DNA of 64,000 nt from Pyrobaculum oguniense TE7. Its GTDB lineage: Archaea > Thermoproteota > Thermoprotei > Thermoproteales > Thermoproteaceae. A program made the translations under genes and the position numbers. The stretch's first letter is position 1; every line of letters starts with the position of its first letter. Below, in pieces: positions 1-64,000 of this stretch. Under the pieces are notes generated by a model. It did no database searches, had not been told where the DNA came from, and saw nothing but the letters and a program-made list of their open reading frames with translations. The DNA is taken from the NCBI GenBank assembly GCA_000247545.1, contig CP003316.1, positions 1,583,233-1,647,232 of the forward strand, in the 5' to 3' direction.

Positions 1-1841
1 CTCATCTCGTCTCCTACCACCACGTACCCCCTCACTGCGCCGTCAACCACGACGAAGGCAACCGTATATCCCTCGGCCTTGTGGCGCTCCGCCTCGCGCC
101 GGAGCTCCTCGGGGATCGCGGCCCCCATGCCCTCCACCAGCTTCTCGTTGCCCACGCCCACCACCGCTCCGTTCACCCTAGCGTATACTCCTTGGCCGGG
201 GAAGGTCTCGTACATCTCGGGCTCGGCCAGCGGCAACCCTTTCTCGGCGGCGAGCTTTACCACGGCGACTCCGATGGGGTGGGCAGATTTAGCCTCAGCT
301 GACGCCGCGAGCGACAGCGCTAACTCGTCCCCCACGTATTTAATCACCTTCGGCGCGCCTGCAGTGAGCGTGCCCGTCTTGTCGAAAACCACGTATTTAG
401 CCTTCAAGGCCTTCTCTAAGGCCTCGGCGTTTTTGATTAAAAGCCCCTTCTCCGCGGCTCTCCCAACGCCCACAACCACCGCCAGCGGCGTGGCTAAGCC
501 CAAGGCGCATGGACAAGCAACCACTAGGACGGCAACTGCAAATAAAAGCGCTTGCCAAGCCGGGGCGCCTAAGAGGAGCCACCCGGCGAATGTAGCAGAG
601 GCCACAGCTATGACGGCCCAAGTGAAGGCTCCGGACACCCGATCCACAAGTCTCTGGATTGGCAACCTCGCGTTTTGGGCCTGCCTCACCAGCCTCACCA
701 CCTCTGCCAGGTACGTGGCGTTGCCCGATCTGGTGGCCCTCACCAAAAGCCTCCCCCCGACCAGCGTTGTTCCCGCCAGCACTAAGTCGCCGGGCCTCTT
801 CTCGACGGGCATGGGCTCTCCGGTGAAGGCGGATTCGTCCACCGCCCCTACCCCGTCGTCTACATAGCCGTCCACGGGCACCTTCTCCCCCTCTCTCACC
901 TCCACTACTTCGCCGGGCCTTACATTCGAGGCGTCTACCTCGACCCAGCCCTCGCCTCTCCTTACCCTGGCCTTAGGAGGCTGTAGCTGGGCCAGCTTCC
1001 TCACGGCGTCTCCCGTGCGTAGCTTCATTAAGCTCTCCGCATACCTCCCCGCTAGCACAAAGGTAATAACCAAGGCGGAGGTCTCGAAAAACGTATACCC
1101 TCCGGTAAAGGCCGCGTAGGTGCTGTATAGAAACGCGCTCAGGGTGCCCAACGTGACGAGGGTATCCATATTGGCGGTCTTGTTTCTAAACGCGCGGAAA
1201 GCGCCTGAGATAAACCTCCAACCAGAGTAGAACTGGACAACCGCCGCCAACACGGCCTGGGCCAGCGGCGGGATCAGCTCTACGCCAAACATCATCGGCA
1301 CTAACAAGATCGATATCGTAACAGCTGGTATAAGCCTACGTTTAATATCCCTCGCCTCGAGCTCTGCGGCGCGCTTATCAATATCTACCTCAACACCTCC
1401 TTTTCTAAGATCCTTAACCTTGTACCCAGCCTCTTCCAGCCGCCTTACGACGTCCTCTACGTTTATTTCCAGAGGGTTGTACTCGACGTAGACGACGCCC
1501 GTGGCCGGATTCGCCTTCGCGTAGAAGACCCCCCAGCCCATCGCCCTCCTCTCCACCACATCGGCCTCCTCAGGGCGGAATTCAGCGGCGATATAGGCCG
1601 ACTCCCTATACACGTCGTAGCCGACGCGCCTCACCGCCTTAAGCAACTCGGCGTAGTCCAGGACGTCCGGGTCTACTATCAGCTTCGCCTCGTTGCTGGC
1701 GAGAGAGGCCTCTGCCCACTTCACGCCGGGAGTTGAGAGGAGAGCCCTTTGCACTGTGAGAGAACAAGTGGCGCAGTGCATACCCAAAATCTTCAACACC
1801 GTCTCGCGCCCCCTCACTCTCAGCCCTATTGAAACTTCCAT
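1..1841 (-). CDS. copA: Copper-transporting P1B-type ATPase (CopA), C-terminal part outside window
   Basis: Exports Cu+ across the cytoplasmic membrane using ATP. The translated reverse strand shows an N-terminal heavy-metal-associated domain with GMHCATC (Cys23, Cys26), a second weaker HMA-like segment to about residue 135, then membrane helices, the actuator motif TGEP, the membrane metal site CPC and the phosphorylation motif DKTGT with Asp487. The reading frame runs off the window edge, so the ATP-binding part and final helices are not seen. The ATG at 1841 is chosen because the HMA domain starts right after it, and AT-rich TATA-like sequence lies 20-27 nt upstream. CPC plus CxxC indicates monovalent copper or silver. 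The neighbouring thiol and Met-rich genes fit copper handling. Confidence 0.95.
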
Positions 1842-1930
1842 GGATATGTAGACGATCTTATACTATATATTCTTATACTGAAAAATCGCATTGGCCCCGG
1901 TTTCACCTTGCCGAAAATCTGGGTTTGCCC

Positions 1931-2968
1931 TTATGCATACAGCATGACCAGAGCTCCGGCTATTAGAACCAAGATGACGTATGTGCGGAATTTGCGAAAT
2001 ACCCCCAACGAGGCCCCTATTAGGGATATTAATAACATATAGGTAACCCCGAAGAATAGAAATATTAAAAACCTCTCCATTGGGGTTGTAAAAAGAGCCA
2101 TCGATAAAACGCCGGCAATACCGAATAAGGGAAGGAAGCAAGGAAGTGATATAAAAGGCATAAAAACGCCCACTAAGACGTCTGACCCCCTGGCAACTTT
2201 GTGGAAGAAGGTCTGAACTCTCCAAAAAAGCCTCTTGACCCCTATGATATACATTGTGCCTAATGTTGTAATTAAAATTGCTGAGAGATTTTTGTCCAAA
2301 TAAATTGGCAATCCGAATAAAGCCAACGTTGCTGACCAAACGGCGTAACCCGGTATACCACCGCCGATGAAGTAAATAAGTTTTTTCCTCGTTGTTGCCA
2401 GCGCCAGGGGCAAGACGATACACGGCGATATTGCGGACGCCGCGCCGAGACCAACGGCGAATAGGATGGCCGCGATTAGGGAGAAGCCAGGTGCAGGCCC
2501 GCTCACCTTTTCCAACGACTTATTAATGGAGATGTCCAGAAACTGGATAAACTTATCGGGGGGCAAAGCGCCGAGGAGGTACCCCCTGATGTATTTCCTC
2601 CCCGACGCCTCTTCTAAAACGACAACTGCGGGCGTGGCGATAATCGGGACGCGGGCGTAATCATTAATCTCAACGAGCCGCGTCTGCCAATTATCCGAAG
2701 CCTTAAATGTGCCATTTATATACGTTAACGATCCCCCTTCTACAACTAAGACATACTCCGCATATCCCTCTATATAGTTAACAAGCCGTACATCTTGCTT
2801 TACAAATTTCATTTTCGAAAGCAGAGACTGCGCTTGTGGATCTGAAAAGACATGTTTTTCCATATACTCACAACCTAGACAACCTGGTTGCCAGAAATAA
2901 ACAACCGTGATGTTGCCCGCTTTAAGTATCAGAGACAGTAGGAATATCGCTAGGAGTATACGCGCCAT
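1931..2968 (-). CDS. Thioredoxin-like domain fused to DsbD/CcdA-type membrane thiol transporter
   Basis: A 345-residue membrane protein that probably carries reducing equivalents across the membrane. An N-terminal hydrophobic segment (residues 1-16) is followed by a thioredoxin-like domain with C30-L-G-C33. About six to eight membrane helices follow from residue 160, with two Pro-Cys motifs (SPC and LPC) in separate helices, as in the DsbD/CcdA core where paired membrane cysteines carry the electrons. The domain order (external Trx first, then membrane core) differs from classical DsbD. The start overlaps the 3' end of the upstream DUF411 gene by 19 nt, so the two are co-transcribed and likely act together on an exported cysteine or metal site. 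Function is inferred from the motifs. Confidence 0.8.
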   Translation of the reverse strand: MARILLAIFLLSLILKAGNITVVYFWQPGCLGCEYMEKHVFSDPQAQSLLSKMKFVKQDVRLVNYIEGYAEYVLVVEGGSLTYINGTFKASDNWQTRLVEINDYARVPIIATPAVVVLEEASGRKYIRGYLLGALPPDKFIQFLDISINKSLEKVSGPAPGFSLIAAILFAVGLGAASAISPCIVLPLALATTRKKLIYFIGGGIPGYAVWSATLALFGLPIYLDKNLSAILITTLGTMYIIGVKRLFWRVQTFFHKVARGSDVLVGVFMPFISLPCFLPLFGIAGVLSMALFTTPMERFLIFLFFGVTYMLLISLIGASLGVFRKFRTYVILVLIAGALVMLYA

Positions 2969-3459
2969 ATAGTCCCGTTTTTAAAAACTATGTAATACCC
3001 CGGGCCTTCCCACGTGTTGGGATTTGTCTCTCTATGGGGCAAAGCGAGCCCTTTCACATCTTCTCCAAAACCGCCGTTGACAAACACGGCGACGGCCGAT
3101 ATGGGAACGTGGCCCTCGATATACTTGCCTCCAATGACAATTGTGTGACATGACTGCAAGCTCTCTGGAATACCCATATCTCTTTTTAGCGTTAAAAACT
3201 CATCTGGGGACACAGCCTTTATCACAACGTCTAAAAGAGATTTTAATTTTGGCAAATAAGTATCACAACAACTACACGGCGGAGAGTAGTAAAAGAGCGC
3301 CTTTGTTGCAGTGTAATTGGCAACGCCGCCTTTAATGCCAATTAGTTCCAGCGCCGAGATCGCCACTACGACGGCCAAGATTGCTATTACAACAGTGGCG
3401 ACAAGAAAGACGTATTTACGGTACCCGGCTTTTTTTACACGATATCTTCTTTGAGCCAT
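2950..3459 (-). CDS. Membrane-anchored DUF411 family metal-binding protein
   Basis: A 169-residue protein with one N-terminal membrane anchor (residues 17-40) and a DUF411 domain. The family signature is clear: a Cys cluster PCSCC (Cys62, Cys64, Cys65), then GIPESLQSCHT (Cys104, His105), then EGHVP (His117). DUF411 proteins often occur beside copper resistance genes and are thought to bind metal through these residues. The domain would face outward. It shares an operon with the Trx-DsbD fusion (19-nt overlap), which could keep its cysteines reduced. The ATG at 3459 has a TATA-like box about 29 nt upstream. The family call is firm; the metal is inferred. Confidence 0.8.
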   Translation of the reverse strand: MAQRRYRVKKAGYRKYVFLVATVVIAILAVVVAISALELIGIKGGVANYTATKALFYYSPPCSCCDTYLPKLKSLLDVVIKAVSPDEFLTLKRDMGIPESLQSCHTIVIGGKYIEGHVPISAVAVFVNGGFGEDVKGLALPHRETNPNTWEGPGYYIVFKNGTIWRVYS

Positions 3460-3572
3460 ATGTTGTAAGAAAACCCCGTAATATCTAAATTATGTGAAAT
3501 CTCTGTTTCAACATGTTGAAACCCTTACCTAAGGGCATTTTCAGAGAGCGTTTATATTATAGCTGGTAATTT

Positions 3573-3812
3573 ATGCCTATGAGAACTCCAATGCTGTTAG
3601 TGGGAATAATGCTTGGGCTGACTATATTTGCATACGCCCAGTGTCCAATGTGCGGCGGGTGGTGGGGCGGATGGTGGGGGCCTATGGGCTGGTGGGGCTT
3701 ACTTTGGATGATCTTTGGCTTTGTGCTATTCGGCTTGTTTTTATTGTTTATAATTCTGGCGGTGTATTGGCTGTATAGACAGCTCTTCAAGGGGTCTCAG
3801 CCTCACCACTAA
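3573..3812 (+). CDS. Small Trp/Gly-rich membrane protein with CPMC motif
   Basis: A 79-residue protein: an N-terminal hydrophobic signal or helix ending in AYAQ, then CPMCGG, a stretch alternating Gly and Trp, and a C-terminal helix ending in a basic tail. I do not recognise a named family. CPMC beside a hydrophobic helix suggests a metal or redox site at the outer membrane face. A TATA box (TTTATATTAT, 3548-3557) gives two possible leaderless starts, 3573 and 3579; the second matches the usual spacing here slightly better. The 3' end overlaps the convergent gene 3741-4205 by 72 nt. The Met/Gly/Trp-rich style matches the gene at 4308. Confidence 0.55.
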   Translation: MPMRTPMLLVGIMLGLTIFAYAQCPMCGGWWGGWWGPMGWWGLLWMIFGFVLFGLFLLFIILAVYWLYRQLFKGSQPHH

Positions 3813-4205
3813 CCTACCAGCTTTTTTATCTAAAATCACTAGGTTTTTCTCCGCCAACCTCTGGGCCGCTCTCCAAGCCCTCAGCTTTCTTATACCCAGC
3901 TCTTTAGCCACCTCTGAAAGTTGGGCCTCACCCCCCTTTTCATACACCTTTATGTAAATAGACCGCTCGGGCTCTCTCAGCAAGTTGGCAATTATAAAGT
4001 GCAATCCCTGGGGTTGCGTCTTGACAGGTTTAAATCCGTAGAGGAAAAATATGTGTAACACAGCAACCGTAAGAAGAGTCAGAAGGGTAAATACAGGCAA
4101 CATAGGCGATGGAAATGGGCAGAATGGGCACATGACCTTGACATGGACATAATCTAGTAAAAACGCTGTGATAACCGCAAGAGCTATTAAAACGGCGAGT
4201 CTCAC
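3741..4205 (-). CDS. Membrane-anchored winged-helix protein with CPFC motif
   Basis: A 154-residue protein with two N-terminal membrane helices separated by a short loop. C26-P-F-C29 sits just after the first helix. The C-terminal half (about 75-140) has a winged-helix pattern in which LSEVAKELGIRKLRAWRAAQ is the likely recognition region. This arrangement suggests a transmembrane sensor that reads metal or redox state through CPFC and acts on DNA in the cytoplasm. It starts with GTG at 4205, 25 nt from a TATA-like TTTTAAT, so it is leaderless. It is divergent from the Met-rich gene at 4308, which is a plausible target. The regulatory role is inferred. Confidence 0.6.
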   Translation of the reverse strand: MRLAVLIALAVITAFLLDYVHVKVMCPFCPFPSPMLPVFTLLTLLTVAVLHIFFLYGFKPVKTQPQGLHFIIANLLREPERSIYIKVYEKGGEAQLSEVAKELGIRKLRAWRAAQRLAEKNLVILDKKAGRLVVRLRPLEELSIQPIHRQNYKQ

Positions 4206-4277
4206 AGAAGTGAAACAATGTCTATTAAAAGAGTTTATGTCTTAATGAGCCAGTTCCGCCTGGGAGTTTCGCGACAG

Positions 4278-4285
4278 GTATATAC
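4278..4285 (+). promoter_or_regulatory. TATA box deciding the start at 4308
   Basis: GTATATAC lies about 27 nt upstream of the ATG at 4308. This is the spacing seen before most genes here, so transcription should start at or next to that ATG. It argues against the upstream ATG at 4218, which would lie before the promoter. Confidence 0.6.
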
Positions 4286-4307
4286 GCTTGTTAATTCAAA
4301 TAGGGTC

Positions 4308-5021
4308 ATGGAAAACAAAAATACAATACTAAAGGTGGCAGTAACAACAAGTGTGGTAGCCACTATATTAGCTATCGTCGCAACCGCACAAGCGATGTGG
4401 GGAGGCCCCATTTACGGCTGGACAATGGGTAATAGCTGGGGAGGCATGATGGGAGGACCGGCAGGCGGTATGCCAATGGGAGGTATGATGGGATCGGGAA
4501 TGGGTAATTATCCAGCTAGCTGGAGAGGCGAGGCTGGCTGGCGGGGCGGCATGCCGATGGGCGTGATGGGCGGTTGCCCAATGATGGGCTGGTGGGGTGG
4601 CGCGGCATACATAAATGACAGTAATATAAGAGAATATGTAAAACAAAGTACCGGGTACGATGTAATTTCTATAGAGAAGTATAGTAATGGCTACTACGTA
4701 ATTGTCGGCGTCGGCGGAAGGCCTCAATACGAGATCCTAGTATTCCCCAACGGCTTCATACACCCAGAGCCGCAATCCATGATGTGGCACGGGGCTCCGA
4801 TGAGGATTTCAGAAGCAGAGGCCAGATCTATAGCCGAGAAGTGGCTGGCTCAGTACTTCCCAGGCGCTGAGATTGAAGAGGCGTATGTGTTTCCCGGCTA
4901 CTACACCTTCCACTTTAAAATAGGCAGTGATATGCAGATGCTTAGCGTCAACGGCTACAACGGCGCCGTTTGGTTCCACAGCTGGCACGGCAAATACTTA
5001 GGCGAAGTTTCAGAACATTAA
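4308..5021 (+). CDS. Secreted Met/Gly-rich protein with PepSY-like C-terminal region
   Basis: A 237-residue protein with an N-terminal signal or anchor helix (about residues 8-28). Residues 30-100 are rich in Met, Gly and Trp with repeated GGMPMG and GGMMG motifs, typical of exported copper-binding proteins. The C-terminal region (about 105-230) contains two segments resembling PepSY repeats (the ISEAEARSIAEKWL type). A longer frame opens at 4218, but the promoter at 4278-4285 supports 4308. Together with CopA, DUF411 and the CPMC protein this suggests extracytoplasmic copper binding. The Met-rich region is seen directly; the PepSY assignment is by pattern. Confidence 0.6.
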   Translation: MENKNTILKVAVTTSVVATILAIVATAQAMWGGPIYGWTMGNSWGGMMGGPAGGMPMGGMMGSGMGNYPASWRGEAGWRGGMPMGVMGGCPMMGWWGGAAYINDSNIREYVKQSTGYDVISIEKYSNGYYVIVGVGGRPQYEILVFPNGFIHPEPQSMMWHGAPMRISEAEARSIAEKWLAQYFPGAEIEEAYVFPGYYTFHFKIGSDMQMLSVNGYNGAVWFHSWHGKYLGEVSEH

Positions 5022-5421
5022 ATATTTTTTATAGAGTTTTAAATCTTGTCTATAAAAAGCCATAATCTTTGTTAAATGGAGAATAATCCAGCGAAGGCAC
5101 ATTTTTGGGCTATGCGTACTATTTCTGTTCGCCAGAAGAATTCCGATATAACATACGGGAAACGTCACGGTTGCTCTCCGACTTAAGTTTGGGTATTTTA
5201 TGATTGGCAAGCGGGGGCTTAGTGAAAGGGCTTTCCAACAAAGATGCAAAGTTTTCTGTGGCGCAATAGGGCGTTTTTAAGAAACGCTGTTAAATGAGCT
5301 TCTAGGCTTGTGTTTTATAGGGGTGGCAGACGTGGGGGCAGGGCTTCACTCTGTAGAGGCAACTCCACCTCCGTCGGCGAGGGGCTTATCTAAGCTTTTA
5401 GTTCATAACGTGTAGTATACT
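5022..5421 (+). other. Intergenic region with possible structured element
   Basis: No convincing gene. A T-rich stretch just after the Met-rich gene (5026-5033) could end its transcript. Around 5320-5370 the sequence is GC-rich and can fold: GTGGGG pairs with CTCCAC around an inner CAGGG/CTCTG stem. A TATA-like TTTTATAG lies at 5313-5320. This could be a small RNA, but no C/D box motifs were found. The trxB promoter box (TTTTAG) lies at about 5396. Confidence 0.25.
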
Positions 5422-6408
5422 GTGAAGCTCTTTGTTAGGAGAATTACCTTATCTGAAGATGTTGTTGAGAAACTTGGCAGGTTTTTAGATACAGTCGTGG
5501 TGGGGGGCGGCCCCGCGGGGCTAGCCGCCGCTATGTACGCAACGCGTTTTGGCCTAAGCACGCTTGTCATAACGCAAGAAGTTGGCGGCCAGTTAACAAA
5601 GGCTGGGCTAATAGAGGACTACATGGGTTTTCAAAGCATTCAAGGCCCTGAGTTGGCTAAGGTGTTTGAAGACCATGTCAGGAAATACGGCGTTCCAATA
5701 CTACTGGACGTAGTTGAGGACATACGCCGAGAGGACACCAGCTTTGTGGTGAGGACTAGAGATAGCGGAGATTTCCGGAGCGCCACTGTGATTATCGCCG
5801 TGGGGGAGCGCAGGAGGAGGCTAGGCGTTCCGGGCGAGGAGATGTTCAACGCAAAGGGCGTCAGCTACTGCGCGCCTTGCGACGCGCCCCTCTTCAGAGG
5901 CAAGGTCGTGGCGGTTGTTGGAGGCGGCGACGCGGCCGCCCAAGCCGCCCTGCTGCTCACCGAGTACGCCTCCAAGATATACCTGATACACAGGAGGGAT
6001 AAGCTTAGGGCCCAGCCGCACTACCAGAAGCTCCTAAGGCATAGGAAGATTGAAATCTTGTGGAACACCATCGTTAAGGAGCTGAGGGGCGACAATGCAC
6101 TGAGGGAGGCCGTGATAGAAGACGCCAAGACCGGCGAGAAAAGGGTTTTGCAAATAGACGGCATCTTAGTCGAGATAGGCGCGGAGCCCCCCGCGGAGTT
6201 CTTCAAGAAGATAGGCTTGGAGACGACGGAAGACGGATACGTCAAAGTGAACGAGGCCATGGAGACCAACATACCCGGCCTATACGCCGCTGGGGACTGC
6301 ACCTCCGCCATGCCGAGAGGGTTTAAGCAGATCCAGATTGCGGCCGCCCACGGCGCTATCGCCGCTTACTCCGCCTACAACTACATCCTGAAGTTACGAA
6401 GCGCTTAG
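5422..6408 (+). CDS. trxB: Thioredoxin reductase (FAD, NAD(P)H-dependent)
   Basis: Reduces thioredoxin-like proteins with NAD(P)H. The 328 residues show the FAD-binding GGGPAGLAAAMYA near residue 28, the redox-active C150-A-P-C153 within GVSYCAPCDAP, the nucleotide-binding GGGDAAAQAA near residue 170, and the C-terminal FAD motif GLYAAGDC. The length is typical. The GTG start at 5422 lies 26 nt from TTTTAGTT, consistent with a leaderless transcript. The N-terminal extension of about 20 residues before the FAD motif is longer than in bacterial TrxB. It could supply electrons to the membrane thiol system upstream. Confidence 0.93.
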   Translation: MKLFVRRITLSEDVVEKLGRFLDTVVVGGGPAGLAAAMYATRFGLSTLVITQEVGGQLTKAGLIEDYMGFQSIQGPELAKVFEDHVRKYGVPILLDVVEDIRREDTSFVVRTRDSGDFRSATVIIAVGERRRRLGVPGEEMFNAKGVSYCAPCDAPLFRGKVVAVVGGGDAAAQAALLLTEYASKIYLIHRRDKLRAQPHYQKLLRHRKIEILWNTIVKELRGDNALREAVIEDAKTGEKRVLQIDGILVEIGAEPPAEFFKKIGLETTEDGYVKVNEAMETNIPGLYAAGDCTSAMPRGFKQIQIAAAHGAIAAYSAYNYILKLRSA

Positions 6409-7718
6409 CCGCGCCGGCTCTTCATCTTGAAGCCGGGCGTAGTTAAATTCACGGGGTTGAGAATATCCTCAATCTCGGCGTCGCTCAGCCCCGCCTCTTT
6501 TAACACCTCTCTCAGAGGCCTCCCCGCCAGCTCCCTGGCCTTATCGTACCCAATTATAGGCGCCAGTAGGGTTATCAACGCGGCGGATCTCTCGGCGTAG
6601 TTCCTCATAACGTCCACGTTGGGTCTCATATCTAAAATCGCCAGCTCTGCCACCTTGCCCGCCGCCTCGGCTAACAGCTCCACCTCCCTCATAGTAGCCC
6701 AGCCTATGACAGGTATTCCCATCGCCAGCTCGAACTCCCCAAGCGACGCGGCCCACTTCACGGCCTCGTCTAGGCCCAGCACGTACGCGGCGGCTTGCAT
6801 CGCGGCCTCAAGCGTGACCGGGTTGACCTTGCCCGGCATGGCGCTGGATCCGGGCACATCGGCTTGCGACGGCAGATCTATCTCCCCGAGCCCCGTGTAG
6901 GGCCCGGAGAACATAAGCCTTAGGTCTTGACAAAGCCGTTGCATGTCCACGGCCAACGCCCTCAAGCCGCCGGAGAAGAGGAGGAGGTCGGTGAGGAGCC
7001 TCATCCCGGTGAATGGGTTGCCCCGCTTGATCCCAAGCCCGGTCTCGGCGTTTATGATCTCCACGACTTTCTGCCCAAAAAGCGGGTGGGCGTTGACACC
7101 TGTCCCCACGGCGGTTCCGCCTATGGGCACCTCCCTCAAGAACTCCGTCAACGCCTCCAACGCCTTGAGATCCCTGGCAAAGGCGTCGCGATAACCGTAT
7201 AGCTCCTGCCCCAGAGTGACGGGCAGCGCGTCTCTGAGGTGGGTTCTCCCCGCCTTAACCACCGCCTTGAACTCGTCGGCTTTGGCTTCCAGAAGCTCCA
7301 CGAGTTTAACCAGCGCGGGCTTAAGCCTATCCCTCCACGCCTTGATTACCGCGATCCTTATGGCGGTCGGCACCACGTCGTTTGACGACTGGCCTAGGTT
7401 CACGTCGTCGTTTGGGTGGAGAGATATGCCGAATTTCTCCAAAGCCCTATGCGCAATTACCTCGTTTACGTTCATGTTAAGCCCCGTGCCGGAGCCCGTC
7501 TGGAACACATCGACCACGATGCGCCCGTCGTGTACCCCCTCCACGAGCTCCCTCGCCACGTAGATAATCACATTCGCCTTCTCCCAGCTCAACAAGCCAA
7601 ATTCGGCGTTTGCCCTCGCCGCGGCTAATTTCACTACCCCCATTGCCCATACTATATCGCGCCGGAATCTCTCGCCGCTTTCTAAGAAGAGCCGTCTAGC
7701 TCTCGTTACGTAGCCCAT
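6405..7718 (-). CDS. fumC: Class II fumarate hydratase
   Basis: Interconverts fumarate and malate in the citric acid cycle. It carries the superfamily signatures: GSGTGLNMNVNEV, NLGQSSNDVVPTA, GRTHLRDALPVTLGQE and GSSAMPGKVNPV. At 437 residues it is close to family length. The ATG at 7718 is preferred over one at 7763: TATATT lies 24 nt upstream of 7718, and the extra residues would be unusual. Aspartase is a less likely alternative. Its 3' end overlaps the convergent trxB by 4 nt. Malate links it functionally to malate synthase in this window. Confidence 0.92.
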   Translation of the reverse strand: MGYVTRARRLFLESGERFRRDIVWAMGVVKLAAARANAEFGLLSWEKANVIIYVARELVEGVHDGRIVVDVFQTGSGTGLNMNVNEVIAHRALEKFGISLHPNDDVNLGQSSNDVVPTAIRIAVIKAWRDRLKPALVKLVELLEAKADEFKAVVKAGRTHLRDALPVTLGQELYGYRDAFARDLKALEALTEFLREVPIGGTAVGTGVNAHPLFGQKVVEIINAETGLGIKRGNPFTGMRLLTDLLLFSGGLRALAVDMQRLCQDLRLMFSGPYTGLGEIDLPSQADVPGSSAMPGKVNPVTLEAAMQAAAYVLGLDEAVKWAASLGEFELAMGIPVIGWATMREVELLAEAAGKVAELAILDMRPNVDVMRNYAERSAALITLLAPIIGYDKARELAGRPLREVLKEAGLSDAEIEDILNPVNLTTPGFKMKSRRG

Positions 7719-7844
7719 GTTGGTAACGTATGGACGAATATAGAAGCGAAGCAAAACGTGCAAAGGGAAACTGCTCTGCTAATAACCCACTGCACGTATA
7801 ACAACGTTGTGAATATTTAAAACATTCCGCCGAACCGTACCCGC

Positions 7845-7988
7845 ATGGCGATTGCCTCAGGGAGCCTGCCGGCGCCGGGGGTCTTAGCATTTATTTTACT
7901 TTGGGCAAACACCGCCTTGGACGGGAGTATAGGGGGCGCTGACATTGATGAGCGGAGTTATAGCATCCGTGCTGAGAATTCGTCCTAG
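7845..7988 (+). CDS. Possible small hydrophobic protein, 47 aa
   Basis: An ATG-initiated frame of 47 codons in the gap between fumC and vapC. It contains one hydrophobic segment (about residues 12-22). A TATA-like TTTAAAAC lies 26-29 nt upstream, so a leaderless transcript is possible. I recognise no family, and the frame could be chance. Confidence 0.2.
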   Translation: MAIASGSLPAPGVLAFILLWANTALDGSIGGADIDERSYSIRAENSS

Positions 7989-8045
7989 ACGGCGCGAAGA
8001 TCGCGCTCCCGCGCCGTCTGCTGTGGCGCTAAGTCGGCGTCGTCG

Positions 8046-8444
8046 CTAATTGCCGATCGCGTCTCTGGGCTCTAACCTCTTGACATCCGTTTTGTCGAAA
8101 TCCCTATCGAAGCTGACGATGGGGACGCCTAGTTTCTTGGCATAGTTATAGTGGAGGCCATCATCGAAGTCTAGGCCGACTCTTGTAGCGGCTCTCGCCG
8201 CCTCGATCTCGTCCCCCAAGTCGCTCTTCACGATCTCAAGCCCGCGCCAGGTAGCGATCTCGCTGAGGAAGATCTCCACGAGTTCCGGCTTAGCCAATAT
8301 GGCCGATACGCCATGCACAGCGAACTGCAAGACGTATCCCCTAACCTCTCCCGATTTGACCTTTTCCAAAAAGCGGTACGACTCAGCCCACCTCTGACGT
8401 CTGTAAAGCAACTCTAAGAAGACGTTGGCATCAATCAGGTACAT
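8046..8444 (-). CDS. vapC: VapC-type PIN-domain ribonuclease toxin
   Basis: A 132-residue PIN-domain protein: N-terminal MYLIDANVFLELL with the first catalytic Asp, a middle acidic residue region, and the C-terminal GLDFDDGLHYNYAKKLGVPIVSFDRDFD with paired acidic residues. These Mg2+-binding acids cleave RNA in VapC toxins. The ATG at 8444 lies inside the 3' end of the upstream antitoxin gene (14-nt overlap), the usual VapBC layout. Confidence in the fold is high; the RNA target is unknown. Confidence 0.9.
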   Translation of the reverse strand: MYLIDANVFLELLYRRQRWAESYRFLEKVKSGEVRGYVLQFAVHGVSAILAKPELVEIFLSEIATWRGLEIVKSDLGDEIEAARAATRVGLDFDDGLHYNYAKKLGVPIVSFDRDFDKTDVKRLEPRDAIGN

Positions 8445-8685
8445 CCCTCAGCGCCTCAGCCAGATCCTCGCCGCTCCACCTCCTCGGCGAGGAGAGGCCA
8501 AGACCCACGAGCCGATCTAGCCCCCCGGCGCTGGGCGGAGGACCGCCGAGCTCTCTCTCCAAGATCTCCACGACGGCCTTTGATAAAGCTCCCCGCCTCA
8601 GGCCGTACTTCTCCGCGGCGTACCTCCTAAGCCTTTCGGCCAGCCACCTGGGGACTTCCACTTTGATTACCTCTTTCTCACTCAT
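8431..8685 (-). CDS. vapB: VapB-type antitoxin
   Basis: An 84-residue antitoxin. The N-terminus (EVIKVEVPRWLAERLRRYA) fits a DNA-binding strand-helix of the ribbon-helix-helix type, followed by YGLRRGALSKAVVEILERE. The C-terminal tail is rich in Pro and Gly and would wrap the PIN domain of the downstream toxin. The ATG at 8685 is 26 nt from TATATT; a TTG at 8691 is also in frame but spaced worse. It probably represses its own promoter, as is known for the family. Confidence 0.8.
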   Translation of the reverse strand: MSEKEVIKVEVPRWLAERLRRYAAEKYGLRRGALSKAVVEILERELGGPPPSAGGLDRLVGLGLSSPRRWSGEDLAEALRDVPD

Positions 8686-8969
8686 GTACAAAAGATCTTT
8701 AGTCCAATATAAATCTTCTAAAAATCTTCTTAGGCACGCCTATGCGGTAGCTGGCGCTTATTAGCCAAATGGTCAATGCGCTGTTGATAAGGCGGCGTCT
8801 ACCTGTCGCGCTGGTGGGCTAGAATGGGGGCTAGTTCAGATAGCGAGCTGATCGACAAGCGCCGCATGTGAGGTAAGTGGTGGACGTAGAAATCACGCCG
8901 CCCCCAACGGGGTAGGCGTGCTACTCTCTCGTTTGGCGAGGAAAAACGCCCCTGCTGTGGTAGCGCCTA

Positions 8970-9497
8970 TTAGCCGCAGATCTGTGTGTACCTCATCTTT
9001 AGGTCTTCAGACATGTGGACTACGGCGCCTGCCAAGATGCAGATCAGCCTCGCCGCTGTGAAGTCGTCGGGGATATTAGATATCACCCCCTCGGGGTCGG
9101 GGCCGTTGTATTGATACCTATGCAACTCTAGCGCCAACATTGTGTACTTTACTACTTCGTCGCTGAACCTCCGAGAGAGCATAGTGGCAATTTCAGCCAT
9201 TCTCGTAGTCGGCACCACGGCAATCATGACATCTACTTCTTCTACCTCTTCTACTTCCTCCCCCTTTCTTATCTTGGTTACACCGGGGAATCTGCTTTTT
9301 AACAAATCTCTAGCTTCTACAGCAACTGCCGCCAAATAGGCCTTCCAGCATTGAAATGCTTTTCCAGCAGCGTTTCTCAACAATCCTTCTTCCAGAAACT
9401 CCAGTGCTAGCTTGCATTCTAATACGGCTTCTTTAAGCCTTGCTTCTCTATATCGAGCCGGATCTCGCCACGGTTTTGTTAATATGGGAAAATCCAC
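8970..9497 (-). CDS. PaREP1 family protein
   Basis: A 175-residue member of the PaREP1/PaREP8 family, which is multiplied in Pyrobaculum. The typical helical core LKEAVLECKLALEFLEEGLLRNAAGKAFQCWKAYLAA is present, and the rest is also helical. The fold is thought to resemble HEPN-type helical bundles; the cellular role is unknown. A run of Glu-Glu-Val repeats occurs around residues 79-88. The GTG start at 9497 is 24 nt from TTAAATAT, so the gene is leaderless. About 280 bp between this gene and vapB show nothing I can assign. Confidence 0.85.
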   Translation of the reverse strand: MDFPILTKPWRDPARYREARLKEAVLECKLALEFLEEGLLRNAAGKAFQCWKAYLAAVAVEARDLLKSRFPGVTKIRKGEEVEEVEEVDVMIAVVPTTRMAEIATMLSRRFSDEVVKYTMLALELHRYQYNGPDPEGVISNIPDDFTAARLICILAGAVVHMSEDLKMRYTQICG

Positions 9498-9690
9498 AAA
9501 TTATACACTGCCTATATTTAAGTCTCGTCACTAATAATCGTTTGGCATCGGCGGAGTTGGCTATAAAGCCCTAGCAGTTACGTTGCCTACTATAAAAAGT
9601 AGTGTCAAGAGACTTAAAACTGTCATAGGTTATAGCTAAGATAGTGTTATGTGTAGCTTGACGCAATAGGCCTGCCAGAATCTCTAGGCG

Positions 9691-11199
9691 TTATGTGGTG
9701 TATCTCCACACACCTCTGCCTCTATAGTTGAACACTATCGTCTTATATGCAGTAACTGCCTCTACGCTATATCCTATCCCCTCTCTATATACGCCGCTTT
9801 TCTTCCTGCCGCCGAATGGGTAGTATCCAATGCCATGTCTAGGCATATCGTTTACATAAACAGCGCCTACTTCAAGTAGACGAATGGCCTTACGGATTTT
9901 CGTAATATCCTTCCCGAAAATACTGGCATCAAGGCCGAAAGGCCTTCCATTGGCCAGCTCCACAGCCTCGTCTAAGTCCTTAACCCTTACTATCAGCGCT
10001 ATGGGGGCAAATATCTCCCTTCTGTAAAGCTCCATATCCCTTACCTTATCAGCCGACGCTTCAATCAGCGTTGGTGTGACGTAATTAGGCCCTAACCTCT
10101 CGCCGCCTACCACTACGGATCCGCCTTTTTCCACAGCGTCGTCTATGGCATTGAACATCTCCTCAACGGCCTCAGAGGATATTAAGGGGCCCATTTCAAC
10201 CTCCGGATCTCTTGGATCCCCCACCTTTACCTCCCTAAGCCTTTCCGCAAGTCCGTGTTTTAAGCTCTCATAAATATCGCCTTCTGCTAAAATCAGCTTT
10301 ATCGCGTCACACCGCTGGCCAGCATAGCTGTATATCCCCCTAGCTATTCTATCCACAGCCAGCTCCAAATCTGCGTCATTGAGAACAATTGCTGGGTCGC
10401 CGCCGCCCAGCTCAAGGATGTATTGTTTAACGCCCCCTGCTCGCACTACTTTTTCCCCCGACTCATAACTCCCGGTGAAGCTAACCGCTGCTATTCTATC
10501 ATCAGCTACCAATTTCTCTGCCTCTGTCCCCGATATTGGCAATACGCCTAGCGCCTCAGGCGGGTAGCCAGCCTCAATTAAGATCTTTGCAAACATTAAG
10601 GCTGGGAGAGGAGTAGCCGAAGCCGGCTTTACCAATACGGCATTCCCATATATGAAGGAATATACCACCTTGTTGACCACATCGAAAAGGGGGTAGTTGA
10701 AAGGCGTTATTGCAAGAACTACGCCGAGCGGCTCTCTTCTCACCACAGCCTCCGTTTCCAAGGTGTCCTCAGTCCAATCCCCCGGGACGTACTCTCCCGA
10801 AACCTTCTTTAAATCTAAATCAGCGAGCTTAAGCCTATCAATTGAGGCCTTTACTTCACCCTTGGCTTGCGGCCGCGTCTTGCCTGCATTTATGACAAGG
10901 ACTTCTTCAAACAGCTCTGCGTTTTTCTCCAAAAGTTCTGAGGCTCTCCGCAGGATTCTCACCCTCCTCTCACCCGGCAAATCCCGTGCTCCCCATCTGC
11001 CCTTGACATACACAGTAGCTACAACCTCTTCCACCTCCTCTGAGCTAGGCATAGCGACTTTCGCCAATATTGACATGTCTATAGGCGACTTTACATCCTT
11101 AACGCCTCCCCTCCCTCCCCATTTACCAGCCAGATAACTCAAAAACATAGGTACATCACCGTTGACAACAGCCTCGCCTAGTTTTTCCACAAACCTCAT
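9691..11199 (-). CDS. gapN: Non-phosphorylating glyceraldehyde-3-phosphate dehydrogenase (GAPN)
   Basis: An aldehyde dehydrogenase superfamily enzyme of 502 residues that oxidises glyceraldehyde-3-phosphate directly to 3-phosphoglycerate in crenarchaeal glycolysis. Motifs: [15 protein letters not shown], the catalytic Glu region [12 protein letters not shown], the catalytic Cys in [10 protein letters not shown], and the C-terminal [10 protein letters not shown]. The C-terminal extension after this motif resembles Thermoproteus-type GAPN. ATG 11199 is preferred to GTG 11211 because TTTTAATT lies 27 nt before it. Other aldehyde dehydrogenases cannot be fully excluded. Confidence 0.87.
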
Positions 11200-11564
11200 C
11201 ACATCTACCACGTCATGTAATTAAAACTTAGACGCCTCACCAAGAACTCTATAAAATGTGGTCACAACCGTCACCGGCGTAATTGAGACTTATGTTATAT
11301 GCTAGATTTCGCCAGAAGTCAAGAAATCTTTAATGTATATGTACATTTTTACTACGTTTAGACTCGAATTGTTAAAGGCAATACAGCGACCATACTCTAG
11401 CCAGTTTTTCACTCCCTACTAACAGAGTCCCAAGGCGATCACCAGGCCCGCATATGCCGCTAAAATACATAGCCTATCTTGAAAGAACAAGTAGCGTAAA
11501 TATTAGTCCATATTTTCAAATAAATGTGAAATAATATTTAAATAATCTACTAAATGTAGATGTC
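11200..11564. other. Divergent intergenic region between gapN and ferredoxin
   Basis: AT-rich, with no gene seen on either strand. It holds the gapN promoter (TTTTAATT on the minus strand near 11224) and the ferredoxin promoter (ATATTTAA near 11533-11540 on the plus strand). I see no repeats or RNA motifs. Confidence 0.4.
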
Positions 11565-11861
11565 ATGGAGAAAGTTATCATATACAGGGATAATTGTATA
11601 GCGTGCGGGGCTTGCATAACCTATTGCCCTTACGGCGCCTTGATCCCTGACGAAGAGGGGAAACCCATACTACTCTGGGATAGGTGCAATGACGATTTTG
11701 CATGTATTTACGTGTGTCCCGTCTCGGCTATTAAAAGAGCTTCACAAGCTGAAAGAATCCCAGTGGTGCCGTGGTATAGACTCTCAAGCAGAGAATTTGA
11801 AACAGAGCTGAAAAGATGGCTGGGTTCTTTAAGTGACAAGATAAAGACATCATTACATTAA
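11565..11861 (+). CDS. Small 2[4Fe-4S]-type ferredoxin-like protein
   Basis: A 98-residue cytoplasmic iron-sulfur protein. The first cluster motif is CIACGACITYCPYGAL near residues 10-25; the second set is CNDDFACIYVCPVSAI near residues 44-60, where the spacing between the first cysteines is widened compared with classical CxxCxxC. The second cluster may therefore be altered or partly ligated. The C-terminal 35 residues are basic and without cysteine. The ATG is 25-30 nt from ATATTTAA. The partner enzyme is unknown; it might serve neighbouring dehydrogenases. Confidence 0.8.
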   Translation: MEKVIIYRDNCIACGACITYCPYGALIPDEEGKPILLWDRCNDDFACIYVCPVSAIKRASQAERIPVVPWYRLSSREFETELKRWLGSLSDKIKTSLH

Positions 11862-12031
11862 GTCAAGACAAACTGTGTCATAGTTATTGCAAACAAGCCG
11901 GTTGTCTAAGACAACTTTTTAATGCCTAGACAGTCCCACCTTACATAAACTCATGATAATGCATTTTTATAAAGAATCTGCTAGGGTTTAAAATGGATTA
12001 GTTTTTTAATTTAACAATATATTATGCAATA

Positions 12032-13138
12032 GTGCATAGGCGTAAGCTCTTAACTATGGCCCTCCTGGCTGGGTTAGGCCTTGCTATAGGGAAGGTGATA
12101 AATCTGTTAAGAAAAGAAGGGGTTGACGCGGTTGAGTTTAAAACATCTATCGTGGCCTCCGATTTAGAGGTTCCCTGGTCTATTACCCCTCTTGGAGGTA
12201 GGCGTTATCTAGTTACAGAGCGCCCTGGTCGCTTAGTGCTCATAAGCCCCAGCGGAAAAAAGCTCGTGGCTTCATTTGACGTGGCAAGCGTCGGCGAGGC
12301 AGGCCTGCTGGGTTTGGCGCTACACCCTGATTTCCCTAAGAAAACCTGGGTTTATCTCTACGCCTCCTACTTCGACGGAGCGGGGCAGATAAAGAATAAG
12401 TTAATTAAAGGACGTCTAGATCCACTCACCTTTAGGCTTAGTGAAGTGAAGACTTTAATTGAGGATATTCCGGGCGCCTATATTCATAATGGAGGGCGCA
12501 TTAGGTTCGGTCCAGACGGCATGTTATACATAACTACAGGGGATGCGGCCAAGCCGCTGCTTTCCCAAGACTTATCCAGTCTAGGTGGTAAAATCCTCCG
12601 CGTAGATGACGATGGAAAACCTCCCCCTGATAACCCCTTCCCTAACAGTCCCATCTGGTCCTACGGCCACAGAAATCCTCAAGGCATTGACTGGCACCCC
12701 GACAGTGGTGTGATGGTAGCAACTGAGCATGGCCCAGTAGGCCACGACGAAGTAAACGTAATAGTGAAAGGGGGCAACTACGGGTGGCCGCTGGCAGTGG
12801 GGAAGGCCGATAGAGGCGAATTCATAGATCCAATAATCGAATCGGGCGGAGATACCTGGGCGCCTTCGGGGGCCTCCTTTGTGCACGGAGATGCGTTCCC
12901 AGAGCTTCGCAGTTGGTTGTTAATCGCATGTCTCAGAGGGAGTATGATACTGGGTGTTGAGTTTGTCAACCAAATGAAAGTGTTTGGAATTCACATGTTT
13001 TTTAAAAATGTCTTTGGGAGACTCCGCGATGTTGTTATTGACGAAGACGGAGGTATACTAATAAGTACCAGTAATAGAGATGGTAGAGGTAACCCGAGAG
13101 ACGGAGATGATAAGATTTTAAAAATTGTCCCCGCCTAA
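12032..13138 (+). CDS. PQQ-dependent aldose sugar dehydrogenase
   Basis: A six-bladed beta-propeller quinoprotein of the soluble glucose dehydrogenase family (368 residues), which oxidises aldose sugars to lactones with PQQ. Characteristic segments are GEAGLLGLALHPDFP, IHNGGRIRFGPDGMLYITTGD and WSYGHRNPQGI, with EHGPVGHDEVN following. The N-terminus MHRRKLLTMALLAGLGLA resembles a Tat signal, so it would act outside the cell. The start is GTG at 12032, 25 nt from TTTTTAAT. A characterised P. aerophilum enzyme of this type is known, which supports the genus call. Electrons would have to enter a respiratory chain. Confidence 0.9.
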   Translation: MHRRKLLTMALLAGLGLAIGKVINLLRKEGVDAVEFKTSIVASDLEVPWSITPLGGRRYLVTERPGRLVLISPSGKKLVASFDVASVGEAGLLGLALHPDFPKKTWVYLYASYFDGAGQIKNKLIKGRLDPLTFRLSEVKTLIEDIPGAYIHNGGRIRFGPDGMLYITTGDAAKPLLSQDLSSLGGKILRVDDDGKPPPDNPFPNSPIWSYGHRNPQGIDWHPDSGVMVATEHGPVGHDEVNVIVKGGNYGWPLAVGKADRGEFIDPIIESGGDTWAPSGASFVHGDAFPELRSWLLIACLRGSMILGVEFVNQMKVFGIHMFFKNVFGRLRDVVIDEDGGILISTSNRDGRGNPRDGDDKILKIVPA

Positions 13139-13343
13139 GCATAATACCTAACCTTTTTCTCGCATTTCCGATACAATGAATTTTATTAAGATTTAGCAAC
13201 AAGAGGTCAAAACAAAGATAAATTTTATAGGGGATTTTGTAAATCTAGCTCTACCCTACAAGACGTTTTTAAGTCCTTTGGTTTAGATCGTCACCTAAAT
13301 TTGAAAAGTTGGAATAAATATAATACCACATCGCGTTTAGTAT

Positions 13344-14036
13344 ATGGTGTTAAAAACAGCTGTTTTGGCTGTATCCAGTCTTAGAGATGCAGCAGAGTTC
13401 TACGGAAAGATTCTCGGCCTTGAAATTAATCAAAGGGGGAGGGAATTGTGTATTGGTGACTGCCCATTAAAACTGGTTGAGGGCATTGCTCGCCACTCTG
13501 AGGATTCTTACTTATACCATGTGGCTTTAAAAGTGCCTAATAGGAAGAGCCTTGGCGCCGTGTTGAGAAGGGCGATGGAGTTTGAAGAGATTGTTGAGGG
13601 CTTTGCCGATCATTTGGTATCTGAATCTATATACTTTAGGGATTTCGACGGCATAGGCGTTGAGATATATGTAGATAAACCGCGGGAGATGTGGCCAAAG
13701 ATAAAGGGAGGGTATAAAATGGACACACTGCCTCTGGATGTGAGATCTCTGCTAAGAGAGGCAGGGATAAGACCCAGCGGATTGGAGCTCGGACATATCC
13801 ACATGAGAGTTGCCAATTTGGATGAAGTTGAGAGGTTTTATAACAGCTTGGGATTCAGAACTACATATCGCTGGAGAGACGCGGTATTTTTAGCCTATGG
13901 CGATTACCACCACCACTTTGCTTTTAACTCATGGCGCATTCCTCGGCCGCGCGAGGAGGTTGGCCTACTCGAAGTGAGACTTGAACTCAATGTCGACGTA
14001 TTCGATCCGCTGGGAACGCGGATAGTCGGTATATAG
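13344..14036 (+). CDS. Two-domain VOC family protein (catechol 2,3-dioxygenase/glyoxalase-like)
   Basis: A 230-residue protein with two vicinal-oxygen-chelate modules, residues 1-110 and about 148-230. Candidate metal ligands include His in LYHVALKV, His in LGHIHMRVANL and the HHHF stretch near 194-196. This arrangement resembles CatE-type ring-cleaving dioxygenases, but glyoxalase-like activity is possible. ATG 13344 is about 27 nt from AATATAAT. The gene is isolated in its transcription unit. Substrate unknown. Confidence 0.75.
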   Translation: MVLKTAVLAVSSLRDAAEFYGKILGLEINQRGRELCIGDCPLKLVEGIARHSEDSYLYHVALKVPNRKSLGAVLRRAMEFEEIVEGFADHLVSESIYFRDFDGIGVEIYVDKPREMWPKIKGGYKMDTLPLDVRSLLREAGIRPSGLELGHIHMRVANLDEVERFYNSLGFRTTYRWRDAVFLAYGDYHHHFAFNSWRIPRPREEVGLLEVRLELNVDVFDPLGTRIVGI

Positions 14037-14406
14037 GGGATTTCTATAGCGCGGTATTTCCCTACCGCATTAAGTCTATATATTGCTAAAAGAGTTATGA
14101 AACTCCCTAGTGCATATTAATATTGATTTATTATATTATAATTTGATATATTTCTAAGCATAATAAAGAGATGTAGAAATAACATGTAATAGGTAACTTT
14201 CAGGGGCTTAATTAGCTAGCTTTTATTTTCTCGGTGCAGTATAATTTCTATATAGGGATGTCGCCAAATCTCCCTATGTGCTTTAAAGAATTGTTTAAAA
14301 ACTCAGTACGGCGAAATCTTATGGAATTAGTCCTCGCGCTGTTTCCAGTTATGTTCCTAAAACAACTGCGATAAACACCCCGCGGGGGAGGTACCTAAGC
14401 GGCTGG
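14037..14406. other. AT-rich intergenic region
   Basis: No assignable gene. A 17-codon frame from ATG 14321, 26 nt after a TTTAAAAAC box, may be chance. Near the end, GGGGGAGGT at 14383-14391 could be a ribosome binding site in a leader for the gene at 14407. The GC content rises sharply at about 14375, marking the change from AT-rich spacer to gene. Confidence 0.25.
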
Positions 14407-14661
14407 ATGGCCAAGGCTGTCGCCGTATACGAGGCATTTTTCTACGTAGCCCTCCTCTTCGCCCCGCTGGGGCCTTTGTTTTTGCCGGATTTAGCCATGG
14501 CCGCGATACACTGGCTCGGGGTCGTCCTCTACTTCCGCGGAGTACTGGCGCGGTACAAGGGCTTGGCGCCAGCCTACGCCGGTTTTGAGACGGCGGAGTT
14601 GCTGTTCCTCGTTGCGGCGGCTTTGTGGCTCCTAGTGGGAGGCCGGTATGTTATTACGTAA
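14407..14661 (+). CDS. Small membrane protein, 84 aa, unknown
   Basis: Predicted to have three hydrophobic helices (about residues 7-30, 31-45 and 58-78). No family recognised. It lies just upstream of the hemerythrin-like gene, but that gene has its own promoter at about 14700, inside and just after the end of this frame. A possible purine-rich ribosome binding site lies 15 nt upstream. Codon and GC content match neighbouring genes, which supports a real gene. Confidence 0.5.
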   Translation: MAKAVAVYEAFFYVALLFAPLGPLFLPDLAMAAIHWLGVVLYFRGVLARYKGLAPAYAGFETAELLFLVAAALWLLVGGRYVIT

Positions 14662-14726
14662 TACGTATCAACTTTGCTGTAAGGAAATATGCGAAAACTT
14701 TAAAATATTACGTACAACGAATAGAT

Positions 14727-15269
14727 ATGCCGAAGGTCCGGGTTAAGTACGTAACTTCGGCCCTAAGGGAGCACCACGACAGAATCCTAGAGGCGGTGGC
14801 CTTGCTGGACAAAATCCTGTCAAGCCCCTCCCCGGATCCCGAGGCTGTGCGCTTTTTAATACAGTTCATACAGCAGTTTGTAGATCAGTGCCACCACTCC
14901 ATTGAGGAGTACATCCTCTTCCAGGGGGTGAACAGACAGGGCTTTCCCTATCTTGGCTCGCCTATACACGTCATGACGTCCGAACACGGGGTGGGGCGCT
15001 ACCTATCTAGGGTAATGGAGGAGCTCTACACGGCGTGGAGAGAGGGGGACCAAAACGCCTTGAAGGATCTCTTTGACTACGCGAGGCTCTACATCGATCA
15101 CATATCTGATCACATCTTGAAAGAGAACAACGTCTTGTTCCCAATGCTGGAGTCCAGCTACGCCGAGGTCTCCGCGTCTAAGACTGTTGAGGAGATCGAG
15201 AGGGAGAACCAGCACGAGTACTGGATATCTAAGCTTGAGGAGTTGAAGAGCAAGTGGAGCGCACACTAG
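14727..15269 (+). CDS. Hemerythrin-like HHE domain protein
   Basis: A 180-residue four-helix-bundle protein. Likely di-iron ligands occur in REHHDRILE, QCHHSIEEYILF, SEHGVGRYL and DHISDHILKENNVLFPM, the classic order of His and acidic residues in HHE proteins. Such proteins bind O2 or NO, or help repair iron-sulfur centres under nitrosative stress. TTTAAAAT lies 25 nt before ATG 14727, so that start is chosen over one at 14625. The following MarR gene overlaps its end by 16 nt, so the two are co-expressed. The closeness to NO reductase suggests NO or O2 sensing, which is inference. Confidence 0.82.
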   Translation: MPKVRVKYVTSALREHHDRILEAVALLDKILSSPSPDPEAVRFLIQFIQQFVDQCHHSIEEYILFQGVNRQGFPYLGSPIHVMTSEHGVGRYLSRVMEELYTAWREGDQNALKDLFDYARLYIDHISDHILKENNVLFPMLESSYAEVSASKTVEEIERENQHEYWISKLEELKSKWSAH

Positions 15270-15784
15270 ACATACTCCTTGCCTTTACCAACGCCTTGTG
15301 GAGGCTTTTGACAGAGGCGAGTAGGTGGCACGGCCTTAGCCCCCTCCAGGGGCAGATCGTGATGTTACTCGCGGCGCGCGGCGAGGCATCGGTCTCGCAG
15401 ATTGCAAAAGAGCTGGGCATCTCCACGTCAACGGCGTCCGAGTCGCTGAAGTCGCTGGCGAGGATGGGCTATGTAGAAGCGGCGAGGGGAGACGATAGGA
15501 GGGTCAAAGTGGTGAAGCTGACGGAGGCTGGGAGAGGCGTTGCGCGGGAGATATCGAGGATTTACGACGCACTCGCCGCCGCTGTGGCGGGGCTGAATTA
15601 CGCCGAGAGGGCCCTGCTGCACATGCTCTTCGCCAAGATAATAGGCGAACTGATAGACAGAGGTCTAGTCGAAACTCCCAGAGCGTGTATTGGTTGCCCC
15701 TTTTTCAACGGGGAGTCCTACTTCTGTCGCCTAGCCGAGAGGCCGCTGGGGAGGGCCGCGGCGCGGGCCACCCCAAGCGCCTAG
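15254..15784 (+). CDS. MarR family regulator with C-terminal cysteine cluster
   Basis: A 176-residue winged-helix regulator: SVSQIAKELGISTSTASESLKSLARMGYVE is the DNA-reading helix pair and DDRRVKVVKLTEAG the wing. After the dimerisation helices a C-terminal CIGCPFFNGESYFC motif supplies three cysteines, a likely Fe-S or metal site. That suggests a redox- or NO-sensitive repressor. The GTG start at 15254 overlaps the hemerythrin-like gene by 16 nt, so both are translated from one mRNA. Targets may include this operon or the nearby nor/nar genes; that is untested. Confidence 0.82.
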   Translation: MERTLDILLAFTNALWRLLTEASRWHGLSPLQGQIVMLLAARGEASVSQIAKELGISTSTASESLKSLARMGYVEAARGDDRRVKVVKLTEAGRGVAREISRIYDALAAAVAGLNYAERALLHMLFAKIIGELIDRGLVETPRACIGCPFFNGESYFCRLAERPLGRAAARATPSA

Positions 15785-15997
15785 CAACAACGGCGACGAG
15801 ACCCCCGCGGCGTGTCCTGAGAGCGTGTAGAACAGGCAGGTAGTTAGAATACTACACGGTGTCTATCATGGATGTCGCTATGTTTACAGTAGCGATATCT
15901 GCGTCTTCTTCTAACTACGCATTGGCGAGGAGGGTGCCTAAACTAGCAAGTGCTGAGAGATGTTAGAAAAAACGGGTAAGTTGGGAATGGGATTAGG

Positions 15998-16326
15998 AGC
16001 TTGACCTTGGTAGTTAACAACTACAGAAAGGCCCTCTTAGAAGTGGTTCAGAGCAAGGAGGGCTCAGCCCGCACTGAGTCTATTGCCTCCTAAAGGCGCT
16101 ATGGGCTGTCATAGCGCAAGTCAAGTCGAGGCACAACACCGAGGAGGCTTGCCGAGATTTTAGACCGCCTTATCGCCAACCTTGAAGGGCCGCTGTAGAC
16201 GACGTATTGGAAATAGAGAAGATAGCCAATCTCATGATAAAGGAGTGTGGGAAGGCTGGGAGGCAGGAGCTCTTCGAATACGTCTGCAGGCTGAAGAGCG
16301 CCGCGTTGTTGGTTGCCTCTCGTTGA
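15998..16326 (+). pseudogene. Degraded coding remnants, family unknown
   Basis: Between the MarR gene and the AAA ATPase, two stretches read like protein but lie in different frames and are closed by stops: 15998-16093 (basic, with the NNYRKALLEVV pattern) and about 16135-16326 (helical, containing LEIEKIANLMIKECGKAG). No intact start or promoter is seen. I interpret them as a decayed gene. The strand of 15785-15997 holds nothing clear. Confidence 0.25.
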
Positions 16327-16379
16327 GCCGTAGAGTAAGGCGGCCGTCGCGCGAGGCCGCGCCCAGCGGCTGATAAGCT

Positions 16380-17513
16380 TCACGCAGGAGCCGTGCTTAT
16401 GTACCTCTCCACTGCAAGCCTAACCACAGGGTCAGGAATCGCGTATAGTCCCTCCCTCTTTTCTAAAAGCCCTACCTTTTCCAAGCGGTGGAGCAGGTCG
16501 GTGAGGTTCCGGTCGTCTACTGCGGCTCCCTCCTCCGCCTCTAAGACCCTCTTGATCTCAGACCACCTCATCGGCCTCGCGGCGACGGCTTTTAAAATTG
16601 CCCTGTACCTAGCCTCGGAACGCGATTTAGCTAGAAACCTCGATATCTCCTCCGCCTCCTGCCTAGCGGCGGCATCGAGAATCTCTTCAAGGGACTTCGC
16701 CCCCACCACCCTCGACCAGCCGAAGTAGGTAAGCCAGCCGATTATCCCGTCGAGTGAGTCCACAGCCTCTTCAAGCTCCCGCTGGCTGACATGGATGCCC
16801 GCCTGCTGGAAGCCCCTCTTCAAGAAGTCCACCGCCTCCTCCCTCCTCAGTCTCCTCATCTTCACCTCAAATACGGCCCTGCCGTAGAGAGGGGACTGGG
16901 GGCTGTCGAGCTTAAGCACGTCGTAGAGGAGCCCGACCTGCGACCCCGACACGAAAACCACTACGTTGTGCAAGTTGTCGTAGATGTAGGCAAGGCGGCG
17001 TGGTATGTCCACTCCTATTCCCCGTAGCTCTTGCGCCTCGTCAATTGCCAACGCCAGCCGCCTCCCCGCCCGGCCCACCACCTCGTCCACAGCCTCCATT
17101 AGCGAAATTAAGTCGGCCCGCTCCCTCCCCCAGCTGAGCGTCACTGTCACGGGGCTGAGGCCGACGCTGACCCCCCTCACCCTCCTCAACGCCTCGGCCA
17201 GCTTATCCCTAAGCGGTGCCTCCCTTCTCATAAACTCGGCCAGCGCCCTCCCCACCTCCTCCATAAACCCCCTAGTCGTGGCCCTCCCCGTAGCCACCGC
17301 CACGCGCCTGGCGTCAATATAGACGTGGGGGATGGAAAAGCTGTTTAGAAAGCTCCTCAAAAGGCTGGACTTCCCCATCCTCCTAAGCCCCAGCACAGCC
17401 ACAATCCTCCCATCTTCATACCCCCTCCTCAGCTCCTCCAGCTCCTTCTCAAAGTCGTATAGCTCCTCCAAGGACTCCTTGGGCTCTAGCTTGAAGAGAG
17501 CTGGTACAACCAC
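16380..17513 (-). CDS. Archaeal AAA-type ATPase with C-terminal winged helix
   Basis: A 377-residue member of the archaeal ATPase family. Walker A is GLRRMGKSS (residues 42-50, Lys48), Walker B is LALAIDEAQE, and sensor-like SGSQVG follows. The C-terminal 100 residues form a winged helix (LTDLLHRLEKVGLLEKREG). Such proteins are common in archaeal mobile or stress loci; the molecular role is unknown. It starts at GTG 17513, about 28 nt from TTTTAAC. The start codon lies inside an inverted-repeat array (17509-17535), suggesting self-repression. It is divergent from the NO reductase gene. Confidence 0.85.
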   Translation of the reverse strand: MVVPALFKLEPKESLEELYDFEKELEELRRGYEDGRIVAVLGLRRMGKSSLLRSFLNSFSIPHVYIDARRVAVATGRATTRGFMEEVGRALAEFMRREAPLRDKLAEALRRVRGVSVGLSPVTVTLSWGRERADLISLMEAVDEVVGRAGRRLALAIDEAQELRGIGVDIPRRLAYIYDNLHNVVVFVSGSQVGLLYDVLKLDSPQSPLYGRAVFEVKMRRLRREEAVDFLKRGFQQAGIHVSQRELEEAVDSLDGIIGWLTYFGWSRVVGAKSLEEILDAAARQEAEEISRFLAKSRSEARYRAILKAVAARPMRWSEIKRVLEAEEGAAVDDRNLTDLLHRLEKVGLLEKREGLYAIPDPVVRLAVERYISTAPA

Positions 17514-17535
17514 CAGTAGCTGGTGGTACCACCAG
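17509..17535. promoter_or_regulatory. Palindromic operator over the AAA ATPase start
   Basis: Three alternating copies of one octamer: ACCACCAG (17509-17516), its complement CTGGTGGT (17520-17527), and ACCACCAG (17528-17535). The last two form a perfect 16-bp palindrome. The array lies between the minus-strand TATA box (about 17537-17542) and the GTG start. A bound protein would block transcription. Confidence 0.6.
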
Positions 17536-17566
17536 TTAAAAGCCTTACGCCTTAAAAACTAATGCA

Positions 17567-17581
17567 GTTAACGAGGTTAAC
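17567..17581. promoter_or_regulatory. Paired GTTAAC sites in the nor promoter
   Basis: GTTAAC-gag-GTTAAC is a dyad with a 3-bp centre. It lies 8 bp downstream of a TATA-like TTAAAAAC (17552-17559), around the expected transcription start of the NO reductase gene. The mRNA would have a short leader with ribosome binding site GAGGAGAG (17606-17613), unlike the leaderless norm here. Confidence 0.4.
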
Positions 17582-17617
17582 CGCACATGTTATCTGTGGA
17601 AAAAAGAGGAGAGAGTC

Positions 17618-19798
17618 ATGAAGAACGGCTGGACCTACCTAGTACTCGCCGCCACGGTTTTTGTCTACGTGGTATACCTGGCAATGGCCGTGTGGACCTT
17701 TCACAACCTGCCGCCCATACCTGACAGGGTGGAGACTAAAAGCGGCGCCCTGCTCTTTACTGGACAGGACGTAATTGAGGGCAAGTACCTCGTCCAGAAA
17801 TATGGACTGCTCGACTACGGCTCCTTCCTCGGCTTTGGTGGCTATTTTGGCATAGACTATGTGGCCTACACCATGAAGTTCTACGCAGACAAGGTGGCCC
17901 AGCTTAGTGGACTGACCTTCTCCCCCGAGACGGCCCCTCAGATAAAAAGCCTCCTGACACCGCGTTTTGATGCCCCGCCGTCAACCCTCTTTGCCGCCCA
18001 AGGCGGCAGGGTAGTAGTAAGCGACGAGTTCGGCAAAGCTTTTGAAGCCGCGGTGCAGTTCTACAGCGACTACTTTGGCCCCAAGGCGGAGGAAGTCGGC
18101 CTAAAACCCAACCTAATCACAGACCAGGAGCAGATAAGGAAAATTGTGGCCTTCTTCACCTGGGGCGTGTTGATAAGCTTAGCCAACTACACCAACGGCT
18201 TCCCCTATCTGCCTGGAATTACGCAGCCCCGCCTCGACGTCACCACGGCGACGTGGGTTACCTTCTTCATACTGCTACTCGTCATAATGCCCACAGCCGG
18301 TTACATCATAATTAAATTTATAGACTACTGGAGAGACCCCAGGATAAGCCTAGAGCTACCTCCTCCCAGCCCCACACAGAGGCTCGCGTTGCTGGGCTTC
18401 GTGCTGGCCGTCCTGGGCCTATCTGTCCAAGGACTGCTGGGCGGCTACCTAATGCACAAGTATACAGAACCCGCCCAGCTATACGGCATCCCCGGCGTAA
18501 ACAACTGGTTACCCTTCAACGTGGCCAGGGCACTCCACTACAACCTGCCAATTTTGTGGATGGCAGTGACCTGGGTGTCATTCGCCCTATTCGTCCTCCC
18601 CTACCTAGGGGTGCAACTGTCCAGGGCTAAGGTCCTCGCAATCCTTGGCCTAGGCACCTTCGTCGCCCTAGGCATACTCCTGGGCATCTGGGCCTCCTAC
18701 CTACAGATGATACCAGATCCATGGTGGTTCATAATAGGGTCACAGGGAAGGCCTGTGGTAAACCAAGGCACGCTGTGGCTACTACTAGTCGCGGCTCTCT
18801 TGGCATATCTCTCCGCGGCGGTGTGGAAGGCGTCGAGGACCTCCCCGGAGCCCATCCAGCCGTTGGTTAAGATTTTGTCCATCGCCCTGGCCGGCACAGC
18901 CTTCGGCACCCTTATGGGCGCGTTGCCCGTGGTATCGCCGTGGTATCACTTTACAATTGACGAGTATTTTAGATGGATTTTAATACACAGCTTTGTGGAG
19001 GGCTTCTGGCCCGCCATCGTGATACCTATACTGCTCATTCTCCTCGTCATAGCCGGCATGGTGCCGCCGAGACTTGCAGTTGCTGCCGCTGGGCTGGACG
19101 CATCGCTTGAAATAGCCACCGGCATGATCGGGACGGCGCACCACTACTACTGGGGCGGACAGCCCACCCTCTGGATGTACCTAGGCGCCGTGGTCTCCAC
19201 CCTGGAGGTGATACCCATCGGCTTCCTTATAGCCTATGCTTTGGTGCTCTGGAGGAGGGGCGAGGTGAAGACGGAGCTCCAGAAGACGCTCCTCACCTTT
19301 GTCCTTGTTGCGGCGTTTGGCGGTGCTATAGGCGTTGTTGCCTTCGGCGCCGGGTTGATCAACATGCCGGTGATAAATTACTGGCTTCACGGATCGCAGG
19401 GCACCATGGTCCACGCCCACTTAGCCATGCCTATGGCGTACGGCGTCCCCACAATGCTCATGTGGGTCGTCGCATTTACGCTGGCCGGGGCGTTCAGCGC
19501 GGCACAGTTGAGGAGGCTTAGGCTTGCCGTCGTGGTGATGGCAGCTGGCTTCTACCTACAAGTGTTACTCTCGCTAATGCTCTTGATGACTAACCAATTC
19601 GTAGCGGCTACGTCGCAAGGCTACTGGGCTATGAAGGCGTTATTTGCGCCAGACGGGAGCCCCGGATTCTGGCAGAGGCCGGACATAAAGACCTTCGTTT
19701 GGCTTAGGATGATTGGCGACATAGTAGCCGCCGTGGGGATCGCCGTATTTCTAATATATATGCTGAGGGGATTGCCGAAGGGTTTGAAAATTCAATAA
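17618..19798 (+). CDS. norB: Quinol-dependent nitric oxide reductase (qNOR type)
   Basis: Single-subunit haem/iron NO reductase of 726 residues, reducing NO to N2O at the membrane with electrons from menaquinol. It has an N-terminal helix, an extracellular domain (about 40-200) as in qNOR, and a catalytic 12-helix core. All six expected His ligands are visible: His307 (RALHYNLPILWM), His457 in HSFVEGFWP with Glu461, His508-His509, and His599 and His601 in VHAHLAM. Thus low-spin haem b, haem b3 and the non-haem iron can all be bound. A ribosome binding site lies 5 nt before ATG. P. aerophilum qNOR is a known enzyme of this type. Confidence 0.95.
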   Translation: MKNGWTYLVLAATVFVYVVYLAMAVWTFHNLPPIPDRVETKSGALLFTGQDVIEGKYLVQKYGLLDYGSFLGFGGYFGIDYVAYTMKFYADKVAQLSGLTFSPETAPQIKSLLTPRFDAPPSTLFAAQGGRVVVSDEFGKAFEAAVQFYSDYFGPKAEEVGLKPNLITDQEQIRKIVAFFTWGVLISLANYTNGFPYLPGITQPRLDVTTATWVTFFILLLVIMPTAGYIIIKFIDYWRDPRISLELPPPSPTQRLALLGFVLAVLGLSVQGLLGGYLMHKYTEPAQLYGIPGVNNWLPFNVARALHYNLPILWMAVTWVSFALFVLPYLGVQLSRAKVLAILGLGTFVALGILLGIWASYLQMIPDPWWFIIGSQGRPVVNQGTLWLLLVAALLAYLSAAVWKASRTSPEPIQPLVKILSIALAGTAFGTLMGALPVVSPWYHFTIDEYFRWILIHSFVEGFWPAIVIPILLILLVIAGMVPPRLAVAAAGLDASLEIATGMIGTAHHYYWGGQPTLWMYLGAVVSTLEVIPIGFLIAYALVLWRRGEVKTELQKTLLTFVLVAAFGGAIGVVAFGAGLINMPVINYWLHGSQGTMVHAHLAMPMAYGVPTMLMWVVAFTLAGAFSAAQLRRLRLAVVVMAAGFYLQVLLSLMLLMTNQFVAATSQGYWAMKALFAPDGSPGFWQRPDIKTFVWLRMIGDIVAAVGIAVFLIYMLRGLPKGLKIQ

Positions 19799-19850
19799 CA
19801 TAACAATTCAACATTTTTCAATTTTTTAATCGAAAAGAAGCATGTAATCA

Positions 19851-19859
19851 TCTCGATAT
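19851..19859. promoter_or_regulatory. TCTCGATAT motif upstream of the membrane gene pair
   Basis: The 9-mer TCTCGATAT lies about 50 nt before ATG 19906 and just before the probable TATA region (AAAACTTAAG, 19874-19883). The same 9-mer occurs upstream of narG (21898-21906) and, inverted, at 21863-21871. Shared motif suggests a common regulator. Confidence 0.4.
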
Positions 19860-19905
19860 TTTTTCTCGTTGATAAAACTTAAGGATTCGTAGTACATATA
19901 TACAC

Positions 19906-20476
19906 ATGTCCCCCGTGTTTATATTGGTAAGTGTGGTGTGCTTTGCTCTGGGAGGCTACTGTCTCTACAGCTACGTGAAGAAAAGGGAGGTGGGGGATGT
20001 CTTTGTTGCGCTGGGGCTTTTTGCCTTAGGCATTCTAAGCGCGCTTCTCGCGGCGGTGGGCCTCACCGCGTTGCAGTCGCCTCTGGCCGCCCCCCTGGGG
20101 CTTTAACCCCCTCTTCATCTCGCTGGGGGTTTTCAAGCTTGTTCTCCCCAAGTGGTGGAGGTGGTATCTAATATTTGTAGTTGTGGGGCTGGCGGCTATT
20201 TCGGCGTTTAGGCCCGCCGTTCCCGCCGCACGCGCCGTCGCGGGGCTAGTCATCGTGTTATTGCCCATATACGCCGTGGTTAAGAGGACAATGCCCATGC
20301 ACTTCCTAGGCGTGACGGCTGGGGGCGTTTTAATAGGAATCGGGGGGCTAGCCTTAGCCTCCGCCGCCATGGCGAGGCCCATCTTGCCGCTTGAAGTGGT
20401 GGCGGCGCTGTTGCCGTGGATCCTTCTGCTAATGGTGTTGTTCTACGGCTACGGTTTTATAATGGGGAGGAGATGA
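19906..20476 (+). CDS. Membrane protein of the nor-nar cluster, interrupted by a 1-nt frameshift
   Basis: Two frames together make one polytopic protein of about 190 residues. Frame one runs from ATG 19906 to a stop at 20106. Frame two is open without a break from before 20100 to the stop at 20474-20476. They join smoothly if one C is removed from the C6 tract at 20090-20095. The joined protein has about five or six hydrophobic helices. No family recognised. Its end overlaps the start of the next membrane gene (ATGA). It could be a sequencing error, a real mutation or phase variation. A role in nitrate or NO respiration is inferred from position only. Confidence 0.6.
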
Positions 20477-21828
20477 TGCTCTCCCAGATGAGGGAGGTAA
20501 ACCTCCTCCTTTTCATCACCCTACCAGTTGTGATCTTCTTCGGCCTGTTGTCTGGCCCGCTGGCAGAGGCGGGGGTAAAAGACGCGTTGGCTCAGTACCT
20601 CACCATACGGCCCACCGAAGAGGACTTCGCCGCAAGGGTCATTATGGTCTACCACATAGCCGCCGTTATTGCCATGGCGGCGTTGCTCTACCTCGCGTTG
20701 GTATATGTTGAACACGACAAAAGGCTCGACCCACTAATAAGGGCAACAGCTCTGGCGGGATGGCTCACTGCAGTGCTCTCCGGCCTCGTCTTTGCCTACT
20801 TTGGCAGAAGCGCCGTGGCCCACGGCCTCTGGCTAGTTGGTCTCTCATTGATGTTTTTCGCGGGGCTTTTGTTCACGGCTTCTTTGTCGCCGTTGCGCAT
20901 AAGCTGGGGGGAGAAGACCATGGAGCGCGCCGCAACCTTCACCGTCGCGGTTTCTCTACTCGGCGCTGTAGTTATGGGCGCAGTATACGCCGCCCATCTC
21001 GGTTTTGACGAGGGGGTGAAGATATATATCCTTGAGGAGCACTCAACTCGCGAGTATAGAGGCCTTGCGCCTACGTCGACGCCGCTCCAGCTTCTAGCGA
21101 CTGGCCACGCCCACGCCGCAGTGGCTCTATGGGCCGCCGCAGTTATGTTTATCGGCATGAAGTGGGCGAAAATGTGGGAGTGGAAGCCTAGGCTATACAA
21201 GGCCTCGCTTATCCTAACAGCAGTCGGCGTCTTGGTAACTCTCTTCGGGAGCGCGGTGGTACCTGTGTGGAGGCCTATAGCACACCAGATAATCTTCGGC
21301 GGGATCGGGCCCCTCCACCTAGCCCTCTTCTTCCTTTGGCTGAGACTCGCCTCGATGCTTAAGGGAGGCGGGTGGCGGGACCCGGTGAAGCTAGGCCTAT
21401 TCCTAGTGCCCATATGGATGGTTGTGTTTGTAACCTCCACAGGTCCCATGGTGGCCTCTCAGCTAAAGACTGTGAGGACTCTCTGGCCTCTAGAAGACGA
21501 AATCGCGTTCAACGTAGCCCATTGGCATATGCTCGCCTTTGTGGTGGCTTCTGCCATGTTCCTCCTGTTGTTAGATGAGTTCAAGGGGTTCGCCCGCGTA
21601 GTGCCGGGTTACCTCTTGGCTATTGGCGGGACCACAGCGCTGGCCGGCGCATTTGTCTACGAGCTGTCGCCCATGTTCTCCAAGGGGATTGTCGGAGTCC
21701 AACTCGCCGCGGCTTCTGCAAGTTTGAAAACTAGAGTTTTACCAATTATTGATATAGGTCTTACTATGTCCTTTATGTCTTTTTCATTATTTACCATATT
21801 TATTTTATTAAAGAAAATTTGGAAATAA
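20473..21828 (+). CDS. His-rich polytopic membrane protein between nor and nar
   Basis: A 451-residue protein with about 11-12 hydrophobic helices. Several helices carry His in positions suitable for haem: MVYHIAAVI, AVAHGLW, LLATGHAHAAVALW, PIAHQIIF, GPLHLALF and NVAHWHMLAF. I do not recognise the family; a distant haem-copper-oxidase-like or b-type cytochrome is possible. ATG 20473 overlaps the previous stop (ATGA) and follows GGGGAGGAG, a good ribosome binding site, so an upstream start at 20416 is rejected. No NarI is present in the window, so this protein could link quinol to the nitrate reductase. That is inference. Confidence 0.65.
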   Translation: MMLSQMREVNLLLFITLPVVIFFGLLSGPLAEAGVKDALAQYLTIRPTEEDFAARVIMVYHIAAVIAMAALLYLALVYVEHDKRLDPLIRATALAGWLTAVLSGLVFAYFGRSAVAHGLWLVGLSLMFFAGLLFTASLSPLRISWGEKTMERAATFTVAVSLLGAVVMGAVYAAHLGFDEGVKIYILEEHSTREYRGLAPTSTPLQLLATGHAHAAVALWAAAVMFIGMKWAKMWEWKPRLYKASLILTAVGVLVTLFGSAVVPVWRPIAHQIIFGGIGPLHLALFFLWLRLASMLKGGGWRDPVKLGLFLVPIWMVVFVTSTGPMVASQLKTVRTLWPLEDEIAFNVAHWHMLAFVVASAMFLLLLDEFKGFARVVPGYLLAIGGTTALAGAFVYELSPMFSKGIVGVQLAAASASLKTRVLPIIDIGLTMSFMSFSLFTIFILLKKIWK

Positions 21829-21858
21829 CTAGTATTTTTTTTCATGATCTCTTAAAAT

Positions 21859-21879
21859 TTCAATATCGAGAATATTGAA
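21859..21879. promoter_or_regulatory. 21-bp dyad upstream of narG
   Basis: TTCAATAT, five bases, then ATATTGAA: a perfect 8-bp inverted repeat centred about 70 bp before the narG start. The centre contains CGAGA, so the inverted TCTCGATAT motif is embedded in it. This is a good candidate for an activator site of nitrate respiration. Confidence 0.5.
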
Positions 21880-21896
21880 GGGTATTTTCCGTTGTC

Positions 21897-21917
21897 TTCT
21901 CGATATAATAATTTTAG
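21897..21917 (+). promoter_or_regulatory. narG core promoter with adjoining TTCTCGATAT
   Basis: TTCTCGATAT (21897-21906) directly precedes the TATA-like AATTTTAGT (21909-21917), which lies 26 nt from ATG 21939. The 10-mer is the exact inverted copy of ATATCGAGAA at 21863-21872. Position next to the TATA box suggests contact with the basal transcription factors. Confidence 0.5.
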
Positions 21918-21938
21918 TAAGAGGTTGTTTGTGGATAT

Positions 21939-24900
21939 ATGCAAATCACTCGTAGACAAGTTCTTGCCGCTGCTGCCACAATTGGCGCCGCTTCAGGCGT
22001 GTTGGCGTTGGCGCAGAATCTCCAGTATTTGAAGCCGCTGGCTGAGTTCCGTGAGGCGAGGCTCCAGTACCCTGACCGTAGCTGGGAGGAGGTGTACCGC
22101 CGGAGATGGCAGTACGACAAGGTGGCGAGATCTACCCACGGCGTCAACTGCACAGGTAGCTGCTCGTGGAATGTCTATGTGAAGGACGGGCTTATCGTCT
22201 GGGAGTTGCAAGCCACAGACTACCCCGACATCGCGCCGGACATACCCAACTATGAGCCTAGGGGCTGCCCCAGGGGGGCCTCCTTTTCTTGGTACGTCTA
22301 CTCGCCGCTGAGGGTTAAGTACCCATACGTACGCGGCGTTTTGATAGACATGTACCGCCGCTTCAAACAGCAGACGGGAGATCCAGTGGAGGCGTGGCGC
22401 CGCATTGTGGAGGATCCCGCAAACAGAGCGGCCTATCAAAAGGCTAGGGGGAAGGCCGGCTGGGCGAGGGTGACTTGGGACGAGGCGCTTGAGCTGATCT
22501 CAGCAGCTTTGATATACACAATTAAGAAGTACGGCCCCGACAGGATATACGGCTTCACCCCCATCCCGGCGATGAGCCCAGTTTCTTACGCCGCTGGTGC
22601 CCGCTTCATAGAGCTAATAGGCGGTGCCATGGGTTCGTTCTACGACTGGTATGCTGATCTGCCTCCCGCCAGCCCCCAGATGTGGGGCGAGCAGACCGAC
22701 GTTCCTGAGTCGGCCGACTGGTTCCACGCCCAGTACATGATTGTATGGGGGACGAACCTCCCCATGACCCGCACCCCAGACGCCCCGATGTACACCCAGG
22801 CCAGATACAGGGGGGCCAAGGTGGTTGTGGTAAGCCCCGACTACAGTGAACACGTGAAATTCGCCGACATATGGGTCCCGGCGCTTCCCGGCACAGACGC
22901 GGCGCTGGGTATGGCAATGGGTCACGTGGCGCTTAAGGAGTTCTACGTGGATAGGCAGTTCAAATGTCTTAGGGAATACGCGAGGAGGTACACCGATCTT
23001 CCCTTCTTGGTCATCCTCGAGCCCGCTGGCGACGGGACGTACCTCCAGGGGAGGTTCTTGAGGGCAAGCGACGTGCCTGAGCTTAAGGACAAGGTTGGCC
23101 CCAACCCCGAGTGGAAGACTGTGGTCGTCCAGAAGGACGGCACACTCGCCGTGCCCTACAGCTCCATCGGCTTTAGGTGGGACGGTAGCGGGAAGTGGAA
23201 CCTCCTGCTGAAGGGCATAACTGCAAAGGGCGAGGAGGACATAGATCCCGTGCTCTCCATCATGGAACTAGGCCGCTATGAGAAAGTGCCAGTGAAGTTC
23301 TTCGCAATGGACTTCGACGTTGGCTATGTAGTAAGGGAGGTGCCTGCTGTGAAAGTGGGCGACAAATACGTCGCGACAGTCTTCGACCTCTTGGCGGCTC
23401 ACCTTGGCGTGAAGAGGGGAGACCTCGGCGGGGATTACCCTGCCGATTACAACGACCCCAAGCCATACACCCCGGCGTGGCAGGAGGCGATAACCGGCGT
23501 TTCCCGCGACCTCGCTATACAAGTGGCTAGGGAGTTTATGAACACCGCAGTGTACTCAAAGCCGGTGTACGGCAAGCCCTCCGACCCGCCGTTCTTTGGC
23601 GACGACACGACTCCATGTGGAGGGAGGGCGATGATATTCGTAGGGCCGGGCATAAACCACTGGTACCACGCCGACTTGATATACCGGTCTGTGCTACTGT
23701 TGGTGTTGCTGGGAGGGACGCAGGGAAAGAACGGCGGCGGCTGGGCGCACTACGTGGGCCAAGAAAAGATAAGGACGCTGATCGGCTGGTCTACCATAGC
23801 CTTTGCCCTGGACTGGATCAGGCCGCCTAGACAGCAAAACTCGCCGAGCTATTGGTATGTCCACACCGACCAGTGGCGCTACGACCCAATTACCACAAAA
23901 TACTACGCCGCGCCTTGGGCCAGGAAGTGGGGCAACCTACACGAGATGGACGCAAACGTAATTGCGGTGAGGCTGGGCTGGCTTCCCTTCTACCCGTCGC
24001 TTAACGTCAACCCGCTTGAGCTGGGCGACAAGCTGGTGAAGGAGGCGGCGGCTCAAGGCGTCCAACAGGCCCAACTGGGGGCCTACGTGGCGAGGAGAGT
24101 CGCCGAGATGCTGAAAAGCGGCGAGATCAAGTTGGCAATAGAAGACCCCGACGCGCCGGAGAACTGGCCCAGGGTGCTCTTCGTGTGGAGGGCGAACCTC
24201 CTCGGCTCCTCGTCTAAAGGCCACGAGTACTTCCTAAAACACCTCTTAGGCACAGACAACAACGTAATGAATAGGGAGGTGGCCGTGGAGGAGGGCCTAG
24301 TCAAGGAGGTGAATATTAGAAAGCCGGCGCCTGAGGGGAAGCTCGACCTCTTAGTAGTGCTGGACTTCAGGATGGCCACGTCTGCTGTTTACGCCGACGT
24401 TGTGCTACCGGCGGCGACGTGGTACGAGAAGTACGACTTGAGCATGACGGACATGCACACATTCATACATCCGTTCACTCCCGCCGTCGACCCACCCTGG
24501 GAGGCAAAGGCCGACTGGGACATCTTTAGAGAGCTGGCCAAGAAGTTCTCAGAGATGGCGCGTAAGTATCTGCCGCAGGAGGCGTATGACGTAGTGCTAA
24601 CCGCTTTGATGCACGACTCAGCCGCGGAGATCGCCCAGCCCTTCGGCGAAGTGAAAGACTGGAAGAAAGGCGAAGTAGATCCCGTGCCTGGCAAGACCAT
24701 GGCCGCTGTGACGCTTGTGAGGAGGAGGTACTGGGATGTCTACGATATGTACATCACCCTTGGCCCTCTGGTGGTCACCGCCGGCGTCACGACGAAGGGC
24801 ATTCCCGCGTTTAAGCCCGTTGAGAGCTATAAATGGCTTGTGGAGAGAAACGGCGCGACGAAGGCCGCCTCCGACTACGTGCAGGCCCAGTGCGCCAACG

Positions 24901-25820
24901 TGGGCGGATGCCCCAACATCGAGCGGGATAAGCAGGCGGCGGAGGCCATATTGGCGATATCCCCCGAGTCCAACGGCGAGGTGGCCTACATGGCGTGGAG
25001 CAATTTGGAGAAAGTGGTGGGGCTCCCGCTTGGGGACCTCCCGGCGAAGGAGCTTAGAATTACGTTTAACGACATTGTGGCACAGCCGCGGAGGGTGACC
25101 ACATCGCCTGTGTGGAACGGCATAGAAGCGCCCGGCAGGACATACTCGCCGTTTACCGTAAACACAGAGCGTCTCGTCCCGTGGCGCACACTCACCGGGA
25201 GACAGCACTTCTACATCGACCACGAATGGTTCAGAGAGCTGGGAGAGGCCCTGCCCACGTACAAGAGGCCTATAGACAAGATCATGGCGGGACTGCTCGT
25301 CGGCGTTAATCTCGGCGACTGGTGGTACGACGAGAAGAAGTACAGGGTGGAGTCAGGCGGCCAGAAGTTCCTAGTACTGCGCTACCTCACTCCTCACGGC
25401 AAGTGGAATATCCACTCCGAGTATTGGGATAACCTCATAATGCTCACTCTATTCCGCGGCGGCCAAGTGGTGTGGCTAAACAACGAAGACGCGGCATGGC
25501 TCGGCATCAAGGACAACGACTGGATAGAGGTATACAACGCCAACGGCGTCATCGTGGCGAGGGCCGCCGTAAGCCCGAGGATCCCCAAGGGGACGGCCAT
25601 TATGTACCACGCCCAGGAGAGGCACGTCTACGTCCCGATATCGCCGCTGACAGGTAAGAGGGCCGGAATACACAACAGCGTCACGGTGACGCACCTAAAG
25701 CCGACTAAGATGGTGGGCGGCTACGCCCAGCTGAGCTGGTCCTTTAACTACTACGGCCCTACCGGCGTAAACAGAGACACGCTAGTAGTAGTGAGGCCTG
25801 CTGGGAGGGTGAGGCTATGA
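21939..25820 (+). CDS. narG: Respiratory nitrate reductase catalytic (alpha) subunit, exported type
   Basis: Molybdopterin enzyme of 1293 residues that reduces nitrate to nitrite. The N-terminus MQITRRQVLAAAATIGAASG is a Tat signal, so the enzyme should sit on the outer face of the membrane, as known for archaeal Nar. The FS0 cluster motif has His67, Cys71 and Cys75 plus a Cys in RGCPRG; the His ligand is characteristic of NarG. The Mo ligand is Asp240 within the highly conserved WYADLPPASPQMWGEQTDVP. The ATG is leaderless with two flanking inverted motifs upstream. narH follows with a 4-nt overlap. Length is close to other NarG proteins. Confidence 0.97.
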   Translation: MQITRRQVLAAAATIGAASGVLALAQNLQYLKPLAEFREARLQYPDRSWEEVYRRRWQYDKVARSTHGVNCTGSCSWNVYVKDGLIVWELQATDYPDIAPDIPNYEPRGCPRGASFSWYVYSPLRVKYPYVRGVLIDMYRRFKQQTGDPVEAWRRIVEDPANRAAYQKARGKAGWARVTWDEALELISAALIYTIKKYGPDRIYGFTPIPAMSPVSYAAGARFIELIGGAMGSFYDWYADLPPASPQMWGEQTDVPESADWFHAQYMIVWGTNLPMTRTPDAPMYTQARYRGAKVVVVSPDYSEHVKFADIWVPALPGTDAALGMAMGHVALKEFYVDRQFKCLREYARRYTDLPFLVILEPAGDGTYLQGRFLRASDVPELKDKVGPNPEWKTVVVQKDGTLAVPYSSIGFRWDGSGKWNLLLKGITAKGEEDIDPVLSIMELGRYEKVPVKFFAMDFDVGYVVREVPAVKVGDKYVATVFDLLAAHLGVKRGDLGGDYPADYNDPKPYTPAWQEAITGVSRDLAIQVAREFMNTAVYSKPVYGKPSDPPFFGDDTTPCGGRAMIFVGPGINHWYHADLIYRSVLLLVLLGGTQGKNGGGWAHYVGQEKIRTLIGWSTIAFALDWIRPPRQQNSPSYWYVHTDQWRYDPITTKYYAAPWARKWGNLHEMDANVIAVRLGWLPFYPSLNVNPLELGDKLVKEAAAQGVQQAQLGAYVARRVAEMLKSGEIKLAIEDPDAPENWPRVLFVWRANLLGSSSKGHEYFLKHLLGTDNNVMNREVAVEEGLVKEVNIRKPAPEGKLDLLVVLDFRMATSAVYADVVLPAATWYEKYDLSMTDMHTFIHPFTPAVDPPWEAKADWDIFRELAKKFSEMARKYLPQEAYDVVLTALMHDSAAEIAQPFGEVKDWKKGEVDPVPGKTMAAVTLVRRRYWDVYDMYITLGPLVVTAGVTTKGIPAFKPVESYKWLVERNGATKAASDYVQAQCANVGGCPNIERDKQAAEAILAISPESNGEVAYMAWSNLEKVVGLPLGDLPAKELRITFNDIVAQPRRVTTSPVWNGIEAPGRTYSPFTVNTERLVPWRTLTGRQHFYIDHEWFRELGEALPTYKRPIDKIMAGLLVGVNLGDWWYDEKKYRVESGGQKFLVLRYLTPHGKWNIHSEYWDNLIMLTLFRGGQVVWLNNEDAAWLGIKDNDWIEVYNANGVIVARAAVSPRIPKGTAIMYHAQERHVYVPISPLTGKRAGIHNSVTVTHLKPTKMVGGYAQLSWSFNYYGPTGVNRDTLVVVRPAGRVRL

Positions 25821-27238
25821 ACGTCCGCGCCCAGATCGCCATGGTGATGAACCTGGACAAGTGTATTGGTTGCCACACTTGCTCTGTGACTTGTAAAAAC
25901 GTGTGGACGAACAGAGCCGGAGCTGAGTATATGTGGTGGAACAACGTGGAGACGCGCCCAGGGCCTGGCTACCCGAGGCAGTGGGAGAACCAGAACAGGT
26001 ACAACGGCGGCTGGGCGCTGGATGGTGGCAGGCTTAAGCTAAAGATTGAGATCGCGAAGAACTACAAGCCGCCCTCGATGGAGGACTACTACCATCCCTG
26101 GACGTACGACTACGAGGTGTTGTTCTCGGAGAAGCAGTCAGACCAGCAACCCGTGGCGCGCCCCATCTCGCTGATAGATGGTGAGGCCATGGACGTGACC
26201 TACGGCCCCAACTGGAACGACGACCTTGCCGGCGCCGACTTGATCTTGGAGGATCCCAGCCTAGACAGTTTGCAGAAGGAGATCTACCAGCAGTTCAGGG
26301 ACGTGTTTATGATGTACTTGCCAAGAATCTGCAACCACTGTCTCAACCCGTCATGCCTTGCGGCGTGTCCGAGAAAGGCCATATACAAGAGGGAGGAGGA
26401 CGGCGTAGTGTTGGTGGATCAGAATAGATGTCGCGGCTACCGCCACTGCGTCGCCGCTTGTCCCTACAAGAAGGTGTACTACAACTGGAAGACAGGAAAG
26501 TCGGAGAAGTGCGTCTTCTGCTACCCGATAATAGAGGCTGGCCAGCCCACTGTGTGCTCCCTCACGTGTGTGGGGAAGATAAGATACCTCGGCGTGTTGC
26601 TATACGACGCGGATAAGGTGCTGGACATAGCGGCGACGCCCGATCCGGCTCAGCTTGTGAGGAGGTTCATTGACGAGGTTCTGCTAGACCCCTTTGACAA
26701 TGCGGTGGTAAAAGCGGCCAAGGACAACGGGATACCAGACGATTGGGTAGACGCCGCCAGGAGATCCCCGGTTTACAAGATGGTGAAGAAGTGGAAGGTT
26801 GCCTTCCCGTTGCACCCGGAGTTTAGGACTCTGCCAATGGTTTTCTACGTGCCGCCCCTCAGCCCGGTGGTGACTACGTTTGAGAAGGCCTACGGGGCGA
26901 AGATCACAGACATTATGCCCAAGGTGTCTGAGCTCAGGATTCCTATCAAATACCTGGCTAACATGTTCACAGGCGGCGACACAATGTTTATTGAACAAGC
27001 GCTTAAGAAGTTGCTGGCTGTTAGGATATATGAGAGGGCTAAAAACGTGGCTGAGCCCGGCCTGGCGGACAAGGCCAAAGTAGCGCTGGCAGAGGCGGGG
27101 CTAACAGAGGCAGACGCCGAGGAGATGTACCGCCTCTTCGCCATAGCGCGGTACGAGGACAGGTTTGTGATTCCGACAAATCCGAAGAGGTATGCCGCCA
27201 ATCCATACATAGAAAGGGGCGTGGCGGGGTTGCCATGA
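25817..27238 (+). CDS. narH: Nitrate reductase iron-sulfur (beta) subunit
   Basis: Electron-transfer subunit of 473 residues with four cysteine groups: CIGCHTCSVTC (Cys16-Cys26), CNHCLNPSCLAACP, CRGYRHCVAACP and CVFCYPIIEAGQPTVC. In the third group the second ligand position is Tyr, where E. coli NarH has Trp; either way that cluster should be [3Fe-4S]. It takes electrons from the gamma subunit and passes them to NarG. It has no signal of its own and is likely exported piggyback with NarG. It overlaps narG and the next gene by 4 nt each, so translation is coupled. Confidence 0.96.
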   Translation: MNVRAQIAMVMNLDKCIGCHTCSVTCKNVWTNRAGAEYMWWNNVETRPGPGYPRQWENQNRYNGGWALDGGRLKLKIEIAKNYKPPSMEDYYHPWTYDYEVLFSEKQSDQQPVARPISLIDGEAMDVTYGPNWNDDLAGADLILEDPSLDSLQKEIYQQFRDVFMMYLPRICNHCLNPSCLAACPRKAIYKREEDGVVLVDQNRCRGYRHCVAACPYKKVYYNWKTGKSEKCVFCYPIIEAGQPTVCSLTCVGKIRYLGVLLYDADKVLDIAATPDPAQLVRRFIDEVLLDPFDNAVVKAAKDNGIPDDWVDAARRSPVYKMVKKWKVAFPLHPEFRTLPMVFYVPPLSPVVTTFEKAYGAKITDIMPKVSELRIPIKYLANMFTGGDTMFIEQALKKLLAVRIYERAKNVAEPGLADKAKVALAEAGLTEADAEEMYRLFAIARYEDRFVIPTNPKRYAANPYIERGVAGLP

Positions 27239-28167
27239 GGTCGGCGATAATCCACCTAGGGATAATCGCCGCCGCCTTGTTGCTGGCGCTAACAGGCGTG
27301 CTGGTGGTAACGGCGCAAGAGGCGGCGGTTGTCGTCAAATTCGTCAACGGCACATTGCCGACCGACCCCGCCTCACCGGCCTGGCCTAAGCCTGTGGACG
27401 TGCCGCTGACCTCGCAGACCTTGGTCTACCCGCTTCCCGCCGCTACTGAAAGCCGCACGGCGTCGGTGTCTGCTGTGCACAACGGGACCCACATAGCGTT
27501 CCTTCTAGTGTGGAGCGACGCGACAAAGGACGTAGTTACGCTGGGCGGGCTAGACGTGTTCCCAGACGCCGTGGCGGTGCAGTTCCCAGTGTCGAGGGCA
27601 CAGCTTCCCTATATATGCATGGGTACTGTGGACAACCCGGTGAATATCATATACTGGAAGGCAGGCCTCGGCGCTGAGAACTTGGTGGCCGGCGCGGGCT
27701 ACGGCCTGAACCCGCAGCAGAGGGAGGCGCTGGGACTCCAGGCAACGCCCACGTCACCCGTGGAGCTACTACCTGCCTCAGCCCAAGTAGTCACAGACAT
27801 CGCGGTGTATAAAGACGGCAAGTGGTACGTAATAATAATAAGGCCCCTCGGCTCAGTCCACCCGCTAATGGCGTCGTTGGCCGGGAAGTCCTTCAACGCC
27901 GCCTTCGCCACATGGGATGGGTCAAAGGGCGAGAGGGGCGGCCTCAAGGCCACCAGCGGCTGGGTTGCGTTCCAGTTAGAGATGCCAGTTGCCGTGCAGA
28001 CGGCATCAGCAACGCAGACAACGACACCGGCGCCTGGAGCCACGCAAGCCGTCACCATAACTACAACAAAGCTGGTGGAGGCTACGCCGACATGGGCGTG
28101 GGTAGTTATTGGAGTATTGATCGCAGTGATAGCGCTTCTGGCAGGCTTGGCGCTCCGGAAAAAGTAA
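27235..28167 (+). CDS. Haem-binding gamma-type subunit (EB_dh domain) of nitrate reductase
   Basis: A 310-residue exported protein: N-terminal signal helix (about 5-27), an ethylbenzene-dehydrogenase-gamma/DMSO-reductase-type haem b domain (about 35-235), a Thr/Ala/Pro-rich linker, and a C-terminal membrane anchor (about 285-305). It lacks the NarI fold. A Met in YICMGTVDN is a likely haem ligand, as in EbdC. It would pass electrons from a membrane quinol oxidase to NarH outside the cell. ATGA overlap with narH shows it belongs to the enzyme. Confidence 0.82.
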   Translation: MRSAIIHLGIIAAALLLALTGVLVVTAQEAAVVVKFVNGTLPTDPASPAWPKPVDVPLTSQTLVYPLPAATESRTASVSAVHNGTHIAFLLVWSDATKDVVTLGGLDVFPDAVAVQFPVSRAQLPYICMGTVDNPVNIIYWKAGLGAENLVAGAGYGLNPQQREALGLQATPTSPVELLPASAQVVTDIAVYKDGKWYVIIIRPLGSVHPLMASLAGKSFNAAFATWDGSKGERGGLKATSGWVAFQLEMPVAVQTASATQTTTPAPGATQAVTITTTKLVEATPTWAWVVIGVLIAVIALLAGLALRKK

Positions 28168-28168
28168 A

Positions 28169-28861
28169 ATGGATTTTTTTCTCCTTCTTCTTTTTCTAGA
28201 GTTTCTACTTAACAGAACGCTTAACAGACTCTGGATATTCGTCCCGCACAACCCAGCCACATATGTCCTATTCCAGCTGATCCAATGGGTTGGCTATGTG
28301 TCCATGTTGGCGCTGTATCTCTACTCCTTTTTCCTACTTGGAAGATCGGGACAGCGACTACTGGGGGCGCTGGCAGTGGCGCTTGCCGGCTTAGATCTAG
28401 CCCACGACTACCTCGGCGTTGGGGTGAAGGCGTTGTTCCTCCTCCCGGCGGTATCCGCCCTCTTTTGGAGGACGAAAATCGCTTACGCCTACGGCGCCTA
28501 CTACTTAGTTGAAGGAGCCTTGAAGAAGCTCGGCGCACTTGCGGCTCAGCCATATTTGGAGTGGGCATGGGCGCTCCTCCCCCTCACGGCGGGGATTAGA
28601 CGGAAGGCGCTTGTAAAGGCGGTTATTGTCAGCGCATTGACTCTCACAGCCGTATTGGCCTCCCCTTACTACATGGGGATGATTTTCGTATTTGGCCTGG
28701 GCCTAAGCCAGGTTTTGCTACTTCCCTTGGCGGCCTTCGCCGCGCTGTTTTCGAAGTCTAAGTACCCCCTCTACGCTCTCCTAGTCGGGCCGTCGGTGCA
28801 GCTGTCAGTCCACTACCTCATCCTCTCCGCGGCTGGCTATGTTGATCGTAGGAAACAGTAG
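28169..28861 (+). CDS. Polytopic membrane protein of the nar operon
   Basis: 230 residues, mostly hydrophobic, with about seven or eight helices. It starts one base after the haem subunit stop and so is in the same operon. Histidines in helices (VPHNPATY, LAHDYLG, SVHYLIL) could bind haem, but the pattern is not diagnostic. No NarI, NarJ or known nitrate transporter signature is recognised. It may supply a membrane anchor or quinol site for the nitrate reductase. The 3' end overlaps the next gene by 23 nt. Confidence 0.6.
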   Translation: MDFFLLLLFLEFLLNRTLNRLWIFVPHNPATYVLFQLIQWVGYVSMLALYLYSFFLLGRSGQRLLGALAVALAGLDLAHDYLGVGVKALFLLPAVSALFWRTKIAYAYGAYYLVEGALKKLGALAAQPYLEWAWALLPLTAGIRRKALVKAVIVSALTLTAVLASPYYMGMIFVFGLGLSQVLLLPLAAFAALFSKSKYPLYALLVGPSVQLSVHYLILSAAGYVDRRKQ

Positions 28862-29657
28862 GGGGGAGCTCTGGGTGGTCAAGGACGGCGTAGCGAGAGG
28901 GCCGGAGGGGAGGCGGGTTGAGGTGCCTTGGGTAGACGACGGCATACACTACGGCGCGGCTATTGTGAAAAAGGGGGAGGTGTACAAGCCTGATGGATCG
29001 CTCGCCGGTAGGTTTAACCTAGTGGCAATACCTTACGGCCTCTACAGCGATGGCTACACCCAGCCACGTTTTGGAATTTTCGTCATCGAGGAGAGGGCCT
29101 ATGTGGTGGATCTAGAGACGTGGAAGCCTGTGAGGCTCCTGGAGTGTGACGGCAAGTGGGATTTTATGCCCTCTTATCCCTTTGCTGATGAGAAGTCGAT
29201 ATTCTGCACCGATGGGTTTATAGTCATGGCAACTCCCCGCGAGTATAGAGTGGTATCAGCGCCCTGCGGCTCTTCGTATCACATAGATTTCCTAACTCAC
29301 GGGAGGGCAATAATCTCCGACATAGTCGCCACCGATGAGGGGATTTCCATGATCTTAAAGGGAATTACACTGAGCGGAGATTTTCTAGGCGCAAAGAGGC
29401 TGGAGTTGGAGGAGGCAACCACGGTGGAGCCGTTGTCGTGGGATCCGCTGGTTTTGTATGTAGAAATTGGGGGAGAGGAGTACGTGATATGGAATGGGTC
29501 AAAGCGGAAAATCCAAAAGCCATTTTTTATAACACAAAGAGGGTTAATAGTGGGCGACCAGCTGGAAGGTGGGCATAAACTTAGATGCGCACCTCAGCAC
29601 GCGCATGGCGATTATTACCTATGTGGAGATATTGTTGAGAAACTTCCGCACGACTGA
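28839..29657 (+). CDS. Beta-propeller-like protein at the end of the nar operon
   Basis: 272 residues without a signal peptide. Repeated beta-strand blocks such as GELWVVKDG, RAYVVDLETWKPV and YVIWNGSKRKI suggest a propeller of WD40-like type. Four or more Cys are scattered (LLECDGKW, SIFCTDG, SAPCGSSY, LRCAPQH, YYLCGD). ATG 28839 overlaps the upstream membrane gene by 23 nt, so it is co-translated. It may be a cytoplasmic assembly factor that replaces NarJ, which is not found here. That is speculation from position. Confidence 0.55.
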   Translation: MLIVGNSRGELWVVKDGVARGPEGRRVEVPWVDDGIHYGAAIVKKGEVYKPDGSLAGRFNLVAIPYGLYSDGYTQPRFGIFVIEERAYVVDLETWKPVRLLECDGKWDFMPSYPFADEKSIFCTDGFIVMATPREYRVVSAPCGSSYHIDFLTHGRAIISDIVATDEGISMILKGITLSGDFLGAKRLELEEATTVEPLSWDPLVLYVEIGGEEYVIWNGSKRKIQKPFFITQRGLIVGDQLEGGHKLRCAPQHAHGDYYLCGDIVEKLPHD

Positions 29658-29692
29658 TCTGAAAATATTTAAAGATGTAGTGGAATAGTTCT

Positions 29693-30625
29693 GTGTCTAG
29701 GTCTTGGCTTTCGGAGCTTCGTAACTTGATTGTAAATTCTCTTGAAAGGTCTTGGCTTCCCTTTCCTACCGACAGCGATCTGTGCGAGTCGTGGAAGAAG
29801 GGGCTTGACTCCAACCCCTCGGGACCTGTGTTGTACACCTCCTGCCTTTACCACCTGGCGCCCGTCATAGAGAAGGCTGTTGAGAATTTGGAGAGGTTCG
29901 GTGTGACGGAGGGGGGGCTTAGGGGCAGATTTGCGGCTGTTGCCGCCAAGACAGTAGGTCGGCTAATCCTTAAACCAGAGGGAGAGGAGGTGGATAGAGC
30001 CGACAGCGTGATGAGGAGAATCTACCGCCTGCTGGCACAGAGGGGAATAAAGGTGCGGTTGCTAGATAGGGAGATCTACTCCGGAGCCCTGCTCTACGAA
30101 CTGGGCTTTGAGAAGGAGTTCGCAGAATATGCCAAGAAAGTTGCCACATTTTTCAAAGAGAGAGGGGTCAAAGAGATCATCACAGTGGACCCCCACACCC
30201 ACTACATTCTTGAGAAGGTGTACCCACGCTACGCTCCGGACTTCGACGTTAAAATTTCAAGCTATCTAGACTACATTAAGGGGACCGGCGTGGCGCTTAA
30301 AGGATTCGCAATACACGACTCATGTCTATACGCCAGATTTCTCGACAGATATAGCCTAATCAGGCAGATCCTCTCTCCGGGACAACCAGTTGAAGATCCC
30401 TACTACACAGGCAAAGAGACGGCAGGCTGTTGCGGAGGCCCTATCGAGTCTATATACCCAGACGTGGCAAGGAAAGTGGCCAGTCTCCGGGTCAACGACT
30501 TGTCCAAGCTCTCAAAAGATGTGGTGGTTCAGTGCCCCATATGCTACGTCAACTTGAAAAGAGCCGCCGAGGGGCGGATAAACCTGCACTACCTCCCCGA
30601 AATCTTAACAGAAGCCACTGCGTAG
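29693..30625 (+). CDS. Cysteine-rich (CCG) domain protein, HdrB/GlcF-like
   Basis: 310 residues. Two CCG-type motifs are visible: HDSCLYARF with a downstream GCCGGP, and VQCPICYVNL at the C-terminus; an N-terminal YTSCLYH may serve the other half. Such domains bind non-cubane [4Fe-4S] clusters or act in FAD-linked oxidoreductases (HdrB, GlcF, LutA). A partner with the missing ferredoxin domain is encoded convergently at 30782-31057. The start is GTG at 29693, 24-29 nt from ATATTTAA, so it has a separate promoter after the nar operon. Confidence 0.75.
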   Translation: MSRSWLSELRNLIVNSLERSWLPFPTDSDLCESWKKGLDSNPSGPVLYTSCLYHLAPVIEKAVENLERFGVTEGGLRGRFAAVAAKTVGRLILKPEGEEVDRADSVMRRIYRLLAQRGIKVRLLDREIYSGALLYELGFEKEFAEYAKKVATFFKERGVKEIITVDPHTHYILEKVYPRYAPDFDVKISSYLDYIKGTGVALKGFAIHDSCLYARFLDRYSLIRQILSPGQPVEDPYYTGKETAGCCGGPIESIYPDVARKVASLRVNDLSKLSKDVVVQCPICYVNLKRAAEGRINLHYLPEILTEATA

Positions 30626-30781
30626 CGAGGGCCATGCGCCGCGGCTGTAGCTCTGCCAGATAGTTGAACCAAGGTCTCACACCCTGTATCCTCAGTTCGT
30701 CGGTTCGGCGAAGGCGGCTAGGAGACTCCGCGACAAGTTGCCGCCTAGCTTTGCAATTCCCCACATCGCTAAGCTCAGCTC

Positions 30782-31057
30782 CTACATTGTCCGTATTAAA
30801 TATGCCTTAAAGGCCTTGATGGTTTCTGTTATCTTTATGCCGGCGGGGCATTGTGGGTCACATGCCCCGCATGCGAGGCATGTCATGACGCCTCTATACG
30901 CCTCCTCCGAAATCTTCCCATCAAAATTCTTTATGATATTGATACGACCCCTCGGGCCGAAATGCCTCATCCTAACAGCACGAAACGTGGGACACGCAAA
31001 CTCGCAGAAACCACAAAACTGACACTTAGACGCCTCAGCTACAAGTGACTCAATCAC
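30782..31057 (-). CDS. Small 2[4Fe-4S] protein, HdrC/GlcF N-terminal-like
   Basis: 91 residues with two cluster motifs, CQFCGFCEFACP and CLACGACDPQCP, spaced as in HdrC and the N-terminal half of GlcF. It contains PRGRINIIKN between the clusters, typical for the family. It probably forms a complex with the CCG protein 29693-30625, giving a split version of the fused 31195-32364 protein. The GTG at 31057 is 26 nt from TATAAACC. The genes are convergent, not in one operon. Confidence 0.78.
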   Translation of the reverse strand: MIESLVAEASKCQFCGFCEFACPTFRAVRMRHFGPRGRINIIKNFDGKISEEAYRGVMTCLACGACDPQCPAGIKITETIKAFKAYLIRTM

Positions 31058-31194
31058 GTTGAAGGTAAATTTCCGGGTTTATAATTAATTTGGTATTCTC
31101 TACGGTCTAACTTTCGTGTCTATTGATAGACCTTAGATCCAAGGTTCTTAGGTTATTCCAGAGCTATAGGCTATGAGACGCATTTCACTAATAA

Positions 31195-32364
31195 TTAGCC
31201 GTAGAGGGGCCTAGCGCGTATCTCCGGGTAACCATTGTTTTCTGCCCTGGCGTATGACATGTCTAGTATTTCTAAGGGGAAGTATACTGGGAGGCCGATC
31301 TTAGTTAATTGTTGTAGGCAAGAGGGGCTTTCCGCTAGGATACCGTCAGGCGATAGCGAAAGTACTTCTTCTCTCTTCTTCGCGAGAACTGCATCCGCTA
31401 TTTTCCGATGCCTGAGGGGGTACATGTTCCCGCCTGCGCAACATACGTCAGCGCTTGGAAGCGGCGCCAAGACTAGGCCCGGGATTTTTGATAGAATTTT
31501 AAGCACCACGTCGTGTGCCTTTGCGACGTTCATCAAGTGGCAGCTGTGCTGTACAGCCAGCTTAATCTTCACCTCGCCGAGAACGCCCCTCAAGCCGTCG
31601 GCGAGTAGCTGTGCGGCGTCTATTACCTTAAAGCCACGCAAATATCGAAGTAACTCGGCCTGACAACCGCCGGAGTTGGGGACCACGACGGCGTCTACTC
31701 CCCTTAGCTCTTTAAGAATAGATAAATTACGCTGGGCCAAAGCCTCCGCCTTTTCGAACTGCCCGCTGTGTCTATACGGCGCGCCGCAACAAGCAAAGCG
31801 GGGCACGACGACTTCATAGCCGTTCCAGGTCAACACCCTCAGCGCCGCCTCTACTATACTCCTCCTATAACGCCAAGCCACGCAATCACCAGAAACAAAC
31901 AACGCCACCCTCCCCCGGAAATCCCCCTTTGCCTCGTAGACTTTCCCAACGAGGTCCGAGATGTCGCCCCCAGAGACCATTGACCCCAGCTCTTGCGAAA
32001 GGATCTTTGCGTATGGCGCAATCCTCAAGCCAATTTTAGAGTTTAGGAGATTAAAGAGCAGATTCACGCGCCTGTAGCTCACCGACTGCATCTCATTCTT
32101 GTACTTTTTGAAGAACTCCTCATAAACCTCGCCGTATCTAACACCGGATGGACAAGCGGTCTCGCACCTAAGGCAGTACACACATGAGTCCAGATACTCC
32201 AGGAGCTTGCCCTTAGCCTCAGCCCTCCCCTCGACCACCGCCTTCATTAAATGCAGCCTCCCCCTCGGGCTCTTCCCCTCAAGCCCCGTGGCGAGGTACG
32301 TGGGGCATGTTGGGAGACAAAAGCCGCAGTGGACGCACCTATACAGCTCGTCAAAAACCTTCAT
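31195..32364 (-). CDS. glcF: Glycolate oxidase iron-sulfur subunit (GlcF-like)
   Basis: 389 residues: N-terminal ferredoxin domain with CVHCGFCLPTCP and CVYCLRCETACPSG, then two CCG domains (GDCVAWRY...FACCGAPY and HSCHLMNV...DVCCAGG). It accepts electrons from the flavin subunits and delivers them to a quinone or another acceptor. The start overlaps the stop of the GlcE-like gene by 4 nt. It forms a clear operon with the two upstream flavin genes. D-lactate dehydrogenase is an alternative function for the complex. Confidence 0.88.
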   Translation of the reverse strand: MKVFDELYRCVHCGFCLPTCPTYLATGLEGKSPRGRLHLMKAVVEGRAEAKGKLLEYLDSCVYCLRCETACPSGVRYGEVYEEFFKKYKNEMQSVSYRRVNLLFNLLNSKIGLRIAPYAKILSQELGSMVSGGDISDLVGKVYEAKGDFRGRVALFVSGDCVAWRYRRSIVEAALRVLTWNGYEVVVPRFACCGAPYRHSGQFEKAEALAQRNLSILKELRGVDAVVVPNSGGCQAELLRYLRGFKVIDAAQLLADGLRGVLGEVKIKLAVQHSCHLMNVAKAHDVVLKILSKIPGLVLAPLPSADVCCAGGNMYPLRHRKIADAVLAKKREEVLSLSPDGILAESPSCLQQLTKIGLPVYFPLEILDMSYARAENNGYPEIRARPLYG

Positions 32365-33344
32365 GGCAACCTGCCGGGAGAAAGCACTCCATTTGGGTCA
32401 AAGACACGTTTTATCTTGGCCATCAAATCGGCATTTTCTACCTCCCACCTCCTCTGCGGCTTTAGCCAATAGGCCTTTGCCCCTCCCGGCGGCTCGTCGG
32501 CGAGGTACATCACACCGAGTAGAGGGTAACGTATGTACCTCACGCCGGGCGGAGGCTCCGGCAATGAGGCAGGAGGAGACACAACCTTGACCACCTCGCC
32601 GCGGTCGAAGAGGTCCTCGGCCCCCGTTACCTCGGCCCATTTCTCCTCGGCCTCGGCGCCGTAGAAGATCTCTCCCCTCCCCGCCGCAGAGATCCTGTGC
32701 TCCACCTCGGACTTAACCCCCTCAAATCTCAAGTATAGAACGCCGTCTGATTCAACCGCGCCCGTGGGGCGTAGCCTCCTCACCTCGGCTAACGGCCTTC
32801 TGTAAGTGGCCGAGACGGCTACCGAGTCGGGCAACGCGTATATGCGCATATACGCCTCGACAATAACGGCTAGAGTTCCCCAGGAGCCTGCCACAAGCCT
32901 TTTTATATTGTAGCCTGCTACGTCCTTCATTACCGGGACTCCGAACCTCATAAGCTCCCCCCTCCCCGTGACTATCTTAACGCTGAGTAGCTGATCCCTG
33001 GGCGTCATGTAGCGGTAGGCCATGGGGCCGTAGAAGTTCGTTGACAGAATCCCCCCTATAGACGATCTGCGAAACAACGGAGGATCCAGGGCCAGCCTCC
33101 TCCCCCTCTTCCTCAGCCCCTCCTGTAGCTCGACGGCGTCTACACAAGCCGAAGTTCTCAAGACCATCTCATCCTCGTCGACCTCCACGACCTTCGGCAT
33201 ATCCCCCAGCTGTAGCTCCTCGTCATACTCCACGGGCGGTCCCATATACGCCTTCGAGCCTCTGCAGATGGGTAGGAGCCTCCTCCCTTCCTTATTGGCC
33301 TCCTGTACGGCGCCCACCAGCTCCTCCACGGACTTGGGCCTCAT
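32361..33344 (-). CDS. glcE: Glycolate oxidase FAD-binding subunit (GlcE-like)
   Basis: 327 residues with a PCMH-type FAD-binding half: RSSIGGILSTNFYGPMAYRYMTPRDQLL and GRGELMRFGVPVMKDVAGYNIKRL match the family. The C-terminus ends VFDPNGVLSPGRLP, as in oxidases of this class. It overlaps both neighbours by 4 nt. With GlcD and GlcF it makes the three-subunit enzyme oxidising glycolate to glyoxylate. Confidence 0.85.
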   Translation of the reverse strand: MRPKSVEELVGAVQEANKEGRRLLPICRGSKAYMGPPVEYDEELQLGDMPKVVEVDEDEMVLRTSACVDAVELQEGLRKRGRRLALDPPLFRRSSIGGILSTNFYGPMAYRYMTPRDQLLSVKIVTGRGELMRFGVPVMKDVAGYNIKRLVAGSWGTLAVIVEAYMRIYALPDSVAVSATYRRPLAEVRRLRPTGAVESDGVLYLRFEGVKSEVEHRISAAGRGEIFYGAEAEEKWAEVTGAEDLFDRGEVVKVVSPPASLPEPPPGVRYIRYPLLGVMYLADEPPGGAKAYWLKPQRRWEVENADLMAKIKRVFDPNGVLSPGRLP

Positions 33345-34753
33345 GGAAATATCTTGCCCGGGTTCATGAGCCCCTTGGGATCGAAGACCGCCTTGATCGC
33401 CTTCATCAGCTCTATCTCCTCTCTTCTATACATTTTAGGTAACAACTTCTTCTTCATGTAACCGACTCCGTGCTCCCCCGTTATCGTCCCGCCGAGCTCC
33501 ACGCAAGCCTCGAGGATCTCCTCGCCGGCCTCTATGGCCTTCTCCCTCTCGCCGGGCTTCCGCTCGTCGTATAGAATTAGGGGGTGGAGGTTCCCGTCCC
33601 CCGCATGGAACACGTTTGCAACCCTCAGCCCCCTCTTGGCGCCTGCAGCTCTTGCCAACATAAGCGCCTCGGCGAGCTTCTTGCGCGGTATCGTGCCGTC
33701 CTCAACGACGTAGTTAGGCCCGACGAAGCCCATGGCGCCGAACGCTTGCTTTCTGGCCGCCCATATCTTGGCGGCCCTCGCGGGGTCCTCTACTATTTCG
33801 ACTCCCGAGGCGCCGCTCCTCCTTAAGACCTCGGCGACTTTTGAGGCCTCTTCCTTGGCGCCGGGCAGGGAGCCCTCCACTTGTATCAGCAAGACCGCCT
33901 CGGCGTCTTTGGGGAGGCCGGCGGCATAGGGGCCAGACTCCACGGCCTCAACGGCCAGCTTGTCCATCAGCTCCATGGCCACTGGCATGGCGCCCGAGGC
34001 TATGACAGCTGATACGGCGCGTCCTGCCGTGGGTAGGTCGGCGAACTTGGCGAGTATGGTGACCGAGGACTCATAAGTGGGGACTATCCTAACGATGGCC
34101 TCGGCGACTAGGGCCAAGGTGCCCTCAGATCCGGTTATGAGGCCTATCAAGTCGTAGCCTGCTTGCTCGAACTCCTTGCCGCCTATCCTCCTCACCTCGC
34201 CCGTGGGCAGAACAATCGTGAGACCTCTTAGCTGGTTGACAGTCACGCCGTATTTAAAGCATTTGACGCCGCCAGAGTTATGCGCGATGTTTCCGCCTAT
34301 TGTCGAAACCCTCTGCGAGCCAGGATCCGCCATATACTGGAAGCCCAGATCTATGGCGTACTGGTAGCCCATACGCGCGAGGTATGCGTTTATCCAGTCG
34401 TTTATAACCCCCGCCTGTACCACCGCCACCTCGTTTTCTAGATCAATTTCCAGTATTTTATTCATCCTAGCTGTGCTCACAATCACGCCACCTGTGACGG
34501 GAACACCCCCTCCACTGAGGCTAGTGCCGGACCCCCTGCCTATAATTGGAATGCCGTAGTTGTAGGCCAGCTCTACCACCTTAGCCATTTCTTGTACGGT
34601 GCGCGGAAATACCACAACATCGGCCTTCCCCCTCAGCGCTAAAGTTCCGTCTTGTTCATATACGAGGAGATCCACCTCCTCTTGGAGAACGCCCTCTTCT
34701 CCTAGGAATTCACGTGCCTTTTTTGCAAAGCCGCTTATCGCACTGCGACGCAT
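33341..34753 (-). CDS. glcD: Glycolate oxidase subunit GlcD (FAD-linked)
   Basis: 470 residues. The FAD-binding PCMH domain is clear: IIGRGSGTSLSGGGVPV, MADPGSQRVSTIGGNIAHNSGG and TGSEGTLALV. The C-terminal cap has VFHAGDGNLHPLI and GEHGVGYMKKK, the substrate-side His motifs. It catalyses glycolate (or D-lactate) oxidation. The ATG at 34753 follows a short leader. Malate synthase is divergent, about 250 bp away, consistent with glyoxylate use. Confidence 0.9.
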   Translation of the reverse strand: MRRSAISGFAKKAREFLGEEGVLQEEVDLLVYEQDGTLALRGKADVVVFPRTVQEMAKVVELAYNYGIPIIGRGSGTSLSGGGVPVTGGVIVSTARMNKILEIDLENEVAVVQAGVINDWINAYLARMGYQYAIDLGFQYMADPGSQRVSTIGGNIAHNSGGVKCFKYGVTVNQLRGLTIVLPTGEVRRIGGKEFEQAGYDLIGLITGSEGTLALVAEAIVRIVPTYESSVTILAKFADLPTAGRAVSAVIASGAMPVAMELMDKLAVEAVESGPYAAGLPKDAEAVLLIQVEGSLPGAKEEASKVAEVLRRSGASGVEIVEDPARAAKIWAARKQAFGAMGFVGPNYVVEDGTIPRKKLAEALMLARAAGAKRGLRVANVFHAGDGNLHPLILYDERKPGEREKAIEAGEEILEACVELGGTITGEHGVGYMKKKLLPKMYRREEIELMKAIKAVFDPKGLMNPGKIFP

Positions 34754-34791
34754 TACACCTGTACCATTGAGCTAGGTACCAATCTTATATC
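34754..34791 (-). promoter_or_regulatory. glcD leader with TATA box and four-codon mini-ORF
   Basis: On the minus strand GATATAAG (about 34784-34791) lies 38 nt before the glcD ATG. About 24 nt after that box is an ATG of a four-codon frame whose TAA overlaps the glcD start as TAATG. CAGGTG before glcD could be a ribosome binding site. Translation of glcD may thus be coupled to the mini-ORF. Confidence 0.35.
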
Positions 34792-34999
34792 TTTTGTAAA
34801 GCTAAGCGCGCCCACATTGATTAGGCCGCCAAGAGGGGCGAGACATTGCTCATAAGGCAAAGTTGACATTTTTAAAACCGCTAAATACGCAACTAACATA
34901 TAAGCAATTAGAATAGTTTCTTATAAAAAGTTTTTCTTGATTAGGAAACGGTACTGATATGCCAATAATACTTAAAAAATTGTATTTCTCACAATCTCT

Positions 35000-37441
35000 A
35001 TGATAGAGGTAGATTCTTCTGTTCTTCGCGAATACGGCGATTTGTTTGGCGAAAAACTGGTAAACGGCCGGAGGGTATCTGTGGAGGGGCTTATAGAGGA
35101 GTTGACGAGAGAGCTCAGGGCGGAGATAGATCGGGTAATTAGAGCTAGACGGGAGTGGCTAAACGATAGACGACCTGTAAGAACCAAGGCCGCATTTCCT
35201 CAATGGGATGAAAAATTCACAGACGCAGACGGCAATGTGAAGACCTTTAAGGAAATCGTTCAGGGTCTTATAGATAATTTCCTAGGCCGCGAGACGCCGT
35301 TGAGGTGGGGGCTCAACTGGAATGTGCCAGTTCCCGACGACCTCCACCCGCTTAAGAACCCCGGCCTGGAGATAACGGGGCCGTGGTATCCCATGAATAG
35401 GGCGATACACCAGATAAACGCGGACGTGGCGTCTATGATGGAGGACGAGGAGGACGCCTCCCCCGCCTGGTTCATTCCCCGTGGCTCCGGGCGCACCACG
35501 GCTGCGGTGTGGGAGGCCCGGCGGATTGTGAACAAGGTGCTTAGAGGCGACGTGCCACAGCCCTACTACGAGGGGGGCAAGGAGTACAGGATAAAGAAGC
35601 CGAGGGAGAAGTGGCCTACGCTCATTCACAGAGTGCCGGGCCTCCACATCTTGGATTTCGATATTAGGGTTGACGGAAAGCCGGCCCCGGCAATAATAAC
35701 CTCGGTAGTAATCTACACAGTCAATAACTACGACCTTTTGAAGAAGGCGGGCTCCGGTGTCTACTTCTATGTGCCTAAAGTCCAGACACCAGACGAGGCG
35801 TTGGTGATTGAGAAAATACTGCGGAAGGTTGAGGACAAGCTTGGACTGAGGCGGGGTGAGCTCAAAATCGCGATGCTCTACGAGGAGGCGAGAGCCGGCC
35901 TGTATCTCCCGGTTATTTTCTGGATATGGCGCGAGAGGCTAGTGAAGAGCAACAACGGCCGCTGGGACTATCTTGGCTCTCTCATCGAGATGTGGAAGGA
36001 CGAGGCGGTTTATCCTGATCCGCAAAACATCACGATGACCCACCCCGTCATGATGGCGTATCAGAAGTGGAACGCGCTCATGTGCCTAATGGCGGGGCTG
36101 GACAGAGAGGGCAGGCTAAACGCCGGCCCCGTGGGCGGCATGGCGGCGGTCATGCTCTACAGAGCGGACGACCCGTACCAGCGCCACCGCTTCAACCAAA
36201 GGGCGCTGAGGGCGATTTGGCTGGATAAGCTCAGAGAAAGGCTCATAGGCCTCATCTTCGTTACAGAAGAGCCCGTGAAGAAAGTCACTCTAAGAGAGGT
36301 GCTGGAGGGCAAGGTCAAGGGGAGGCTTTTCGACCTATTTAGGCAGAGCTGGGTGGCGACGCCGGAGGAGTCGTATGTAAAAGCAGGCAACGAGCCTTTG
36401 CGTGCGAGCTTGGAGGAGCTCCAGCAGATGATAAACCGCCCAGTCAAGTTCGTGGAGGTGGACGGCGTGAAGATACCGACCGTGGATAGCGGATTGACAG
36501 AGCAGGAAAGGCAACTCTTCATAAGGCTCGGCCTCTTAGACGAACAGGGCAACATAACCCCCTGGGTGATAAGACCCGACATGCTGGACACGCCGGAGAA
36601 GCTCCTGGGCAACCCCGAGCTGTGGGGAGGCAAGGACTTGTGGACGGCGCTCTTCGAGCCGCCCAAGGGCGACATCACGGCTGAGCATATCCAACACGCA
36701 TTCTACATGGCCGCTAACTACGGCTTCCAGCTCCTAAACGGCAACCTCGCGGCGGCTATCGACGACTACGAGCTGGGGCAACGCTTCATGAACGACTTGG
36801 CCACCTACCGCATATTCTCGACGTGGCTGTGGACCTTGCTGAGACACAACGCGGTCATCACGAAAGACGGGGCCTTTAAGGGTCCAGCGCGCACAGGCCT
36901 TGGAGTAATCCCCGCTGAGGATAGGGTGAAGGTGGCGGCGGGCACGCGCTTCACGGAGGAGCTCTTTGACAAGTTGTGGGATCTCCACATGGAGTGGACT
37001 CTCGCCTTCTACGACGACTTAGACCGCATCGCGGCCGAGAGGATCCTCCACAGATTCGTGAATAGGGTGAGGAGCGCGGTCGCCGAGGCTTACAAGGCCG
37101 GCCCGTTCAGGTACCAGTCGCCGCGAGACACCGCTAAGAAGATCGCCGAGTCCATAACGGTGGAGGAGCTGGAGAGGGCTGTGGTGGAGAACCAGCCGAG
37201 GTTCGACAGGTCCTTCGCCCCTGTCATAATGGAGATTCTGAGGGCGAAGCTGAAGTCGCCTATGTATCTACAACACGGCGGCCGCTTAATCATGGCCTTG
37301 GCGCCTCTGCCCGACGAGGAGAGAGACGCCGTATTAAGGGCCATTTTCTCGCCTAGGGAGGAGGTGGAGAGGCTAGTGAAGGAGGGCAAGCTGAAGCCCT
37401 ACGCCCTTGAGCTCTACGACTACGTTCACGATGCTAGATAA
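35000..37441 (+). CDS. aceB: Malate synthase, archaeal long type
   Basis: Condenses glyoxylate with acetyl-CoA to give malate. At 813 residues it matches the long archaeal form known in Sulfolobus. Visible segments include HRVPGLHILDFDIRVDG, FYVPKVQTPDEALVIEKIL, KIAMLYEEARAGLYLP (metal and acid-base region) and MTHPVMMAYQKWN. The ATG is 25 nt from CTTAAAAAAT, so it is leaderless. No isocitrate lyase is found in the window; glyoxylate could come from the divergent glycolate oxidase. Confidence 0.92.
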   Translation: MIEVDSSVLREYGDLFGEKLVNGRRVSVEGLIEELTRELRAEIDRVIRARREWLNDRRPVRTKAAFPQWDEKFTDADGNVKTFKEIVQGLIDNFLGRETPLRWGLNWNVPVPDDLHPLKNPGLEITGPWYPMNRAIHQINADVASMMEDEEDASPAWFIPRGSGRTTAAVWEARRIVNKVLRGDVPQPYYEGGKEYRIKKPREKWPTLIHRVPGLHILDFDIRVDGKPAPAIITSVVIYTVNNYDLLKKAGSGVYFYVPKVQTPDEALVIEKILRKVEDKLGLRRGELKIAMLYEEARAGLYLPVIFWIWRERLVKSNNGRWDYLGSLIEMWKDEAVYPDPQNITMTHPVMMAYQKWNALMCLMAGLDREGRLNAGPVGGMAAVMLYRADDPYQRHRFNQRALRAIWLDKLRERLIGLIFVTEEPVKKVTLREVLEGKVKGRLFDLFRQSWVATPEESYVKAGNEPLRASLEELQQMINRPVKFVEVDGVKIPTVDSGLTEQERQLFIRLGLLDEQGNITPWVIRPDMLDTPEKLLGNPELWGGKDLWTALFEPPKGDITAEHIQHAFYMAANYGFQLLNGNLAAAIDDYELGQRFMNDLATYRIFSTWLWTLLRHNAVITKDGAFKGPARTGLGVIPAEDRVKVAAGTRFTEELFDKLWDLHMEWTLAFYDDLDRIAAERILHRFVNRVRSAVAEAYKAGPFRYQSPRDTAKKIAESITVEELERAVVENQPRFDRSFAPVIMEILRAKLKSPMYLQHGGRLIMALAPLPDEERDAVLRAIFSPREEVERLVKEGKLKPYALELYDYVHDAR

Positions 37442-37956
37442 GGCGGCCGCACATCCCGGACTTAGCGCTACGTCGGCGAGGTGAATGCCGGACTTTTTCG
37501 CGAATCTAGTAAATACCCATAACCACGTAAACCGAGATATCTCGACGTTAAGACATAGGTCAGCCGCATGCACATAAGCGCAACCCTATCTACCGCGATT
37601 CTCACTTCCACCGTCTCAGTCAACACGTAATCGGCATGAACTTTAGAGATTGTCACTACTACTTTCCCTTGTTCTCTCTATCTAGGCCAGCGGCATTGCC
37701 TAGCTCCAGTGCTAGTTGAGAGGTGTAACAAGAGCCTCGTGACACGGAGGCTTGATCCTATAACTTAGCCTCGTTGTGCTTTAAGGTGAGACACTTCTCT
37801 TCAAATTTGCCATGGCCCTTATGTTTAGACACCTCCATTATGAACGTCATAATTCAGCGAGTTTATCAGTTGTAGCTTTATGGATGATTTATATAATTAA
37901 AGTTAATTTAATATATTGAATGTTTAAATAATTTAATTTATATATAAATACTTATT
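37442..37956. other. Gene-free spacer, GC-rich then very AT-rich
   Basis: No convincing gene on either strand. The first 200 bp are GC-moderate without a supported frame. From about 37865 the sequence becomes strongly AT-rich and leads into the decayed exchanger gene. No repeats or RNA genes recognised. Confidence 0.35.
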
Positions 37957-38908
37957 TTATGTAATAAACATTTTGATGTAATAAATATATGCAAGTAGCC
38001 CAGGAGGTGCTGAGGCTCCGAAAATTCCAAATTTTCGTACCACCAATATTTCGACCGCCGACACGACCACGGCTATTACTAAGGCCATAACAGCCGCTGG
38101 TTGAAGTGTATATATCCCTAAGGTCATTGCAACACCAGGATAGAAGGTGCCATATAGCGCCTTCTCTCCGATTACGGATCCAACGCCTTCATCGTCTTTG
38201 CCTTTCGCTAAAAAATAAGCCCCACAATTGATTCGGGGATGACTGTGGCTATGGGGACTAATATCACGGTAAGAGCTGTCTGGTCTATGTTAAAAACGGT
38301 TCCAAGCTCTATAATGCCGTGTACCATGTATTCTCCCCCTAGATAGATTGCAAGAACTGCGATTACTGTTTGTAATATATAATTTCTTAACCAAAATTTT
38401 GATTCTAATTTTTCAATTTTTCTACTTTCAGTAATTTTTTTACATATACAATATATCAAAGAAGTAGAATAAGACCATAAACTCTACCTAAAATACTATA
38501 TCGTTCTGGATGTAAGAACAATATGGGGATCAGAGGAATGGTAAATACTATAAGGTGATGGGCCACACTTTTATCAACGCGTGGCACAATATATCGCCTT
38601 CTTCCGGCATATCGCGATATAAGGGTTATAAGTATTAGTACAGGTTATATTATCGTGGCAGCCATAAAGGGCTGAGCTACTATAGTTCCCCAAGCCACCG
38701 CCGCGTTGCCCAGATATAATGCGATGAGAAATACTGATAATTATGGAGCAGATGTTAAAATCGGAGCAAAGATTGTAGCAACACCAAAAGTAGATCTTTG
38801 TTATTTTCAAGTAATAAAGTATACTAATTGTTCTATTAATATACCAGAAAAAACTATCAATAACATACAAATAACTAAATCAAAAGGACCAAATGTAGGT
38901 AGTGACAT
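37957..38908 (-). pseudogene. Na+/Ca2+ exchanger family (CaCA) pseudogene
   Basis: Reading the minus strand from ATG 38908 to TAA 37957 gives a recognisable cation exchanger in pieces. The first half contains LGNAAVAWGTIVAQPFMAAT; the second contains ILVPIATVIPESIVGLIF, then VIGEKALYGTFYPGVAMTLG. Lesions include at least two TAA codons and one TGA in the first half, a frame change near the N-terminus, and a 1-nt loss in a T6 run (A6 on the plus strand, about 38209-38214). The gene cannot make a full-length product. Confidence 0.7.
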
Positions 38909-39094
38909 AACCCCAACAGCTATACTCTATTTTGTTAATTGAAATTTTAATTTTTTGCTTCCAAAATGTTTTTTAAAAATTTTCATTTGTATATTTACTG
39001 CTTTATTTATAGATATAGTATAATTGTATTAAGTAGGGAGAAAATTATAGTTAGTTAAATAGTAATTTTTAATAATGCATTACATATTTTTCAC

Positions 39095-40553
39095 ATGGAG
39101 AAAAATTCGATTAGAATCGGAAAGTTACCAATAGAAGTTGTTGAGAAGATACCCACACCTGAAGATGTCTTTAAGCTAAAAGAAAATTGGAATCAAAGAG
39201 CGTTTGCTTGTTTTATACGGCTCAGCATTAATAGCGCTTGGCGTAAGTATTGGTAGTGGCGAGTTTCTCCTAGGTCCTGCCCAAGCTGTCAGATATGGCC
39301 TAGTTCTGGCGTGGCTAGTACCTATAGGCGCCTTTTTACAAGCTATATATATGTATAGCTGGGCAAAATTGACAATCGCCACCGGTGAGACACCTGTGAC
39401 GCTAATGTTTAGAATCGGCATGTGGGCAGGTTGGCTGGGCGCCTTAGGTGTGCTATTCGGTAATATATGGGGTGGCTGGGCCTATAATTCGGCAGTTGCG
39501 CTTGCCGGTGGGATTTTAGGAAGGGCTCCAGGTCCACAAGACGCTTACCTGATCGGTGTTTCTGGAACTATCTTACTACTATTGACATTTTTAATACTCG
39601 CTCTAGGGCGGAGAATAGCTAGAACCCTAGAAATATTTAATTGGATAGACTTGGGGTTTATATTTCTTTCTTTTATTATCTTAACTATTATATTAGTGCC
39701 ACCACCTGTTTGGGGTGAGTTAGCTAGAGGTCTTGTATCGTTTCAGATACCTGCAGGCATCGACCCAGTGTTGCTTGCGGCATGGTGGGGTTACATTGGA
39801 CTCGCTACTGGTCTTAACTACTATGCAACTGCATGGTTTAAAGATAAGGGGTTTGGAATGTCGTCTCTTACTGGATATATCCCAGCTCTTATAGGCGGAA
39901 GAAGGATAGAAGTGTCAGCGTGGGGAAAAACTTTTACACTTACTCCAGAAAATCTTAAGGTATTTAAGCGGTGGACCTCTTTGGCGTTAGAAGAGCTCAT
40001 GGTGATATTCTTCTTGGGGGCAATTATCGGAATGCTTTTACCCATGACGTTGGCATATGCATTTGCGACAGGATATGGGCTAAGTGTTACGTGGAATATA
40101 CCTATGTGGTTGGCATTTGTTTTAAGGGATTTGTGGGGTCCTGCGGCTTTTTGGTATGGAATACTAGTTGGGGTTTTTGTATTATTTAAGACGCAACTTG
40201 GTATTGTTGATGCTGTGGTACGCAATATGGCTGATGCTACTTGGAAATTTGAAAATATAAGAAAATTCTTTAGAAATGATATTAGGTATTTGTATTATCT
40301 ACTAGTGGCTGTGTATCTAATATGGGCTGCAATGGCATTTATCGCTACAGCACCTGGCGTACTAATTCTAATATCGGCAAATATGGCTAATGCTGGTGCC
40401 TTATGGGGTATTCCGTTTTTAATTTACTTAAACTACAAGATGCCAAAAGAGCTAAGACTCCATTGGTCGATTCTATTATTAAATATCATATTCATGGCAA
40501 TGTGTGTAATATTTATGACATTTTCAATTGGTAGAGTACTTGGCTTGATATAA
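39095..40553 (+). CDS. Nramp-like metal transporter with N-terminal frameshift
   Basis: A polytopic membrane protein of about 485 residues, with some 11 helices. LIALGVSIGSGEFLLGPAQA resembles the Nramp first helix with its substrate site, followed by a glutamine helix and TIATGETPV. The long open frame begins at a TTG (39204), but ATG 39095 opens a 28-codon N-terminal frame with a TATA-like box 26 nt upstream. Removing one A from the run near 39183-39186 joins both as KLKEIGIKERLLVLYG. Either the gene is frameshifted or translation begins inside. Low GC content compared with neighbours suggests transfer. Substrate unknown. Confidence 0.6.
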
Positions 40554-40737
40554 AAGTCGAAATAAATTTTTTATTATTATGGGTTTTTAAATTTATTAAA
40601 ATTAGTTGTTGTGGTTTATTTCAATAACAATTTCTAATAAGCTTGAATACACAAATGTTTCAAATTTAAAGTCTCTCTACACATGCTTAAAAAGAAGTTT
40701 AGATTAAAATTTGTTTGTCGGATACTCCCTTCGGTAC

Positions 40738-41180
40738 CTACGATTCCTCCAAGCTGATTGCAGAAATGCGATGTGACGGCAAAAGCGCAATGCAAGAATA
40801 TCTCCTTCCTCTTACGGTAATTCCATCCGGCGGCTCAGTCAGCGCGTAGTGGGTAGTTAGTAACTTAGCTTGTGCCAACCCGCGGATGGCATATTCCCAA
40901 TACGCCGCTTCTACCCCAGCTTCACTACCCAGTTCCAACACCGCGTAATAATCGCCGATCTGCAACATTTCTCACCTATCTTTGCCACAGCTCTCACCTC
41001 TCTACTTGGCACCCCCCGCATCGCTGACGTAGACAAAGTACATTTCCCCAACACACCCCTCCATCGCCTCTCTCAGCCTTTAATACTCTGAAATTGGGAG
41101 GCACGTACCACGCCACCTCTTGTACATATGCCCTTAGCCTCTGCGTCACTGCGGCCACATCTTTGCATTAAGCAACAGCG
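40738..41180 (-). pseudogene. Decayed gene, family unknown
   Basis: Three consecutive protein-like segments lie on the minus strand in shifting frames: VTQRLRAYVQEVAWYVPPNF (about 41165-41090), EMYFVYVSDAGGAK (about 41055-41005), and a 76-codon frame from 40968 to 40738 containing AVLELGSEAGVEAAYWEYA. A stop and frame changes separate them. The 76-codon part could still be expressed from an ATG preceded by GGTGAG. The MYFVYVSDAG start slightly resembles DUF3800 proteins, but I do not assign it. Confidence 0.35.
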
Positions 41181-41244
41181 GAGAGCATGACGGCACCACG
41201 CCGCATCTTTAAATGCTTTCACGTTGGGAATCGCAACACAGCTG

Positions 41245-41589
41245 TTAAAGCTTTATCTTGATGTCTACGAACCTCTTATACCACGTCTCGTATAGCTCTC
41301 TCGTCGCGACGTGTATTTCAAAAACGCCGGCGAAGCCCAGCCTTTTTTCCACATGTACTAATAGCTCTGCGATCTTCCCCAGAGAGCTCCCGTACTTGTC
41401 CGACACCACGAGGATGTCGACGTCGCTGTCAGGCCTCGCGGTGCCCTTGGCGAAGCTGCCAAAGAGGTAGACCTCGGCCTGCGGGTCGAGCTCCAGCACG
41501 GCCTCCTTGATCTTCGCCAAGTAGATAGAGAGGTTTGAGAGAACTTCCCGCCTCCTCAGCCAGTACTCTACGAATACGTCTCGAGGCAC
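41245..41589 (-). CDS. Minimal nucleotidyltransferase (MNT) antitoxin
   Basis: 114 residues with the Pol-beta-like nucleotidyltransferase motif GSFAKGTARPDSDVDILVV, giving the GS and D-x-D metal site. In HEPN/MNT modules this protein neutralises the HEPN RNase, in studied cases by AMP transfer. It overlaps the upstream HEPN gene by 22 nt. It is one of three such pairs in the window. Confidence 0.85.
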   Translation of the reverse strand: MPRDVFVEYWLRRREVLSNLSIYLAKIKEAVLELDPQAEVYLFGSFAKGTARPDSDVDILVVSDKYGSSLGKIAELLVHVEKRLGFAGVFEIHVATRELYETWYKRFVDIKIKL

Positions 41590-41951
41590 CTCCCCACCTC
41601 CATCAACTCTTCGACGAATGCCGAGGCCTTCTCCACGTCCCCGCTCCTAGCCCTAATTGGCAAGTACCGCGAGCTGATGTAGGCGTATTCAAGCAGGGCC
41701 ATTACGTCTCCCCACCTCTTGACAAGCTCGGCGAGGCGGCACACATCGCCGTATACGGCCAGGAGCCTATCTGCTAGATCCCTCAAATAGTGAGTTTTAG
41801 GGAAGTCGCCCACCTTCCTGTAGAGGAGGTACTTCATGTAGAGCTGGGCGCATTGTTCTAGGTTGAAAAGGGCGAGCTCTAGAAAACCCCTCTCTCTTGC
41901 GAACCTGGCCTGCTCCAAGAATTGAAGCGCCCTCTCTCTGAGAATATACAC
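41568..41951 (-). CDS. HEPN domain protein, partner of MNT
   Basis: 127-residue helical protein: RALQFLEQARFARERGFLELALFNLEQCAQLYMKYLL is the HEPN core, and KTHYLRDL the conserved His segment of this family. It is the likely RNase or RNA-binding partner of the overlapping MNT. The start is GTG at 41951, 26 nt from ATTTAAAT. That box is shared with the divergent LutB-like gene. Confidence 0.82.
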   Translation of the reverse strand: MYILRERALQFLEQARFARERGFLELALFNLEQCAQLYMKYLLYRKVGDFPKTHYLRDLADRLLAVYGDVCRLAELVKRWGDVMALLEYAYISSRYLPIRARSGDVEKASAFVEELMEVGRCLETYS

Positions 41952-41968
41952 GCCTTAGGTAGCTCCCC

Positions 41969-41977
41969 AATTTAAAT
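41969..41977. promoter_or_regulatory. Symmetric TATA element shared by HEPN and LutB-like genes
   Basis: AATTTAAAT is nearly symmetric and lies midway between GTG 41951 (minus) and ATG 41996 (plus). Each start is about 22-26 nt away, the normal leaderless distance. One box appears to drive both directions; the start codons are only 45 bp apart. Confidence 0.55.
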
Positions 41978-41995
41978 ACCCAAGTGATGTTTAAC

Positions 41996-43165
41996 ATGGA
42001 CAAAAATTCCGCGGCGGCTAGCTGGGAGGTGGCTGTGGAGAGGGCGAGGAGGCACATCGTGCCGCGGACCTACCAAGTCTTGTCGCAGTTTTCCTATGTC
42101 ACAAATTTGGCCAGAGAGGTGAGGAAGGCGAAGGAGGAGGTGGTGAGAAACCTCGACCACTACATAGAGGAAGTTAGGAAGGCTGTAGAGAGGATAGGGG
42201 GGCGGTTCGTGTTGGCTTCTACAGCAGAGGAGGCCGTGGAGGCGGCGGTTAAAATCGTGGGGCAGGGCAAGGTGGTGGTCTTAAGCAAAAACAACGTGGC
42301 GACGGAGACCGGCCTGCGCCGGAGGCTGGAGGAGGCGGGGAACGAGGTCTGGGAGACCGACCTCGGCGAGTTTTTAATCCAGCTCGCCGGCGACGAGCCC
42401 AGCCACATATTAGCGCCCGCCGTCCACATGACTAAGGAGAGGGCTGCAGAGGTCTTGGCAGAGAGACTAGGAATGGCGGTGCCGCCGGAGCCCGAGGCCA
42501 TTGCGCAGAGGGCGAGGGAGTTTCTCCGCAACAAGTTCATAAAGGCAGACGTCGGGATCACGGGGGCCAACGCCATCGCCGCAGATACGGGCGCTGTGGT
42601 GCTGGTGGAGAACGAGGGCAACATAAGGCTGACGTCTGGTCTCCCCCCAGTGCACATAGTCTACGACGGCGTGGAGAAAATCGTGCCGACACTGGTAGAC
42701 GCCATGGTGGCCGCCGCCGTGCAGTCCGCCTACGCAGGCCTCTACCCCCCCACCTACATAAACATCTCCGCCGGCCCTAGCTCCACGGCAGACGTGGAGA
42801 TGCACAGAGTTTCACCCGCCCAAGGGCCAAAGGAGTTTTACATGATCTTGGTAGACAACGGCCGCAGAGCCGTTGCGAGGGACCCGGTGTTGTGGGAGGC
42901 CCTCCTCTGCATACGGTGCGGCCGTTGCCACCTCCACTGCCCAGTCTACCGCGCCTTGGGGAGGGAGTTCGGCGTGCCGCCCTACACCGGCCCCATGGGC
43001 GTGATGTGGACAGCCGTGACGAGAGGCATAGAGGAGGCCGGCCCCCACGCCCTCAAATGCGTCCACGCGGGCAACTGCAAAGAGGTATGCCCAATGGGCA
43101 TAGACATCCCCGGGGTCATTCACGAAGTGAAGAAGCGATACCTAGACACGGCGAGAACGAGATAA
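41996..43165 (+). CDS. LutB-like iron-sulfur protein with LUD domain
   Basis: 389 residues: an N-terminal LUD domain (about 1-270; KVVVLSKNNVATETGLRR, DVGITGANAIAADTGAVVL), then two cysteine sets CIRCGRCHLHCPVYR and CVHAGNCKEVCPMGI. The second set lacks the usual second Cys (CxxxxxCxxxC), so one cluster may be altered. LutB forms part of lactate oxidase complexes; the LutA and LutC partners are not adjacent here, although the CCG proteins at 29-32 kb could serve. ATG 41996 fits the promoter better than GTG 41984. Confidence 0.85.
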   Translation: MDKNSAAASWEVAVERARRHIVPRTYQVLSQFSYVTNLAREVRKAKEEVVRNLDHYIEEVRKAVERIGGRFVLASTAEEAVEAAVKIVGQGKVVVLSKNNVATETGLRRRLEEAGNEVWETDLGEFLIQLAGDEPSHILAPAVHMTKERAAEVLAERLGMAVPPEPEAIAQRAREFLRNKFIKADVGITGANAIAADTGAVVLVENEGNIRLTSGLPPVHIVYDGVEKIVPTLVDAMVAAAVQSAYAGLYPPTYINISAGPSSTADVEMHRVSPAQGPKEFYMILVDNGRRAVARDPVLWEALLCIRCGRCHLHCPVYRALGREFGVPPYTGPMGVMWTAVTRGIEEAGPHALKCVHAGNCKEVCPMGIDIPGVIHEVKKRYLDTARTR

Positions 43166-43379
43166 TCATACACGTCGAGCTTAAACACGGAGCTTAGCCA
43201 AGACCGCCTGTCTTGTCGCTACACTGTATACTCGACACTGCCGCCTCTCCGCCGCCCTCTGCGCATGCCAGCACAGCTACGTGGCGTGATCACCGCGCGC
43301 CAGAGGCGTGCTGATACAAGCCCAGCCTTGAGATCCACGCGGTAGCTTGACTTGTTCACACATATATCAAAGCCGATTT

Positions 43380-43814
43380 CTACGTGGTGTCCGCCTTCAC
43401 GCTTCTGTATTTCAACGCAGCTAGAGAGGCGTTGAGCAGCAAGTAGAGAAAGGGTTGCTCCGGCGGAATCTCTCCCACGTAGAAGACGGCACGTAGTGCA
43501 AAGAGACCCAGCAAGACTGTGGAAGTAGCGATCACCGCCAACGCCGCTACAAAGCCCCTTTTTCCGCCCACCAGCTTAAACGCGGCGCTCCACGCCCCGT
43601 ATACCATGAGCTGTAAAATAAATGCGGCAAAGGGCGCTGATACGACAAACGCCCTCCAGGAGAGCTCTATAGACGCTTCAACCGCCACGGGCATCCCCTG
43701 GTGCGCGCTGCTCAGTATTTTTTCTGCGATAGCCCGCCGGTACTCTCCTTCCCTTGCCCCAATACTGGCGTACGTGAGCAACGCCACCACAACGGCGGAG
43801 GCGATGGACATCAT
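43380..43814 (-). CDS. Membrane protein at the end of the ABC operon
   Basis: 144 residues with about four hydrophobic helices (near 3-18, 45-75, 85-108 and 118-135). No family is recognised. It starts with ATG inside the ATPase stop (ATGA overlap), which ties it to the transporter. It may be a permease part or an immunity-like protein. Confidence 0.55.
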   Translation of the reverse strand: MMSIASAVVVALLTYASIGAREGEYRRAIAEKILSSAHQGMPVAVEASIELSWRAFVVSAPFAAFILQLMVYGAWSAAFKLVGGKRGFVAALAVIATSTVLLGLFALRAVFYVGEIPPEQPFLYLLLNASLAALKYRSVKADTT

Positions 43815-44398
43815 GGCCTAAAGTTGAGGAAGTCAAATTGCAAGTGGGCTTTTAAAGGAACGCGGGCGGTAACAACAAGGACAGAGCCGCCAATCCTTTT
43901 CAGAACTTCGCTGTGGATCTCGGCCGCTTTCTCCGGGGCGACACTGACGTACGGGTCGTCTAGAATGGCGAGCTTCACTTTTGGGATGACAGCCAGCGCC
44001 GCGGCGAGTTGCACAAGCCGCTTCATCCCCTGCGACATCTTACCCAGCAACAACTCCCCAGGCACACCGACGATCTCAAGCACATCCTCCGCTGAGTCAC
44101 CTGCGCCGTAAAACGAGGCAAGCGCTTCAACGTACTCCACCGCCTTTACCCTCTCAGGTACGTCAACAGTCTCCGGGAGGAAGAATATCTTATCCCTCGC
44201 CTTGACGTTGGGAATCCCATCTACGAAGACAGAGCCGCTGATCTGCCTCAACAACGTAGCCAAGGTCTTCGCCAGAGTGGACTTCCCCACACCGTTCGGG
44301 CCGTAAAACACCGCTGCCTCGCCAGAACCCAGCCTAAAGCTTATAGGCCGAGTCAACGGCTTGCCGTACCCAATAACAAGATCTCTAACCTCCAACAT
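43811..44398 (-). CDS. ABC transporter ATP-binding protein
   Basis: About 195 residues, a short ATPase. Walker A is GPNGVGKSTLAK, the signature region is LLGKMSQGMKRLVQLAAAL (SQGMK in place of LSGGQ), and Walker B is VKLAILDDPYVSV, where Asp replaces the usual catalytic Glu. The last point suggests weak or altered hydrolysis. ATG 44398 is preferred, an alternative GTG at 44416 being further inside the upstream gene. The closest type is export of drugs, peptides or antibiotics. Confidence 0.85.
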   Translation of the reverse strand: MLEVRDLVIGYGKPLTRPISFRLGSGEAAVFYGPNGVGKSTLAKTLATLLRQISGSVFVDGIPNVKARDKIFFLPETVDVPERVKAVEYVEALASFYGAGDSAEDVLEIVGVPGELLLGKMSQGMKRLVQLAAALAVIPKVKLAILDDPYVSVAPEKAAEIHSEVLKRIGGSVLVVTARVPLKAHLQFDFLNFRP

Positions 44399-44813
44399 AC
44401 CTAATCGCTGTGCCAACCACTGCTAAAAACATTATCGCGGCAAAGAGCGGAACATAAGGCCAGACTGCCAACGCGATGACAGCGGGCATAAGTAGCCCAG
44501 CTAACATGGGCAATCTAGGCCTCCGAGGCCTTGCCAGGGGCTCTAGCACAACATACCCGCCTTCCAACTTAAGAATTATATCGACACCCAAAAACACATA
44601 TTGTAGCGATTCGTGTATATAAACAAAGGCCAAAGGAGCTGTCCAAACTTCTAGCATTATGTTACAATATGTTTTGCAAGCTACGAATATGTAGCACAAA
44701 GAAATTGAAAAACCTCCAATAAGCATATAAAGAACAAAGATTTTAGTTTTCAAAAGTAGATTTGTAAGTACTTTAAGAAATAATAATATGTTATTAGCTG
44801 GTACTAAGTACAT
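44385..44813 (-). CDS. Membrane protein of the ABC operon
   Basis: 142 residues with two N-terminal helices, a short cytoplasmic-looking loop (LARPRRPRLP) and two C-terminal helices. Three Cys lie near the second helix (SLCYIFVACKTYC). No family is recognised. It overlaps its upstream neighbour by 20 nt and the ATPase by 14 nt. Confidence 0.5.
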   Translation of the reverse strand: MYLVPANNILLFLKVLTNLLLKTKIFVLYMLIGGFSISLCYIFVACKTYCNIMLEVWTAPLAFVYIHESLQYVFLGVDIILKLEGGYVVLEPLARPRRPRLPMLAGLLMPAVIALAVWPYVPLFAAIMFLAVVGTAIRYVGG

Positions 44814-45813
44814 GGCGTACTCTTTCCGACAACCACGGTAGTATCGGCATCAGCGCAGGAAGTAACAAAACCTCACTTCTCTCCAAGAGAGGGCCCACAA
44901 AAAATAGAGGAATCAGATATAGAACAGCTTCTTGACGGTTAAACAAGTTAGGCTTCAATCCCCAGACTAAGGCCACAACCAATATTAGGAGCGCTACGTG
45001 GGTAATCAGTTTACACGACGGGAATAGACAGACAGGCATAGATATCATGACAGTCCATAACAGTGTCAAGAAAGGCTTAATTGAAATTCTACGCCTTAAT
45101 ACGTAATAAGTTCTGAGATAACTATCTAAATACGCGTCTAATGCGGCTCCCACAACTAGACCAAGCGCGGCGATATGGAAAATTGCCAACACGACAGCTT
45201 GAAGCGTGGAGAGCGGCGGTGGAAAGGATGCCGAATATCCAGTAAGACCGTAAATTGTTACATTGGGCACATCCCGAAAGACGAGAAATGTGACTAAGAA
45301 GGCCGACGCAATGAGGAGCTTAATGGCTGGGTGGGGGGTAGACATACGTAGGCTCCCCCGGCCCATCGTGGTTACGATCCTCGCCCTAGACAACACTTCA
45401 AAAATCGCAACTACGGTTGCACCCACAGGCTCTGCGATACCTATCAACGCAAGCCCCGATGCTAGCAAAACCAGCGTCTTCCTAAGCGTCGCTAACAGTG
45501 GCGCAGCGAGGATGAGGGGGTTTAACCATATGGTTATCAGCACCACCGGCGCAGTAGCAGTGTATAGAATCAATGCTGTTAGCGCTAATCCCCGCGGGGA
45601 AAGTAACGCGGGCTGAGGCCACCTTACAAATCTTTCGGCATAACTCGATAGAAGGTAAACCGCTAAGAAATAGAAATAAGCAACCTCTCTAAGTACCGTT
45701 ACAAGTCCTAAATGAAGCGGATAAATTGCGGAGTAAAGGACAAAAGCAGAGGCTATTAAATAGGGAATGTTAGAAAAAATTAACTTTATATTTAATATAT
45801 AGAATTTTATCAT
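44794..45813 (-). CDS. Polytopic membrane protein, likely ABC permease
   Basis: 339 residues with about nine or ten hydrophobic helices and few charged loops. It is the largest membrane protein in the operon and the best candidate for the transmembrane pore. No sequence family recognised. ATG 45813 overlaps the stop of the Cys-rich gene (TAATG). Confidence 0.6.
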   Translation of the reverse strand: MIKFYILNIKLIFSNIPYLIASAFVLYSAIYPLHLGLVTVLREVAYFYFLAVYLLSSYAERFVRWPQPALLSPRGLALTALILYTATAPVVLITIWLNPLILAAPLLATLRKTLVLLASGLALIGIAEPVGATVVAIFEVLSRARIVTTMGRGSLRMSTPHPAIKLLIASAFLVTFLVFRDVPNVTIYGLTGYSASFPPPLSTLQAVVLAIFHIAALGLVVGAALDAYLDSYLRTYYVLRRRISIKPFLTLLWTVMISMPVCLFPSCKLITHVALLILVVALVWGLKPNLFNRQEAVLYLIPLFFVGPLLERSEVLLLPALMPILPWLSERVRHVLSTS

Positions 45814-46274
45814 TATCTAAATTGGCATAAGCAGTTGAGTTCAACAGTTAACTGTAGCCAACTTATCTTAAAACTACATGATTGCACGACAGCTCCGTGG
45901 TTTGCACATGTTGATGGGCATAGAATCCCACATGCCGCGGCCGTGCCTCCGAGTGACATTACGAGAGCCAATGCGAGCACAAGTACGAGGACTATCCATC
46001 CGTAGTATCTCCTCGGGACAACGAATGCTGAAAACAGTCCTAAAGCGAACGCGGTTGCAATCATGAGGGGGCCCGCCGAGACAATTTTACCCCCCGCCGA
46101 TGATTGAACAGAGACAATTTTACCCCCCGCCGATGATTGAACATAGACTAACGGATACCACGCGCTATTCGCATAGGGAGATGTCACAACTAACAGTATT
46201 AATAATATCAGCCATCCAACCACTACACCGTAAGCCACTTGCAATCCGATTCGCACGATATGCGGTCTTTGCAT
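45813..46274 (-). CDS. Cys-rich membrane protein with internal 11-residue duplication
   Basis: 153 residues. A first helix lies near residues 12-32; a loop then carries VQSSAGGKIVS twice in tandem, followed by two more helices and a C-terminal tail with six Cys (ACGILC, STC, SC, NCLC). It is the first gene of the five-gene operon. ATG 46274 is 25 nt from an AAAATAG box. No family is recognised. The Cys-rich tail outside the membrane may be a secreted or disulfide-bonded module and might be the transported or sensing component. Confidence 0.55.
   Translation of the reverse strand: MQRPHIVRIGLQVAYGVVVGWLILLILLVVTSPYANSAWYPLVYVQSSAGGKIVSVQSSAGGKIVSAGPLMIATAFALGLFSAFVVPRRYYGWIVLVLVLALALVMSLGGTAAACGILCPSTCANHGAVVQSCSFKISWLQLTVELNCLCQFR
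46078..46143. repeat. Perfect 33-bp tandem duplication in a coding region
   Basis: Two identical 33-bp units (46078-46110 and 46111-46143), each with a C6 tract, encode the doubled VQSSAGGKIVS in the Cys-rich protein. An exact, in-frame copy suggests a recent event. Confidence 0.9.
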
Positions 46275-46415
46275 GTATGCCCGTTCCCGGGCCTATTTTT
46301 TTACTTTTGGTATTGGACAAATTTTTCTTAGTCAATTGACGTGAAAGCTGATGAGAGCGCTGCTTCTATGGGTCAAGGTCTATGGTGTCGTCTTGCCGTT
46401 GGGAAGCTTTTGAAA

Positions 46416-48128
46416 TTAGGCACCGCTGAGCATCAGAAGCGCTGTTGCCGCGTAGTAGATGGTATACGCGGCGGTTAGGCCGAGTGCTAGCTGTAGCGCT
46501 AGGGATGTCAGGGTTAGGCGCCACCCCACGATTCTGATCAACGCGGCGGTGGTCGCGATGCATGCTGAATACATCGCCAGAAATACAAGCAGGGCCATGG
46601 CTGATGGCAGGGAGAGACTCGGGAGGAGCTCCACAGCGCCGAAAGCCTCCATGAAGCCCCACACAACCTCTTTGAAAATATAGCCGGCGATAAGCGAAGC
46701 CGATATTTGCCACGGGATGCCCAGGGGGGCGAACACCGCGTCGAGGTATCTGCCGACCACCGCCATCCACGAGTCGGCGGGACTCTCGGCTGGGCCGGCG
46801 GGGCCGAAAGCCGTCAAAGGCCACAGGGCTATGGGGAGAGCCACTATAAGCAGGCCTGCCTTGTACAGGAACTCTTTGAAATAGAGCCATATCTTGAGCA
46901 GGTAGATCCTCCAGTTGGGCAACATCAACGGAGTCGGCGGGAGGCCCTCCACCAAGGGCCTAGTCTTGAAAACGCTCCTGTAGACAGCTGAGGCGCCCAG
47001 TATAGCCATGGCCGAGACGGCGTACGGGACAAGGACGGCGAAGGGGACAAGGAGTGGTTTATTGGACAACACAGCAGTTGCTATCGCCACAAATAGTGAA
47101 AGCCTAGCGGCACATGGGACATAGGGCACGAGCAACGCTGTGAGCACTCTGTTTCCTCTTCCCCATATGACCTTCGCTGTGGAAAGAGCAGGCACGTTGC
47201 AGGTGGCGCCCACAGCCAGGCAGAGGAGACCCCGGCCAGGTATGCCCAGCGCCACTAGCCTCGACTCCAGAGTCCTCGTCAATAGGCCAATTACTCCGCT
47301 TTCCTCATAAAGAGCCATTAGGGCCACTGCGACGAGGACGTAGGGCAAAAAGCCCAGTAGCGCCGATACGCCTGTCCAGAGTCCATATGCTAGAGACGAG
47401 GTTAACAGCGGGGGGAGACCAGCGGCCAAAATCCATTCTCTAACAGCGTCTAGGTACGGCTCTATCGCCGGGAGCAAGCCGGGGCCCTCCGCCCCCCAGG
47501 GTAGTACCCCCTCTAGGACGGCCAACATGAAAAACGCTGTTGCCATTGACAGCGCAAAGACGGCGACCGCCGCTACGAGAGGTCTCGAGAATATTGCACC
47601 GACAACTCTTGTTGATGGCTTGACAGGTATTTCGACGGGTTTAACCGGGGTGGGGCCGCCTGGGGCCCACCGTTTCAAGAACTCGGCGAGCTCTGCGACA
47701 CCTACTCGTCTCACCGCTGAGGTGTAGAAGACAGGTATGCCCAGCTTTGTGGAAAGCTCCTTAGCCGGCACTTCAGGCTTCCCGATATCTACCATATTCA
47801 AAACGAGGGCTACTGGCTTGAACTTGCTGAAATATTCTACTAGTTCAAGCGCCTCTTTCAAGGCGTGTGGTGCACCGACAACAACCACGATGTCGTAACT
47901 CAGCGCCGCGTCTACCGCCAGCTTCTCATCCTCGTCTCTCGGATTGCTCGGATTAAACACGCCGGGTAGGTCGACAACCTCCACATCAGTCCCCCTTATC
48001 TTACCCACGTTCACTTCCAGCGTAGTACCTGGGTAATTCGCAGTTTTGACATAGCGCCCTGTAAGGGCAAAAAACAGCGAAGACTTCCCCACATTCGGAG
48101 GACCAACTAAGGCCACTCTCCTTACCAC
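46416..48128 (-). CDS. feoB: Ferrous iron transport protein B
   Basis: GTP-dependent Fe2+ uptake protein. The N-terminal G domain has GPPNVGKSSLF (G1), YPGTTLEV (G2), VVDLPGVFNP (G3) and LNMVDIGKPE (G4). A membrane part with two Gate domains follows; GRGLLCLAVGATCNVPALSTAK and PYVPCAARLSLF carry Cys typical of FeoB. At about 570 residues it is at the short end. GTG 48128 is about 26 nt from TATAGTAA and starts just before the G domain, so an upstream TTG is less likely. No feoA is seen nearby. Confidence 0.93.
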   Translation of the reverse strand: MVRRVALVGPPNVGKSSLFFALTGRYVKTANYPGTTLEVNVGKIRGTDVEVVDLPGVFNPSNPRDEDEKLAVDAALSYDIVVVVGAPHALKEALELVEYFSKFKPVALVLNMVDIGKPEVPAKELSTKLGIPVFYTSAVRRVGVAELAEFLKRWAPGGPTPVKPVEIPVKPSTRVVGAIFSRPLVAAVAVFALSMATAFFMLAVLEGVLPWGAEGPGLLPAIEPYLDAVREWILAAGLPPLLTSSLAYGLWTGVSALLGFLPYVLVAVALMALYEESGVIGLLTRTLESRLVALGIPGRGLLCLAVGATCNVPALSTAKVIWGRGNRVLTALLVPYVPCAARLSLFVAIATAVLSNKPLLVPFAVLVPYAVSAMAILGASAVYRSVFKTRPLVEGLPPTPLMLPNWRIYLLKIWLYFKEFLYKAGLLIVALPIALWPLTAFGPAGPAESPADSWMAVVGRYLDAVFAPLGIPWQISASLIAGYIFKEVVWGFMEAFGAVELLPSLSLPSAMALLVFLAMYSACIATTAALIRIVGWRLTLTSLALQLALGLTAAYTIYYAATALLMLSGA

Positions 48129-48413
48129 CAACGCTATTAACAATGTTACTATAAAAAGCTTACTTACATGCTACACTCGGCGATGATGACGGAAGTTACA
48201 TTAACATAGTAAATACTTTCGAAACGACTTCGATTACTATTTCGGTATAGGATAGTGTCCAGAATCCAATCACCACTGGAGGCAAGCCAACAAATTGTAC
48301 TAATACGACTACAATCGCCTAGGCCTTAGGTCGTTGAGAAGAGATCTCCATATGTCGCTGGAGAGACATGGTAGAAGCGGCTTAGAGATATATTGTAAGT
48401 TCGAAATCACGAT

Positions 48414-48902
48414 GTGGATGGCATTGAGATAAGATCTAGGGCAATGGTCAGCGGGGTGCTCTACATCGAGATAGACGGCGTGGTGGTGGAGAGGCAGATA
48501 GATGCGGTCCACTACTGGGGGATGCAAGGCGGGAGGCCCTCCCTCTACGTCGGCGTTGAGGCGCCCGACCTCGGCGCATATCTCAAAGAGAGGAGCATCT
48601 GGCTGAACAGGTGGTTGGGCGACGTGGTTAAGATAAGGCTAGACGACCGCACCGCCGCTTTTCTAGCCGCCTTTGCCCTATTCGACCAGTTTAACTACAT
48701 CTTCGAAATCGGCGCCGGGATGGTCGTGCGGAAGGTGTACCGCCCAGACATCCCCGGGGGCTGTATATGGGCAGACGTAGGACTCCCCGACTTCATGTGG
48801 GAGGCGGCCTACTCAGCCTACCACTTCAAGAAATTCGACGCGAGGCCGGAGAGGGAGAAATATGCCTTGGAGGTGTATGAACAGTTGAAAAAAGGGGTTT
48901 AG
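48414..48902 (+). CDS. Uncharacterised 162-residue protein
   Basis: A soluble protein with no recognised family. It has mixed strands and helices, with aromatic C-terminal segments (DFMWEAAYSAYHFKKFDARPE). The start GTG 48414 is 26 nt from GATATATT, so it is a real leaderless gene by promoter logic. Its 3' end overlaps the convergent peroxiredoxin by 4 nt. Alternation of hydrophobic and charged residues argues against a membrane protein. Confidence 0.6.
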   Translation: MDGIEIRSRAMVSGVLYIEIDGVVVERQIDAVHYWGMQGGRPSLYVGVEAPDLGAYLKERSIWLNRWLGDVVKIRLDDRTAAFLAAFALFDQFNYIFEIGAGMVVRKVYRPDIPGGCIWADVGLPDFMWEAAYSAYHFKKFDARPEREKYALEVYEQLKKGV

Positions 48903-49552
48903 GCCTTGACCACCAGTTGGTAGTTCTTGGTGCAGAACCACCAGCTCTTACACTCGACGTCAGGCTCCTTGAGCCTCTTCTCCGCGCCTTCGGTGGTTGA
49001 GGGAGGCGGAACAATCACGGCGTCGCCAGGCTTCCAGTCAGCCGGCGTCGCGTAGCCGTACTTGTAGCTGAATTGGATGGCGTCAATAATCCTCAGAATC
49101 TCGTCGATGTTTCTGCCGTTGGTGTAGGGATAGGCGGCGAACCAGGCCAGTTTTAGGTCGGGGTCTATCAACGCGACGGTGCGCACAGTTAGTGTCTGCC
49201 CCGGCGGCACCGCGTTGAAGAGGTTGGCCACCTTCATGTCTATGTCGGCAATTATGGGGAACGGCACCTTGACGCCGAATATCTGCTCAATCTGCCTCTT
49301 CCACTCAACGTGGCTGTAGGTGGAGTCCACGCTTAAGCCGAGAAGCTCAACGCCCCTCTTCTTGAACTCCTCGTACTTCCGGCTAAACGCCACGAACTCC
49401 GTGGTGCACACCGGCGTGAAGTCGGCCGGGTGGCTGAAGAGAAGCAACCACTTCCCCTTGTAGTCGCGGAAGCACTTGTCTCCGTGGTCGGTTTTGAAGC
49501 ACAGATCTTCCGGAATCTGCATTCCCAGATACGGACCTTTTGCTTCTGGCAT
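48899..49552 (-). CDS. Archaeal peroxiredoxin (Prx6-type)
   Basis: Reduces peroxides with a catalytic Cys. The 217 residues carry FSHPADFTPVCTTE with peroxidatic Cys49, and a C-terminal extension with Cys201 and Cys207. This matches the archaeal three-Cys type known from Aeropyrum (Cys50, Cys207, Cys213). ATG 49552 is 27 nt from TTAAAT, so the start at 49582 is rejected. Electrons may come from the thioredoxin reductase at 5.4 kb. Confidence 0.94.
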   Translation of the reverse strand: MPEAKGPYLGMQIPEDLCFKTDHGDKCFRDYKGKWLLLFSHPADFTPVCTTEFVAFSRKYEEFKKRGVELLGLSVDSTYSHVEWKRQIEQIFGVKVPFPIIADIDMKVANLFNAVPPGQTLTVRTVALIDPDLKLAWFAAYPYTNGRNIDEILRIIDAIQFSYKYGYATPADWKPGDAVIVPPPSTTEGAEKRLKEPDVECKSWWFCTKNYQLVVKA

Positions 49553-49661
49553 AGAGGCTATCTTTTGTTGGGTATTTAACATTTCTTCCTAGAAATCATA
49601 TCGAATAAGATCGGTGCAATTACCCATGAGGAATTCGGGCCCCAGCGGAAAAGGAATTTCG

Positions 49662-52600
49662 CTAACTCCCTTTGATAATCTCTAGCGCTTTTTCTAATTG
49701 CGGGTCTTTGCCCTCTCTGTAGTCCTGCGGCGCAATCTCTACCTCAATGTCAGGGTCTACTCCGTAGCCCTCTATTCCCGTCCCAACGCCCTCGCCCCAG
49801 AAGGCGTATTTAGGCTGGGTGATAATGGTGCCGTCCACAAGCTTGTATCTCGTGTCTATACCCACAGTACCTCCCCACGTCCGTTTGCCGACGACGGGCC
49901 CAAGGCCTAGATGTTTGAAATCGTATGTAAATATGTCGCCGTCTGAGCCCGCGTGTTCGTTAGTCACCAGCACAAGTTTTTTAGGCAGTACAAGCTCCGG
50001 GTAGGGAAACGGCTTGAAGTAGCGGGTGAGGAATTTCCCGAACACGCCGACGCATATCCTCGGCACCAGCATCCCCGACGTGTGGCCGCCGCGGTTGTAC
50101 CTAACGTCAATTACAAAAGCCTCTTTGTCTCCCTCGGCGTTTAGAGATTTAAAGAACTCGGCGTATCCCCCAGGCCCCATGTCTGGGATGTGGATGTAGC
50201 CAACCCGCCCCAAAGTGGCCTCGCGAACTTTTCTCCTATTCTCCTCCACCCAGTGGCGGTATATTAGGTACTTCTCGTCGCGGACTGTCCTCACGACGTA
50301 AGTCCCCACCTCGCCGCCCCGCTCTATCTCTATAGCGACGACGTCGCTTGGGCGGTTGAGGAGGGCGTACTCCGGCGGCGCCCCCGGCCCAAGGTGCACG
50401 CCCGCTATGGAGACGAGGCAGTCGCCCTCCCTTACGTCCACGCCCGGCGCCAGCAGGGGCGACTTCTCGTTCTCGTAGGAGGGATCCCCCGCGAATATCT
50501 TTACGATGCGCCAGCACTTCCCATCCCATCTGTACTCGGCGCCGAGCCCCCCGATGAGGTACGGCTTATCCACCTCGAAATCAGGCACGATCTCGTAGGC
50601 GTGGCTCGTCCCCAGCTCTCCCTGCATCTCGTTAATCACGTCGCTCAACTCGTACCTGGTGCCCACCCTTTCTAGAAGCGTCTCGTACTTCTTGTACACG
50701 GCGTCCCAATCAACGCCGTTCATATCCCCCTTCCAGTAGTTCTCCCTCATGAGCAACCACGCCTCCCGCAACATCTGCCTCCACTCCTTTTCCGGCTCGA
50801 CATACACCTTAACCCGCCCCATGTCCAACACGCCGGACTTCCTCCCCGGCTCCCTCGACTGGACGTCGGGCTTCTTCTCGATGTCGATAAGGCGTAGCCT
50901 ATTCTCCTCCTTGACCAGGAGGTACTTCCCGTCTGGGGAGGCCTTCATCGCCGAGACGCCTGAGATCAGTTGCTCCCTCATCTTCGTCTCCAAGTCGTAG
51001 ACCTCAACGGCGCCCCGCCGCTCCTGCGCAGACCAGAGGTAGTACCTCAGGGCCCCCTCGACATCGTATTTTAGCCACGCCACCTTCCCGCCCTTTAGGC
51101 CAACCACGGCGGCGTAGAGCCCCTCCTCCACGGGGAACGGCTCCACTCTCCTCTCAATCCCCTCCACGTCTATGTCCTCCACCCTCTCCTCCCGTCTCTT
51201 GTACTCGACAAAGGGGGATACGTCGTCTCTCCGCAACACTACTAGGTATGGTTTTGAGTGCTTGGCGAAGGAGTAGACGAACTGCACGGGGTCCAGCGCT
51301 GGGTTTAGCGCCCTCCTAGACAGGAAGTAGAGATACCTTCCATGGGGGTCAAACGCTGGCGAGTAGTCGTAGGCAGTGGGCGATGTCACGTCGTAGGTCT
51401 TCCCGGTGGTTGCGTCGAGAAGGCGGATGTTCAGGGCATACACGCCGGAGGGCTTGGCGTAGGCCAGCCACCTCCCCGACGGGTGCCAAGCCATCTCCGT
51501 AATCAGCCCGTACTCGCTCCTATCCACCAGCGACGCGGCACCGCTCTCTAAGTCCAAGATCCAGAGCTCCCCCCGGTGGTTCGCCAAGGCGATTTTTGAG
51601 CCCTTCACCGCCAGGGCCTCCACGAGGCCGACTCCTGGCTCCAGCCTCTTGACAATCCTGCCGTCTATGGAGTAGACCTCCACAGCGCCGTCGTAGGTGG
51701 CCACTGCGATTTTCTCCCCGTCGGTGGCGACGTGCTTGTACCTCACCCCTCCGCCCCTCTCGCCGAGCTGAACCACGGCCCCCTCCCAGCTGGGCACAAG
51801 GAAGGCCTGACCTCTCGTTATTAAGGCCAGCCTCTCCCCAGACGCCAGGGCGAAGTACTCCAGGTATTTGAGAGGGTCTACGAATTTTGCCATCTTCGCC
51901 TTGCGGGAGAGGGGTAGGTTTATGTCCAGCCTCTCCAGCTTGTCGGCGGCTGGGTCGTACAGCCAGATATCGCCGGCGACTTGGAAGACAATGCGCCGAC
52001 CGTCAGAGCTGGCGTTCCTCACGTAGAAGTCGGTGAAATTGGTGTGGCGCCTCAAGTCGCCTCCCGACAAATCAACTGAGTAGAGGTTGCCCACCCCCTC
52101 GTGGTCAGAGACGAAGAACACCCGGCCGCCCACTATCATCGGCGAGGTGATGTTCCCGGGGAGGTCTAGGAATTTGGCGAAGGTCTTGCCGCCGTCTCTG
52201 CTAATCCACAAAACTCCCCTCGCGCCGCCTCTGTACCTCTTCCAGTGGGGGAGCTCGTAGTTGTTCCTGCCGAGGACAACTACGCCGCTGTCGCCGTAGA
52301 CCAAGGCCGTGGCTGGGCCCAGGTTCAGCCTCTCGTACGTCCCGTCTAGGGCTATTGCATATAGCTCCCGCCACTGGGGAAACGGCGTCTTGTAGTCGCT
52401 GTAGGCCAACACCCGGCCGTCCGGCGTCCAACCGACCACCCTCGTGAAGGGAGTGCCGAAGTAGGTCAGCCGCCTCGGCTCGCCCCCCTCCGCCGGTATT
52501 ACATAGACGTCCGCCGTCGTGCCCTGGTCAGTCTGCTGTAGCCTCGTAAAGGCTATCCACTTCCCGTCAGGCGAGAACTTTGGCCTTATAACCACGCCGA

Positions 52601-52712
52601 AGTCTGAGGTGAGCCTCTGGCCAGCCCCGCCTCTGTATCGCCACAAGTCGTCTTCTGTGACGAATACGATTTCGTCGCCGTGAACGTCGGGGAATAGGTA
52701 ATAGCCTTTCAT
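49662..52712 (-). CDS. tri: Tricorn protease
   Basis: Large cytosolic peptidase of 1016 residues acting downstream of the proteasome. It has N-terminal beta-propellers (about 1-640, repeated strand blocks like GKWIAFTRLQ), a PDZ region (about 730-820), and a C-terminal serine peptidase core. Catalytic residues are His704 (GTSHAYE), Ser923 (GSDGD) and Glu981 (EGYGVDPD). Their spacings (219 and 58) equal those of Thermoplasma tricorn (746, 965, 1023). ATG 52712 is 26 nt from TTATTAATC; a longer frame to 52877 has no promoter support. Confidence 0.95.
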   Translation of the reverse strand: MKGYYLFPDVHGDEIVFVTEDDLWRYRGGAGQRLTSDFGVVIRPKFSPDGKWIAFTRLQQTDQGTTADVYVIPAEGGEPRRLTYFGTPFTRVVGWTPDGRVLAYSDYKTPFPQWRELYAIALDGTYERLNLGPATALVYGDSGVVVLGRNNYELPHWKRYRGGARGVLWISRDGGKTFAKFLDLPGNITSPMIVGGRVFFVSDHEGVGNLYSVDLSGGDLRRHTNFTDFYVRNASSDGRRIVFQVAGDIWLYDPAADKLERLDINLPLSRKAKMAKFVDPLKYLEYFALASGERLALITRGQAFLVPSWEGAVVQLGERGGGVRYKHVATDGEKIAVATYDGAVEVYSIDGRIVKRLEPGVGLVEALAVKGSKIALANHRGELWILDLESGAASLVDRSEYGLITEMAWHPSGRWLAYAKPSGVYALNIRLLDATTGKTYDVTSPTAYDYSPAFDPHGRYLYFLSRRALNPALDPVQFVYSFAKHSKPYLVVLRRDDVSPFVEYKRREERVEDIDVEGIERRVEPFPVEEGLYAAVVGLKGGKVAWLKYDVEGALRYYLWSAQERRGAVEVYDLETKMREQLISGVSAMKASPDGKYLLVKEENRLRLIDIEKKPDVQSREPGRKSGVLDMGRVKVYVEPEKEWRQMLREAWLLMRENYWKGDMNGVDWDAVYKKYETLLERVGTRYELSDVINEMQGELGTSHAYEIVPDFEVDKPYLIGGLGAEYRWDGKCWRIVKIFAGDPSYENEKSPLLAPGVDVREGDCLVSIAGVHLGPGAPPEYALLNRPSDVVAIEIERGGEVGTYVVRTVRDEKYLIYRHWVEENRRKVREATLGRVGYIHIPDMGPGGYAEFFKSLNAEGDKEAFVIDVRYNRGGHTSGMLVPRICVGVFGKFLTRYFKPFPYPELVLPKKLVLVTNEHAGSDGDIFTYDFKHLGLGPVVGKRTWGGTVGIDTRYKLVDGTIITQPKYAFWGEGVGTGIEGYGVDPDIEVEIAPQDYREGKDPQLEKALEIIKGS

Positions 52713-52766
52713 GAGGCGAAAACTGCACAGATTAATAACAATTAAAATCAAAGCCCATCTGCCGTT

Positions 52767-53177
52767 GTGTTGAGATACCTTTATGTGATAGCCCTGGCGT
52801 TGTTTGGAGCGGTTACTTGGATCGCCGGCATGAGGGAGGCCGCGGTGATCCTCATCGCCGCATCTGGACTTCTCCACACCATAGGCAACAAGCCGAGTGC
52901 CTTTTGTTCAAAATACAGAGTCGGAGGCTGCGAGGCCGTCCTCTCCTCACCTTATGCAAGGCCATTTGGAATTCCGCTGGAAGTAGTAGGCGCGGCGTGG
53001 TTCGCCTTTCTGCCACTTGCCTACTTTACAGGCTTCGGCGCGTTCTGGAGCGTGTTGACCCTGCTCGGAGTATCGGTTTTAGTGGCAATAGAGCTCAAGC
53101 TCAGGGCGGTCTGTATATACTGCACGGTGGCCCACGCCATCGGCGCGGTCGCCGCCGTCCTCCTCCTACTGGCTTAA
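52767..53177 (+). CDS. VKOR family disulfide-forming membrane protein
   Basis: 136 residues with four helices. Loop cysteines are Cys47 and Cys55 (CSKYRVGGC) and the CxxC is Cys116-Cys119 (CIYC), as in vitamin K epoxide reductase homologues that oxidise exported or cytosolic thiols with a quinone. Ser60/Ser61 and SPYARPFGIP match the family loop. GTG 52767 is 26 nt from ATTAAAAT. Disulfide-rich crenarchaeal proteins fit the role. Confidence 0.88.
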   Translation: MLRYLYVIALALFGAVTWIAGMREAAVILIAASGLLHTIGNKPSAFCSKYRVGGCEAVLSSPYARPFGIPLEVVGAAWFAFLPLAYFTGFGAFWSVLTLLGVSVLVAIELKLRAVCIYCTVAHAIGAVAAVLLLLA

Positions 53178-53603
53178 AAACTGGGCCAGGTTAATCGCCG
53201 CGTCTTCGGCCATTTTCTTCAAGGCGCTTTTCACTATGCCGGGGGCGAGCGAAGCGGCTAGCCCCCTGGCCTCGCCCGCGAACTTCCAGTACACATCCGA
53301 CCCGCTCCCGCTGGGCTTCACGGAGACCTCTATTCTGAAATCTGCCGTGGTCTGCAGACCCGTTGCCCTCCCCACCACCACAACCCCATCGCTTCTCACA
53401 GCCTCGTACCTAAAACGGGCGGTCATCTTGCCCGACAAGTGGCCCAGCTTCACCTGCGCCTCGCCGACGTATTCATCGCCAGCCTTCTCGATTTTCCCAA
53501 CGCCGGGTATCAGCTTCGCCACCACCTCTGGCTTAGCGAGCAATTCCACCACCTTCTCAGGCGGCTTATTCACAGAAAAACGCCCAGACTCCTCGATCTT
53601 CAC
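53166..53603 (-). CDS. CoxG/SRPBCC family protein
   Basis: 145 residues of the CO dehydrogenase subunit G family: MKIEESGRFSVNKPPEKVVELL, IPGVGKIEKAGDEYVGEAQVKLG and ASLAPGIVKSALKKM. CoxG proteins are thought to act in molybdenum hydroxylase assembly or membrane targeting. GTG 53603 follows a strong ATATAAAAA by 26-28 nt and begins exactly where the family begins; an upstream start at 53666 is rejected. The 3' end overlaps the convergent VKOR gene by 12 nt. Confidence 0.82.
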   Translation of the reverse strand: MKIEESGRFSVNKPPEKVVELLAKPEVVAKLIPGVGKIEKAGDEYVGEAQVKLGHLSGKMTARFRYEAVRSDGVVVVGRATGLQTTADFRIEVSVKPSGSGSDVYWKFAGEARGLAASLAPGIVKSALKKMAEDAAINLAQFLSQ

Positions 53604-53716
53604 ATAAGGCTGTTTGCCCCCCTTTTTATATCTATCAGCGAACTCGGCACACATCAACCTCAGCATAGAACCGAGTCATCACACATACATAACTAACTTA
53701 AGCTATTTATTGCCGT

Positions 53717-54225
53717 CTACTCGGCCATTGCCTCGGTGTACCACCTCAGCAACGCCTAGCCGACGCCTTTTATCTTGGCGAGGGCGAATAGGTGCTTGGC
53801 GTAAAGTGCCGCCACGCCTTTCTTGCCCTTCAGCCTGTCGTCCCCCGTTAACGCCGCAAGGACGGCGGCTTTTTCGTAGCTTGGCTTCACGCCGGCACTG
53901 TCCTTTCCGCCTGTCGCTACGCCTCAGATAAAGGAGAGGAACGTTGTCTCGCCGTTTGCCTCGTACTCCACGACGATCCTCGGTCCGCCGCTCTCCCACT
54001 TCACCTTTACATCCTTTATCACTCCTTTAATGTCCCTCTCCGCATCCTCCACGGCTACCCCCTGGGGTCTACAGTCTCCGCCTCCCTAGCGGCTTAGGTA
54101 CTCGTCCAGCAAGTCGTAGAAGCCCCTTGCCTTGGGCTTCTAGTGCCTCAGTGCGGAGAGCTCCCGTAAGATCTGTAGTTGCGCCCAGATTTAGTCTAAG
54201 CCGTCTAATCCGCGACAACCCTTGG
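53717..54225 (-). pseudogene. PaREP2b family pseudogene
   Basis: The minus strand shows typical PaREP2b segments: IWAQLQILRELSALRH, KARGFYDLLDEYLSR, KWESGGPRIVVEYEANGE and DDRLKGKKGVAALYAKHLFA. Lesions include an in-frame TGA at 53922-53924 (replacing Trp), a TAG at 53756-53758 (again at a Trp position), further stops near 54140 and 54200, and a frame change near 54070. The family is repeated in Pyrobaculum; this copy is dead. Nothing else is seen in 54226-54404. Confidence 0.7.
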
Positions 54226-54404
54226 CGACGTTATTAATAACAACTAAGAATGAGAGACGTAGAGCCTACTGCCCTTCACTGGCCTACGCTGGCGGAAATA
54301 CGTCATCGATAAGGGCTTTGGAACGTTGCGACGCATAGGCAGTGGTACGAGACTCTTCCAGCAAGCCTCATTCACGCCTGGCAGACGCCGAAGCCCGTCC
54401 ATAT

Positions 54405-55037
54405 TCAACAGCGGCTACGGCACAATACGGCTTTTAAGATGTTTCTCCTCTCTAAAATCTCCTTGTCGCTGGGTAGTAGCGGGTTTCTGGCCTCGGCGCA
54501 GTATTCGAGTATCCACTTGGCGACGTGGCATATCCCCACAGCTCCGAGCTTCTGGGGCTTAAACGCCTTCAGCAACCCCCTCTCAGCGTCGGCTATTTTC
54601 AGAGAGATGTAGGCTGTTGGCAACTTGAGCTTCTCCACTACCTCTCCTACCACTTCGCTGTAGGTCTCCACGTCCGTGTCTTCTATCCCACTTTCAAAGA
54701 CGTGTACGAGGACAGCCACGTCGAAGCCGTAGAGGTAGTACCTAAGCGGCTGGCCAAATTCACGGTAGGCCCTCCTCCAACGTTTTTTCCCAGCGGTTTT
54801 GAAGTACTTAAGCTCCACAGCGGCGAGGACGTGCCTGCCGCTTTGCGGCTCTCTCACAACCAACACGAGGTCCGGCTTAGCCATAAAAGCCGGGATTCGA
54901 GAGCCAAGACCCTTGGCAAGCGCCTCCATCTGCGCTCTCGATATTGCGCCTTCCAGCAACACCTCGCCAAGCCGCGAATCGCAACCCTTTAAGGTTTTGG
55001 CAAGCCACCTTGCAACTGCGCGTTCATTTGTAAACAT
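54405..55037 (-). CDS. PD-(D/E)XK nuclease-like protein
   Basis: About 210 residues. The motif P55-D56 with E75-L-K77 in AKPDLVLVV...LAAVELKYFK, followed by a QxxxY-like GQPLRYYLYG, fits a restriction-type nuclease core. Cys occur at the C-terminus (CHVAKWILEYC, CRSRC). ATG 55037 is 25 nt from TTTTAAAAT, so upstream in-frame starts are rejected. Target unknown; defence or repair is possible. It lies beside two pseudogenes and a toxin module. Confidence 0.65.
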   Translation of the reverse strand: MFTNERAVARWLAKTLKGCDSRLGEVLLEGAISRAQMEALAKGLGSRIPAFMAKPDLVLVVREPQSGRHVLAAVELKYFKTAGKKRWRRAYREFGQPLRYYLYGFDVAVLVHVFESGIEDTDVETYSEVVGEVVEKLKLPTAYISLKIADAERGLLKAFKPQKLGAVGICHVAKWILEYCAEARNPLLPSDKEILERRNILKAVLCRSRC

Positions 55038-55392
55038 ACTACACATTACCCACATTTTAAAAGCTTGACAGCATAGGGAGGCGCGCCGAGATTCTTAACC
55101 CTATGCTGACGTGTATGACTTGCCCGGGGACTTATAGGCCGCAGACTGCGTCCTACGAGATGCATCCGCGTGTTAGCGGAAGTCAACTAACGGCTCAGCC
55201 GAGGACTCTATTTACCAGTCACTTAGAGGCGCCTCAACGCTTAAACCTCGAACAAATGTTGATACTTAGGAGAATCCAGCTCTAGACCACGACGGTCTTG
55301 TACAGTTGTAAAGATAGAACCTTAGATTGCTTTAGTCTAGGTCTTCGGCAAATTCTCGCCGATGGAGTCGGAAATTTTTATGCCATTTACCG

Positions 55393-55880
55393 TTGGCCGA
55401 GTGGGATTTCCTCGGGCTTTTTGAGGAGTACTTGAGATCCTTCGTCGTGGGCTACGTGGGGGGTGTTGAGGGGGTTGATTTGGAGGACGTCTTCTTCTCC
55501 CCGGAGGCCGGCCTTGTGGTGGGCTACGTCGTTAGGCACAGACACGGCGAAGCTTGTATACTCCCCATGCCCGAAGAAGGCCCTGGCCGCGTGGGAGGGG
55601 GCGCGGCGTAGGAGTATTCGGCGCTCTAAAGCCACGTGTACGACGCGCCCGCCGCCGCGTTTTCTAGCAGGCCGGCGGCTGGCCAAGGCCCAACGCCTTG
55701 GCAGGTGAGCTAACATCTGATCTCGGGAGGGGGTTGACTACGCGCTCCTCTACGCGGGCGGCATACGGCGCGTTCTTGGACACACCTGCCACGCCGCTGA
55801 GGTGGCCTTGAAAACGGCGCAAAGGCCGTCGAAAGGCGGAGAGCCGCTGGAACTGGCTGTGGACGTCAGCCCCGGCGAAT
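55393..55880 (+). pseudogene. Degraded gene, family unknown
   Basis: Protein-like segments in changing frames: EWDFLGLFEEYLRSFVVGYV in the first frame to a stop at 55611, KKALAAWEGARRR one frame over, and DYALLYAGGIRRVLGHTCHA ending at 55880. They read as one gene broken by frameshifts. A TATA-like ATTTTTATG lies about 17-20 nt before the TTG at 55393. The 230 bp before it and the 210 bp after it show nothing clear. Confidence 0.4.
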
Positions 55881-56093
55881 AATACGCCGCGCCGAGGGGG
55901 CGGCGAGGCGCCCACAGTCAAGACGTGCGGCAGTCGGGCCTTCTAACACGCGCCTCGTGTCTGGGGATGTCTGAGGGTTATGAGGGGGCTTGATTCCGGC
56001 GGCTGTGACTGCGGCGGCTTTTCACAGCGGCGTAGCTTGCTGGCTATGTTCACAGAAGCCGCCGAAAAGGCGCTAAAAGAAGTAAGAAGAACC

Positions 56094-56498
56094 TCATGGA
56101 TCTTCTTCAAAACGTCGTAAAATCTTCAAGGCGAGTTCAACAGCTTTTTTATATTTCCTTTTTAATACAATATCTTTAATTATTTCTGTCTTTACAATTT
56201 GGTACTTATATACCAGAATATTTCTGAATTTCACAATGCTTGTGTAATTGGCTAAGTCCTCTTCCGAGAAAATGCCGTGTGTAGCTAGTATTTTGCCGGC
56301 GTCTATGTAGCCTCTTGGGGCGACGCCCAGTAGCGACGTTGCTCTCTCTGCCAGGTCTATGAGGGCTTGGCTCTGGGACATCAGCAGGTACATCGCCCCG
56401 TAGAGCTTCTTGGCATCTTCTAAGTCCTCCTTAGTATAGGCGTCGAGCTCCGCCGCGTATCCCAACACGCTACGTGCGAGCTCTTTTAAGACTGCCAT
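56094..56498 (-). CDS. HepT-like HEPN protein with altered active site
   Basis: 134 residues of the HepT/DUF86 type. The catalytic motif is normally R-x4-H-x-Y; here it reads R92-NILV-Y97-K-Y99. The catalytic His is replaced by Tyr, while the Tyr that MntA proteins modify is kept. RNase activity is therefore doubtful. The ATG overlaps the MntA-like gene by 13 nt. It is the third gene of a compact operon led by a Cas4-like protein. Confidence 0.78.
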   Translation of the reverse strand: MAVLKELARSVLGYAAELDAYTKEDLEDAKKLYGAMYLLMSQSQALIDLAERATSLLGVAPRGYIDAGKILATHGIFSEEDLANYTSIVKFRNILVYKYQIVKTEIIKDIVLKRKYKKAVELALKILRRFEEDP

Positions 56499-56878
56499 AC
56501 TCTCCTAACCTGGGCCTCCCAAGAGCCGACTTTCTCCAACGTAATGAAGTGGTCGATACACACATTCACGTAGAGGTAGAGGACGTCTAGAAATTCCTTG
56601 AGGTCTCTATAGTAGAGGGGCTTCCCCGCGGCGATTTCTAACACTAAGGCGCATGGCGTCTCATCGTCGAGGATTACGAGGTCTATCTGCTCCTCCCTCA
56701 CGCCGAGACGTGTTGCAAGATCTGCCACTAGGTCTCCATACTTATCCCTGGGGTCCGGCCACACCGCTATGTCCCAGTCTCCCTTCACAGCCACCCCCCG
56801 TCCTGCTCTCGAGCCGAAGAGAAGGGCGGACCTCACCCCGTACCGCTCCCAGGGAAAGCCCTCCAGCGCACCAGTCAT
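56486..56878 (-). CDS. MntA-like nucleotidyltransferase antitoxin
   Basis: 130 residues with nucleotidyltransferase motif GSRAGRGVAVKGDWDIAV; GS and D-W-D are the expected metal and nucleotide residues. C-terminal helices resemble MntA. In known systems MntA adds AMP to a Tyr in HepT. ATG 56878 overlaps the stop of the Cas4-like gene (ATGA); a start at 56890 is possible. Confidence 0.8.
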   Translation of the reverse strand: MTGALEGFPWERYGVRSALLFGSRAGRGVAVKGDWDIAVWPDPRDKYGDLVADLATRLGVREEQIDLVILDDETPCALVLEIAAGKPLYYRDLKEFLDVLYLYVNVCIDHFITLEKVGSWEAQVRRVWQS

Positions 56879-57672
56879 ATAGTGAAACATTCACAGTCTC
56901 CCCTCCACGGGCATATGCGGCATAGCGGCCCCCTTCTGCAATCTCCCCGCCTGAGCGCCTTGTAGTGGGGGGCGGGATCCTTGGGCTCAGCCCACGAGAG
57001 CCTAGGCGGGGCGTCCCGGGGCTGTATGTGGATCTTCACCCTCCGCCTCCCCCATATCTTTGCCGCGACGTCGCCCTCCGCAGCCGCCATGGCTTTGTAG
57101 ATCTCGTACTGCAGGCCGCCCCCCGCGTATTTAAACACGTAGACGTAGTCGTCGGCTACACCGGCTATTGAGTAGATGACCATGTCCTCCCAGACGTCTG
57201 CGTAGCCCACGTAGGGGAGGACCTCCGCATACTTGTAGAAGTGGTAGGCCTCCTCCGCCGAGCCGTGTGGCGGAGGACCACGCGCGGCCTTGCTGTAGTG
57301 TTCAAAATCGCGTTTTAGATCGTCGAAGGCGCGTTGCAACTCGCTGGTCGTGAGGCCGCGGCCGACGTCCAGCAACCTCCTCGCGGCGCCGGAGTCGCCG
57401 CTGGCCGCCTTGGCGACTAGTGAGTCAACAACCTTCGCGTCGGCTATTCTAAGCAAGACGGCGTATTTTACTCTGTCCATCAGCGCCCTGGCGAAGACGG
57501 CTACTTCCCGCTCCTCTGCGTATAGGGCGCCGTAGCGGGGGCAGACCACGGCGTAGCCCACCGCGTTTGCCGGGATGTATCTAAGGCCGTATTCCCTCTT
57601 CTCCAGCTCGAGGAGGCGGGTGAAGAACTCCTCCTCGCCTTTACGTGCCAGCCGGCTTAGAAGAGCAGACAC
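56875..57672 (-). CDS. Cas4-like Fe-S PD-(D/E)XK family protein, nuclease site degenerate
   Basis: 265 residues. Four cysteines match the Cas4/RecB Fe-S pattern: Cys44 in VVCPRYGALY and a C-terminal Cys251-x2-Cys254-x5-Cys260. The core ADDYVYVFKYAGGGLQYEIYKA keeps the Lys181 and QxxxY (Gln188-Tyr192), but the acidic residue before Lys is replaced by Phe180. Nuclease activity may be lost or altered. GTG 57672 is 26 nt from ATAAATAG. It is translationally coupled to MntA and HepT. No cas genes or CRISPR arrays are nearby, so a non-CRISPR role is likely. Fold assignment is by pattern. Confidence 0.55.
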   Translation of the reverse strand: MSALLSRLARKGEEEFFTRLLELEKREYGLRYIPANAVGYAVVCPRYGALYAEEREVAVFARALMDRVKYAVLLRIADAKVVDSLVAKAASGDSGAARRLLDVGRGLTTSELQRAFDDLKRDFEHYSKAARGPPPHGSAEEAYHFYKYAEVLPYVGYADVWEDMVIYSIAGVADDYVYVFKYAGGGLQYEIYKAMAAAEGDVAAKIWGRRRVKIHIQPRDAPPRLSWAEPKDPAPHYKALRRGDCRRGPLCRICPWRGDCECFTI

Positions 57673-57690
57673 GTCAGCTGGGGGGTCTCC

Positions 57691-59022
57691 CTATTTATCT
57701 TTATCCACAACCGCAAGGAATATGTCGTTGACGTTTACCCCTGTGTAGCCGGTGATTATGGCCCTGCCGAGCTTCTCGAAGAAGGTGTAGCTGTCGTTGT
57801 TGTCTAGGTACTCAGCCGGGTTCACCCCCAGCCTCTCTGCCTCCTCTACGACGCCGCCGTCGACGAGGGCTCCGGCGGCTGGGCTGTTCCCGTCGATGCC
57901 GTCAGTGGCCACGCAGGCCGCCGTGGCGTTGAGCCCTCTTATCGCCATGGCTAGGGAGAGGCACATCTCCTGGTTTCTGCCTCCCCTTCCTCTGCCTCTC
58001 ACAGTGACCACGGTCTCACCGCCGGCTAGAATTGCGACGGGCGGAGATGCTGGAAAGCCGTGGAGCGCCGCGCTTTTGATAACAGAGGCGAGAACCCTCC
58101 CGACCTCACGGGCCTCCCCCTCCAGCATGGACGTTAGTATTACCGCACCGTATCCGCGCGAGGCGAGGCGCTCTGCCGCCTTCTGGAGAGAGCCGAGGTT
58201 GTTGGCCACAAGCACGTTTATGACCTTATCGAAAAGCGGATCCCCCGCCTTTGGGGTTTCAATCTCAATTAGGCGACGCAGTCTCTCAGGCAACGAGTCC
58301 CAGAGGCCGTACTTCTTCAACACAGCCACTGCGAAGGCCTTGTCCGTCGCGTCAGGCGCCGTGGGGCCGGAGGCTATTGTGTCAAGGCGGTCGCCCACAA
58401 CGTCGCTTACGATTAGGGAGACCACGCGCCTAGCCTTTATGTACCTCAACAGCTTCCCGCCCTTCACCGCGGAGAGCCTTTTCCTAACTGCGTTGAGCTC
58501 AACGATGTCGGCCCCCCTCTTCATCAACTCGTCCGAAAGCTTGGCGATTTCGCCCAGCTCTACCCCCTCCTCCGGCACCTCGAATAGGGCGGATCCGCCG
58601 CCGGAGATCGCCACAAAGACTACATCCCGCTCTCCCACTACCTGTAGATATTCTAGGAGTCTCTTGGATGCTTTAAGCGTGTCTTCTCCGGGGATGGGGT
58701 GGTTGCCCTTCAACACCTCCACGGGGCCAACGCGGTTGCCTCCCGTAGGCGTGATCACGACGCCGCCTGCTATTAAGTCTCCGAAGATCTCCACCAAAGC
58801 CTCGGCCATCCTCGCCGAGGCCTTGCCGAAGCCTAAAACATGTATACGCCCCCTAACCTCAACCCTCTTCCCCTCTACCTCAACGTAGTCGCCGCGGAGC
58901 TTAACTTTGGACACAACGGCGTTGTAAGAATCGGCTGCTTTAAGAGCCGTCTCGATTGCGTCGAGCAACAGCTCTGCGCCGGATATCCTCACAAGAACTT
59001 CCCTATTTTTAATTGTGACCAC
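57691..59022 (-). CDS. gck: Glycerate 2-kinase (MOFRL family)
   Basis: Phosphorylates glycerate to 2-phosphoglycerate, the last step of the non-phosphorylative Entner-Doudoroff route. 443 residues: ILGFGKASARMAEAL, GNHPIPGEDTLKASKRLL, VFVAISGGGSALFEVP, and in the C-terminal MOFRL domain GGETVVTVRGRGRGGRNQEM and CVATDGIDGNSPAAGA. GTG 59022 lies 25 nt from TTTAAAAAT, an element shared with the divergent DUF131 gene. Fits with GAPN and PQQ sugar dehydrogenase in sugar breakdown. Confidence 0.92.
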   Translation of the reverse strand: MVTIKNREVLVRISGAELLLDAIETALKAADSYNAVVSKVKLRGDYVEVEGKRVEVRGRIHVLGFGKASARMAEALVEIFGDLIAGGVVITPTGGNRVGPVEVLKGNHPIPGEDTLKASKRLLEYLQVVGERDVVFVAISGGGSALFEVPEEGVELGEIAKLSDELMKRGADIVELNAVRKRLSAVKGGKLLRYIKARRVVSLIVSDVVGDRLDTIASGPTAPDATDKAFAVAVLKKYGLWDSLPERLRRLIEIETPKAGDPLFDKVINVLVANNLGSLQKAAERLASRGYGAVILTSMLEGEAREVGRVLASVIKSAALHGFPASPPVAILAGGETVVTVRGRGRGGRNQEMCLSLAMAIRGLNATAACVATDGIDGNSPAAGALVDGGVVEEAERLGVNPAEYLDNNDSYTFFEKLGRAIITGYTGVNVNDIFLAVVDKDK

Positions 59023-59037
59023 GCATTCGTCGGGTCA

Positions 59038-59048
59038 AATTTTTAAAT
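59038..59048. promoter_or_regulatory. Symmetric TATA element shared by glycerate kinase and DUF131 gene
   Basis: AATTTTTAAAT lies between GTG 59022 (minus) and GTG 59067 (plus), with each start about 20-26 nt away. One box plausibly serves both directions; the start codons are 45 bp apart. Confidence 0.55.
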
Positions 59049-59066
59049 CCAGGCGGTGCTAGAGGC

Positions 59067-59318
59067 GTGGATCTTGTGGCCTTTGCATTAATCTTGATCT
59101 TCGCCGGGTTTGCCCTCATCGTATTATCTCTGCTAGTCGCCGCCTTGAGGAGCGGCGAGGAGGAGAGGGGAAAGGCCGAGGCAGGTGGGGTAGTCCTCAT
59201 CGGCCCTGTGCCAATAGTATTTGGGACAAGCGAAGGTATTACAAAGCTGACTCTCATTCTCGCAGTGGCGCTTACAGCAATGGCGTTGCTCGTCTTTTTG
59301 CTACCCATCTTCCGCTAA
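59067..59318 (+). CDS. DUF131 family small membrane protein
   Basis: 83 residues: helix (about 3-25), a short charged loop, the conserved GGVVLIGPVPIVFGTS, then a second helix. This is the archaeal DUF131 (TIGR00304) signature. Function unknown. The start GTG is leaderless from the shared box. Its end overlaps the convergent paralogue by 4 nt. Confidence 0.75.
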   Translation: MDLVAFALILIFAGFALIVLSLLVAALRSGEEERGKAEAGGVVLIGPVPIVFGTSEGITKLTLILAVALTAMALLVFLLPIFR

Positions 59319-59572
59319 CTTGCTCCCCTTCTCAACAGCAACCACTGTAAAGCCGCCGCGGCCATGATTAAAACCGCCGCCACGGCCATGCCAATGGACA
59401 CAGCCTCCTGGGAGCCCCCGCCGAAGCATATCGGCACGAAGAAAATCAATACGCACCCTACTGCACCTCCGGTTGCGGGAACGCCCTTCGCCGCTGTTGA
59501 CAATACGCCGGCAACAAGTAAGGCAAAGCCCAGAAGGATCAGAGCAAGCCCAACGGCGACGAGCTTCAACAT
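59315..59572 (-). CDS. DUF131-like small membrane protein, second copy
   Basis: 85 residues, two helices and a central GGAVGCVLIFFVPICFGGGS, a diverged version of the DUF131 signature in the convergent neighbour. Two Cys occur around the motif. It is probably a paralogue, perhaps a partner. Unknown function. Confidence 0.65.
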   Translation of the reverse strand: MLKLVAVGLALILLGFALLVAGVLSTAAKGVPATGGAVGCVLIFFVPICFGGGSQEAVSIGMAVAAVLIMAAAALQWLLLRRGAS

Positions 59573-59578
59573 GGCTCT

Positions 59579-59887
59579 TTAGACATTCACCAATAAAAAT
59601 TCACCTGCCTTCTCCAACCGTCTTTTCAAGTAGTACCAAGTCCCTAGGGCCTTGGCTATTAGCCTACCATCGCAGTCTCTTACCTCTCCTTCTAAAACGG
59701 CCAGCCGTTTGCCCCGCCGCACGACCCAGCCGCATACCCTAAACGGCGGTTTCGACCCCGGCTCCAAGAAGCCTACCTTCAACACCACCGTAACTTGATC
59801 CTCCCAGTCGTTTACAGTAAGCGCGGCAAGTCCCATGGCCTCGTCCAGCGCTACTATGATGGCGCCGCCGTGGAGCACATCGCCCAC
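59579..59887 (-). CDS. Hotdog-fold acyl-CoA thioesterase (PaaI-like), N-terminus cut by TGA
   Basis: 102 residues with [19 protein letters not shown], the PaaI-type hotdog signature (HGG and the acidic residue). The normal N-terminal segment is missing from this frame. Upstream in the same frame, ATG 59968 begins 21 sense codons ending GACAEFDG, followed by TGA at 59903-59905, then [18 protein letters not shown]-like TTTATTC lies 24 nt before ATG 59968. The gene is therefore interrupted, or now starts at GTG 59887 as a shortened protein. Substrate unknown. Confidence 0.7.
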
Positions 59888-60283
59888 ACTTCTGGTATTC
59901 CATCAGCCGTCAAACTCCGCGCAAGCCCCCTCTATCAGGTCAATGATCCTGTAGCCTAATAAAGCCATTATCAGCTCCGATTCTTGAATAAAGCTATTAA
60001 ATACGTACACGTCCACGGAGCGGAGTCACTTGCCCCACCCCATATCCACCTTCCAAGCCTCTGGGTTATATGTACTAATCACCTGCCCCCCTCAGAAGCC
60101 ATAAGCTGTAGATCCACCCCCCTCAAGGCGACGTCCACGCCGTCTTCCTCACTTCCTTTGGAAGTACATGCAAGCGGAGGGTCGGCGGGGTGCCTAACCG
60201 CAATTTAGGCCATCTTCCACGCACGCCGGATCCGACAGTAAGACGTTAGAACAACAAGCCTCGCCCCCGTTGGGCGGGGTAGG

Positions 60284-60649
60284 ATGCCGGTGGCGTTCAG
60301 CCTACAGTTTACCTTTTACGCGAGTTGGCAGTGGCCGCGTTGTTTAGCTTCAGGTCTATAGGAAGCCAGCGCGGCGGCGCCGGGCTACGTAAAGTGGCTA
60401 GGCCCACTTGCCCTATTTATCGTAGTTGCTGGAGATGTGCTCAGCGACGGCTTCCGCTGCCCCTCCATGGTCATAGCCGGCGAAAAGGGACTGCCGGCGA
60501 CACTGTTTGCGAACTTCTATGTGGATATTCCGATGGGAGCGGTAAATGTAATACTGGCCTTTCTCATATTCTCAGTAGTCGTGTTCACCACAGCCGCCTT
60601 CTACGCCCTGTACAGAAGGTTCCTAGTGGAAATTCCTGAAACCGATTAA
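60284..60649 (+). pseudogene. Membrane protein remnant with internal TAG
   Basis: From ATG 60284 one frame runs to TAA 60649, broken by TAG at 60359-60361. The part after the stop (95 codons) has two good hydrophobic helices (LGPLALFIVVAGDVL; NVILAFLIFSVVVFTTAAFY) and a tail YRRFLVEIPETD. No promoter is seen. Family not recognised. A GC-rich hairpin (GCCCCCGTTGGGCGGGG, about 60263-60279) precedes it. The stretch 59969-60283 holds only the thioesterase promoter. Confidence 0.35.
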
Positions 60650-61393
60650 ACCCACCTTTTCATTTTTCTCCACGCCCATGTGCCGCCCAATTTCTCATTA
60701 CGGCGCGACGGCTTTATTACAGTCTTGGCAACACCCTATGCTGACAGTCGCCTAGTGTATATACTTAAGGAGCTTGGGCGCTGAGAAGTTTATACTAATG
60801 CCTTGTGCCTCGCTTACCACATCGTGAGGGAAAGGCGGTTGGAGATCCCGAGTGCCGCACATACAGCGGCCCACGCCAGGTTCCCCAGCGCCTCAGTAGA
60901 GCGGGCATCACGGGTTCTATTTCCTCTTTAAGCAACGGAGAGTAGTTATCGACATCTCATGCCGTGAGCCTAATCCGGGGGGCACACTTCACGGTGGAGG
61001 TGAGACACCTCGCTGCGGTTCAGAAGCTGTATGGTCTCTGGAGTAGGCCAAGGCCGTAGAGGGCCTCAAAGAGGTTCTCCGTTGCCGCATCTACGTGGAT
61101 ATCCCACCTGTTACCCCAGTGTGTCGTCGGCGTCAGGCCCTCTATCATGGTCCTTGCCTTTAGGACCCCACGCGGACCCGTCTTAGGCCAGTAGGCCCAG
61201 CCGCGGTATCTCGGCGGGGGACATGTTGATACATGTATGTCACCAGTCTTAGACATCGTCCGCAGTGCGCCAAGTGGCAAACGAAATATAACAGGAGGTT
61301 AAGTTTATCAGCTCTTCCCATCTTCGCCACGGCTCGGCTTGCAGCCGCGTCACATCACTGGATAAGTTTTTATTGTTGGGTTAAAACTCTGAC
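60650..61393. other. Region with protein-like remnants on the minus strand
   Basis: No intact supported gene. On the minus strand 61280-61020 reads as 86 codons (MSKTGDIHVSTCPPPRYRGW, later THWGNRWDIHVDAATENLFE), and 60930-60830 contains EALGNLAWAAVCAALGISNR in another frame. They may be pieces of a dead gene. No promoter seen for them. The promoter of the next gene lies at about 61365-61373. Confidence 0.25.
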
Positions 61394-61864
61394 ATGGAGT
61401 TCAAGGCTGAGTACTACGTTGTGCTTGAGGCTCTGTCCAGGGGCGGTAAAACCGCGGAGGAGTTGGCAGAGGTTGCGGGGATAGAGGTGCACGACGCAGA
61501 GGCCATTCTCAGCACCTTAACGGCGTATGGGCTTGTGGAGAGGCGGGAGAAGGGGCTAATTTTCAGAAAGGAGGTTTATACTCTGACTGACAGGGGTTGG
61601 GAGGTGCTTGAAAAGTGGCGGCATGAGGTGAGAGACAAGTTGCAGAAAGCAGCAGAGCTGAGGCGGGAGGGGTTACGGGAGGAGGCGAATGAGCTCGTCG
61701 CCCCCCTGGCGCCGGCGCTCCCCGCCCTGTTGGCCATGGGCATGTTAGACATGGCGCTTTACTCAGCGGCGCTGGGCGCGGCCGTGGCGGCGCCAGAGGA
61801 GGCAATCACGGAAGAAGATACTAGCGAAGTGGGAGACTTCGGCGTCGGAGATGACGAACTTTAA
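61394..61864 (+). CDS. Winged-helix protein with helical tail
   Basis: 156 residues. The N-terminal winged helix contains KTAEELAEVAGIEVHDAEAI and LVERREKGLIFRKEVYTLTDRG; a coiled-coil-like segment (KWRHEVRDKLQKAAELRREG) and an Ala-rich, then acidic, tail follow. Likely a transcription regulator. The start is about 25 nt from TTTTTATTG. Its TAA overlaps the ATG of the EamA transporter (TAATG), which it may control. Confidence 0.7.
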   Translation: MEFKAEYYVVLEALSRGGKTAEELAEVAGIEVHDAEAILSTLTAYGLVERREKGLIFRKEVYTLTDRGWEVLEKWRHEVRDKLQKAAELRREGLREEANELVAPLAPALPALLAMGMLDMALYSAALGAAVAAPEEAITEEDTSEVGDFGVGDDEL

Positions 61865-62676
61865 TGTCACTAAACGCCTATGCTAAGATAACAGCCGCCG
61901 CCGCGCTTTGGTCTACGCTGGGCGTTGCGGCGAGTCTGGGAGGGGATCTTATATGGCTGGCTTTTTATCGCTCTATTTTCGCCGCTGTGTTGTCGCTGGC
62001 CATAGCTAAGGGGATATCGAGGAGAGGTGTTGTACCTGGGCTGTTTCTAGGGGCTCTCTTTACCACGTATCCCATCGCCGCCGTCTATGCCGGAGTTGGC
62101 CCAGCAGCCTATCTGTTATACACGGCGCCTCTCTGGACTACCCTGGTGCTACTTCCCGCGGGGGAGCGGCCTAACAAGTGGGGCGCTGTTGCCGTAGCGC
62201 TGGTTCTGGCGGCGGTGGCGGTTATGTTGCAGGCGTCGGCAAGCGGGGAGCTATCGGCAATAGGGCTGGTGACAGGCCTTGCCTCGGGGCTGTTCTACGG
62301 GCTTTACATCGCAACGGCGCGGCTTATATCTAAACGCGGCGGGGCGAGGGATGCGTCCTACGGCGCAATGCCGTACTCAGTGGCGATCACAGCCCCCATA
62401 CTCCTCTACCACGCGCAGATGAATCACGCCTTTCCCACAGCGAGCGAGATCCTCGCAGGCGCCTACATGGGGGTTTTCGGCACAGTACTGCCATATAGCC
62501 TTTTCGCATCGGCGGTAGAGAAAGTTGAGGGGTCCAGAGCCTCTGTGGTGGCCTCGTCTGAGCCAGTGCTCGCCGCTCTGTGGGGGTACCTCCTCTTTGG
62601 CCAGGCGCCGGGACCCCTAACGCTGGTCGCCTACATTCTGCTCACCGTAGCCGCCGTAATTGCGTCGAAAAAATGA
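61864..62676 (+). CDS. EamA/DMT superfamily transporter
   Basis: 270 residues with ten predicted helices in two EamA halves; WSTLGVAASLGGDLIWLAFYRSIFAA and YSLFASAVEKVEGSRASVVASSEPVLAALWGYLLFGQ are the two half signatures. Likely exports amino acids, sugars or other metabolites. Start overlaps the regulator stop. Substrate unknown. Confidence 0.88.
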   Translation: MSLNAYAKITAAAALWSTLGVAASLGGDLIWLAFYRSIFAAVLSLAIAKGISRRGVVPGLFLGALFTTYPIAAVYAGVGPAAYLLYTAPLWTTLVLLPAGERPNKWGAVAVALVLAAVAVMLQASASGELSAIGLVTGLASGLFYGLYIATARLISKRGGARDASYGAMPYSVAITAPILLYHAQMNHAFPTASEILAGAYMGVFGTVLPYSLFASAVEKVEGSRASVVASSEPVLAALWGYLLFGQAPGPLTLVAYILLTVAAVIASKK

Positions 62677-62936
62677 GATTGAGCAAAGTCGTTGAAAAAT
62701 AGAGAAGTGACTGGCCTAGACAGCTACAAATTTCTACCTCATCACGTCGAGTGGGGCCAACGGTCCGCCGCGTGAACGCCAATAGGGCGCTAGCGTGGCT
62801 GATGTAAGGTCGCAGTTGGAGTGTTTTTCACAGAAGGACCTCACGTTGTCGGTGTGAATTTTGCAAACAGGCTGGGCTTCGGGGCGTGCGCCAACAGCTT
62901 GGCGAGGCTTGTCGAAAAAAGGCGTATGACACCTTT

Positions 62937-63254
62937 CTATATCTTTACTAGCTTGCTGTGTCGCCGGTAGAGAGGTAGCATGTCTGGAGTTCTCACGTGG
63001 ATTTCGAAGGGGTCGCCAATGCCGGCTCTCCACAACTTCTCAAACACCACGCCGGGATTTATTGTGGTTATGACCAATACATCTATGTCGCTGGTAAGTA
63101 TGTGCCTTCCCTCGGCGACTGAGCCGAAGAGATATACCTCAGCGTCTGGATCCAGCGACTTAACCACGTATTTAATAACGGCCAGGTATTTGTCCAGGTT
63201 TTTAAACACCTCCTGCCTCCTCTTAGCGTCCTCTATCAAAAGCTTATCCGCCAC
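62937..63254 (-). CDS. Minimal nucleotidyltransferase (MNT), third pair
   Basis: 105 residues with GSVAEGRHILTSDIDVLVI, giving the GS and D-x-D residues. It is similar to the MNT at 41245-41589 (both EVYLFGS and FEIHV). The ATG overlaps the HEPN gene by 11 nt. The 260 bp downstream to the EamA gene hold nothing clear. Confidence 0.83.
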   Translation of the reverse strand: MADKLLIEDAKRRQEVFKNLDKYLAVIKYVVKSLDPDAEVYLFGSVAEGRHILTSDIDVLVITTINPGVVFEKLWRAGIGDPFEIHVRTPDMLPLYRRHSKLVKI

Positions 63255-63630
63255 TTATTATTTCGCTGACGAGGCTAAAAAGCCTTTCGGCCTCTTCCCT
63301 GGTGTACTCTCTTGGGATGTATCTGGCGTTTATGTAGGCGTCTTCTAATACTCCGAGCTCGAAGAGATATCTACTTAGCAACTCGCCGTAGCGCCGTCCC
63401 TCCTCTCCCGGAGCCGCGTCGGCCAGGAGGCGTAGGAGGCGGCGTATGCCGCGCGTCCTGGGGTACTGCACCCCGTACTCCAGCAACTTGGCCTTAAGGA
63501 AGAGCTGGAGGGCCTCCTCCATGTTGAAAACCGCGAGGTCGTACATCCTGTTCTCAATCTGGAAGCGAGCTGTTTGGAGAAAGGCCCGGGATCTCCTCTT
63601 CAGAGTCTCCGCCTTTTCTCTGGCCTCCAC
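63244..63630 (-). CDS. HEPN domain protein, third pair
   Basis: 128 residues: RRSRAFLQTARFQIENRMYDLAVFNMEEALQLFLKAKLL is the HEPN core. Where the 41.6-kb relative has KTHYLRDL, this one has RTRGIRRLL, so the conserved His is lost. GTG 63630 is about 27 nt from ATAAAAAC, an element shared with the divergent mqnD-like gene. Confidence 0.8.
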   Translation of the reverse strand: MEAREKAETLKRRSRAFLQTARFQIENRMYDLAVFNMEEALQLFLKAKLLEYGVQYPRTRGIRRLLRLLADAAPGEEGRRYGELLSRYLFELGVLEDAYINARYIPREYTREEAERLFSLVSEIISGG

Positions 63631-63649
63631 CTATGGGATGAAGCTAATA

Positions 63650-63660
63650 GTTTTTATTTG
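63650..63660. promoter_or_regulatory. TATA element shared by HEPN and mqnD-like genes
   Basis: AGTTTTTATTT lies between GTG 63630 (minus) and ATG 63678 (plus). Both starts are at leaderless distance (about 24-28 nt), and they are only 48 bp apart. Confidence 0.5.
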
Positions 63661-63677
63661 TCCTCCAGGCAGCCTCT

Positions 63678-64000
63678 ATGCTCAAGATAGCCCACTCCCC
63701 CGACGCCGACGACGCCTACATGTTCTACGGCATCGCCTCAGGTGCTGTAAAGCTACCAGCGCCGTATGTTGAGTTCCTATCTGACATAGAGACTCTCAAC
63801 AAGCTGGCCATCGAGGAGCTCCTCGACATAACGGCTGTAAGCGCCCACGCCCTGGCCTACATTTGTGACAGGTACTACGTCATGTCGGTGGGGGCCTCCA
63901 TGGGCGAGGGCTACGGCCCCGTCGTGGTGGGGAGGGGAGTGGATCGTCCGCGGCACGTGGCAGTGCCTGGGAGGTACACCACTGCGGCCCTCCTAGTCAG
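63678..64000 (+). CDS. mqnD: Menaquinone biosynthesis protein, MqnD-like (partial)
   Basis: The N-terminal 107 residues are visible; the rest is beyond the window. MLKIAHSPDADDAYMFYGIASG is the signature of 1,4-dihydroxy-6-naphthoate synthase in the futalosine route. DITAVSAHALAYICDRYYVMSVGASMGEGYGPVVV supports it. MqnA is a related alternative. ATG 63678 is about 24 nt from TTTTTATT. Menaquinone is the expected electron donor for the nitrate and NO reductases in this window. Confidence 0.85.
   Translation, partial: MLKIAHSPDADDAYMFYGIASGAVKLPAPYVEFLSDIETLNKLAIEELLDITAVSAHALAYICDRYYVMSVGASMGEGYGPVVVGRGVDRPRHVAVPGRYTTAALLV

Follow-up and report, generated by a model that had tools for sequence, protein, structure and literature searches.

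We analyzed a 64,000-nucleotide stretch of the genome of the hot-spring archaeon Pyrobaculum oguniense TE7 (hereafter the window) in which five genes, termed A, B, C, the ABC ATPase gene and D, follow one another in this order on the minus strand from position 46274 down to 43380 (Table 1). A sequence-only reading of this region had stated that all five genes overlap, and the coordinates agree. A and B share 1 nt (TAATG at 45813), B and C share 20 nt (44794-44813), and the ATPase gene and D share 4 nt (ATGA, 43811-43814). The overlap between C and the ATPase gene is 14 nt if the latter starts at the ATG at 44398, or 32 nt with the listed TTG start at 44416. The cassette is flanked by a gene for a LUD/ferredoxin protein at one end and by FeoB at the other. 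Elsewhere in the window (41245-41951, minus strand), an MNT nucleotidyltransferase gene and a HEPN gene form a pair in an arrangement typical of toxin-antitoxin systems.

Table 1. Features of the five-gene cassette, in window coordinates
Feature	Position	Strand	Description
Gene A	45813..46274	-	153 aa; three hydrophobic helices after a short N-terminus, then a six-Cys C-terminal tail; candidate precursor of a membrane-tethered Cys-rich peptide
Cys-rich tail of A	45813..45938	-	About residues 113-153; predicted extracytoplasmic
Tandem duplication inside A	46078..46143	-	Perfect 33-nt repeat, VQSSAGGKIVS twice; strain-specific
Gene B	44794..45813	-	Polytopic membrane protein of 339 aa, presumed to pair with the ATPase as its transmembrane partner
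Gene C	44385..44813	-	142 aa membrane protein; predicted M50/site-2 protease fold
ABC ATPase	43811..44398	-	195 aa; intact Walker A; catalytic Glu replaced by Asp; H-loop His absent
Gene D	43380..43814	-	144 aa membrane protein; in the Thermoproteaceae version only; candidate immunity or accessory subunit

Synteny was one of the checks suggested by the sequence-only reading, and the cassette does recur in Pyrobaculum and one Thermoproteus. The order A-B-C-ATPase-D is kept in genomes G029, G032 (Pyrobaculum sp. WP30), G034 (a Pyrobaculum metagenome-assembled genome) and G039 (Thermoproteus UBA157). It is also kept, with D absent, in G075, probably Thermofilum pendens. Because gene order is maintained in other genomes, we regard the cassette genes as real. 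Their distribution is patchy, and the cassette is carried by 4 of the 11 Pyrobaculum genomes. Together with G039, G075 and the related locus of G074, this makes seven genomes in total among 398 Thermoproteota sampled with a profile of C.

Protein A and its cysteine-rich tail

The six cysteines of the tail of A, recognized already in the sequence-only reading, occupy residues 115, 119, 123, 133, 148 and 150. At the Cys frequency of the window, the chance of finding at least six in 41 residues is about 7e-7. Homologues of A are present in G029, G032, G034, G039 and G075. Cys123, Cys148 and Cys150 are invariant in six relatives, and the C...CxC arrangement persists even at 22% identity. Outside G074, conservation of the tails is not clearly below that of the transmembrane part. 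Positive charges lie in the N-terminus and in the loop between TM2 and TM3, most clearly in G074 and G075, and the tail is therefore predicted to be extracytoplasmic. No leader-cleavage motif was found in A. One further match to the tail, in G001, was discarded because it sits in an unrelated open frame.

The perfect internal duplication noted previously is a tandem repeat of two 33-nt units (46078-46110 and 46111-46143). Since no other A protein contains it, the alignments indicate that it is a strain-level event private to P. oguniense TE7; it carries no functional weight, and we rejected its interpretation as a functional repeat.

The locus in G074 (L074 334-6618) contains six A-like genes and two C genes around a single B-like/C/ATPase set. 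In a profile-profile comparison, the A proteins of G074 match the A family of the window with a probability of 94.9 and an E value of 4e-8, and their profile matches A of G075 at 1.6e-7. In paralogues a and c, about 225 nt of the anchor are identical, and identity drops to 31-52% in the tail; paralogues c and e agree fully over their first 90 nt. Despite their divergence, the tails keep mainly their Cys frame. As judged from the sequences, this pattern is characteristic of recombination or conversion within the anchor, accompanied by divergent tails. The higher copy number of A in this genome could also stem from a role in structure or at the surface. About 3 kb past the cluster (L074 9507-10934) lies a gene for a PqqD-fused radical SAM/SPASM protein, of a kind that modifies peptides, which might be linked to the A genes.

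The ABC ATPase and the membrane proteins B, C and D

The sequence-only reading had considered the ATPase alone to be recognizable. With respect to profile searches this stands, as the match of the ATPase to PF00005 (Pfam E = 3.7e-17, above the cut-off) is the sole credible Pfam or NCBIfam match of the cassette, but C has the predicted fold of an M50 protease (see below). The corresponding searches with A, B, C and D, which had been proposed as a check, returned nothing credible in Pfam, NCBIfam or PDB sequences, and for C this includes Pfam M50. Matches to BspA, Adeno_E3 and 3kkf look like products of low complexity or chance.

Walker A (GPNGVGK[ST]T) and the signature (SQGM) are present in the ATPase. 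The previously noted replacement of the catalytic Glu by Asp is borne out, with LDDP invariant in all relatives including those of G074 and G075. The signature had likewise been called unusual. It reads MSQGM in most members, SMGM in G075 and SQGQ in G074, but it is typical of the family, since 1SGW of Pyrococcus, the best match among solved structures (E = 5e-48), has LSQGT. A feature that the earlier reading missed is the absence of the H-loop His, which is replaced throughout by TAR, ASR or STK. In the alignment, 1SGW, an ABC ATPase of Pyrococcus furiosus, shares LDDP, the LSQG signature and the lack of this His. Lacking both the catalytic Glu and the H-loop His, the ATPase may hydrolyze ATP poorly. 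Members of this subfamily (E up to 1e-32) are confined to these loci or their remnants among 389 Thermoproteota genomes. More broadly, the ATPase resembles GldA, DrrA, CcmA and NosF, and it matches lantibiotic-protection ATPases more weakly. None of the papers covered by our search dealt with 1SGW, and the only match to PF0895 was the Pfam code PF08957.

B is presumably the membrane partner of the ATPase. It carries two conserved motifs, D-x-YLDSYLR and PVCLFxxC, the latter in Thermoproteaceae only, and its structure model is unreliable (pLDDT 52). In G074, the position of B is taken by a 416-aa protein that has the YLD motif in common with B in a loose alignment; the similarity between the two proteins is not significant, and the link is one of position. 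D is confined to Thermoproteaceae and matches no family.

The AlphaFold model of C is confident (pLDDT 91, pTM 0.81). Foldseek alone returned nothing significant for this model, with SpoIVFB ranked low. In VIA-align, SpoIVFB (Z 8.2, 117 residues, 3.3 A) and the site-2 protease of M. jannaschii (mjS2P; Z 7.7, 119 residues, 4.0 A) stand far above the next-best row (Z 4.8), although helical proteins and models can reach Z values of this size by chance. For this reason, independent evidence from the two C homologues of G074 matters. These contain HEVGH and HELGH, each followed by a downstream Asp. One was found with the initial C profile (E = 6e-4), and the gene of the other stands between those for the B-like protein and the ATPase. 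One of them weakly matches Pfam M50 (E = 0.006, below the cut-off) and RseP (E = 0.03), in both cases right at HExxH. C thus resembles SpoIVFB and mjS2P in its predicted fold and in the HExxH and Asp of its G074 homologues.

The C protein of the window differs from these proteases in being only 142 aa long and in its motif. It has HESLQ (HExxQ), in which Gln replaces the second His, and the column of the downstream Asp holds Thr (T135). A C profile compared by hhalign with the two M50 proteins of the P. oguniense genome gave no significant match. Because HExxQ and Thr replace two putative metal ligands, we consider C to be a protein with the site-2 protease (S2P) fold that is a predicted pseudoprotease in the window lineage. 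Conversely, H67, E68 and Q71 are invariant in six aligned window-type C proteins, including that of G075, as might be expected if C were an active metalloprotease with an unusual HExxQ site. This variant would be compatible with our preferred interpretation of the operon, but we regard it as distinctly improbable, given the Thr at the position of the Asp found in both HExxH homologues and the QE of the frameshifted G032 copy. We know of no zinc site of the HExxQ form. Weak matches to C in G033, G001 and other genomes were set aside; they fall in a frame that resembles a nucleotidyltransferase, in a membrane protein resembling TauE/SafE and in ordinary ABC-2 loci.

Divergence, decay and genomic setting

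The A proteins of G032 and G034 are 58% identical, compared with 84% for B and 94% for the ATPase, which identifies A as the fast-evolving part of the cassette. At this low divergence, dN/dS is lowest for the ATPase (0.20), intermediate for B (0.49) and highest for A (0.71), and selection on the G032 cassette may be relaxed. Broken copies are frequent. The P. oguniense genome contains a second, frameshifted operon copy with pieces of B, C, the ATPase gene and D at about 935.4-937.4 kb (stretch L023 5400-7450), and G040 retains remnants of the ATPase gene and D. The ATPase gene of G029 (L020 about 7540) and C of G032 (L021 about 7920-8060) are frameshifted as well, where sequencing error is possible in each case. 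Such recurrent decay is as expected for a dispensable accessory trait. Plasmids yielded no match for B or for C of G074, and matches in viral contigs were limited to ABC ATPases of about 30% identity. In G034, A is immediately preceded on its upstream side by the 3' portion of another, diverged copy of D (L006 107-283), as if two operons had been arranged in tandem.

Several copies of the cassette are found beside CRISPR loci. The G029 operon adjoins a CRISPR array and cas4/cas1. The G075 cassette (L037 5907-11472) has a CRISPR array with type I-D cas10 on one side and an ordinary ABC-2 ATPase/permease pair on the other, and the frameshifted second copy in P. oguniense adjoins a CRISPR array and cas4. 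No array is present at the intact window locus or in the stretches examined from G032 and G074, and for this reason we rejected an accessory function in CRISPR immunity; shared residence in variable DNA is the more likely explanation. The RAMP/paREP inversion published for P. oguniense spans 932,090-955,719 (PMC3558965), and the frameshifted second copy falls within it. In G032, the operon lies between inverted repeats (L021 4566-10470), the longest of which is 251 nt at 98% identity. These settings fit variable, recombining DNA. The inverted repeats of G032 also hold opposite copies of a coiled-coil gene.

Proposed function and alternatives

The sequence-only reading had suggested an undescribed system for peptide export, sensing or immunity. 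Explanations of this class still account best for the data, and the conserved cassette, the modular Cys-rich tails, the S2P-fold partner and the private ATPase subfamily strengthen them. None of the membrane proteins shows clear homology to a transporter of known substrate, which would have spoken against such a system. Export of a processed peptide is conjectural, the more so because C of the window lacks metal ligands. Within this class we favor, with a probability of about one half, a dedicated system for the biogenesis or handling of a ribosomally made, membrane-tethered, Cys-rich peptide.

In such a system, A would be inserted with its N-terminus in and its tail out, where the tail cysteines could form disulfides or bind metal. 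B and the ATPase would constitute an ABC module whose target is A or the freed tail, whether in export, membrane extraction or self-protection. A C protein of the G074 type, with its metal-ligand motif, could cut A, while the window type might bind or position A without cutting. As the latter has lost two putative ligands and the window operon thus encodes no protease for release, the peptide would there be released by another protease, or not at all. D might serve as a Thermoproteaceae-specific accessory protein, perhaps in immunity. The likeliest role of the peptide would be antagonism between relatives, as for an archaeocin. We tentatively extend this proposal to a new class of archaeal conflict or signaling systems, in which polymorphic Cys-rich peptides on, or freed from, a conserved three-helix anchor would be diversified by recombination among paralogues that share the anchor. 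A private ABC module would handle them together with an S2P-fold protein, which in one lineage would have turned into a pseudoprotease; this broader possibility is less secure than the proposal for the operon itself.

The closest parallel in gene content is the YydFGHIJ epipeptide operon of Bacillus subtilis, which combines a small peptide gene with genes for a membrane protease-like protein, an ATPase and its membrane partner. The window operon has analogous parts, with C as a predicted pseudoprotease and B as a presumed permease. Release of the epipeptide is ascribed to a membrane protease, and self-protection of the producer had been postulated for the ABC transporter, although experiments showed YydIJ to be a minor resistance factor (PMC7026026). 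The window operon differs in that it encodes no radical SAM epimerase or other modification enzyme, A has three transmembrane helices and C has no HExxH; a radical SAM maturase is absent from the cassette. The two operons are likened by gene content, and the analogy concerns a working principle and not membership. A second parallel lies in the Cys-rich C-terminal part of A. Halocin C8 of haloarchaea is a Cys-rich C-terminal peptide of a larger precursor, which is secreted and is not a three-TM protein; the A proteins match no NCBIfam family credibly.

Alternatively, A might work in place, with its outer tail serving as a surface domain for thiol-redox chemistry or metal binding, and the ABC module supplying or removing a ligand such as a metal, cofactor or oxidant. 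The retention of mainly Cys positions in tails that end in CxC on a three-helix anchor would suit this role, as would the conserved Cys residues in B (PVCLFxxC) and C and the proximity of FeoB in the window. However, the neighbors vary, with CRISPR-cas instead of FeoB in G029 and G075, the Cys motifs of B and C are absent from G075, and six variable copies in one genome together with frequent decay fit a core metal function poorly. We therefore consider this explanation unlikely.

Quite unlikely, in our estimation, is a system in which the ABC module, C and D sense foreign membrane peptides or guard against them, with A as a sensor or decoy. An ATPase of the ABC-2/Drr/CcmA-like kind with some similarity to lantibiotic-protection ATPases, its residues suggestive of regulated, low turnover, and the CRISPR-cas neighborhoods in two lineages are consistent with such a role. 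The cassette includes no regulator or kinase, however, and the multiplication of A in G074 with varied tails resembles a set of precursors more than a single sensor. Finally, a divergent form of a known exporter, such as CcmAB for heme, a NosFY-type system or a generic ABC-2 drug exporter, is highly improbable. Membership of the ATPase in the group of CcmA, NosF, LanFEG and DrrAB speaks for it, but B matches by sequence neither CcmB, ABC2 nor any other Pfam, NCBIfam or PDB family, the CcmA/NosF matches (E about 1e-17) are far weaker than that to 1SGW, and CcmAB, NosFY and ABC-2 systems have no place for A, C and D.

To our knowledge, peptide antagonism and signaling are almost undescribed in hyperthermophilic Thermoproteota. 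The cassette itself looks undescribed in the literature that we covered, and an earlier account elsewhere is possible. If a peptide-handling system is indeed encoded, the cassette offers a candidate precursor, its handling machinery and a natural pair of putatively active and inactive proteases (G074 type and window type), which would open peptide release, self-protection and the function of a pseudo-S2P to direct tests. In addition, 1SGW, until now an orphan among solved structures, gains a family and a likely context.
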